Source: Diadema setosum (taxonomy: Eukaryota; Echinodermata; Echinoidea; Diadematoida; Diadematidae). Taken from it: a stretch of 64,000 nucleotides of DNA. The translations under genes and the position numbers were made by a program. Under the pieces are notes generated by a model that saw nothing but the letters and a program-made list of their open reading frames with translations, did no database searches and was not told where the DNA came from. Positions 1-64,000 of the stretch are shown one piece after another. Each line of letters opens with the position of its first letter. The stretch's first letter is position 1. Where the stretch lies: assembly GCF_964275005.1 (NCBI RefSeq), contig NC_092693.1:24269122-24333121 (forward strand), written 5' to 3'.

Positions 1-489
1 GAATCACTGTCAACTTTCTCTGAGAAAGGCCTTAAATATGTATACATTCAAATTATGAGGAAATTAAACACTTCGTGACTGAAAATGAAATACGTGTTCA
101 TATTTTGTTTTGGGTTTTTTTTTTCTGAATGAGCTATAGGCTGAATATTGCTCTATTTCACAAAATTAATGTTGCTCCCCACTGCAGGCATTACTTTTTA
201 TTTCGAAGAGGGTTTTAGAGATAAAAATGGCGGTGTGTTAATATCGGTATTTATTATATCCATTCAGCTCCATTCCTCATTATCACTAACTTGTCCTACC
301 CATAATGCTCCCCCCCAAAAAACCCCACCACAAAACAAAACAAAACAAAACAAAGCACACGCACACACACACAGACAGACACACAAACACCAAAAAAAAA
401 AAAATAACACCAAATGAGATATTTCTTGAACTGGTAATACACCACTAAACCCCTAAAATTAAACCATTCATCGAAGAGATCGTTAATCC

Positions 490-775
490 AAACAAGTTTA
501 GGGCGTTGTTCCGAAGTTTCGTAATTCCGAAAAAAAGCTTAATAATCAATGAAATACAGATATCGTCATCCGGAAGGTTCGTTATTCCAAAAATGAAAAA
601 AAAAAAAAGCAGCTTCGTCATACCGAAGGTTCGTTCATCCGAAAATAAAATGAGGTTCAATAATTCGAAAATACAAATTGAAAGGATGGTGCTAATATTA
701 ACGAACCTTCGGATTTCGAATCTTTTTTTTTTTTCTTTTTTTTTTCATTTTCGGGTTAACGAGCCTTCGGAATAA
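490..775. repeat. Diverged copies of a 16-bp TTCGTTATTCCGAAGG unit
   Basis: Units such as GGTTCGTTATTCC and TTCGTCATACCGAAGG are followed toward the right by the inverse form (TTAACGAGCCTTCGGAATAA). This gives a loose foldback. It belongs to the same family as the array at 11365-11880, on the other side of the tubulin gene. Confidence 0.7.
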
Positions 776-1457
776 TAGTAACTGCATGTAATCGGTTTCG
801 CGGCACTTGCATTATAACATGCACTGATAAAGATTGAACTATGCCGTGGACGTTAAATTTTAAATTCAGGAATTTGTTTTCTAGAGACATCATTACATTC
901 GAAATTTATCTGGTGTGCTTGGTCTTCTGGATTCAATACCATATAACTACATGCAGTTCATAAATCATTTACATTCGAACCTTCGAAAAGTTTCGTATTT
1001 GACACAACTGTGCAAGGAGGTATATGTTGAGTGACAACAAACTTGAACACGTACATAGCACGCTCACAAACGAACTGGGTTAATTCCAAGCACAATTAAC
1101 TTATTGGGGAAAACGGATACTTCAAATGAGCGGCACTCAACCAGCCTTTGTGTGAAAAATAAACAACAACAACAACAACAACAACAAAAATGCCTTCAAA
1201 TTAATATCCGACACAAACCCTCCTCTCACACCTTACAATGTTCTAATAAGTCCTCATTTGCGGAGATCTTTTTTTTTTTTTAAATGTTGAAACATGAAAC
1301 CCAATATAAGAATGTTTCTTGATCACTGTCTTGTGAACAAAGTGAGAGAAATCAGCTGAATGAGTAAGAATGTTTTATATTCCTTGCAAAACATTAATGA
1401 CTTATTATTGTAATAACATATTGTTGAAGGACAATGAATAAAGTGGATAAGGAAAGA

Positions 1458-1492
<35 letters not shown>

Positions 1493-2283
1493 ACGAATGG
1501 ATCTGAGACATCTGACGCAAAAAGTAAAAGATTACTCGTAGTCATTTCATGTTCGTCACATGCATCTTTAATAATGATCTTGAATGTGTAGAACGAAATG
1601 TCATCTTTACAATCATTTATAGGTCTATTACTGTGTATAGAGGTTTGCTTAATCATTCAAGCGCATTGATTTGATCTATAAGGCCGTCTTGAAGTGGGGA
1701 CAACCACTCATCAGCTACGTTCAGAGTATTCTTATTTGACGATATAATAACTATGACCATGTAATTATGATGACGAATATATTTTTGGGATTTCATTGAC
1801 ATGACTATCATATAAACCATACCACAGGTTGATGATTCATCAAGCAATAATTACCATGCTTTGAAAAATAAAGACATCTCGATGCTAATATGACATGACC
1901 AAGCTATCACAAAAAGTATAAAAAAATCCCATTTCTGTACTAAAACTGACGGAGCTATTTCTATGTATAGATTTTCGTTCATCCAGTGTTTCTATTCACA
2001 TCTACAGTCTATATACACTACACCAAATTACGCAAGATCACGACCACATTGGCAATGATGAATAATTCACTGTTGTATAATATAAAGAAAAGATTATGAA
2101 GCATGCACAAAAAGCGTTCATTTCTGCAACAGCAACAGGCATAACTATCATCAATAAGGTGATTTAAAGAGGTGAACATCGAAGGCAAAGGTGAGACTTA
2201 ACGGATCAACCTGACAAAATTCCCTGCAAATTTGATTTCTTCTCTCTCTTTTTAAAGAATCCATAGGTGAGAGAAATAATTGA
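776..2283. other. Non-coding 3' flank of the tubulin gene
   Basis: No coding exon was recognised. It should contain the tubulin 3' UTR (minus strand), but no clear AATAAA was found just downstream of the stop. It holds a (GA)n run at about 1461-1490 and a short (ACA)n run near 1165-1187. Confidence 0.5.
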
Positions 2284-11985
<9,702 letters not shown>

Positions 11986-12000
11986 GTTGATTTTTGTTCT

Positions 12001-15000
12001 ACAGGGTGATGAGACAAAACGATCATGATGAGAAAAGACAATGAGTGTAATTCTAATTATGTCCTCGCTTAAAATCACGAATAGGCTTCAGATTGATAGC
12101 TCTAGAGAATGTCGACTGAAATAAAATGTCGGAATGACAATGAATGCGATGGGTGAATGAATGAATGGATGAATGAATGAATGAATGAATGCATGAAGAA
12201 ATTCGGAAAAGATTTGAAAAGCTGTTGAACAAATCGCTCGCTGTGATTTTACAATAACCAGAGTAATGTCTGCAAACGCCAGCCAAACATAAACCCATGA
12301 CACTGTATGTTGAAAAGTCGTAAGCATTTTCTGTTCAATAGCATGTTATCGTGCTGAGTGTTTGTCATCAGCCATTCTGAAGACTCAAAAGTCTATTATA
12401 AAGCCTCCTATAATAAAGGAAATTGGTTTTCCTGCATGCAATGATCAATGAACTAAACAACAATAACAAACAAACGCGAATTTGATCAAAATGTGGTGAA
12501 AATATGGCGCGTAATCTCACACAATTAATACAATATACTCACAGGACTTCAGGTGTAGGGGTGCAGAGAAGAAACGCTCTTGCCGATGAATGGGACAAGG
12601 TTATTTGCTGAGCTGGGTAATATACTCAAGAGAATGAGACTATCGAAAATAGGCTTCATCCCGTCGCTAAATAAGAATATCCTCTCTCACTGGCTTGCAG
12701 GGGCGCGCTTGGCTCAGATCATCCGTTCGTTGTAAAATAATGTGCCATAGAAGCAGAGATAAAGTGACAAATCACAGCTGTTTTAGTTCTTTTTCTTGTT
12801 GTAGTTGCTGCTGCTGTTTGTATAGAAACGCTCACTATGATATAAATATCAGCGATAATAATTATGATGTGCTATGCTTATATAAACATTCCACATTGGT
12901 CTCGCAAATTTCATATCTGTAAGAGGTATACGAGAAATCGTTCAATTCTTTTTTACTTGCTTTTCCACGGTAACATGTCTCCGATATCGTGCAAAAAAAT
13001 AAAAAAAGAGGAGGCTGTATGCAAAAAAAAAAAAAAAAAAAAAAAAAATGTGGATGAAACTGACCGCTAAATCAAATACTTTAGAGGGTGAAAAAATAAG
13101 GGAATGACTGGATTTACTTCTCTTATCAAATACTAAAATAGATAATGGTGACAACAGTTACTGGTCGACAACTTTTGAATAGAGTCCCACACAACAGTGT
13201 CTATAGAAATAGCAACAAACACCTTGAAAATATGACAATATTACAGAGTTTGATCACAATGAGAGATCAAGTGCTATAAACGACGCTTTCTTTTTTCGAG
13301 TCGCTTTGTTTGCATCTTAATTATTGTTCAAGGAAGAGATGAATCTCTTCTGTCACCATGAGAGATTTTGCCTGGCCCAAGTCTACTATGGGTGATTCAA
13401 GCGACAGATTAGCGTAGCAGGAAGCAAACAGGAAAAGTGCGCCTCAAAGACGGGGGTGCCGCGGCTGTGACCCCTTGTCAATTCTCGCTTCCTGTGAGCA
13501 CATTAACTGGGTGTCGAGGGTCTATGTAGCAGAAACCCATTCCTGCATAATAATAACACACAAAGAAAACAAAGAAAGTGAAAAAAGCAGAGCACCGATC
13601 CAACAATAGCAAGAACTGTGTGAATGGGAATTTACTCTCTACAATATTAAACTATGATGCTGTTTTTAAATTATTCTGACATCGCTGGAGATGGTGGTCA
13701 TTTTTGGTTTTTAACGACGAATATTTATGGCGTCTGGTCAGTCCACACGAACTGAGAAGATTCGAAATCATGATACATCTATATACTCACAAAGGCATGG
13801 GGATTAACAGCAAATATCTCTCTTTCATATCTAATCATAATTATTCTATATACAGTTCCATGACCCGTGACTGTCGCCACCATCGGCATTATAATCTAAC
13901 TGCCAATCCAGGGTATTCAACAACAACCACCACAACAACCGTTATCAACAACAACACCAACATTCAGACAATAAAATCTTCCCAACTTTCACTTTCATAT
14001 ATCGGTAAAGTAACTTTTCACTTTCGTAGATCGGTGTCGTTTAAAATTGTTACTGGCTGCTATTGTTGTTGCCGTTGTTATTTTCAAATCCAGGTCTAGA
14101 ATGCTAAAACAAGCGCATTGGCGCCATGTGTTCTACTAGCAAGTGTACACCATGAATACCCCATTACAACTGATGACCACGTCTAGTCAACAAAGTGGAC
14201 TATAGCCCCTGGCCAATATAAACCGCACTCTGTTCATTTTTATTATTATAGGCTTATATTTTATTGATTTCAACAATTGACATACAAACATAAATCATTT
14301 AAAATTATTATTCTATAAAAATAACACGAACAGGAGAATGGATTTGAAAAAAAAAAAACTATAAAGAGAATAAAGACAGCAGGATAGAAATATACTTGAC
14401 CTCAAGACCTCCATCAAGGGAAGAGGGGAAATGAAAAAAACCCCGATGATGAACGTTAGTTCACACGAAAAAAAAAGAAAGAGAAGAATATATTGACTCG
14501 ATTCGCCAAGGAGAGAAGAAGGGAAGAGGGCAGACTTGTCTATACTTTAAATGTGCAAATATTGTGATGAAATAGAGAGATTGATAGAGCACCCATTCCA
14601 TCTGTTGAAGTGTTGAAACAAAGAGGTGGGAAATCAACCAGAGACGAGAGGGCCGGCTGAAGCTGAGGCAAGAGGAGCTCGCTAAAAAAGTGGATACGGA
14701 TCGAGAGTCGGTGCGGCGCGTGCGTGCAGGCATGGTACATGAGATAGACAGAGTCGTACAACGTGGCTGTCCAGGCTGTCAAAGATAAAAGATTATTACA
14801 AGGTGAAGTCAGATATTGATATCAACACTCCGATATATTCCACATAACCATCGGCAATCCGAATTATACTACTTTTACTACAATAGAACTTTAGTTGCTT
14901 CCGAGCCGAGGATCCAGCTCGCCCGGTTTTCAGCTAAGTAACGCCACTAACGGTCCCATATATGCCATTCTGTGTTGCTTTCAGATTTAATCGTTATTAC

Positions 15001-15600
15001 TTCAATACTCATGAATAGGCTTAAATTACACACCGTAAATTTGAAGTTACTCCAGCTTCTTACTTTAGGTCTCATTTGGATAAAAAAATCTTTCCTTTCC
15101 CTCTATTTATACTTTATATTTGTAAAATCAACTTTGAGTTGGTGTGCACGTGTGATATTACTGATTATGGGCACTGCTCGTGCTCAAAATTCAAAAGTCG
15201 GGTGCGTCTCTAACCATCAGACCATTGCTAACGAAGTTTAGCAGGGAGGCAGGGCATGGCATCCAAAAAGTCCACGACGATGGATGCAATGCCAATGACT
15301 GTGTTTTCATGGGTACATGCGCATGCCATATAAAATACCAGGCATTGTGCTTGCATGAGCATGATGAGTCCTAATATTGTTACTTTTTACCCCATTTTGT
15401 ATACTCCTTTTTGCAGATTGTTCAAGCGAAGCCGCACAATACACATTATTGACAGCAGAAACCATCAGTGTACAACTACAAGAACATCTTGCCAGGTAGA
15501 TAACAGACGTTATCACTGTGACAAACATTTATGCGACTACTATACTACTACTAGCCTAGTCATTGCCCATTTGACAGAATAGTCAATTAAACTTTTACAA
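12001..15600. other. Intergenic region between divergent tubulin and PSMG4
   Basis: The two genes are transcribed away from each other. No coding exon was recognised. It has an (ATGA)n run at 12152-12195, poly-A near 13025-13046 and CAA/ACC-rich patches near 13918-13960. Both promoters should lie here, but no certain TATA or initiator was identified. Confidence 0.6.
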
Positions 15601-15700
15601 GAGCTCTCCAGAGACAAGAGAGGTGCCTGCTAGTTTCTCGAGGATATCACCTGCCAGTAGATGGTCCTTCACTGCTTCACCAAGCTTCTATCTTTTCCCA

Positions 15701-15916
15701 ATGGCAACATCAACATCAGACAGTAACGGGACAGAGCGAGAGGTGGCATCAGCCGATCCAGCACTGTGCAGACTGGCGGTGCACAGTTTCTCAGAGAAGC
15801 TCCTTGACACTGAGATTTTCTTTCATGTGACCAAGCTTATGGACAGCTTTCTGTTGTGGATTGGGAATAAGCCTGCTCATATGTCCAATCTTGCTGTTGC
15901 TTTGAATACAAGATGT
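15701..15916 (+). CDS. PSMG4: PSMG4 exon 1
   Basis: This exon has 72 codons from M-A-T-S-T to L-N-T-R-C, ending at a GTAAGT donor. The first 20 or so residues (Ser/Thr/Asp-rich) are not conserved; family similarity begins near L-A-V-H-S-F-S-E-K-L. Confidence 0.92.
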
Positions 15917-18900
15917 GTAAGTGGACCAGTCATTTTGTCCAAAGTGCATTTGCCAGGCAATCGATGCTTACAGTTCCACAATTCTAGTATTTAAGTATTT
16001 TAAGCTTTAAATGTGATTTAAGCTTTTGGAAAAAAAGAAAGTCAGTGTGGAAAAGATTCTACAATTAGTTCCTATCTATGTCATGATTGTAAGCAAAAAC
16101 ACAGAATATGCCATGATTCAAGTGATTACTGTGTCCAGTCAACATTCTACCAGAGCCAAGACTCCAACCCCAAACATCTCATAGAAAAAAGATTATCCTA
16201 CCTGGACCCCCTTATTTGGAGACTCTTATTTCACAGACAAACACAGTATTGCTGTATGTGCTCATAATACACATCATGGGCACAGGCACAAGTAAATACA
16301 TGTGGCTTGGGTCCAAGGCCCACTTCAGGGCAGTGGAAGCTCTGTGATTCTTTTTTTTTTTTTCCTTTGGCTGTCTAAGCCTTTATTTTGAACATGTATG
16401 ACAAGAATAAACTTGGGCTTAAGACAGCTCAATCTCACATTTTTGTTTGATGTAACAAAATGAGACAATTGACATGAAATGTTTTACTTTACTATTTAAG
16501 CTCAGTAGACCATCAAATAGGGCATCCAAAACAGCTGCTTTGGTCATACATTTGTCTGACTTTGTCTCGGGATAAAAGTTTTTCAAGAAGCTTCCACAAT
16601 GTCGGTCAGTTTATGCAGTTTCTCAGAAGAAAATGAATCTTGCTATATTACTGTTTGCAAGATGCCAACTATACACAGCCCAGTCACTGCTGTAGTAGCC
16701 TGTTGCTTACAGCAGCGACTGGGCTGTGTATAGTTAGCAAGATGCATCAAGTTGTGATGTACAGAAAGTTCTCAAACTGTTTTGTTTCTATTTTATCTTT
16801 TCAATAGGACAAAGTTCCCAGCGCAGCAATGTTGCTTGGTGATACTGCCAATACACAGCCATCCACTCTGGCACAGAAATTAGGTGAGTCTATGTAAATG
16901 ACCATGTCACTTTAACCCGTTGAGGACAAGTCAGGAGCATAATCGGGCAGGTGTCTATGGGAAATGCGTGTTATAGTAAAATCGGTCCGTCCTCAATTGG
17001 TTAAGCTCATCTTGGCCACCATAGTTGACAATAGTTATTATTGTCATTATGATTAGGCATGCCTACCATGTTGTATGTCTCTCCAGTACATAAATTTAGA
17101 TGGTTGTGTCTTTGTCCCTAAAATGCTGGTGTATGTATGCAATTTTGGCATCTTATTTCAAAGGAACAAAAAGGAACAATGTCCAGTATCGTGCTGTATT
17201 CATGTGAAACTATACAGAATAGCAAAAGCATTTTCCATTAAAGGATGGTGAACGAGACATTAAAATCAAGAAAATCATACAAAAGAAGGTGTCAAAGCAG
17301 AGGGAAATGTCTGTTCAAACAGATTTTTTATGTGACTTTTTAAAATATATTCGTACCACTGAAAAATAGCGAGTTAAAACTGACTGATTTACTTCACCGA
17401 TATTCGCTCCAGAACGGCCGTCTTTTTCGGGGCCCTAAAATATGACGTCATGACGTGGACGAACGTACCCTTTACGATCGAGTGTGCAGCGCTAGCTAGC
17501 TCTACATCGAGTCCGCCATTCATAAAGCACGACCGGGTCGTAGTTCTTTGTGAGCGGATGCAATACAATACTATACCTTGCCTGTCTTTAGTCGCATCTG
17601 CTTTATCGGCAGAAGCAGCAGGGTAAAATGTACCATTATTTAAAAAAAGAAGAAGAGATGAATGAATAAATAAATAAATAGATAAATAAATAATAGCCAT
17701 AATAATACTAATAATATAGTCTGAAGCAACGTCAGTAGCGAACCGCCGAGTCCCCGCCGAAGAGCTAGTTTGGTGTGTATGGTAGCCCCACTACATATCG
17801 ACCACATTCTTTTAAACCGACCGTGTATAATTCGCGCACTGAACACTTAGTATGCACTTCGTCTGCGCGCAAAGCACATAAAAATGGATCGGCTTTGAAT
17901 GTACACGAGGATGGTGTGGGAAAACGCGATAATTCACTGTTCATTAATGGTTTTAATCAAGGACAAAATTTCGAATGAATATTTTCACCGAATCGTAATG
18001 ACAGCACAATGTAATGTCTATGGAAGTTCCTAAAAAGCTTCGTTGACGTTTTCTACAACACGGTGTTCAATACAACTCGGTTTGCGTGCATTGTCAATGC
18101 AAAAAACAGCGGTCGATCCTGATAACGCGATTAACCGCGGGGAGCTGAAACGAGGCCACGCTAGTTCGTCGGCGATATTTTTGCACTGAAACTTCGAATC
18201 GAAAAGGGAACAACGGCATTTGATAGAGCTGGATTTTCTCAATCACGTAGGTCAAGTTTTTTACGTGAATTTCAGTGTTAAATATTCTTATCAAGCAAAT
18301 AAACATTAGGCGGTCGATGAGTAGTAGGTCCAACCCTACATAGGCTACTCCACTACGTAGATCCTTACGTTAGCTAGGTCAGAGTTCTTGTTCTACCGTA
18401 ACGTTAGGCTCTACTACTGTACTAACTAGGCCTATTAAACGGTTACTATAAGCCGTTTAAGAGTAGAGACTGAGGCGCGAAAGCGCAAGTAGAAATTTAA
18501 AAAGGTATACTTCATGGTAATTCGAAGGAAGATGGATTCAATAAGTGAAATTATAACTCACTTTTGCTTGATAGAGTAAACAAGACACGTACAGATACCT
18601 CGGTGCACTCAGGTCATCATGCGGAATTCATGCTTTGAATGCGAACCACGGCGCGCTCGGCGTGATACAGAGCGTAGCTTAGGTGCAAAGTTAGCTAGCG
18701 TATCACATCAGCGAGCGCAGGGCTGATTCATCCATGTCATGACGTCATAATTTCGGTCACCAAAATTTTGCCATCAGATCGGGTTCAGGTGGTCTAAAAA
18801 GGGCCTCAAAACACCATCTCTCAATCGTTCTAAAGACATTTTCACCTTCTGAAAGTTAACTATTCATATTCCTAGAGACTTAAGCTTTGCAGAAATATAT

Positions 18901-19296
18901 AAATCACTTCGTTTATGAATACCGACATTTTTTTCTTGTTCACCATACTTTAAGAAAGGACAAAAGTAAGGTCTCATGCATAATATTTCACGGTGGTTCA
19001 TATTAATGCTGAAAAGTTGTTGAATACTTAGGTTACGGAATTATTTCTAACAGACATATTATTAGCGGAAAGAGATGTTTAGAAATAGCATTGCATGTAT
19101 GTATTGCCGGAATGCTCAACAGGCCAGTTTCCATGGTACCAAAGTCTTCTCTTTGTTTTCATCTATTATCGTAGCAAAGTCAACTGGAAAGCAAGTATTT
19201 GTGAGCTGCAGTCTTCCCTTGATGGATCAAATGCTCGTCTCTCTAGTTGAAAAACGGATCAAGGAGGAACTCAAGGCCAATCCTCAGTGCTTTTGA
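15701..19296 (+). CDS. PSMG4: Proteasome assembly chaperone 4, complete, 3 exons
   Basis: Exons are 15701-15916, 16808-16883 and 19175-19296, with GT-AG junctions in phases 0 and 1, giving 137 aa (human PSMG4 has 123). PAC4 pairs with PAC3 and helps build the alpha ring of the 20S proteasome. Recognisable blocks are FHVTKLMDSFLLWIG in exon 1, M-L-L-G-D-T and L-A-Q-K-L in exon 2, and KQVFVSCSL plus the C-terminal LVEKRIKEEL in exon 3, in the same order as the vertebrate protein. The start is the first in-frame ATG, in the context CCCAATGG; the reading frame is open upstream but contains no earlier ATG. Intron 1 holds a small hairpin with flanking direct repeats, and intron 2 holds a 1.7-kb TTAA element. 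Confidence 0.94.
16657..16745. repeat. Small near-perfect hairpin flanked by 9-bp direct repeats
   Basis: The two copies of GCAAGATGC (16657-16665 and 16737-16745) enclose a hairpin. Its 28-bp arms start AACTATACACAGCCCAGTC and differ at one base, with a loop of about 13 bases. It lies in PSMG4 intron 1. The direct repeats look like a target-site duplication; a small RNA hairpin is the alternative. Confidence 0.8.
16808..16883 (+). CDS. PSMG4: PSMG4 exon 2
   Basis: This 76-base exon lies between an ATAG acceptor and a GTGAGT donor. It encodes D-K-V-P-S-A-A-M-L-L-G-D-T and S-T-L-A-Q-K-L, matching the LLGDT...LAQRL block of vertebrate PSMG4. It is too short to appear as a long open frame. Confidence 0.92.
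16912..17004. mobile_element. Short TTAA-flanked palindromic element, copy 1
   Basis: The ends are TTAACCCGTTGAGGAC and GTCCTCAATTGGTTAA in inverted arrangement around a core with GTGTCTATGGGAAATGCGTG. The same core and one end recur at 28945-29039. It lies in PSMG4 intron 2, beside the larger TTAA element. Confidence 0.75.
17238..18953. mobile_element. 1.7-kb TTAA element in PSMG4 intron 2
   Basis: The ends are TTAAAGGATGGTGAACGAGA and, inverted, TTAAAGTATGGTGAACAAGA. The inverted similarity reappears deeper in, with ATGACGTCATGAC and CGCTAGCTA at matching distances, so the arms run to about 270 bp, though diverged. The core is rich in CpG and GC compared with its flanks and shows no transposase-like ORF. 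The TTAA target suggests a piggyBac-type non-autonomous element. Confidence 0.75.
19175..19296 (+). CDS. PSMG4: PSMG4 exon 3 and stop
   Basis: After a GTAG acceptor, the exon completes an Ala codon and reads K-S-T-G-K-Q-V-F-V-S through V-E-K-R-I-K-E-E-L to the C-terminal P-Q-C-F and TGA. It matches the C-terminal strand and helix of PAC4. Confidence 0.93.
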
Positions 19297-20281
19297 TATA
19301 CATTCAGTTGACAACCCAGTATCTCATCATTTTTGGTAAGTGTCTGCCATTTCACAGTACATTTGTATAACTACAATGTACCTGGTGTACAAATGATGTA
19401 CTTCGATTACCTGGTTTACTGTAATTAATAGAGTACATGGATTGAGTAAATATCATATAATTATGATGGACACGGTTCAAAAAATACAGGTATTAGGCTA
19501 TAAATATAAATGTTTATTAATCATAGTGTTCATGCATGTCTGTGCATCTGTGTATGAAAGAGTTTGTTTTGTTTGAGCTCTCCTATCATTTGTGTGTGAA
19601 TGTGTGTATACATGTGTGTCTGCTGTGTGTTCTACTGAAATGTGAATGCAGACCTTGTGCTACATTTGGGTTTGCAAGTGTGCAAACGTGTGTGTGCATT
19701 TTGCATAGTGTATTGCATACTTATAGGCAAGGTTTAGCATTAGCAGCGGCCAAGTGGCCTGCTTGGGCCACCAGAAATTTATGTCTGGCGACCACCTCCG
19801 GCTACAATATGTTGTGGCACCAAACAAAAGATTTAGGAATGTGAGCATTGTTTTGTGTGCTGTTCTCATCCAGAGTAGGGGAGAATATCTAGGGGCTACT
19901 CATTACCGTAGTTGATAACTCTGTGCATTTCAGCTAGCTTTGGCAACCAGGGTTGCCAGGTGGCCACTAGTTTTCTTGGCCATTTTCCTTCGCCTATTTT
20001 ACAGCCAAGACCAGTTTTCTTCATCTATATTACAGCCAATTTGGCCAAGCTATTTTCATTTTTCAGTACCAAATTTTAGGACCAAAATTCATCTTTCTAA
20101 TGACAGAACTAGATATTGAATATAATCATGTCATGAATACATGGTTTCGTAGAAGATATCATGCCTCAATTCAATATTGAATATATTAGACTTAGTGGAC
20201 ATTGTAGCAGTATATGGTATTTTAAGGCCTGTGTCATACAGTAACTGCCATGCTTTATGATTATTTTAATAATATTGTTTT
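19297..20281. other. Non-coding flank 3' of PSMG4
   Basis: No coding exon was recognised. A GGCCACC/TTGGCC-rich stretch at about 19745-19990 looks like an old dispersed repeat but has no clear ends. Confidence 0.5.
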
Positions 20282-21059
20282 TATGCCTCTACTACGAAGT
20301 GTCGCCAGAGGCATTATGTTTTCGGGTTGTCCGTCCGTCCGTCCTGTCCGTCCGTCTGTCCGTCCGTAATCAATTTTGTGGACAGCGTAACTAAAAAACT
20401 GTTTGAGGTATCCTAATAAAACTTGGCATGTGTATGTATGAGTGTACTGGATCATGGGTCAAAGGTCAGGGGTCAGAGATTAAGGTCAACTCCTCAAAAT
20501 GTCATTACTTCCTTTATGCAATGGTTGCAGGATTTTTCTTGAAACTTGACTATATGTAGTACTCACAAGATATTCTGTGGGAAGTTTCATGCCAAAAGGT
20601 CAAAGGTCAAGTGAAAATGTTGAATTTCCCTTCTTCTTTATCTAGAAAATAACTCACAGGTATCATCATGAAACTTAATTACATATCTATGTGTGTTCTA
20701 CATAATAGTATTCTCTTTGGAACTTTAAGGTCAAGGGTCAAGGGTCAAAGGCCAGGTTCAAATACAAATATTTTACCATACTGAAATCACACTTTTTCTC
20801 CATACCTTGTATATTACTCAGTGCATAAACGTATAAAAGTGTCAGAAGTCAAGTAAAAATCCTCAAATCCCCGAAATCACTCTGACAATTTAGTCATTCA
20901 TCCAATTAAAACCTAGTTCAAGGAAAGTGAACATTCAGCACATTTGTGACAAACCTGTCATTTTAATATTTTGCCAATTATGTGAAACTGTCATCACACA
21001 TTGTCAAGACATTGTACTATGGACCTATTAGGAGAACCATGCATTATGGTAGAGGCATA
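20282..21059. mobile_element. Inverted-repeat element with TCCG repeats and AGGTCA half-sites
   Basis: The ends are TATGCCTCTACTA and, inverted, TATGCCTCTACCA. The left part has a TCCGTCCGTC run at about 20329-20370. Direct AGGTCA-like half-sites occur at 20456-20468, 20597-20609 and 20727-20754. No ORF is seen. It is probably a non-autonomous DNA element about 778 bp long. Confidence 0.65.
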
Positions 21060-21383
21060 CCAGTTACCACAGTGACATTTCTAGTTGATTTTGTTATATT
21101 TTTCTTTATCATTTTAGGACACAAAGAAAGAGAAGAAATTTATAATGATTTTGGTGGGCTGAACAGGCTATATATTAAAAAGAAGTGTTAGTAACTTGCC
21201 TTGATATTGCCATTAGAATAGAAAGTTGCATGACTGCTGGGTTGCATGCAGTTAACATGAGTTGAAGGAGACAAAGAAGTGTAATATAACAATAGCAGTG
21301 GCTGATTTGTGCATCTCTTCATATTAAACATCTTTGTCTTCCTTTGTATTTGTTCTGTTTGATTACTTTGATCTATTAAGAGT

Positions 21384-21767
21384 TTAAAGGGATCATACAG
21401 TTTTGGGACCTAATTTCAGGTTTCTAACATTTTTTGGTGAGATAATGAGAAACCTCTTATGAAATATGAAAGAGCATGTAATTCTATGAGGAATTCAACA
21501 TTTATTTGATGAAAATTGGTTTACAAATGGCTGAGATATCCAAAAGAGAGTGATTCTAATAAGTGTGGGACCCACACTTTTTTACAATCGCTTTGTTTTA
21601 CTGTGTTTTTGGATGTTTCAGTCATTCCAAATCCGATTTTCATCAAATAAATTTTGAATTGCTCTTAAAATGGTAAGTTCTTTAAGTTACTAGAGTGTTT
21701 TCTTGGTATCTCGCAAAAAGTTAAAAGCCCAATTCTCATCTCCACCAATACTGTACCATCCCTTTAA
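21384..21767. mobile_element. TTAA-flanked MITE, family B, copy 1
   Basis: This 384-bp element starts TTAAAGGGATCATACAGTTT and ends CTGTACCATCCCTTTAA. The two halves are inverted relatives, each with a GAAAATTGGTTT or AAATCCGATTTTC block. A second copy lies at 22551-22944. Confidence 0.8.
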
Positions 21768-22550
21768 ACTGTGATTCATTTACAACAGTTATACCCAACA
21801 GAGATAAATTATGCCATTTTTAATTTTTTGTTAAGTGAGGTCATTGTCAAATAGCAAAAAAACAAAAGTTTTTGCATTGATACTGCACTTGTCACTTAAC
21901 AAGAAACTATCGTTGAGATAATAAAATTGTCACATGTTTTTTAATCATTTCCTATGTTTTTCAGCAGGTTAAATCACAAATTGATAAAAATAGTCTGTTT
22001 TTTTTTGCATTTAAACTCTTCATACTGCATGCTGTAGTTATGGAGTGTGCCATGTTCATTTTCATAAACAAATGTCATATATTTTTAATGTTTTTTTTCG
22101 TAGTTTTTACCAGGTATCCGTTGAGTAGGAGTCATAACGAGATTGGCACTTTCATGGTACAAATCTGTATGGCTAACATTTTGATTTTATGATAATGAAT
22201 TTGCATTAAACCACATGATACAACAGGGCTCCAATTAAGCGATGACCGTCGATGGCCGTGGCTGTCGATGCCTCTTTGGTTGGCCGTGATGCCCCCCCAG
22301 AAAAATTATATTCTCAAGGCCGTGAATTTGCCTGCCCTTTTTCTTTTGGCTGTCATGCCCCTTTTCTCTTGGCCTGTCGTTTCTCTGTCTTATCACGCAC
22401 ATCAAAAGGCCAATGAATTTATAATTCAGACTTTATACATAATATGCAGTACAGTGTATTGCTTGTTTCTGGTACCAAAGTGCCTTACACTACACTACTT
22501 TTCAGTTTAGAAAACAAAAATGGTCTTGCGGCCTTTTTTAATGACCAGAA

Positions 22551-22944
22551 TTAAGGGATGGTATAGTATTGGTGGAGATGAGGATTGGGCTTTTAACCTT
22601 TTGCGAGACACCGAGAAACCATTTATGAAATTTACAGAGCGTGCCATTTTAAAAGGAATTCAAAGAGTATATGATGAAAATTGGTTTGGAAATGGTCGAG
22701 ACATCAAAAAAATAAAATAAAAATAAAACATGATGATTGTCATAATAGGTGGTTCCCACCTTTTATTAGAATCACTCTGTTTTGGATTTCTCAGCCATTT
22801 AAAAACCAATTTTCACCAAATAAACACTCAGTTCCTCTTCGAATTACAACCTCTTTGACATTTCATAGGAGGTTTCTCATCATCTCACCAAAAATTCTAG
22901 AAGCCTGAAATTAGGTCTCAACCAAAACTACACCATGCCTTTAA
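22551..22944. mobile_element. TTAA-flanked MITE, family B, copy 2
   Basis: It starts TTAAGGGATGGTATAGTATT and ends ACTACACCATGCCTTTAA, in the opposite orientation to the copy at 21384. It appears inserted in a GGCC-rich repeat, because similar ATGCCC/TGGCC text flanks it on both sides (22230-22380 and 22945-23030). Confidence 0.75.
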
Positions 22945-23635
22945 AAGTGGCCATGCCCTTTCGAATGGCCATGCCCTTTCGAATGGCCTTAATGGCCCTT
23001 GAAATTTTGGGGTATCCAAGGCCACTTTGCCCTGATACAACTTATGATTATTCCAGTTGGTATAGACCAGTATTCTTACTACCTCTACTACCACAGTTTA
23101 CATACATGTTAATTCTGTATGATTGAAGGGGGGGGGGGGGATATAAAGATGCAACATTTTTGTCAGATTTTAGATTTATAAGTACATTCATTTAAACCCT
23201 TCAAAATATGCTCTCCATACGGTAGAAACTCATCATAGAGATGACACTTGAGTTGAAATAAGAAATAATGTATGGGAGTGAGCAACTGAAGAAAAGCCAT
23301 ACGTATGTAATTTTTGTCACTTTGAAGTAAAGTTTAGTGTGCAAAGTGTTAATAGAATGTGGCATTACAACTGTACAAGATATCTTTACTGGCTAGAAGG
23401 GTAAAAATCTCCCTTTACTGTAAAGAATTTTCCACAGAGATAAACTTGTGTTAATAATATAAAAGTCTCGGATTCCTGTAAAAGACATGGGATAATTTTG
23501 ACTGTGTTATGTGTATGTATGAAATCCTAGTGAACCATTATGTTTCAATGCAGCTATAAAGTTTGCTGCACAGATGGGGCTTTGTTCAAATTTGGCTCAG
23601 AGAAAGGAGGCATAGGTATCCATACTTTGTTTTTG

Positions 23636-24670
23636 TTAGCTCACCTGAGCCAAAGGCTCAAGTGAGCTATTGCGATCGCCCTTCGTCCAGCGTCCGTCGT
23701 GCGTCGTCCGTCGTCCGTCGTGCATAAACTTTTTACATTTTCATCTTCTTCTTGAAAACCCCAAGACCGATTTTCATCAAACTTGGCAGGTAGCATCCCT
23801 AGGGGGTTAGGAACTCAATTTGTTAAAATGGACACCATGCCCCACCCAGGGGGCCCCCAGGGGGCCCAAACCCCCAAAATTTAGGAATCTGTAAAAATCT
23901 TCTTCTCTAGAACCAGAAGTGATAGAGCTAAGTTAATACTATGAGTTAGTACATTGATGACTGTTGTTTCAAGTTTGTTCATGGCAGAATCAGGGGTGCC
24001 CCCCTTGGGACCCAGGGAGGGGGGTGGGGAGGGGTCCTAATGGGGCCTAAATTGTACATTTTCATCTTCTTCTTGAGAACCCCATGATCAATTTTCAGCA
24101 AACTTGGCAGGTAGCATCCCTAGGGGGTTAGGATCTCAATTTGTTAAAATGGGCACCATGCCCCACCCAGGGGGGCCCAAACCCCCCAAAATGAAGGAAT
24201 CTTTAAAAATCTTCTCTAGAAGTTATAGAGCTAAGATAATACTATGAGTGAGTACATTAATGACTGTAGTTTCAAGTTTGTTCATAGCAGATCCAGGGGT
24301 GCCCCTCTTGGGGGCGGGGGGGGGGGGGGGGGGTTGGAAAGGTCCAAATGGGGGCCTGAATTGTACATTTTCATCTTCTTCCTGAAAACCTCATGATGGA
24401 TTTTCGTCAAACTTGGCAGGTAGCATCCCTAGGGGGTCAGGATCTCAATTTATCAAAATGGGCACCATGCCCCACCCAGAGGGCCCCAGGGGTCCCAATC
24501 CCCCCAAATTAAGGAATCTTAAAAAATTTGGGCCCTTATTGTACATTTTCATCTTCTACTTGAGAATGCCTGGTCAAATTTTAGTAGAGCTGTGAATAAT
24601 TTAGATTAGTGACTGCGTGAAAGGTGAACTTGCGATACTCAGGTGAGCGCTAGACCTGCGGGTCTCTTGT
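23636..24670. mobile_element. 1-kb element with tandem internal units
   Basis: The left end contains the hairpin GCTCACCTGAGCC AAA GGCTCAAGTGAGC. The right end contains the inverse CTCAGGTGAGC (24638-24648) and a small AGACC/GGTCT hairpin. Inside, about three tandem units (starting near 23738, 24055 and 24365) share TTTTCATCTTCTTCTTGA and CTTGGCAGGTAGCATCCCTA. It has no coding potential. Confidence 0.7.
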
Positions 24671-26900
24671 TTTTTTAACCACCCAATTTTTTTTTTTCTT
24701 GCTGTGATCATAAAACATGCAGTCCCATCTAAATTTGACAGGCATCATGTTCGACTGTCAGGTGGAGTTAGTATTGGATGGAAGGAATTTTCCCTCAATT
24801 AGGAGAGTTTTCACAGAGAGGTCAGAGGATTAGCTAGCTAATGACAGATTCCACAATTTCACCAGTCCTTTTTTTTATAATAATTTTGAAAAGAACATGA
24901 TTTTGACGTCACTCCATGCTTGCACTCAGGTGCATACTGTTGCATGACAGGGGAAATAAAGACAGCCACTGAGAAGATTAAACAATGGTCACAACCTGCA
25001 AACCATTGTATTTGCAGTAATATATAATCTTACATTATGCCTTTTTTATTGTCATTGTCAACCATGTTATGCAGTTGCCATTGTCTTCCATATTATGCAG
25101 TTATATGATTTGCTTTCCCATACACTGTATGTCAAAAAGGTAAACTTGGCCTTAATCTACATCTCAATGATTGCAGCAGTGGCATGAAGACTTCACATAT
25201 AAAATTGATTTTCCTTAAAGGGGCAATCCAGACAGTGAATATGATGTAGCATCAGGTTGTACATTAATCGGAAGTGCCATGTACAGATTTGTGGAAGTTA
25301 TTGTGGTCCTGGAGCATATAAATCAATACTGTGAACCCCCCCCCCCCCCCCCAAAAAAAAAAAAAAAAAAAATAGAGAAAAAGAAGAAAGAATAAAGATA
25401 AAGAAGTAATACACTGAACAAGGATGATGACATAGAGGCTCACATATTTCAGTAATGTAGCAATGTAATTCCATTACAATACCACTTCCTTAAGAAGTTC
25501 ACCTGTGTAGAATTTATGCATGCTTTCTTCTTTTGTTCTGCTTCCTTGAGCACCCAATCATGCATCTCATATGAAGCTGCCATGTCATCATCCTTATTCA
25601 TTGTGATTTGTTATGAATTTTGATAACATTCGTATTCATCACCTCAATCAATATACAGTAAGTTCCGAAACTCTGTACCCAGTGTAACCAACTATATGTA
25701 CAGATGTTCTTAAAATGCAAAAGTCTGAAAATCATGTGGATGTCTCCTGTAACTGTTTCAAAATTTCTCAACTATTGATCAGCGATGTACAGTGTAAGCC
25801 ATTCATGTACAATTTTGAAAATAGAATTGAAAATGTCATTTATAAGCAGAATGCAGTTTTACCACAATTATTTTTAAACAGGAAATGCAACATTATGTGA
25901 GTATAAGATATAAACTAGAAATTACTCCAAATCAGCCAATTATAAATGAAGAAGAAACTATTTTCTCAGTAAAATATGTGCTCAGAGAAGTCTCACCAGA
26001 ACATACAGTTGGCTGTGTTTTTTACCTGTACTTTCTTTGGTATTAAATGCACTGTAGAAATGTGGAAGCTGCTAGCCATTTTACCAATCATGTCATCATC
26101 TTGTGAATTCATTGTCATTATGACTTAAGAGCAAGAATGCAATGCTTGTAATATGTTGATCTCAGGTGTAGGTTTTCAGTCAAAACAGTGCAAGGACTCG
26201 TATCAAAAACGTTTTAAGGCAGTTTGCTTTTAACCTTGGAAGAAAGAATGTGATTTGTCTGGCAGCAGAAAAACAGATGATGACAAAGACATGCGAATGC
26301 ATTAGAATACTTAGCATTCCCATGTATACTAAATAGATTCTTCCTGCTTGCTATTCATGATGTGTATCCATGCTGTGTGTCAAAGCGCAGATCAGGGCAT
26401 TGTGTGTATGATTGCAGGTACACACCACAGCATAGTGCACAGGAGTGCACTAATACACAGAGTGCATATTTGACGCGTGTCTGTGTGTGTCTAGTGTGTG
26501 CTCGTGTGAGTCCTGTGTGTGTGTGTGTGTGTGTGTGTATTTAAAATGCTCTGGAGTGCACAACCCAGTGTGTGAACTCTCGTAAATGCATGTGAATGCG
26601 AACTGGGTTGAATGCAGTTGCAACCATTGGGATTCTTGCAGTGCATGAGTGTGTCCCAATACATGACTGACTGCTCAGGCCAGCTCTCTGTCACCCATGT
26701 TCAGAGTTTTACTAGTGATTCTGGTGCAGCTGTCTCTTATTACTTGGAAATTACAAGTATTTTAGCTTGTCTCAACCAGACAGTTGTGATTACATGGATT
26801 GTGAGAAGGTTTACAGACTATTTCTGTCCTCTCTGATGACATTTCTGAATTGCAGGGCTTGAGATTCTTCATAAAGGGAAGCTCCTACCTAACTGCCATG
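24671..26900. other. Non-coding region upstream of the Myb/SANT-like gene
   Basis: No exon was recognised except a possible 5' UTR exon joining at an acceptor near 26855. It has a C-run/A-run at about 25336-25371 and a (GT)n run at about 26502-26540. Confidence 0.5.
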
Positions 26901-26922
26901 AGTGCAAGTTGATTTTTGCAAC

Positions 26923-28192
26923 ATGGAGACTGCACAAGCACAGTGGAGGCCGTGGATGGCTGCTAGTGAAAAGAAGGTGTTGATGGACCTGGTGAAACAA
27001 CAGGCTCCAGACTTATTGCAACCTGGAGAAGTTAAGAGGGTCTCCAAGGATACATGGGAGACCATCACCTCACAGTACAATGCCAGGACCTCCGTCAAGC
27101 GATCCACCAAGCAACTCAAGTCATTCCTCAAAAACATTTTGATCAAGTCGCTTAAGAAGCGGACAAACAACAACTCCTCACTGCCCTCCTTCAAGACCAA
27201 CTTTACGCCGTATGAAAAGAGAGTCCTCATAAACCTGGCCAAGAATTGCATGGTGCTGTTTTCGCAGCTGAAGGATGGCGACACGCAGAAGATGAAGAGA
27301 AGAGCCTGGTCCAACATGATGTGGGCCTTCAACCGAACTCAGAGCATCACAACGCCGAGGACAGCCAGGGAGATCAAGACATGCATCATGAACATGTTGA
27401 ACAGGTCGCAGGAGAGAGACGTGCAAGAGCTGAAGATGAAAATTAGGGAGTCCAATTCCACAAATGTCTTTGACTTTGGCCAACCTCTGGAAATGCTCAC
27501 TGCCGGGACGCCCTCTATGCTGACACATGCAGATGATGCGCCTCAGAATCCCAGAGTGACGATGCAGTCCACTTCTCATATTCAGTCACTGACAGGCAAA
27601 CTGCACTCGGGCAAAACTGGCATGACCATGAAAGGATCATTCTCAGGACAGCAAGGACTTTTGTTACTCAGTGATCCTCTTGAACAACCATCCGCCAGCC
27701 AGAGGCAAAATATAGCAAAGGCTACCACACCTCCAACTCCGCCAGTACTCATTCCCAAATCAGGGCATCTCAAGGGACAAATTTCATCCCGCAGACCTTG
27801 TCCCCGACCAGACACCAGCCTTCCATCGGGAAGGGTAGCGGCAAAATCCGTCCAGCAGTCATCAGCTGCCTATCCAGTAATGTTGCAGGCTTCCAGCTAC
27901 CTGCCAGCAGACGTGTGTCAGGTGCCATCACAGACCTCATCTCTGCACTTGCCGACTCCAGAAGGAATTCTGCCGCGCCCGTCCAGTGCTGAGGACTCAC
28001 GGCTGGGACATGCTACTTCCATTCGACAGGAACCCATTGATGTGGATATTATTGAAATCAAAGAAGAGCATGAAGACTTGCCACTGGATGACTTAGAGGG
28101 AGCTCCCATCATTGAGAGGTCACCTGATGCCAAGAGAGGAAAGCCCATTGAGCTGACGGACGGAGAGGCAGTGACAGGATCTGGGACTCCTG
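26923..28192 (+). CDS. Myb/SANT-like gene exon 1
   Basis: This exon encodes both Myb/SANT-like domains, the Ser/Pro/Gln-rich linker and the acidic SUMO-motif segment. It ends with one base of a Gly codon at a strong GTAAGT donor. The frame stays open for 423 codons, unlike the surrounding non-coding sequence. Confidence 0.88.
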
Positions 28193-30911
28193 GTAAGTGA
28201 GAATGAAACAGCAAATCATGGTTACTTACTTTCATAAAGTTTATTCATTCTCTGAATGCATCCCCAGTTCATTATGTACTTATGTTACAACCTCGTTTTT
28301 GTTTTTATTTTTTTCAATCATCACAGTGTCAGTGTTCAGCAAAGCAACACTCAGCAAGCTTTAAACAGTTAAGTTTTTATGGGGGTTACTGCAATCATAG
28401 AGATATACAATAATTTCAAATCACAGGATGAAAATAGTGGCTATGGCAAAATAGTAAATTTCAGGTTTTGTTATTTTGGCCTTTAATAGTGAATTTGCAA
28501 CAAGTTTGTCATAAACAGCTGTTTTTATGTTCTTTTTCATCAATGTATTTACTTCTACACACCCTGATGACAAATATGTGATATGCTCAGTACAATGTGT
28601 ACCTACAAACTGATCACTTATTGCTCCAACAAGTCTTTTTTTTATTATTATTATTGATCACTTGTTAATTGTGACTATAATACTAACAATGATAATACTT
28701 TCATACATTTATTAAGCACTAAATACAGATGTTTCTAAGTGCACAGTTTACCGGAAAATTATCATTTACTCCATAATAATACAAAAATTTAAAAGAAGCG
28801 TATAATTCAAATAATAAGTACGATAAATAGATCAAATTGAAAATCAAAGTCAGTGTGCACCTCCATTGACCAACCCACAACTGGACCATTCCAAAGGACT
28901 ATCTGCAACAAAACAAAACAAAACAAAACAAAATTTAAGCAGAGTCTAAACCCCTTGAAAACGGGCTGACTTTGCAACAACACGCATTTCCCATAGACAC
29001 CTGCCCAACTATACTCGGGACTCGTCCTCAGTGGGTTAAACTGATTAATGGAAGTGACGAGATGTATATAGGCAGGTAGAGAAATCCAGAGAGAATGGGC
29101 AACTGCAGAAAAAGCATGATCACCTATTTTGTGGATCGTAAGTGTGAGGTCCAGGAGTCTAACTGCATTGTAGAGGATGAACGGAGGGATCTTGAGGAAG
29201 TAGTGGAACGTAAGGAAATGAGATCTGTGAGATCTTGTTAACTTCCCTTTTTTTGGAGACATTTCATTGTTGTTAAATTTGTTGTTCCAAATTTCTATGA
29301 AGATGAGGTTTGTAACTTGATTTAAATGGGAATATGAATGAATCCATGAATGGTGAATGTATGCTGGTATTGACTCGTTTGAAACATTTGATGTATTCCA
29401 CTTAGAATGCCTACATATTGAAACATTAGTAAGGTATAACCTATGAAAGCTGCACCAGCCTTTGACCAAAGAGCTAAGTAAATGCTCTCTTTCTTTTCTT
29501 TCCTCTGTGTTTCTTTTGCTTTTTTTTTTTTAGGGGGGGGGGTTAAGGACACTTGTGGAATGACTTGAACGTACTGTACAAAGACATTGGAACAAAAACA
29601 CCCTTCACTTATCTTTCCATGAATTATGCCATCACCATACAGCTCTGTGATGTGATGTGATGTGATGTGATGTGATGTGATGTGTGATGTGATGTGATGT
29701 GATGTGATGTGATGTGATGTGATGTGATGTGATGTGATGTGATGTGATGTGATGTGAAGTGATGTGAAGTGATGTGATGTGATGTGATGTGATGTGATGT
29801 GATGTGATGTGATGTGATGTGATGTGATGTGATGTGATGTGATGTGATGTGATGTGATGTGATGTGATGTGATGTGATGTGATGTGATGTGTGCAACACT
29901 CGATTGTCTCCCTAAAAGCTCTGTGTAGCCTTTCTAATGTGGCTGTCAGAGTGTGAATATCAGCAACTTTGATTGCTAGATTGGTAGCTGAATGTTTTAG
30001 AAGGTTACAGGTGGAGATGATTCTTGAGAATAAAGTGATCATTAGATCATGTGAATAGCAATTCGTCTTCTGACCAAAGATTATTCTGTATCTTCATGTT
30101 TGCTGCCCTCATAGGTGGTGGTGATGTGATCCAGCTGGAGAAGGTGACAAATGATGCTGCCATGTACAGTGGTTCCTCTGCCAACAGTTCTAGCACAAAC
30201 CAAGCAGAGCCAGGAGGTATTCATATAGTCGTCCACCAGAATGGTCCTGAGCCTGTCTCCATGGAGGACACATTGGTCCCACCATCCTCCCGGACTCCTA
30301 CCACTCCCACCAGCCAGCCACACCGGTCACAACCCCACCCCCTGCGAGGGCACTCCCCTCAGCTGCACCCATCCCCCAGCCCCGGCGGAGGAGGGGGCAG
30401 CGGACACACACCGCTCAACATTTCCCTGCGCGATGCCAGCACAGACCTCTCAATGCACAACCCCGGTCTCATGCAGTCTGCAAGCGATGGGCAAGTGGCC
30501 CATGACGACTCGAGTTATCTTTTTCAGAATGCGTTGCAGGCAACAGAAGTGCGTGTGATGCCATGCGCCGACGGGCGAGAGGACATCCAAATGTCTGTAG
30601 AAAGTAATGATGTGATGTCAGCCAGTCAGAAAACGATGGCATTACGGCACGCTGGTTCCAGACAGTCGTGTAACCCAGCTCAAGCAGCGATGCGGGCAAG
30701 ATTCCGGGGGAGGAAAGAGAGTCTTGGTAGACTGAAGAAGCGACTGCTCCAGGAAGAGTTTGACAAGCGTCTGACGCTCATGCAAGAAGAGCACGACGTC
30801 AAGCTGTCATTCATGAAAGACAACCACGCCATGCTGCTGGAAGAACATCGATGGAAGAGGGAGGAACATGAACTGCGCATGAACATGATCAGGATCAATT
30901 CAAAGTTTTGA
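26923..30911 (+). CDS. Tandem Myb/SANT-like DNA-binding protein, 2 exons
   Basis: Exons are 26923-28192 and 30115-30911, joined in phase 1 (GTAAGT donor, ATAG acceptor), giving 688 aa. Residues about 8-78 and 93-175 look like two Myb/SANT-like trihelix domains. The second is clearer, with F-T-P-Y-E-K-R-V-L-I-N-L-A-K, a central A-W-S-N-M-M and R-T-A-R-E-I-K. A Ser/Pro/Gln-rich linker follows. Near the end of exon 1, V-D-I-I-E-I-K-E-E overlaps a SUMO-interaction-like hydrophobic patch and a psi-K-x-E SUMOylation site. The C-terminus is a charged Leu-rich coiled coil (RFRGRKESLGRLKKRLLQEE and onward), as in MSANTD-type regulators. A nuclear DNA-binding regulator is inferred and the target is unknown. 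The start is the ATG in CAACATGG. A 5' UTR exon may join at the acceptor near 26855. The domain could derive from an old Harbinger-type transposon, as in related families. Confidence 0.85.
28890..29470 (-). mobile_element. Degenerate LINE reverse transcriptase C-terminus
   Basis: The minus strand encodes G-D-H-A-F-S-A-V-A-H-S-L-W-I-S-L-P, matching the gDRAFsvaAPklWNsLP block at the end of CR1/RTE-type LINE ORFs. A short TTAA palindromic element interrupts the 3' side (28945-29039), and a (CAAAA)n run lies at the edge. It sits within the Myb/SANT-like gene intron, in antisense orientation. Confidence 0.65.
28945..29039. mobile_element. Short TTAA palindromic element, copy 2
   Basis: It shares ACACGCATTTCCCATAGACACC with the copy at 16912-17004, in inverse orientation, and ends CGTCCTCAGTGGGTTAA. 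Confidence 0.7.
29643..29891. repeat. TGATG pentanucleotide array
   Basis: About 250 bases of nearly pure 5-bp repeat, with a few AAGTG variants near 29757-29770. It lies in the intron of the Myb/SANT-like gene, about 220 bases before exon 2. Confidence 0.97.
30115..30911 (+). CDS. Myb/SANT-like gene exon 2 and stop
   Basis: This exon encodes 264 residues: a Ser/Thr/Asn stretch, a Pro/His/Gly-rich block (P-S-P-G-G-G-G-G-S-G), a conserved-looking N-I-S-L-R-D-A patch and the C-terminal coiled coil with repeated E-E-H and K-R-E-E-H. It ends at the stop after N-S-K-F. The acceptor lies about 220 bases after a TGATG pentanucleotide array. Confidence 0.85.
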
Positions 30912-31000
30912 TTTTAAATGACCATGTAAGATCAATAATGAAAGAGTACTGATCATTATGAATAGTTAGATGATTCAAAGAGTGAAGAAAAAAACAGCAG

Positions 31001-31037
<37 letters not shown>

Positions 31038-32083
31038 AAAAAGTTCCCACAAAAAGCCTTCCATGTAGTAAAGTATGCAGTAGAGGCTGAAGAAAGACAT
31101 TCAAATTCTGTGAAATTGAAAATTAAAACAAGAAATTTAGAGGAAAACTAAACCAGTGAAATTACTGCACCATTTTGGCCAAATGTGCTGCCAATCTTAC
31201 TAGCACACATCATTGCTATACAATTAATTGCATAATATTGCTCAGAAAAAAAAAAAAAGGTATTGATAAGACAATTTCAAAAGCTTTAAATATCAAGCTG
31301 TCAGGATGTAATCAGGTGTTCTTATGTGTTCTTGTGTGTTTTGGAAACATACATTAATACATTGTAGTAAACTAGTTGCAACACCAGCAATAAGAAATAT
31401 CTTAGTAGCAGAGAATGCTCACAATTCTGCTATTTTCCTTTGGTACAGCAGACATACCGTCAGCAATCTGTCTCAGTGGATTTTTGTGTGGGCAAATATG
31501 CCACCTCAATTCATCCAGAACTTAAAGCTCAGCTTTGGCAACATATCATATCGTGCATACGTGAGTATCATTTTCAACAAAGTGAAAGCTCATGTGTGTG
31601 ACTGGTTTTTAGATGTTCCTTTGTTTTTGCATTGATGTAACTGTGAAACAAAATCAGTGGAAACTAGATAAATTTGTCTCATGCTTAACAAAATGGGTAA
31701 TAACCAGTGGTCATCTTGGAATAGATTTTTATGACCAAAATGCTACAGCCCAAAATGATTACCATCATCTCTCACCTTATTAGTACATGTCATCACTTCC
31801 TGTTACATTGGTATTTGTCAGTCTTGGTGACAAGAAGAAGTCTAGATGCAGATTTTCTTTCGCGAGTTGTTACAAGGAGGAACAGTCCCATAGCTTGGTT
31901 TGTTTTGTTTTGTTCTAACATGATTTCAAGTTTGTATCTATGGATATGCCTTCTTGGTTTGTGAAAAAAAAAAAAAAATAGTGCCAAAACATTGATGTTG
32001 ACTTCCAAGGCTAGAATATGAAGAAGAAATTGTCCTGAGCATTTACTTTCCACAGAATGAAGCCTTGTTCTCAAGAAAGGTTT
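30912..32083. other. 3' flank of the Myb/SANT-like gene
   Basis: It contains a (CA)n run at 31002-31034, probably in or near the 3' UTR. No other coding sequence was recognised. Confidence 0.55.
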
Positions 32084-32291
32084 TACTGTAAAACGAATGT
32101 TCGCATGCATTTTAATTTCATGAATTTCGTGAGCGCCAAGATTTGCGAAATTAAAATGCATGCGAAAGTTCTTGTCTACACTATATGGATTGAATGCCAG
32201 TGGGAGTTCGCGAAAATTTCATGCCACAAAAAAGGCCGTCGGCTCCAATTCGCGAAAAATTCATGCCACGAATATATCATGTTTTACAGTA
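32084..32291. mobile_element. TA-flanked MITE with an internal hairpin
   Basis: The ends are TACTGTAAAACGA and TGTTTTACAGTA. Inside, TTCGCATGCATTTTAATTTC is followed by its exact inverse. TTCGCGAA-like motifs recur on the right. The TA boundary suggests a Tc1/mariner-type element. Confidence 0.8.
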
Positions 32292-32575
32292 GCTAGTACT
32301 GAATTTGCTTGATTTCTGACAAGTTATTTCCTGTAAAAAACATAATTTTCTATGTGAAATGCAAATTTTCTCATTCAGGTTTGACTATGCCTGGTAGATT
32401 TAAAAAAATAAATAAATCAGTGAAAATGGAAGAAATCAGTATGTAAGTGTCAAACACAGCTGTAAAAGCTGCTATCAGGGATATAATGTTTCCGTGGAAA
32501 CAAGCTGATATTCATCCTTTTCCTGTCTGTTAAAAGCAGTCGTGAATTCATTTTTGTTCCTTCAATATCTAGTTT

Positions 32576-33142
32576 TTAAAGGATAAGTTCACCTTCATTA
32601 AAATAAGGATTGAGAGAATGTAGCAATATTAGTAGAACACATCATTGAAAGTTTGAGGAAAATCGGACAATTCGATCAAAAGTTATGAATTTTTGAAGTT
32701 TTTGTGCAGTCACCGCTAGATGAGAAGACTACTGCAGTGCATGCTGTCACATGCGTACAACCGTATAAGGAACATATAAAGAGAATTTCACAAAATTTCA
32801 TCTTTTGAAAAAAGTACATATTCCCTTGACTCATTACTGACATATATTATATGTAATATTATTCCCCTTGCCTTTAGAAAGAGGCAAGTCAAGTGCTCTT
32901 TTATTATGCGAAAAAAGTGAAAATATGTTGAATTTTCTTTACATTTTCTTTATACTGTTGTACTCATATGACATCACGAGCCTTAGTAGTCTCCTCATCC
33001 AGCAGTTCCAACACAAAAATTTTAAAAATTCATAACTTTTGCATCGATTGTCCAATTTTCATCAAACTTTCACTGATGTCTTCTACTAATATTGCTGCAT
33101 TCTCTCAATCCTAATGTTTATGAAGGTGAACTTGTCCTTTAA
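32576..33142. mobile_element. 567-bp TTAA foldback element, family C
   Basis: The left end TTAAAGGATAAGTTCACCTT and the inverse of the right end (TTAAAGGACAAGTTCACCTT) begin arms of about 270 bp that pair almost throughout, leaving only a short centre. A one-armed relative lies at 50655-51020. Confidence 0.88.
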
Positions 33143-35632
33143 TGTGGCTTTGTATCATCAAAGATACTGAGTTAGATGTTTGCACTCCTGAATACTACAC
33201 TGTATTATCTTTGTGTTAATGAGATAGGACTTGACATAGGCTTTTCAAACGTACACCAGCACATACACATGTCATATTCAAAAGACAACAAAAACATTGA
33301 AAAGTAGATAAACAGAACAGAGTTGCTTTTTATTCTTTGGCCAAAATGGGATGTCTAGTGATGATTGTTTAAGTTAAGTCTCTTTTTCTGAAGTGACATG
33401 GTACTTTAATTTTGCCACTTTTCAAACCTGAAAGTAAGTGAAGTTGGCACTTAGCTGAAGTGTGCATTTAAAGGTAACGCATGTGTATTGTAGACAAAAT
33501 AAGAATGTTAACATGGTGTAGGCATGCCAGAAGCCCTGAGAAAATGTATTGAACAATTTTTCTGTGAGAAAACTATAGGTCAGCCCAAATTGGAGTGCAA
33601 CTGCCAGCTCGCAATTTCTACCAAGGTCATGTTAGTAACCCTCAGTGAAAAGAAAGTGTGTGAACAGCTGAAGGACATTTGACTGTGTTGTGCGTGAGGA
33701 CTACAGGGCCACAAATGAGCTGCATAGTGAGTATGTGGTTCCTTAGTCAGTGAGCACTGTGAAGCCATCATTTCTAAGCATATTTCCCATTCATATTACA
33801 ATTGTATTGTTTTTCATTTTGTAAGCAGTATGCTGGCTGGAAAGCACAATTCCACAATATTTTCAAGTTGGCTGTAATGAATAGAATAAAAACCAGATGA
33901 GCAGAGTTGCAGAGGTCTTATCGAAAGCACAGATATAGAATAGAATCAGAAAGTGACGGAATCTTTGAAGTTTCCCATCTTTTTATGACTCAGTGATATT
34001 AGTTGTATCCACATACTTATAATATTTGCAGAGGTGATGTCATCACCATGCAAGTCACCTATTGAACTGTACAAAACTCTTCATCAAATTTCCTTTCTTG
34101 ACGTAGAATCCACCAGAAGATGTATCCTTTGCTAAAAATCATAATATAGTCAACCTTTACTGAGTTGAATCTATTCGAACTGAAAAAATAGCTTTGACTT
34201 CAAGGCACATGGTCCCGGTGATTTAGTCAGATATGCATACGTGGGCGCATGGCGCAAGTTTCCTATAGAGACCTATGCTGTCGACTCCTCTTTAGCGCTT
34301 ACACTGTGACCCATTTCCGCGAGTTCGAAGAAGTCCAATCCACTGTAGTCACCGTAACGATCACAGTTCAGCTCATGATTCGGCTGAGGGTAATGACCGC
34401 TTTAGCAAACTTCTTTTGTGATGTCATAATAAGAAGCATATATGCACGCACCCTGGCATTACTACAGACTGCGTGATGCGCAGAGAAGACAATGAAGGCA
34501 ATGTCACCTAGCAACACCTACACGCTTTACTCTTGATGACAACTTCGGCAATCTTCGTATCAATTAATGCTAATGGTGATCGGCAGTATCATCAACAGCG
34601 CCCTCTACACAACTGGGACTAGTGCGCCTTTAAAAGAGAAAATTCGGCTTATGAGGGATTAAAATCAATAGAATATAAAGAGAAGAGGACTTGAAAAGAC
34701 CTTGACTGTGGCAATTATTCAACTTACGCGAGGTCGACTTAGGCAGGGTTGACTGTAGTCTTGTAACCCCCCCCCCCCAAAAAAAAATAATAATAATAAA
34801 AGATAGAAAATAGAACAAACCCATCTAACACTAAGGACTTTAAGGGGAGACAACCGTCAACCCTAAATATAGCATGTTTAATGTTTCTGTGTGTAAACCA
34901 ACAGATGATTTGTGAGGGAGATGATACCATTTTCTCATCTTCTAATTTGCATATGTGTGGATGCAACCAATATGACTACCAGTATTCAGTAAAAACATCT
35001 GATACTTTATTGATTTCATGACCTCTATTTTTTTTTTTCAGATAATGATGAAACTTTTACAACTCTGGTCATCCAATTTTACTCTATTACCATAGTCAAC
35101 ATGAATAGGATGTGGAATTGCGCTTGAAATATAGTACTGTATAATTGTGTAGATATACATGTGATATTTTGTCTATGTTTTCCAATAAAAGATAATGAAA
35201 GTAAATCACTTTCATGTACGCCATGAAATCATTTTCTTTTTAATGTTCTGTATGGTAGCTGCAGTGTAAAGGCATTCACATTATGTACATAAAACTTGGT
35301 TATAGATACACAGGACAAACGATGTATAGAGAGGTCATTAAACCAGAAAATTTTGTATTTAATATCTGTCATTAATATTCACAAATACACAAAACAATGA
35401 ATTCAAGGGCATTTGATCAATTGATTGAGACTACAGAAAAAGACTTGTTTTATTTTAGTTTGTTGTATCAAATAAGATGGAAACTAGGCTCCTATTCTAT
35501 GTCAAAATGGTAACAGAGGAACACAGCACATGCATGAAGCATTCTGCAAGACACAGTATTAGGCCTATAAACAAAATAGGGTCCTCTGTTGAGAAAGTAT
35601 CACTCAGAAAATACTGTTGATTCTAAAATACA
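33143..35632. other. Non-coding intergenic region
   Basis: No exon or clear element was recognised. It has a C-run followed by A-rich and TAA repeats at about 34767-34800. Confidence 0.5.
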
Positions 35633-35999
35633 TTAAAGGTCCTGTTTACCTTTGGGAGCAGTGATTTCAAAAATTTTCAAGATATCACATTTGATGTATA
35701 TGTGTAGGTCTGTTGTATCACAAAACATCCTACCATATAAAATTTTTGCAATAAAGCCTAAAACATGAGGAGATATCAACATTCTTCTCAATAAACCATA
35801 ACTGTATATGGTTTAGTCTGGAAGCATTCTTATTATAACTATTGTTCACATTTTGTGTACTTAACAATACTTAACATCGATTATACAGATTCAAATTTTT
35901 ACAGTGGTTGTTTCTATCCCTAACTCACATTTTAGATATATTTTTAAGCACTACTGTTGGGTTTTTGTTTCATCTGCAAATGGTAAATTATGCCTTTAA
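35633..35999 (+). mobile_element. TTAA-flanked MITE, family A, copy 2
   Basis: It starts TTAAAGGTCCTGTTTACC and ends GGTAAATTATGCCTTTAA. It lies head to head with copy 3, across a 77-bp spacer. Confidence 0.88.
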
Positions 36000-36076
36000 C
36001 TGGTACATTGGAGTAGTGAGCAACAACAACAACTATCAGTACTTTTGTGATGAAGATACATTTTGTTACCAGTTGA

Positions 36077-36442
36077 TTAAAGGCATAATTTACCATTTGC
36101 AGATGAAACAAAAACCCAGCATTAGTGCTTTAAAATAGTTCTGAAATGTGAGTTAGGGACAGAAACAACCACTGTAAAAATCTGAATCCGTATAATCGAT
36201 GTTAAGCATTGTTAAATGCACAAAATGTGAAGAATAGTATGATAAAAATGTTTCCAGACTAAACCGTCTACAGTTATGGTTTATTGAGAGAAATACTGAT
36301 ATCTCCTTATATTTTAGGCTTTATTGCGAAAATGTTATATGGTAGGGTGTTTTGTGATACAACAGACCTACACATATGCATCAAATGTGATATCTTGAAA
36401 AATTTTTAAATCACTGCTCCCAAAGGTAAACAGGACCTTTAA
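36077..36442 (-). mobile_element. TTAA-flanked MITE, family A, copy 3 (inverted)
   Basis: This is the inverse of copy 2, reading TTAAAGGCATAATTTACC at the left and GTAAACAGGACCTTTAA at the right. Together the two copies make a foldback with arms of about 370 bp. Confidence 0.88.
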
Positions 36443-36904
36443 ATTGTAGAATGCCTGTGGTTTGTTTGTCCTTATTTCTACAAAAGAAAATGTCCTCTCT
36501 TCAATATCACGTCAATATCACACAGCCTGATGTGAAAAGATCATAGATTTGTGAGAGAAATTTATTTCTTTTGACTTTTATGTTGTGGATCAGAGGTCAG
36601 TTAACTGTAAGTAAAGTTTCTTTTTGCCTGAGATTTCCCTGTAGCAAATTATATTTACAGTCATGGACAATTCAAGATGAGAAATCTGCCTTTTTTTCCT
36701 AAATTGAGCAGCATTTATGATGTCAAAATACTGTACAATGCATCAGTGTTTGTGTGTGTGTATGTGTGTGTGTGTTTGTGTGTGTCTGTGTCTGTTTCCG
36801 TGTCTGTATCTGTTTCATAAGTTGTGCTAAAACTTCAGTTTTTTGTTTCATGTTACTTGAGAGATGACTGAGAGCAATTAGTGAGGGCAAGCAAATTTAC
36901 ATTC

Positions 36905-37590
36905 ATTTTGATTTGATTTGATTTGATTTGATTTGATTTATTTGATTGATTGATATCTGTATTATCATTGTACGTGAACATACATGTAGATGTATTATAC
37001 ATACATTGTCGGAGCCATACATATATAAACATCAGTTGTTAACAAAATATTTTTTCTTCATTGCCTTTACACAATGTACAGCAGAAACGTATCAGCAATA
37101 CAACCGTACAATGAATAATACAGTAGGCACTTGATTTGCGTGCAACCCTCGTACATAATACACATAGAAAAAAAAATAGGAGGGAGGGATGACTTGCGTA
37201 GAGATAGGATAGTAGAAAGGAGAAAGGGAAAGGAGAAGTCTGTCTGCTTTCACTAAAGGCTTACACAAAGTTAGTTCACCTGGATCACTGATTAGTAAGG
37301 CATGACAAAATATTTCTCAACGAGGTACAGGTGACCAGTTACAGTTTACGGTTGGTTACGTGAGTCACATAATAGATAACATAATACAAATGTAGATGAA
37401 ATGCGGCGAAGTTTCTACGAAGGAATTTCGTGTATTATACACTAACGATGACAACGAAATTACTGATATCGAAAGAGTATCATTGTTTTTACAGCTTTCC
37501 TAAAAGAATACAGGGACTTCGAATTTCAGAAGGAAGAGAGTTCCAAACATCGGGTCCCGTGTGTCTGATAGATTTCAGAGCCCTCACTGT
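36905..37590 (-). mobile_element. LINE 3' end with reverse transcriptase C-terminal remnant
   Basis: The minus strand near 37505-37590 encodes G-P-D-V-W-N-S-L-P-S-E-I-R-S, the usual end of a CR1-like ORF2. A 3' UTR follows, and an AAATC-type tail at about 36905-36935. It is 5' truncated. Confidence 0.7.
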
Positions 37591-39680
37591 TTAAGGATTA
37601 TTATAAATGAAATTTATCAGATTGTCTCGTAGGATAAGAATTTATTTCCTTGTTTAATTGAAATAGTGAGAAGAAAGAAGATGGTATTTTCATTCATATA
37701 TTTAGGCCTGAAGGATAGATTCAGCGTTGGGTTTACACTAACCAAGTCTTGATTTTTATCTTTCATGGGGATGGATGGAGGAATTTTTCAAGTGGCAACC
37801 GTGATGCGACAACATCGGATTGTGTGTGGGTTTATGTGAGAGTACATACATTTTTTTTTAGTCCCTCCCTCTGCTACCTCCATGCAGATCTTGCATTCAT
37901 TTGGGACTTTTCCCCAAAGAAAAGTATCATGATTGAAAAAAAGAAAACCAAAACACACAGAATGGAACCCATTCGGTAATAGGCACACTGTAGTTAGGAC
38001 AAGCGTGATAAATTTTATCAAGAATTTCATGAACACTGAAAATTCAGCAAGTCAACTTATATGGCATATGTGAATGAAACCTCAAACATTATTTTTAAAG
38101 GACATGTAAGCAAAGTCAACCCTTTGTGAAGATCCTTGAGAAACAGTCATAATGAGTATGCAAGAGATGAGACAAAGTGAAATAACATTAACAGTTCTTA
38201 GTTATTCTATGGTCAATGGGTATTCCCAGTGAATGATGAGTGCAGTACGTTAATGATTATCCTTCAGTTTTGCAAACTGAATTGAAATGACATTATACAA
38301 AATTAAATGAAATAATTTCATAATGACTAATGAACTTGGACTTCACCGGTTCTTCGAGTTGATAGTTGTCATTATGTGGTCATCACAAGGAGGTGGACAC
38401 TAGGAACCAGGATAACACAGATTACTTTACCATTACCCAGGGTATGGAAGAGGCAATTACAATATGAATTGGGGGCTCAAACGTGAAGATTGCATTTTGT
38501 GATAAATGTGCACCACCTCATAATCATACATCGAACATGTAGGCGATGGTATGTAGGGTTAGTGCGAATAAAAAGGGGGATAAAATCAATAAACGGAACG
38601 TTGCAACACTCATTTATTTCTCACGGTTGTATACTGAGCAGCTTTGTCAAATCTCGAGAAACGGGGTTCTTTTGACACAAAATGACACCACAAGATAAAG
38701 TTTTGTCAAGTTTCGAGATTTCCGTAAAAGCAAGCTACTACCCTGGATCCTCCGGCTCTCAAGTGAACTATTCTGTGAGTAGAGCAAAGAAGAAGCACGA
38801 AAAACATTTCGATACCTAGAATAATGTTTCAAAACAAACGGCAATTTCAGTGTTTGTCGATATAAGCTACAGGTGGGCAATACATAAGAAGAAATGATGA
38901 CATCATGTGGCTATTTATAGCACGTCTGCCCGAACTACTTTCTCTGGGACCTGCGAAGCCTCAACAAGGCTGTCTCGTCTGGCTACGAAGATGACGCTAG
39001 GTGTGGTGACTCACAGAATATGAATGGTTCCACGTAGCAGCGGATCGCGTGTCGGGGAAGTAGTTTACTTTGACGAGACGCGGTTGGATGTGTGAGCGAC
39101 ACGTGGAGGAGGATTGGAATGTTGGAGATGAGTCGTCTTATGATGATGCAGCGAGATATGAATTTACTACCGAAAATTGTCTCGTGTTGACTGTTCTTGG
39201 GGTTTACACTTGACACGTAGTGTACTCATGAGATCATGAAATGTTTTCATATACTTTTTAGTGCAAAATGCTCTCAAATTGTCCCCTGGCCCTCTCTTGT
39301 ATGTTTATTTGTGTGTTTTTTTAAAATCTGTAATAGATAATCAATATCCTAGCCGCATCTTGTTATCAGCATGTATTTTGGTGAGATCATTTGCCGAAGT
39401 CTCGATTTGCGGACAATGTCTAGTCTTGTCTGGAAACACGATACAGAATAAATGTAAAACTTTAATCACGAGCTTAGACTACAAGACCGGCGCGCCGGGG
39501 CAGGGCAGGGCGCGGCAATGTTGGCTCAGAAGTGTGACAGCTTTCATGGATGTTGTAGCTTCATGCTTAGATATAGAGCTCCCGACTCGTGATTGTGTTC
39601 ATAATTATGTCTGAAATCAATGTCTGAAATATACCTGCATGTCTTTGTATCTACATCTAATTTATCTCTATCTATCTTCC
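37591..39680. other. Non-coding intergenic region
   Basis: No exon was recognised. A GC-rich patch with GGCGCGCC lies near 39488. Confidence 0.5.
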
Positions 39681-40257
<577 letters not shown>

Positions 40258-40459
40258 CTATCTATCCATCCATTCACCTACGTGCCTATTTGTGAATATA
40301 TTATATACCTGTATGTGTGTATATATACATTGTATATTATGTAGGTCCTATGTATGTTTGTACCAATTTATCTATTTGCTATCAATCCGTATCTATCCAT
40401 CCATCTTTCTATATCATAATCATCTATAATGTGAATTGTCATGACACTCAGTTGAAATA

Positions 40460-41345
40460 CAGTATGTCCCACAAAAAAAAAAATTACAACGGGGCCCTCC
40501 GCAATGATATCTTTAAGAATTAGTGAATCAATCTAAATACAAATTCAGGGTATGAAACTACAACTCATTGCCCACATCTTACAGAAATCCCATTCGATTT
40601 GCTTCAGTGGTCAAAGAGTAATGAGGAATTTTGTAGAGGATGTCGGGAATCCCTTCTGTCCAAATTCTGTCTATTATTCACACACAAGAGCATTGAATTG
40701 CTAAAATTGGAAGAATGAGACTCATGACATGCTTTAGAACAATCCACATTTCTCTGTGACCGCTTAACCAAATTGATTGGGGTTTTCTGCAAAATAGAGC
40801 TAAGATGTTATATTTTAAGACCCTGAAGTAGCACTTAGACAGGTTGATCATATAGGGTGCTATCAATTCGAAAAGCTGATTGTAATTTTGGGGGCGACTT
40901 ACTGCAGTATGTCCCCCAAAAAATTACAATCAGATTTCGCATTGATAACGCCCAATATGATTAAATTTCTAAGTGCTACTTCAGGGTCTTAAAATGTCAC
41001 ATTTTAGCTCTATTTTGCAGAAATCCCCATTCAATTTGACTAAGCGGTCACGGGGAAATGTGGATTGTTGTAAAGCATGTCATGAATCGGATTCTTCCGA
41101 GTTTAGCATTTTGATGATCTTGTGTGTTAATAACAGACAGAACTTGGACAGAAGAGATTCCCGACATCCTCCACAAAATTCCGTATTTCTCTTTGACCAC
41201 TGAAGCAAATCGAGTGGGGTTTTCTGTAAGATGTGGGCAATGAGTTATAGTTTCATACCCTGAATTTGTATTTAGATTGATTCACTATTTTTAAAGATAT
41301 CATTGCGGAGGCCCCCGTTGTAATTATTTTTGGGACATATAACTG
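40460..41345. mobile_element. Head-to-head pair of 440-bp TA-type elements
   Basis: Unit 1 (about 40460-40905) and unit 2 (about 40907-41345) are inverted copies. Each has ends like CAGTATGTCCCCCAAAAAAT, and TA borders the outer ends. The units meet at ACTG-CAGT. Within each unit the two halves are also related inversely (CAGAAATCCC...ATTTG...GGTCA in both), giving four alternating half-units. CAGT termini with a TA target point to Tc1/mariner-type MITEs. Confidence 0.82.
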
Positions 41346-44300
41346 TACAATGTATATCATGTACAGACAGTGTGATTATGTTTCACTGAGCTCCTTGGCA
41401 TTGGTATACATGTACTGTATATGATAGTACCATCTGTAGCTCCATGATTGAACGAATCGCGGTTCACATTCTTCAGTGGTGAGGTATAGCCCTATCTTGA
41501 CATGCAGGCATCTCAGCAAGTAACAGGAGACTGAGAGGATTAACACACCTATACACACGCACAAACACACACAAGCACTCACAAGTACACACAAACCAGG
41601 CAGGTGAGATGAAACCCCCTGCACAAACACACACATTCCCTTGCTCTTTGAAGCCATATCTGACATCCACGTTTGGCCGACAGGCGGAAATACTATAGTG
41701 TACAGAAGAAAATGATGAAAAGTGATATTTCTTTGTTATTACTACGAGCTACGAGTTAATCCGAAGCCTTGCGGCTTGCATCATCGGGAAAAAAGGAAAT
41801 GAAATATGAAATACGACAGGTACCAAAAAAAAAAAAAGAAACAAAAACAACCCAAATCAATGTAAATGTATGTACCATGAAAGGCCCCCATAGCGCTAGT
41901 ACTTAGGAACAAGGGCATAATTTTATTCAGGCAGTCATTCTCGCAATGCATAAGAGATGTAAATCATAGTAAAGAATAAGGTCGAGAGAGATCGACTAGA
42001 GATGGCGCTATTGCATAAATGCACCTTGAGCACTTGGTACAGGGAACATGGTGAGAGCAAGAGACACAAACCCCAACCTGGCAGGTGCAATGCTAAACCA
42101 AGGAGGTACTGGGCTCGCCTAGTACCTCCTTGGCTAAACCAACCAGTAATATGAGCAAGGAGGTTACTCAACATGAGTCATCTTGGGCATAACACATCGT
42201 GATTTCACGCCATGTCTGCGTCACGATTTTTTTTTTCTGTGATACATAAGATGGCAGCTCTGTATTTGAAGAGTATCATTGCAAAATGGGCTAAACGCCA
42301 TTTCTCAACATTTTAAAATAAGCCCATCATCAGATGGAGCGAAATAAATCCTTTCCCAGAATACCTCACTTGTAACATAACAATAAATATTCTTGAATTT
42401 ATGATTAATATTCCTTTTTTCTCGTTATTTTCTTATTCTTTTTAGCAGCTTTTATCGCAACAACCTCAACAAGAATGGAAATATAATAACTCATTTTGCT
42501 ATAATACTCTATTGTTGTGTTCTTCTAGCTGGCGTTTATCTATAGTACAGAAACATGATATTTTTTTTTTTTAAATCCTTATGATACCAGTTCTTGCAAA
42601 TTACAGTTCCCATGTACCGCAATCATTACATGATGGATAAATAAACAGATGAATAATAAAAAAAGGAAATAACTCAACAAATAAGAAAATGAGCATTGAA
42701 GAATGACTGGCTGATACTAATAGATCAATAAATACGAAAGATGGAAAGTAGGTAATCAATGAATAAGAAAACACACGTACATTGAAAATGGCAAAGCAGC
42801 AGCTGATGTTTCTTGCATTTTAATGAATACACCGATATGTTTCACAAAACCAATAGAAAATAACTTCTATAAATACATGCAAATCAATGCAAATTACAAA
42901 ATATTTATATTTTTGACACAAAGTTAAATATCGATGTCTGGTAAAGCTCACGCCTTCATTTTCATTAGTTTACTGTATGAATGTCACATAGTCGTCATTT
43001 TCATTACAATTCTTGTGCTGTGATTTGTTTGACAATATAATGTGCTTTATAGATACAAGGTTATTCCGACTGGAAATTACCAACCTCTTCTTATCATCCG
43101 CGATTGCGAGTATTAAATGTTAAACAAAGAACTGACGTGCACTTAATGTATAAAGTCTGGTTTGCATACAATGAAATATACCTCAAGAGACTGAGTGAAA
43201 ATTCTGTACCGGTGTATAACAACCCTGAACATGCACACAATATATTACATTGAGAAAAGATATTCTTTCCATCATGTAAAACAGTAACACTTGTTTCAAT
43301 TATTAGACTTTGTATTTTTCTCAGTGTAGAAACTGTAACAAATGAGTTCATTTTAACCAGGAAGGTGGGAGAAAAATAATATTTCCCTGATTCAATTTCA
43401 ACGGCAACAAGTCAAAATCCTGACAGCCGATAAATTATTAAGTCACTATTGTTTCAGACATTAACGAAGAGTAGTAACGCAGTAGATGCCCTCTGTGATG
43501 ATGCTTATAATAATATTCATGATTATGCTAACATTATGACGTACATTCACAACCGTCAGACTTTTTTTTTCTGTTTAACAAGATAATGTACATAATCAAC
43601 TTACGCATGGTATTTGGATTTCTCTGAAGTAAATTTGTTACATCAACCATTTTTTCCTAATAATGTAGTAGGCATTATAGAACAAAGAGGACGAACAACA
43701 TAAAAAAGAATATTGCTGAGAATTGTAAGATACTTTCTCCTACAGATCACACATATAGACACAATACAAATTGCTTTAAATTTACTATAGTCATCTTGAA
43801 CTATTAAGCCTTTTTGGACAAGCTGCACCTTTGAGTTTGAATGCTTGCACGAGTTCATGAGTTGCTTGCAAGAGATGAATTAACAAACGAGTTCATAGTA
43901 CTGTAAACTGTTTTATAGACATACATCATAAGCAAAGCTCTTCAAAAAGATCAAGTTATCTTTCAATATTGCCAAAGTCAAGTTTGCTGGAACAGGTGAT
44001 AGATGCACGGAGAATATCATAGTCTTTCGATCTTTAAAATAACAACAACAACAATATCATAGTTTATTCTATGTTGCGTTTTACACGGCTTTGTTGGAAA
44101 GTTTAAATTTTCTTGCAACAACAAAAACACAAACAACAACATTAAGGCACAAATAATGATGGAAGAACATATTTCATGATCCTGGTAAGACACTCACCAC
44201 ACGCCAAAAAAAAAAAATAAATAATAATAATAATAATTAACATCATTCTCAGCACTATGGATACTAGCACAGTTAACAAACTCACCACCCTGTGCCCCCA

Positions 44301-46196
44301 TCTTTTCCCGCGTACATAAGGGAAAGGTGCAAATTTAGCAGTAAATTTGTCATAGCTGGGTGAAAACTTTAAAGTGATAATATGATTCAGAGTGTTCTTG
44401 AGGGAACAATAATTCTATACAAATACAGAAAAAATATATAGACAAACAATGCTGAATACGACCTTCTTTGATTAATCTTTGGTGGATTATTCATTTTAAC
44501 AGTCATAGCAGACTGTTCTTCTTTTTTTTTTCCTTTTACTTACTACAACTTGGTATAGAAGATTGCCACAAAAATCAATACCACCCCATTAACGTAGTAG
44601 CCTAAATATGACTTAATTACGTATAGCGGTAAAGATAGCTAAGCGTTATTGAAACGTTTTGATTACTGAACTCCACACGCATGAAATTGTTTGCAAACTG
44701 CAAAAATTGGCGAAAAATACGAAACCTGGCTGCATAAACGACGCGTAGAAACGATCAAACAGGAAATGGTTATTTGAGAGGAGAATATTATTGCAAGATA
44801 TCTCATTTCTGGGTCACAACGATATCAATGTCAGTACAGTGTACATGATAGCAAAAAATTCGGTTATCGTGAGTGAGACTTCCTTTTCAAAACATTATCT
44901 GAACAACGGCCGGTTGCTAACTTCTTTCAAATAACTGAGGTGTCTCACCAAGAATTAAGTGATCAATTTACGAAATGTTATTAGGGCTTTCAAAGAGTAT
45001 AAATCCCAGGACGCAAATTCATATTGAGCACATGAATATAGAAACATAAGATGAATAGAAAAATATTCAGAGAGTATCAAAGTAAGAACAGACAAATAAC
45101 AGATTCATTTCCATCTGGATAAGACAAGATGACTGGATAACCCATATTCAGCTGCACTATTATATAGTGCTGCTGGTCTAATAAATAAAAGGAATGTACT
45201 TGCAATTCGTAAATATACAGCTGCCGTTACCATAAGCAGTAGCTTTGTCTATTTCAAATGATCAGTTTTGTGCCTGAAATTTCACTATTTCTTTTTTAAT
45301 TTTTCAAACAAACATATTCTCCAAGAAAAAATCTTTATGTGCAAAGTAAGTGAGAGCGAATTGCAAAATAATTCAACGAGACTGTGATTACAAGAACTTG
45401 TGAAACATCCGACATGTCGGCCGACATGACGTTGCTAATGCTGACATTTGCGAAGTCATAACTTTCATATCATTTGAAACTTTATTCAGGTTATGTTTCA
45501 CTTGATCTCTTTTGATATATTTCTGTCATCCAAAATCAACTTTCTCCCTTTCATATTCTCCTCTGTCCTATATACCTGAGTCTATTTCTGGTACTAAAAT
45601 TATTGCTGCCAATCACACCAGATACTGTAGTTTAATTCTATGGCGATATACTGATAATAATGCAGAGTCAAATAACACGACATGGCCTCGGGTCCGGCAC
45701 ATCATGCAACACGGAATGTTACGACGGAAAGGCCCAACAAATTCATCTTACAGTGCATACATGTTTTACATGAAAACACATTTGTCCCATATTTGTTCTT
45801 CCATTATCCGGTCCAAGCAAATGTTAACATATGGAATTCCTTTCATTTCTATCACAACTAAATCCCTGTGTAGAAAAGGGAAATCGTTTGGTTAGCATCA
45901 GTGTCACAGCAAATGTGGCCAGGACGATGTCAATAGCTTTTCAACTCCGGTGAACTTTGCGTGAATGCACTTTACCTTGGACCTGAGTAGTGAATGTGGG
46001 ACACTGTCACAAACGAATGTCGTCCTGCACTGTTTATGACGTAGTTCTAGCCTGGCATATGGTCAAGGAATTATGAAATGCATATAGTAGCCCTACCCAC
46101 CGACACCTCAACGCAGTGCAATGCCGTGGACCAACGGGAAATATGTTTGCCTCGTTTACAACTATCCCCACCCATGAAAGTATCAGGCAGGACGGC
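41346..46196. other. Non-coding intergenic region
   Basis: No exon was recognised. It contains a CA-rich patch at about 41545-41600, a hairpin at 42098-42133 and A-rich stretches near 44207-44240. It includes the 3' flank of the receptor gene. Confidence 0.5.
42092..42142. repeat. 13-bp perfect hairpin with 10-bp direct repeats
   Basis: GCTAAACCAA occurs at 42092-42101 and 42133-42142. Between and overlapping them, CCAAGGAGGTACT pairs perfectly with AGTACCTCCTTGG around a loop of about 10 bases. Confidence 0.75.
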
Positions 46197-47638
46197 TCAT
46201 AAGTGCGTTTCATACTTAAACCTCCTGCTAACATGGTCCCATAGCTTTGTGCTGGTGTGAGTGGGCAAACCGTGTATAGTTACTGCTGAATCTGGTTCGT
46301 CCTCATTGCATCTTTTCACCTCGCCTATTGCTCCATCGCTTCCTCTCCGCTGAGCTGTTCTGGGCACGGTTGTTGGTTTTAGATACTCAAACTGCTTTTC
46401 AAACGTTTGCAAGGTACTAGACGATTTGGGCGTGGGTGCAGTATTGTCATCATCCACTTTCACCACTGTGAAACGGCTGGCTTGGTTCTTAGGTGGGGAA
46501 AGACTTGCTGACTTCTTTGTTTGCTCAGGCGGGTTCGGTTTCTCTTTGTCGGCATCGGGATTGCATTCTGACGTTGAGGGCTCCTCTTTGACTTTCTCCA
46601 CAGTAAACCGACTGCCAGTCGACTTGGCAGAGATTTCTTCCAACTGTACTTGAGTTGCACCGAGCGTTCCCTTGCGTGGTCGGGTGACCTCCAGATATTG
46701 CTTTGTTTTTGTCGGAGTCTTTCCCCTTTGCGACTGACTTCCTTCGCTTTGATGGCTTGCACTAACAGAAGGCTGTTTAGACGACGATTTGGATGGAGGC
46801 GATGTTTCGGGAGATTTGGGTTTCAGGCGAGCATCCTCTGATACCCTGGAGATGCTGAATCTCGAACCAACAGTCCTGGATGGAGAAAGGGAGCGCTGTT
46901 TGGATGGAGATTTAGTCTTGTCTTCCTCTGGAACGGACGTAACCTGAAATCTGGAGGGACGTTTCTGATACAGTCCTTGGATGCTTTCGGGAGACGTCTC
47001 TCTCGCATCAGATGGGTGAAACAACACCACTTGAGGTTTTTGATCTCCATCTTCAGTCACCACTACACTCGGCAGCGCAGGCGCTGGTTTGTCTTGTTTC
47101 CTCGCTCTCGATGGCGAGTTCGATGAGGAGCTGGCTTTATTCTCCACACCAGCGAACACTTCGTTATTTTCACAGTCGAGTAGTTTGACTATTTCACTAT
47201 TGCTGTTGGCTCTGTTGTAGTGGTGTGATTGGAAAGGACTGAAAAGGGAGGCATCGTCAGTCTGGGAGTTGTTGGGCCGCGTCGCGTCACCAGGGCCTTT
47301 CTGAATCTGCTGCAGCTGCGATTTCAGCTGCCTCGCCAGCTCCCCGCCCGTGATGGTATTCAGAGTTGTGTCATACGGCTGACTTACGCGTCTGTCGTAC
47401 GCGTTGGCCATCAATGCCTGCCGCAGCTCCTCTTCGAACGTTCGCTCAACGGGAATCGACTCTTCCTCCGACGATTTCCTGAGCCGCTGAACTTGGCGCT
47501 TAACTTTCTTGATGGAGTCCCTGGTGCAGCAGATGGCGAAGATGAAGGAGAAGATCGCCGTGAAAAGCGTTGCCATGCCGATAAAAATCACCTCCTTGTG
47601 CTCGAGGATCCTGTCCCCAAGGTAAAAGGGGAGGTCGT
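46197..47638 (-). CDS. Receptor exon: transmembrane helix and cytoplasmic tail
   Basis: After an AACAG acceptor, the exon encodes a short juxtamembrane stretch (D-L-P-F-Y-L-G-D-R), the membrane helix, a basic stop-transfer segment ([12 protein letters not shown]) and a long disordered tail. The SRFx[V/I]xxV motifs lie at 46932-46955, 46842-46865, 46590-46613 and 46455-46478. A P-A-P-A-L-P stretch and basic Ser sites (R-R-G-S) are present. The stop is TGA at 46199-46197, after T-H-L. Confidence 0.9.
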
Positions 47639-48152
47639 CTGTTCATGGAAAGAAACAGAGAAGGAAATAGACTCATGATTACGCTGACACGTCAACCTCA
47701 TTACTTGAGCGGGACTTTTCTCGAAGTGCACATTAGCTATAATGCCAGCAGCGGATACTTAATAATGAAAATGTACGAGGCGCACAACACATGACTATGT
47801 ATGAGACCATAATGTTATGTGCACGTGGTGGGAGGGAAATAATTTTAAAAAGTGAGTATAAGGAGAGATGACAGACTTAATGAAAGTGCCGGCCGGTACA
47901 ACGTTACAGTTCCTCCCTTCTATAGTTATCTGGTGCCTGAACGGTGCAGAGGGTTGACTGCGAACTCTGCCTTGCCACCTTCTTCCTCGATATAAAGGCA
48001 GAAGAAAGTTCTAGACTTTACAGGTGAGTCATCAGAATTCTTACTTATGTCTAATGCGGCGACATAAAAACATAGTTATAATGTGAGGTGCAATATTCAG
48101 AGAGCGACAAAAAGTGAATGAGGGGGAGGAGGAACAAAGGGGGGGGGGGGAT

Positions 48153-48188
<36 letters not shown>

Positions 48189-51100
48189 AGGGGATAGAGA
48201 GGGAGAGAGTGGTAGAGAAAGTGTGTGTGTGTGTCCCCTATCAATCCAAGGAAGTACTCGGTAGATTTCACAGACAAGAGTTTGCCTAGCTTTATCTCAC
48301 TATGCACGCAAGTTCATTGCAGAATGAAAAGACAAATCAGAACAGTGGATGCCCATGGCCATGATACGAAATGTACTGCAAGATCATGAAGATATTAATA
48401 TCTGCTGGTGCATGACTGTGTGGAGTCTGTCCGGAAGCTTTTTCATCTACACGTATTTGCTATTGATATTCGATACCAGTGTTTAAAATAGCTACTTATA
48501 CAGTAGCTTCGTTTTGTCTTTTTATTATAAACCACAGACATGAACCGCGAGATGTAACATGAACCTATAGTTGAAGACGCGGAAGTAATACCGCCGGCAC
48601 CCGAATTCCACTGCCTCATGACATGCATATAGATTATTACTCTTTCCTGTGTGAGTATGGGGCTATCCCGTCCTTATGCAGTATGCTCATGACAGCATGG
48701 CCATACTTAGTATTATAATCCTTGCTTTTGCAAAGCAGGGGTCCCTGGGGTTCATCGAGAGATTTGCAATTACTGTGAAGTTGTCGGAATATGGCCGATA
48801 AGCCGTGGGCATTTGAAGTGTCATTCTACAACGTTGATTCAAGTTGACATTAAAGTACAATTCCACATAATGTTCAAGATGGCTTTAAAAAATAAAAGAG
48901 TAAAATCGGACTTGGAGTTAAAATTACAGATTTTGAAAGTATCATGTTTTCCCTGCAAAGTGGTTCCCCTGCAATTTCCCCTGCAGTGTTTTCCCTGCAA
49001 CGTTGGTGCGATACCCACTAAGCAAATAACAATGGTGATGACATCATCAACTCACAGCTCTCTCGCTGGTTCGTGAATAAAAATATCATGAACTGGTCAT
49101 TTAGACTGATAATTGAGCAACCCTTACAATACTATAGGGGCACTGTGGAGTAGTGGATAAGCCTCATGGGCCTGAATTCACGAAGGTGGTACAATTTGAA
49201 CCATGGTTTACTTCGTGAATTCGGGCCTTGAGGTCTCGAGTTGCTATACATACGGCCTGATATCATTGATGCAATCGAATATATAACCTCCCGTACATAA
49301 CGCAACCACTACCGGGTATGCTCTTCCATTGCAATACTTTCCGCGTACCTTTTGGGGTAATACTTTGCATTTTTATCGTTAACCGACTGAAATTGTTGTA
49401 TCAAAGCGTTATTTCACACCACTTTTCTCTTCTTTAGAGAAAGATTTAACACTTTCTATAGGCGTACGAGAACTATGTTTTGCATGTCTTTAATGCCAAC
49501 TTGCACATTGCGTGGAATTAACCTTCAGGCGCTGCCATCATTGCATCTTAAAAGTTTGCAAACATTTTCAAGAAATTGAGCCCTTGGATATTCCATATTG
49601 AGGGTGCCATCATGCACCTACGTGTCATGTACTATTACTATTACACACCAATGCATCCGGTAGTCTCGTCCGAGCTGTCGCCACAGTGATCCACCGAGTC
49701 ACATCGTAGAATGGACGGGATGCACCGTCCGTTGTCGCACTGGTACGTGTCGTAGCTCAGGCACAGGGCAATGTCTACATGATGAGAGAACAAACACAAT
49801 CGGTCATAATTATATCATATCAGTGGAGTACATCCTCCGTCTTCCTATTATTGATATGATCTTTCGATATGCATGCATAATCCCTGCGTGGGCAAATTGT
49901 TTTTCTTACCTAAACCCAAGACAGATCTTTTGAATCAACGCTCACAATAGCAATTCACTAAATCTTATTGAACTTTAACAATACTTCAGAGGAAGCTTGA
50001 TTTACGAAGGATATTGGAATAAATTTACCGTCAAAAGGATGCATTTTGTTTGCTGTCCTCGAAGACAGATGCTAAATACAAAGCGCAGGTACAGAAAGCC
50101 GCCCTCTTTGTCACGAGGGTAAAAGTCAACCCTTCCGTGATGCTCGCCCATGCCAAATCACTGGAAAGAACTATAGCCAAGTACCCAATCAATAAAGTTG
50201 ATGTACGTTCATTCAGCGTACCTGCGGGAAACATGTCTGTGAGCAAAGACACTTGGTTTCTAAGTGAACTTCCTAACAGAATTGTCATTGGTTTCGTGAG
50301 TAACGACGCCTACAATGGATCTTACGGGAAGAATCCCTTCAACTTCTCAACCTCAATTTTATCTCCGTAAGAGTGGATGGAGAAACAGTACCTCAGAAGG
50401 CGCTTCATTCCACTTTGATCCTTGTCAGTGACAGAGTAAAATTCACGCTTATCGTTTATTCACGAACATGGAATTTATATACTTAGTATAGATAGACAAG
50501 AATACGCAAAATGATATACTCTGCATGCTTTTGACCTCACACCCGACATGCCCGATGGTTGTCATATACAGCTCATTATAACAGAAAACTGCCTGCTGAA
50601 ATTTATATTTCAATCAGCCCTTGAAACTACGGTACCGTCAAAGAAAACCAAAGCCCAAAGAACAATATGGATCGAGTGAAAGCAGCAACATTTTAGTAGA
50701 ACGCATCAGTGAAAGATTGAGGAAAATCGGGCAATTGATGCAAAAGTTATGAGTTTTTAAGGTTTTTGGTGTTGTAATGACTGGAAAAGGAGACTACTAG
50801 AGTTCATGATGTCATGATTGTGTGGGCAACAATATAAAGAAAAGAAAAGAAGAATTCCGCAAAAATTCAGTTTTCATGAAAATTACACATTCCATCAACT
50901 TGTTACTGACATAATTATATTAAGGGTAATATCATTCCCCTGCTTTCTGAAAGAGGTTAGTCGAGGGCTCTTTCATTATGCTAGAAAAGTGAAAGTATGT
51001 TGAATTTTCTTTATATAATTTTATTTTCTTTATATTGTTTGTATTGTACATATATCATATTGTATATAATAATCTTGTCAAGCGTTCTTTAGGCAAAACT

Positions 51101-54100
51101 AGGAAGAATGCCTCAGATGTGTTTGGAAAGGACAAGAAAGTTAATGACTGGTTTAATCTGAAATACAACACGATGCTACCCATATGATGCGATGTCTCTT
51201 TCACTCTATATATTATAAGACAAATTGCGAATAGTATTGAAGAGTGATAAAGGATGTGTAATACCTGATTTTTTTTTCTACCACAACATTTGTCCACACA
51301 ATATTTTCCACAGAGTCAGTCACGCGTGTATCTGTTTGTTTCTGATTTCATGTTTGTATCGAGTATATCTTATCTTTGCTGTAGGCCTACATGTTAAAGA
51401 GAATGGATGACGAGAATATTATAACGCATCTCTGAAAACCGTTACTTTATAGTTGTTCACGCAATAATTAGTCAGACACGGAGCGCATTCATTCATCTTA
51501 TTTACGTTTTCATTCGGGCAACATTCACACTATACACTTCTAACTGTAAAATACTGCAACGTGTATTTATGTTTGTCTTTGTTTGTTCATAATTGGCAAT
51601 GATTTCATTCTTGTATCGAGCGTTTTTATCTTTAATGTACAATGTACAGAATTGTTACATACGACGAGAAAACTATAGCTCGAGTTGTTTTATTTTAATA
51701 TACGTATGCATGTGCTAATTATATGACAGTGATGTGAAATGATATGATATTGCAGAGGGAAATTATGATTTTAATGCATTTTATATACATTTTTGGTGTT
51801 GTGCTTGGTGGCGCCGTCTGTGGATGACCTTGAGAGGGTTCAATATTGTAGGGTTATTTAGATTTTGAGTTGTTTTCATGTACAATTTATTGAGATGACT
51901 GCAGTGTTTAAATAGTCAGGTTTGGAAGAGTTAAAATAGTTGGATGTTTATAAGGTCAAGGGAAGGCATTTGTAAGAATGATAATGATATACAATGTAAT
52001 GTGAAGTATTTTTGTTTTACTTTTTTTTTTTTGGTTTTATGATACGATTCTGTATCCGTTTGTCCGGTCACATGTCATATTTTGTGTCATCTCATTCGGC
52101 TTTTTTTCCATTAACCGTGGGAAGTATTTTCAATGTAAGAACACACTGTTTTCCCTTATCTCTTGTTGATTTTTTAACTATTGAATGGTATTGAAATTTG
52201 TATAATTCAACCGGCAATAATCTTTATGTTTTCCCGCAATTAAATCAAAATTCCGTCTTCTCCTTTTTTCCAGTATTTGAATTTATATCCCTTTCCTATC
52301 CTCCCTTTTTAATGATTTACGGATTTGGTATGATAACTTATAGTATTTCCGCTTGATGTTGTGTCGATATCATATTCTGTACTTTTAGTTTTCATGCTTT
52401 CGGGCACTGAATATATTTCCCCACTTCTACATTTTCACTTCCTTCCCCTCTCTTCTCCATCTTGCCATATTCGTTCTTATATACACGTACATATCTCCTT
52501 TCCTGTTGTGCAATACTCTTATCTATCCCATTTCTTATGCTCAGGTCTGATGTGTATAATATCCTTTTTTATCTTCACGTAAGCTTATATTATCAGTGTT
52601 ATTTTAATTTCATTTTTATGAGTCTGTGATGACGTAAAGCAACCGTATCAGCCTTCGAGCTGCTGGATTGTTATTTTATATCTGCACAAGAAACCACATT
52701 GAATTGAATTGAAATTGAATTGAAAAACGTGTCTAAATGTCAATGAAAACTTTTACTTTGTAACGTAAGCTATGATAGTATTTAGACTAAAATGCCACAA
52801 ACAATTCTTGCACCCAGCATATTGTATCGTATAAGATAAGTCATGCCCCGCACACACACACTGTACATGTACCGTCAGCTGATAGCACATCATTCAGAAT
52901 GAGAATACACTTTTAATAGGTTGTAATTCATTTGTAAAGAATGTTTAATGAACGACGAATAAATCACGCCTTAACGTTACAATTGTTTCACAGTGTTTCA
53001 TTTTTGTTGTCATTTCATTAAATATACAGGCCTACACTCACTTGAAATTAATGTATAAACAATATCAATACAAAGATATATAATTGTACACAAACCAGAA
53101 ATCAAACACATACATGTATAGAAACTTCAAATACGAAACACATTCAATGGACTCAAGAAATACGTAAAACATTAAGAAATATATACTAGTGAACGTGAAG
53201 CTTTAAAAACAAACAACCGTACAAAGAGTCAATCAATGTATCAATACTCGTCAATTAATATAAAGATGTGGGTATAGAATGTTACCATTCCTCCTTTCGT
53301 AATTTCATCATGTCATCATTTCATATTTTCTTCGTTTGATCATTTTTATCATTTCATGGTACTCTTCATTATTAAAGAGATTTATCTCAAATTTGTACAC
53401 AATGTTGGAAAAGCAAACATGTAGACACACAAACTTATTTACGGTATTAAGTATTACAAGTGCCAAGTAGCAGTTTGCAATGATAATGATATAACTCACG
53501 CTGTCAAATTGTTCATTTGATAAAATAGATTGTTAGGGGGAAAAATCTGTCAAATATATAACATTGTACATATACTGTATATGCTTTCACCATAAATAAA
53601 ATTGACAGCATAATTATTATGTAGAGGATGTAGCACGCAGGAGGAGTAATTCTGCATGAAATGCGGTCAATATTAGGGAGATGTTAATGGATTATCCTCG
53701 GGTGTCCGACGGGATATTTCCCAAACTTAATGTATACAACGGCATTCAAAAGAAAAATAGACTATCCTTCACATCAATATTTGGGTCTGATGTTTTCAAA
53801 CAGAGTATCTTCCCACAGCTCTGAATGAACCCCTAACTTTTTAATTTGTTTAGCAAAAAGTAGGAGTCGTAAGCTCTGGTGTTGTATGCCAGAGCGGTAT
53901 CATTGTGACTTTGCCCACTAAACAACCATTCCGTAAAATCGGACAATGTGCTTTCCCGTGGAAGGAAACATGCCTTTCGCCGACGGCACCACACACAGAG
54001 AGCGCAAGTCTCTTCACCACTATCTATGCATGATTGTACATTCCCACGTTTGCGATGGGCACTTGTGTGTAAACCCGTTTCTTGCGTGAACTCGAAATCA

Positions 54101-57100
54101 AGAAATATATATTTCTTTAGGCTTGTTCTCTTTCTCATTTTGATAAAAATTGCCTGGCCTGTGGTTTTCATTGTCACGTTTTTTCCTTGCTTTTTTTGTG
54201 CCTTTACAATAGTATGGACTTTGACGCGTAACGCGCAAGTAGCACATTATCAGGGCTGGCGCGGCGCCACGTTTTTAAAAGTGTGTTGGTTGGGAGGGGG
54301 CAGTTTATATTTATGGTGCCACTTCCGGGTTTCATGAGCTAACTTTAGTAACCATGGCACACAGACTTACCACGGTATGTTGCAATAATGTGTAACTTAA
54401 AGCACAGTTCAGACAGAAAATGTACGCTACATGAAGTGTATATACACATGTATATGTAATCAAATTGTTTCTACCAGAAAATTCGCCTTTCTCGACATCA
54501 CAGTCTGTCGTTTGACAAGCCCGACAGGAGTTAAGACATTTTGTGATATCGAGGATCTTTGGCCACCTTGGACAATTGTGGACAAAATTTGGACTTACAC
54601 AGAAATCATCTTATGGAAGAGATCACATTAAAGTGTTGATTACTTGTAAAGTACAAACACTATACACATTTGGATGGCGGACCTGCGTTTATCACAGCTT
54701 CCATGTCTCGGCCAGCAAGAACTATGAGACGATTAGGCGCTAGCACTCTTTGGAAAGCATCAAACTGACTTACATCTATAGGTCTTTGATGACATCCGTC
54801 ATGGGGTTCAGTGGTTTGGAGGTACTTCTGAAATCATACCACACTTCTCGGGGCCCGAAGCATTTTGAAAGCCGTTCATTTATCAATGAGGGGACGATTT
54901 GGAGGGGGAATCCTACTGTGATGAACTAGACGGTGACAAAATATTATCTTAAGGACTGTCTTCCAAACCTGCCTCTTCGTGAGATGGGTTCGGTGTGTTT
55001 GGTATTTATATCACGCTTCCAACCTCTCTTTATTCTTTAGGGTCATGACCATTTGCGGTTTCCTGAAGTGTTCGTTTGATTTCACAGGACCACCTTGTTG
55101 TGGAGGAGATAAGCAATCGCTAATGCCCGGTATTGTCATCGTCAAAATCGTCATTGTCCGAGTAGAGCTGGAAATTAACATGAGGAAGTGGACGAACTAT
55201 AGGAGAAAGTGTAAGTTTACTATAGAGATCCCGGCATATTAAGATATGTTCGTTGGATATTGAGATTGCTCTTATTTGAGAAGGTATACCGGTGGGATCA
55301 CATGGTTGTTGTTCTTCTTCTGTACAATGTTACTTACAGCTGTACCCACGTTACAATCAACATCACGTTTACTTATCTCCATGTCTTGACGATTATCATT
55401 GCGATGAGCTGCTGATGATGGCACATATCGGACCAGATCACGCATACTACGTACTGCCTTGTCAACAACCTTTTGTAATTTATTGCGATGATGTCACATC
55501 GAGACTAGCTTTAAAAAAATTTCTTAGATTTTGCCTCAGTCACTATGTGTTCTGTGAACCTGATAACTCAGTCTCGTGTGTCGATTCCATTGTCTTTCTG
55601 GTTCTTAGCGCTACGTGCTACAGCCTCTATCCTCAACCCAGTGGGAAATGTAGTGGGTGAAGAGTGGCATGGAGGGTTTTACGGAGGGATGGGGTGGGAT
55701 AGGACAATCTACCTGTTGTGCAACTGTCAATGGATGAAAGCGACACATTAGGCAATTGACGTCACATAATCGGTATAGGACTTTTAAACATTGGCGTCGG
55801 GGTTCTTGCGTAGTTCTTTTTCTATAGCTTTTTCTATAGCTCATGGTATGAGTCTAATACGTTGCCACGGACTCTTGAAGTGGATACGTTGAAGACGCTA
55901 TATTTCCTCATCCCTCTGCTGCATGGTCGGTTACATTAAAAGGGGAAGAAGGGCGCCTGTAACGTCTTCCCGATGAGATCGGAGAAGCTCTGTGATGTTC
56001 TCTTTCTTTCCACATAAAGCTCGCCATTCTGCAGCCGGCATGGCAACACCCTGCTCCGTAGGCCTGCCCATCTCAATGTCATTGGCTCGAGTGTAACACC
56101 TCAAGTGAACAAGACTTTGTCCATTGAAACGAGAGCTCATAACCATCTTTATCCCCATCTTGTCTTTGGTAGATGGGAAACGTAGAGACCCAGCTTAGAT
56201 GCGAAATCGCGCCAAGTCCTTGTCCTCCCCGTCCTGTCTCAGGTCTTCATGAGTTTTCACAGTCTTATTCACAACGTCCAGTTTTTCCGAAAGTTGTTCT
56301 AATCCGGTCCTTGTCAAAAACATCGAAGACCCCCAGCTCGTGAGAACACTATCACGTTTGTTTATTGTGCAAAGAGCTGCCCATGAAAGACGATAATACT
56401 TTATATTTTGAGTGCATGAACATTTGAGACGGTGACATGTAATTTCTCTGTAGGCGTGTATGCTAACAATACAGTTCTTGAAAACAGCACACTGCAACGA
56501 TTGTCAGGAGTTAGACTTTCGGATGCGTGCCCGTGCAGCTGGTGTTGAAAAGCAATGAACTCACGACCTCTTCTATTTGTTCACGATCGTGAACTTCAAT
56601 CATCTCGACAGTGTCCAAGAGGTGATAATCGATAAGCATTCCACAAGTTCTCAATGCAGTCTCGATATGCTTTGATGTGCATGGGACATCACTGGATGTT
56701 GTGATGATTTTTCCAACTATAGTTCATGGTCGGCAGCATATTTATGTGACAGTTGAAACTGTTTCCACGTCCATGGCATGATTATAACAACCGCTTCCAA
56801 CCCTTCCACGTGCCTGGCCAGTCTCTGCTGTCTCTACACTAGCTCTACTTCCAATTCGTTCATCACTCGGTACTTCAAATGGACGTACGAGCGGCTATCT
56901 ACCAGTTCCGGTTTCATGAAGACCACCTGAGCAATATGAAAGTAGAACCTTTCCACGCGTTGAGGATCCAGATGTTCTATCGTCTGGCGAACCGAGAGTT
57001 GCTGATCCTCCGGCATATCGCCGACTGCCTGTGGGTGATTTTGAAGATCTTGGAATACTGCATCTCCAACACCGTCAGATACTCTGTCAACATCAACAGT

Positions 57101-59451
57101 TCCATTTTCGACATTGCTGTCTATATCTGCGAACACAAATTGATGATTCCCGATAGATCGGTCATAGCATAAAGGTGCCAAGTTGTGTGATGCGTGCGTT
57201 AGGTTTTGCCTGTCGCATTTGTGATAGGTTGGCGAATAAAGTCTCGCTTTTCGTAAGCCGTTGCTAATGCATGCATATTGCGTCTTACAGAGTTATTAAA
57301 TGACTCTTCATATGTTCTATTACCTCCCTCAATAAATCTCAAGAAGATAAGACAAGGCCATCGATAAAGAAAAATACAAAAAAAAAATGTCTTCAGGCCA
57401 CAAAAAAAAAGGACTAAAGAGCGTTCAAAATAAGGCTAAGCTGTTGAATTATAGCTTCAAATTATGTTCGATTTGTTATCTCCCTCAAGAAGTCTTAAGA
57501 GGATAAGGCAAAGACGTTGAAAACTCCACTGAAGACACTCCACTGAAGGAAATGTTAAAATATCTTTAAAGAATAAGAATAAGCCGTTTAAAAACAAAGT
57601 AAAAACCGCTGGAAGAAAAAATAAAACTTCGACGAAACAAAAGACTGGAAGTATCGATTTCCTATTTCCCATCCATGGTGAAAACACCGAGCTCGTCCTG
57701 GACAAGCAGGGACATATCTAATGATGTCATGTTTGGGGGCTGTCCTACGAATATGATAGTCATGAATATGTATAAACAATGTGTATAAATTAGAATCCAT
57801 ACGTCATAACTACATAAATATATATATTTCATAAATCATGTTTCATGATTCGTAAGTGTGATGATTTAAGAACAAAAGAATATTATATCTAATTGTTCGA
57901 TGAAAATACGAAAGTGATGACCATGAATTTGCATGAAGGCAGTCTCTTACTACCGAGGTGGAAACTGGACAAATTCTGTTGCAGTGGTAATCGTCGGAAT
58001 TAACTTCCTTACCAGACACTGTAGTAAAGATCCCAGCGATGCCACGCCCACTCAGGTGACTATCTGTTGCCATGCGGACCTGGAGGTACGATCCCATGGA
58101 GACCACCTCTGATGGAGCGTCCCCGTCGCAAATCCGTCTCTTCGTGACATGAACGCCGCTCTCGTCCCGCCCCTGGATGTGGGTTATCTCCAGGTAGTCC
58201 CTGCTGCAGTTATCACCCGATCTGAGGTCAACCTCTTTCAGCTGAAAAAAAGAAGAAATTTCAGTGATAGGGGAAGGCATCATACAGCGGATTAGGTGAG
58301 ATGTGTACGTGAAAAGAGTTCATGCACTTTAACATACTGGCAAAGTACGGGAGAGCATACGGGTTGAAATAAGGGCCCCATATTGCATTGAAAACGAGTG
58401 CCTCTTAATTGAAATACCGTTAATGATGTAGCTAGCCTTCAATGTAACGAACGGAATGCAAATCAAGGACTAATTCATCTTCACTAGCTCTACGGCATAT
58501 GAATACTGTTCTCGAATGTATCCAGTGTCTGGTGTCAAATTAATGCTCTTACACTCCATATTCCCTTTCTGCTAATGTATAGAGACAAAAGCTTGGTCCA
58601 TTATCATTTCCCTGCAAACAACCTACAGTGATACCAGTATAGTGCAGCTGATTCGCACTAGACAGGTGTCAATAATGATATCACAGAACAGCTGTCCAGT
58701 TTACATTGCACGGATCAAAATAGATTAGCTTGGCACCTTTGCCCTTTGTTCAGAACAGTGATCCACCACTCAGTAGGAAAGATGAATTACAGCTTTAGGC
58801 AGTTAGGCAGAAATGAAGCTCGAGGAGTCAAACTACTACAACAAAAAACAACAACAGCATAATTCACAAGCTCATGGGTCCTGAATGCTAAACGTTCTAT
58901 TCTAACAACACATTATATGTTTACTCCTCATGAAAATGTTCAGTTAATGTTGGTAAACAATAATTGTTTTATAAGCTGTTAAAAGCATTCAATTGAAGGT
59001 ATGCATATAGATTTATCTGACGTAAAATTAAAATACAGCCCTTCACAGCGTTTAACATGCCATTTTATCTTCAGTATAGGACCTGCCCTCTCTATGGAAG
59101 AGCTTTTCCTCATTTTGTGTGCAGTTTATTCTGTCAAATTACTGAAATACTTTTGGCCATTATGCAGACGCAAGCATGCCGAGCAAAGAATCGGTTAGAG
59201 TCCATAGAGTCCAGCCTGAAAAGTCATATTGACCATAGGATGGTCCGTTCGCATGCCATCTCCTCAGTGCAGTGTGTCCACCGGAGGTAGCCTGCTATAT
59301 AGCTCACCTACCTGCAAGAGTACCGATCCTTCCCCGAGGGCCTGAATGGTGACGGTGCAGTTTGCGTTGGGTGGGTAGTAGAGACTCCCTTGGGACAGGA
59401 TCAGGTCCCCCGCAGTGCGGATAGTCCGGCCGCAGTGATGCAACATGTACA
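46197..59451 (-). CDS. CUB + LDLa single-pass receptor with SPAK/OSR1 docking-like tail (5' end missing)
   Basis: Exons are 59312-59451, 58013-58241, 49649-49774 and 46197-47638, joined in phases 0, 1 and 1. They give at least 644 aa without the signal-peptide exon, which was not found and may lie beyond the window. The ectodomain is one CUB (4 Cys; D-Y-L-E-I and A-T-D-S near G-R-G suggest a Ca-binding CUB) and one LDLa (6 Cys with D-x3-D-x3-D-S-S-D-E). A hydrophobic helix [20 protein letters not shown] precedes C-C-T-R. The roughly 440-aa Ser/Pro/Lys-rich tail contains four motifs: [24 protein letters not shown] and SRFTVVKV. All fit the known SPAK/OSR1 CCT-binding consensus [S/G/V]RFx[V/I]xx[V/I/T/S]. 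It ends E-T-H-L, a class I PDZ-type ligand. The ectodomain layout recalls LDLRAD2 and NETO proteins; orthology is not established. Confidence 0.87.
46455..46955 (-). other. Array of four RFx[V/I] kinase-docking-like motifs
   Basis: Four 8-residue repeats sit in the receptor tail, spaced 30, 84 and 45 residues apart from motif start to motif start. Each has Ser before Arg-Phe, Val or Ile at +2 after Phe, Val at +5 and an acidic residue soon after. The stretches between them are not repeated, so this is motif repetition rather than a tandem duplication. The SPAK/OSR1 consensus is established knowledge; binding here is inferred. Confidence 0.75.
48160..48186. repeat. (GA)n microsatellite after a G-run
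   Basis: A pure GA dinucleotide run preceded by a G-run at about 48140-48150, in the intron between the LDLa and transmembrane exons. Confidence 0.9.
49137..49245 (+). mobile_element. tRNA-derived SINE head split by a small palindrome
   Basis: GTGGAGTAGTGGATAAGCC resembles a tRNA-like A box, and TTGAGGTCTCGAGTTGC a B-box relic. Between them, at 49168-49227, is a hairpin with GAATTCACGAAG arms, which looks like a tiny inserted MITE. Confidence 0.55.
49649..49774 (-). CDS. Receptor exon: LDL-receptor class A domain
   Basis: This is a phase 1-1 exon of exactly 126 bases, typical of shuffled LDLa modules. It has six Cys (A-L-C, Y-Q-C, G-R-C, L-R-C, D-H-C, T-G-C) and the Ca-binding run [12 protein letters not shown]. 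It is too short to show as a long open frame. Confidence 0.92.
50020..50420 (+). pseudogene. Polinton penton-like (minor capsid) fragment
   Basis: The plus-strand translation resembles the widespread 'F54H12.2-like' proteins, which are Polinton minor capsid proteins. Only a short part remains. Family recognition is from memory of the conserved block, not from a search. Confidence 0.6.
50655..51020. mobile_element. One-armed relative of the family C TTAA foldback
   Basis: It shares with 32576-33142 the blocks AAGTTATGA, GGAGACTACTA, ATGATGTCAT and GTATGTTGAATTTTCTTTA, in the same order as one arm. The second arm and clear TTAA ends are missing, so it is truncated. It lies between the Polinton pieces. 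Confidence 0.7.
51880..52735 (+). mobile_element. Probable LINE 3' UTR and tail
   Basis: A pyrimidine-rich non-coding stretch ends in ACCACATTGAATTGAATTGA, the kind of GAATT-repeat tail that closes many echinoid LINE 3' ends. No ORF part is visible. Confidence 0.5.
53833..54177 (-). pseudogene. Polinton DNA polymerase B fragment
   Basis: The minus-strand translation shows the first two exonuclease-motif segments of a Polinton-type protein-primed family B polymerase, with a cysteine-rich patch between them. The remainder of the polymerase is not present nearby. It is in the same orientation as the host receptor gene. Confidence 0.72.
55931..56158 (-). pseudogene. PC4/p15-like ssDNA-binding fragment
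   Basis: The translation [13 protein letters not shown], then P-T-E-Q-G-V-A-M and E-W-R-A-L resembles the C-terminal DNA-binding domain of transcriptional coactivator PC4. It is isolated and lacks the usual N-terminal Ser-rich part. It may be an element-borne gene or a host pseudogene. Confidence 0.5.
56159..58012. other. Receptor intron, uncertain sequence
   Basis: Two minus-strand frames (56195-56497 and 56834-57181) have coding-like composition but no recognised family. They may be further fossil pieces. The rest is AT-rich intron. Confidence 0.35.
58013..58241 (-). CDS. Receptor exon: CUB domain, second half
   Basis: A polypyrimidine tract and CAG acceptor precede L-K-E-V-D-L. The exon continues [21 protein letters not shown] and [11 protein letters not shown], ending in one base of an Asp codon before GTAAGG. 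This completes the CUB fold with its second Cys pair. Confidence 0.88.
59312..59451 (-). CDS. Receptor exon: CUB domain, first half
   Basis: After a TTGCAG acceptor, the frame reads two bases of a split codon, then [26 protein letters not shown] and G-S-V-L-L-Q, ending at GTAGGTGAG. C-G-R and Y-Y-P-P-N-A-N-C are the usual CUB start and first disulfide. N-C-T is a possible glycosylation sequon. Confidence 0.85.
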
Positions 59452-60937
59452 CTGCAAGTTGATTCATAAGAGAAGCATCACAAGATAAATGTTGTAATAA
59501 GATGTAATTAACCTCGTCATCTTTGTGGAGAGTAATCAAAGAAGACTGAACGTTCGTACAATAGCTAGCAGTTTCTCCATTAAAACCACAGTCTGGAGCA
59601 CGCTATCCTATAATCACTCCTCTAAAATGTCATTTCATTTATGACCCATATTAATGTATTCTCCTTCTCCCTCTTTACGTGATGTTAGCAAATGAAAATT
59701 TGCACTGTCTCATTTGACCAGCGTTCAAACTCACTCTCATTCCACCAGGGTTCAATGATAGAGTAAAAAAGTTGAAGTGAGCCTGCGATAAATTAACGCT
59801 TGTCAGACTAGTCAGAGAGCGTGTATCAGCTGGATCGTGATCGGAGGAGGAAACCATCATTGGAGAGAAAGGGAAGTGCGGAATCAGGAATCATGTGAGA
59901 AACACAGGATATGACATGATAAGCGTATGACTTGGATTACGTCGAATCCATAGTATCATCGCCGCAAAATTTTAGATTGCATAGTCGAGTTCACTCCCTT
60001 AAGCAGTAGAGCGAAAACATAGCGAGTAATCCCGCTTACACATCGCAGAATCGTGGTTTGACTCGTCAGCTCGTCTTCAAAATTCTATGCCGATGTCTGC
60101 GTTGTTATAGTGACAATACCGCAGCAGCATTTGGCGGGATTTTACCGTCAAATCCAGACATTCAACGTCCGTACTAGACTTTCAATCTGAAGCTTTTTTT
60201 TTTCACAACGCACTTTTCCTCACTTTCTACCATTCTTTATGCTGCATTGACATAAGCTTCTAGGCTATTGCGATTGCACACGAATTATTCCCATATAGAC
60301 CGTCTCTGCGATGCAGCGATTGAACTGAAAATATTTAGGATATGCATACTCCTTTATTCTTTGTAGATGTCAATTACAAATTGCTTGAAACCAACGATTC
60401 CAGTCTTATCCTTTAAATCAAAATTCAGTCACACTTAGTCAAATTTGCACACATGCATGCCTTCTCGGAGTATATACGGACGCTGTGACACTCTGACGCT
60501 TTGACACTCTAAGCCAAAGAACATTTCTCCGGGGCCCTGTACCAATAGTTCTCCTTCTTACATAGATTGCCATTCCTGACAGTTGCAGCTAGAATAACAT
60601 GAGTGAGGCAGAAACCAATAATGGTGCACGGCTGCAATCATTGTGAGTCACAATTGCCAATTTGTATATGGAAAGAGACCCATTTTACTGACAGTGTGCA
60701 GAGTGTTGACGTTCATGATATGCGCTTTCTTTTAGTCTCCCTTCCATTGTTTCTTTCTATTGATGCCTTCTGAATGAAAAGGATAACTTAACATTCAAGT
60801 GGTTCTACACTGTATGAATGTGAGAGTTTAAAATCCTTACAACCAAACTAGACAAACCTGAAACATCCTTCAGCGAGGTTTTGTTTCGGTATACATGTAT
60901 TATGCACATGATTTACATTGTATTGCTTGTCTCCAGT

Positions 60938-61246
60938 TTAAAGGTATATTTCACCATTGGCAGCAGTGATTTAATCTAATGTTCGAGATTTCCCATTTGA
61001 TGCATATGTGTAGGTCAGTTGTACCACAGAACATCCTACCATGTAAAAATTTTGCAATAAAGCCTAAACTGTAAGGAGATATTGAATCGTAACTGTAGAC
61101 GGTTTATTCTAGAAACATTTTTACTATAACTATTGTTCACATTTTGTATATTTAACAATACTTAATTATTACTGATTCAAATTCTTACATTGGTTGTTTC
61201 TATAACTAACTCACTTTCGTCTGCAAATGGTAAATTATGCCTTTAA
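60938..61246 (+). mobile_element. TTAA-flanked MITE, family A, copy 4
   Basis: It starts TTAAAGGTATATTTCACC and ends GGTAAATTATGCCTTTAA, 309 bp long, shortened inside relative to the copies at 3583 and 35633. Confidence 0.85.
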
Positions 61247-63270
61247 GTGTATTTTGTATAGCTTGATTTCTTTCACTCTGTAGCCGAGCTATCACGTGAT
61301 AAGAGACACGGGAGACACTTCTGGAGAACTAGATATTCATTTAACGTCAAGTCTCATAAACTCCGACTGATGTTTGCTCTCAAAATGTTCAACAAATCCC
61401 AGCAATGGAAACAGGCAACGAAATATGCGGAGGTACATACATGAGATATTATAAGGTTACTACACTGTTGCCATGGATCAAAAGCCTTTCGTGAATCATT
61501 TTCCATCTTTTTTTTTAAAGAAATAATGTTCTGTCCCTCATCCTAACACACACACACACACATACACACACACACCATCAAACAGACAAACTATGAGCAT
61601 GCGACGAAAGTTAATTTTGATTGTAGCTTGGCAAACAGCGGCATTACTTCTCATTACTCGCAAACCCATCACCACCGCAATTCAAGGACTATACTCTACA
61701 GGGGCGAGTTGATTGCATGAAATCGTCGTCATGTTAACAGTGGGGGAAATGCATCGAGAACCACTGTCAACATCATGTCGTGCCGTGGTGCTCATCTATG
61801 AATGAGGTGCGTGTATGCTTGAAATTATCCTATCCTTTATTGCTGTATTTATATCACAACTGCCAAAGATGTGGGTGGCAAAAATATTCAATCCCAGTCA
61901 TTGCCATTATCTATTTATCAAGCCGAAATGTACGCTCATTTCACGGGAATATGCGATGATGTGGAAAATGTGCCTTGTATACCATCATCTTTGCCGAGAA
62001 GAGTATGCTTTGGATAGCGTTTATTGATTTGTTTGTTTGCTTGTTTGACTGTTGTTCACTCGACTGTCTGTTGGCACATAATGAAAAAAAAAAAAGAAAT
62101 AGAGTGATCGAATTTTTAACCATAATATGCAGGGAAGTTTAGAAAATGGGTCACGTATCAACTGAGTATTTCTTTATGGGGGTATGCTATAGGGTGATCG
62201 GAATCTTCCTCTGAATACATTGTACAGGAAATTTCGAAATAATTATTCATCACTATACAGTGCACTATAAGGTTATAACGAAATTTCGGATACAACGAAG
62301 TAAAATTCGGTCCAAAAATTACCATCTGTATATATTTATACACGTTATTGTTTGGCTATAATGAAATTTCGATAAAACGAAAGGAAATTGTAGGTCCCGA
62401 GGACTTCGTTATAACGGGAGTCACCTGTATAAGGGGCAGTTCCTCTATATGTATATGTTTATAGTTATAGTTCTGTTTCAACAGTTTATCAAGAATGCCA
62501 CCATGCTAAGAGGAAGAGGATAATGACCACATAAGCTGATAATGATCACAACTCACTGATATTCATCACATGATAGATACAGTAAAAGTTCCTTGTTCGT
62601 CTTTTCTCACTGATCTATGAATGCTTCCCGCGTATACAAAGGTGAACAGGGATATCTGTGTGGTGACGGTAGAACCATTTACAAACAAAAATTCACTTTC
62701 ACTTTGCTGCTAGCGTTTCTTTGAACTATTTTCTTGCTTGTGCTGCATGAATTTCCGCTTACGAATAAATGAAAACATCTGGAATAAACCTGGCACAGAG
62801 TACACAAGACATACAGCGATACAACGCTTTTAAAATTAAATACGTGCAATGGAGAGGAAATGGAATTTAGCAAAGTCAAAGTAGCAAAATTACATTTTCG
62901 GACGGACAGTATAGAAGTGACTGTTAACAAAAAATGAGACGATGATTATACTGGTTTCTCCTAATGTTCCGCTGCTTGCTTTCTACGACACAATTAAGAA
63001 GAGATAAGCAAACTTATCATGTAAAATCTCAAGTAGTAACTAACTGAATACTGAACAAAAATAATTTTTTGATTTGTGTGGTTTTACTTCATACATGCCG
63101 ATATCCGTTTAGATTTTGCCAATCAGGATTCGCAATCACCTGCACATGAAGTTACTATGACGTGACCTCAGATGAAAAATAAAAATAAACGAATTTAATT
63201 ACTGGAGTACTGCCTTCTGCTCACTGCTTCAATGACAATTTTCATGTAAAACATGATAGAACCCGAGAAT
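61247..63270. other. Non-coding, upstream side of the receptor gene
   Basis: No signal-peptide exon was recognised. It has a (CA)n run at about 61549-61576. At 62250-62430 an element-like stretch repeats TATAACGAA and its inverse TTCGTTATAACG and may be another TA-type MITE. Confidence 0.45.
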
Positions 63271-63271
63271 G

Positions 63272-63520
63272 TGGGGGCATTGTGGCATATAATGGATAAG
63301 ACTCTTGAATATCAGTCTGAGGTCCCAAGTTCGAATCCCGTCAACTCCCTTTGTCCTCGGACAAGATGTTTCTACCCATCATGTCCCTCTCGATCCAATT
63401 AAGTGCAAAAATGGGTGCCTGGCAACGCTGTAAGGTAAAAGTAATGGTATAGCCCATTGGTATGATAGCGCAGTGGCGCCACTGAATGGGCTACCCTGGA
63501 TGAAGAAGACCACCATTCCC
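63272..63520 (+). mobile_element. tRNA-derived SINE
   Basis: The head reads GTGGCATATAATGGATAAGA (A-box-like), then AGTTCGAATCCCG at 63329-63340, a near-canonical tRNA B box. A unique body follows. The right end is not clear. It is not a functional tRNA because the cloverleaf arms do not pair. Confidence 0.65.
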
Positions 63521-64000
63521 ATCATGATGCATGGGATACAAATATTCATGGATATACTGAAGACCCGCTCGTTTATGAATAGCTCATCAAGCCAACTTTT
63601 GGGTCTTTTTATTTCTTTGCTCATCAAGACCAGTTCAATCTACTTTTTCCTGTGGTACACTGTATAATTTTTATACTGCCACATTTAATGAATGTCTTCA
63701 TCAGCACTCCCGTTTCTCAACTTTTAATCAAAACGTGTAACTTTTTGCAATATGAATACAAAAGGTATATATTCTGTATTAAACTTTAGTTTTTCTATCG
63801 TAATTGTAATCATGCAAGTCAACACAATAATTTGCAGTTTTACATCACTACAACTCAAGCCAAAAAAAAAAAGGAAAAAGAAGAAAAAGATAAAGAAAGA
63901 AATACGAGGAACATCGGAATTTCTGCACATAAATCGATAACTGTTTATTGTAATCATATCTGTATATACTGAAAATAGTATCTTCTCTACGAATGACATT

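Follow-up and report, generated by a model that had tools for sequence, protein, structure and literature searches.

In the window, by which we mean the whole 64,000-nucleotide stretch of Diadema setosum DNA that was analysed, the minus strand carries most of a gene for a CUB-LDLa membrane protein whose cytoplasmic tail holds four RFxV peptides. We consider it probable that this protein is a CULD/NETO-type receptor or auxiliary subunit, the tail of which would act as a multivalent CCT dock that recruits SPAK/OSR1 and perhaps WNK. The gene model has five exons and gives a 671-aa type I membrane protein, with a joined frame that contains no internal stop in the spliced translation. From the N-terminus, the protein consists of a signal peptide, one CUB domain, one LDLa domain, one transmembrane segment, and a tail of 442 residues that ends in ETHL.

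The exons were joined into the spliced model by the consensus at their junctions, their phase, and the continuity of the domains. The CUB domain is split between exon 2 (59312..59451, minus strand; acceptor TTGCAG, donor GTAGGT), which encodes its first half, and exon 3 (58013..58241, minus strand; acceptor TTTCAG, donor GTAAGG), which encodes its second half, and the junctions of both exons are in frame. Exon 4 (49649..49774, minus strand; acceptor TGTAG, donor GTGTGT) encodes the LDLa domain with its six cysteines. Exon 5 (46197..47638, minus strand) is a single open frame comprising the end of the stalk, the transmembrane segment, the whole cytoplasmic tail, and the stop codon. The transmembrane segment (47532..47591, minus strand) was recognized by eye as a hydrophobic stretch in the translation, and the C-terminal ETHL, read from the same translation at 46200..46211 on the minus strand, resembles a class I PDZ ligand. 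With GT/AG ends and matching phases at the exon junctions, the tail frame is in phase with the LDLa and CUB exons. A search of the window end and the next 10 kb for a first exon yielded no convincing candidate, and exon 1 was found farther out, 10.1 kb beyond the window (L027:251-329, equivalent to contig C9:24343251-24343329, in the minus-strand gene). It reads MTGAESGLVRILVLLLLCFARESRAT, a signal peptide as judged by eye, and is followed by a CAG/GTAAGT donor in a phase that matches exon 2.

Both ectodomain assignments are supported by Pfam searches with the spliced ectodomain, where CUB scored 36.3 bits against a cut-off of 21.4 (E 7.9e-9) and Ldl_recept_a scored 30.7 bits against a cut-off of 24.1 (E 3.7e-7). 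The latter family reached 34.6 bits on the open frame of exon 4 alone, and a match to LDLRAD1_C in the spliced ectodomain stayed below its cut-off. Together with the transmembrane-like segment and the in-frame exons, these scores bear out the sequence-only reading in calling the product a CUB-LDLa membrane protein. No TNFR family appeared among the Pfam matches of the ectodomain and the open frames at E values up to 1, and the tail exon alone matched no Pfam family. We also used the protein's own CUB as a query against the minus-strand frames, starting at 47651 and reaching about 60 kb past the end of the window, and this search of limited sensitivity found no further CUB. Beyond the two CUB exons, it returned only matches with E values of 7.1 and 8.5, which lie upstream of exon 1 and are not CUB-like by eye. 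As far as can be told, the CUB is therefore single.

Searches against PDB sequences placed the ectodomain among known CUB and LDLa proteins. NETO2 (7f56_E) matched query residues 24-203, a range that spans the CUB, LDLa, and transmembrane parts, with an E value of 6.6e-8 that ranked ninth among 51 PDB sequences; this figure refers to the range of the match only. LRP2, cubilin, and PCPE1 gave better E values over the LDLa or CUB parts, and enteropeptidase matched over query residues 20-158 with an E value about equal to that of NETO2. Nothing meaningful in the PDB was returned for the tail (best E 0.073) or for the transmembrane and juxtamembrane stretch (best E 2.1). When the tail was searched against the 912.7-Mb genome of the animal at E values up to 1, the sole match was the window itself. 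The ectodomain, searched against the same genome at E values up to 0.1 with the best candidates scored, gave at least 67 matches, of which four were its own exons; neither search turned up a second copy of the gene. The best of the 63 other matches among these candidates reached 34.2 bits at 46% identity, and most of them span the LDLa only. Because the tail matches only itself and the remaining ectodomain matches are mostly of LDLa type, we rejected the idea of a gene family.

Several other features were seen elsewhere in the window. A tubulin exon at 2287-3321 on the minus strand matches Pfam Tubulin and Tubulin_C above cut-off and is beta-tubulin-like by eye, and an open frame at 26902-28197 on the plus strand has two matches to Myb_DNA-bind_5, a Myb/SANT-like DNA-binding domain. 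A possible exon of proteasome assembly chaperone 4 at 15575-15991 on the plus strand scored just below the Pfam cut-off (29.8 versus 31 bits). A long block of TCTA/TA microsatellite at about 39700-40240 shows up as repetitive open frames, the longest of which has 274 aa. A large foldback (inverted-repeat) element at 40513-41295, perhaps a MITE-type transposon, has arms that are 89% (40585-40839/40968-41222) and 94% (40513-40591/41217-41295) complementary.

The four tail peptides all lie on the minus strand in the open frame of exon 5 and were located from its translation. From the membrane toward the C-terminus they are SRFQVTSV (46932..46955, residues 420-427), SRFSISRV (46842..46865, residues 450-457), SRFTVEKV (46590..46613, residues 534-541), and SRFTVVKV (46455..46478, residues 579-586), separated by spacers of 22, 76, and 37 residues. 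We counted as strict any match to [SGV]RFx[VI]xx[VITS], the consensus given as [S/G/V]RFx[V/I]xx[V/I/T/S] in a passage of PMC10603948, and as looser any match to RFx[V/I]. In each of the four copies, an acidic residue stands two places past the last Val; the earlier claim of four such peptides in one tail, each with acid after it, thus holds at the positions given for it. The tail is rich in Ser, Lys, Thr, and Pro, and is probably disordered to judge from this composition. Linkers of such lengths, if flexible, could allow the tail to hold several CCT domains at once.

In a tail of this composition, short motifs arise easily, and the four peptides might in principle be a chance resemblance or a low-complexity artefact without function. 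We regard this as very improbable. In 200,000 shuffles of the 442-residue tail, the mean number of strict motifs was 0.0054, compared with four in the real sequence; 1,075 shuffles contained one motif, two contained two, and none contained more. For the looser form, of which the tail also has four, the mean was 0.074, and only 10 of the 200,000 shuffles reached three while none reached four. The tail has only 12 Phe residues, four of which sit inside the RFxV motifs. These numbers uphold the expectation of the sequence-only reading that four matches in about 440 residues would hardly occur by chance. As a further control, we translated host DNA in six frames, taking the window and 20 loci, a few of them overlapping (L004 and L017-L026 left out), and keeping stop-to-stop segments of at least 20 aa. 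The resulting 340,697 residues contained nine strict matches: the four in the tail, two in a WNK frame described below, and three in segments of 22, 42, and 58 aa.

The codons of the motifs speak against a copied stretch of DNA, and with it against a low-complexity artefact. In copies 1-4, Ser is encoded by TCC, TCG, AGT, and AGC, Arg by AGA, AGA, CGG, and CGT, Phe by TTT, TTC, TTT, and TTC, and the last Val by GTT, GTA, GTC, and GTG. Only 3 of 24 pairwise comparisons at these four positions, which are set by the motif definition, are identical, compared with a mean of 7.3 in random synonymous draws from the tail's own codon usage (P(<=3) 0.016). Since the codons of the motif copies match one another no better than synonymous codons drawn at random would, there has been no recent duplication at the DNA level, and a recent tandem duplication of the motif was rejected on this evidence. 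The copies appear either to be old ones kept as peptides or to have arrived independently at the same peptide. Random synonymous codons fit old, retained duplicates and independent origins equally and are by themselves no proof of selection; taken together, the excess over chance and the codon pattern point to selection on the peptide. The amino-acid identity across copies, 0.60 in the motif compared with 0.10 and 0.15 in the eight flanking residues on each side, says little in this respect, because half of the motif was fixed by the pattern that picked the copies.

Candidate partners of the tail are encoded in the same genome. The Pfam OSR1_C profile found two loci, L001, which contains a SPAK/OSR1 CCT exon, and L002, which contains a WNK CCT-like domain; in the OSR1_C and SLC12 searches, 14 control genomes gave no match. 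The CCT exon of L001 aligns to human OSR1 (2V3S, E 1.5e-11) and SPAK (7o86, E 1.2e-10). According to a passage of PMC4512625, the Phe of the peptide touches Leu473 at the bottom of the OSR1 pocket, and binding drops more than 100-fold when this residue is replaced by Ala. This leucine is kept in L001 as the L of GLVDGRD, with the register counted by hand on the alignment. The domain of L002 matches WNK3 (5o2c, E 2.2e-15), WNK1, and WNK2 in the PDB. About 48 kb downstream of L002 and in the same orientation lies an open frame of 838 aa that contains SRFNVNPV, GRFTIAPA, and GRFHVDKV, of which SRFNVNPV and GRFHVDKV are strict. From the strand, the order, and an intervening second CCT-like frame recognized by eye, we infer that this frame belongs to the WNK gene, of which the first stretch examined had no strict motif and the next stretch had those just named. 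The three RFx[V/I] motifs of the frame fall within about 140 residues (L011, contig C2:22199420-22199837). An SLC12 N-terminal exon has SLC12A2 as its best PDB match (E 1.7e-9) and is read as an NKCC exon, and the 3.1-kb NKCC locus has one strict motif, GRFQVNIV, ahead of TFGQNT. Position 10, counted from the start of the motif, is D or E in all seven strict motifs of the tail, WNK, and NKCC, and Ala in the non-strict WNK motif, and the three strict matches outside these proteins do not share the acid. An acidic position 10 is a possible extension of the consensus, based on seven motifs.

These comparisons support in part the receptor-scaffold role proposed by the sequence-only reading: the motifs are real, exceed chance, and have the same form as those of WNK and NKCC, and a CCT exon with the pocket leucine is encoded alongside. 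The docking partner is not fixed by this, because WNK CCT-like domains are likewise bound by RFxV peptides, and NRBP1 by related motifs, as described in passages of PMC12266122. In that source, TSC22D2/4 use motif A (RFRV) to bind WNK1 CCTL1 and motif B (RWTC) to bind NRBP1. The tail could accordingly be read as a TSC22D-like one, engaging a different CCT member, either the NRBP pseudokinase or WNK by way of CCTL1, and nucleating WNK complexes at the membrane. A set of motifs that differ slightly from one another would be well suited to several CCT partners, and the genome does encode a WNK CCT-like domain; against this stand the RFx[V/I] form of the tail motifs, which is known for SPAK/OSR1, and the absence of an RW pair from the tail. 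As a replacement for SPAK/OSR1 docking, we find it rather doubtful. Still less plausible, and in our view improbable, is that the tail is a decoy, sequestering SPAK/OSR1 from NKCC/KCC and so lowering basal phosphorylation of the cotransporters for as long as the receptor is present and not engaged. With its four consensus sites, the tail could compete with the single site of the NKCC locus, but the protein would have to be present at levels near those of the kinase.

Another alternative ascribes to the protein a CULD-like function in trafficking. As an adaptor, it would carry an opsin, a channel, or a receptor along the endosomal route, while its RFxV motifs would mainly let SPAK/OSR1 phosphorylate the tail and thereby switch its own sorting. 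The tail does contain one YxxPhi-like match (YLEV) and one acidic dileucine-like match (EIVKLL), both of which are within chance expectation, as shuffled tails had means of 1.17 YxxPhi matches and 0.23 acidic dileucines. Sorting signals beyond chance were therefore rejected. Four docks also look like more than a substrate needs, given one in the NKCC locus and one described for RELT. Taken as a whole, the adaptor is a possible account of the protein, though we would not bet on it.

In the reading that we prefer, that of a CULD/NETO-type protein with a multivalent dock, the CUB-LDLa ectodomain would bind a partner, either a ligand in solution or, within the same membrane, a channel or transporter. 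A precedent is NETO2, a protein with two CUBs and an LDLa, which binds KCC2 and maintains its level (passages of PMC3915100 and PMC4585146), and the binding requires the CUBs, as stated in part of PMC9083331. The four RFxV peptides would then recruit SPAK/OSR1 to the membrane complex, possibly along with WNK, which would dock by its CCT-like domain, and the docked kinase would phosphorylate the tail, the associated transporter or channel, or both. A PDZ scaffold may hold the complex by the ETHL end. Selection on the peptides, their binding and multivalent use, the direction of signalling, and a cation-chloride cotransporter or channel as cargo are what we infer in this scheme. WNK-SPAK/OSR1 signalling is known mostly from inside the cell, where it responds to chloride and osmolarity. 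If the scheme is true, a CUB-LDLa protein with four docks would be a physical route from extracellular contact to cotransporter control.

We put forward a bolder version of this scheme only tentatively and regard it as rather unlikely. It would make the protein a ligand- or cargo-controlled entry point into WNK-SPAK/OSR1 signalling, with a tail that assembles several CCT proteins, SPAK/OSR1 on some motifs and WNK CCTL1 on others, into a membrane-anchored kinase-activating platform that would be conserved throughout an animal class or even more widely. A transporter bound by the ectodomain, in the style of NETO2 and KCC2, would be given a kinase dock in trans even without an RFxV motif of its own. 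KCC2b is described as such a transporter lacking the RFXV/I motif in a passage of PMC6538211. Docking in trans would be a suggested mechanism for links of the NETO2-KCC2 type. Several chloride-transport reviews name both NETO2 and SPAK, and in three of them the passages on NETO2 leave the two unconnected.

In its architecture, the protein is closest to Drosophila CULD (CG17352), for which a passage of PMC4732287 describes one CUB, one LDLa, and one predicted transmembrane segment, all of which are found here. The sequence-only reading knew of no described CUB-LDLa protein with such a motif array: its claim about the array stands as far as open-licence PMC papers go, in which we found no CUB-LDLa protein with RFxV docks, no joint mention of LDLa, CUB, and SPAK, and no pairing of CULD with Fray or RFXV, while the architecture of one CUB, one LDLa, and one transmembrane segment was already described in CULD. 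NETO1 and NETO2, Drosophila Neto, and C. elegans SOL-2 share the CUB-LDLa-transmembrane build and differ in having two CUB domains instead of the one found here, so membership in the NETO family was rejected. The passages available on NETO and SOL-2 proteins mention no RFxV motif for them. NETO1 and NETO2 also have PDZ-ligand ends, comparable with the PDZ-like ETHL. The C-terminal end of NETO1 is a class I PDZ ligand.

To our knowledge, the RELT family comprises the only membrane receptors that hold kinases of the SPAK/OSR1 pathway directly. It is a TNF-receptor family without CUB or LDLa domains. Passages of PMC10603948 describe RELT, RELL1, and RELL2 as membrane proteins that use an RFxV motif to bind SPAK/OSR1 and serve as substrates of these kinases, and the motif is needed, because the RELT variant F350A neither binds SPAK nor activates p38 or JNK. 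The likeness to the protein described here is that of RFxV-bearing membrane proteins, although the motif is printed there as GRFRVxx[I/V] and takes the form SRFx[V/I] in the four copies here; with CUB and LDLa in its ectodomain and no TNFR domain, the protein was rejected as a RELT-family member. TSC22D2/4 resemble the tail in being mostly disordered and in using R-Phi motifs, by which they link WNK1 and NRBP1. Unlike the four-motif membrane tail, they have a TSC22 coiled coil, no transmembrane segment, and two motifs, one of them RWTC; in PMC12266122, WNK1 is drawn with five R-Phi motifs and TSC22D2/4 with two. The WNK kinases and NKCC1 share the motif form within the same genome and are a kinase and a transporter rather than receptor-like proteins; the WNK frame has two strict motifs and the NKCC locus has one, compared with four in the tail.
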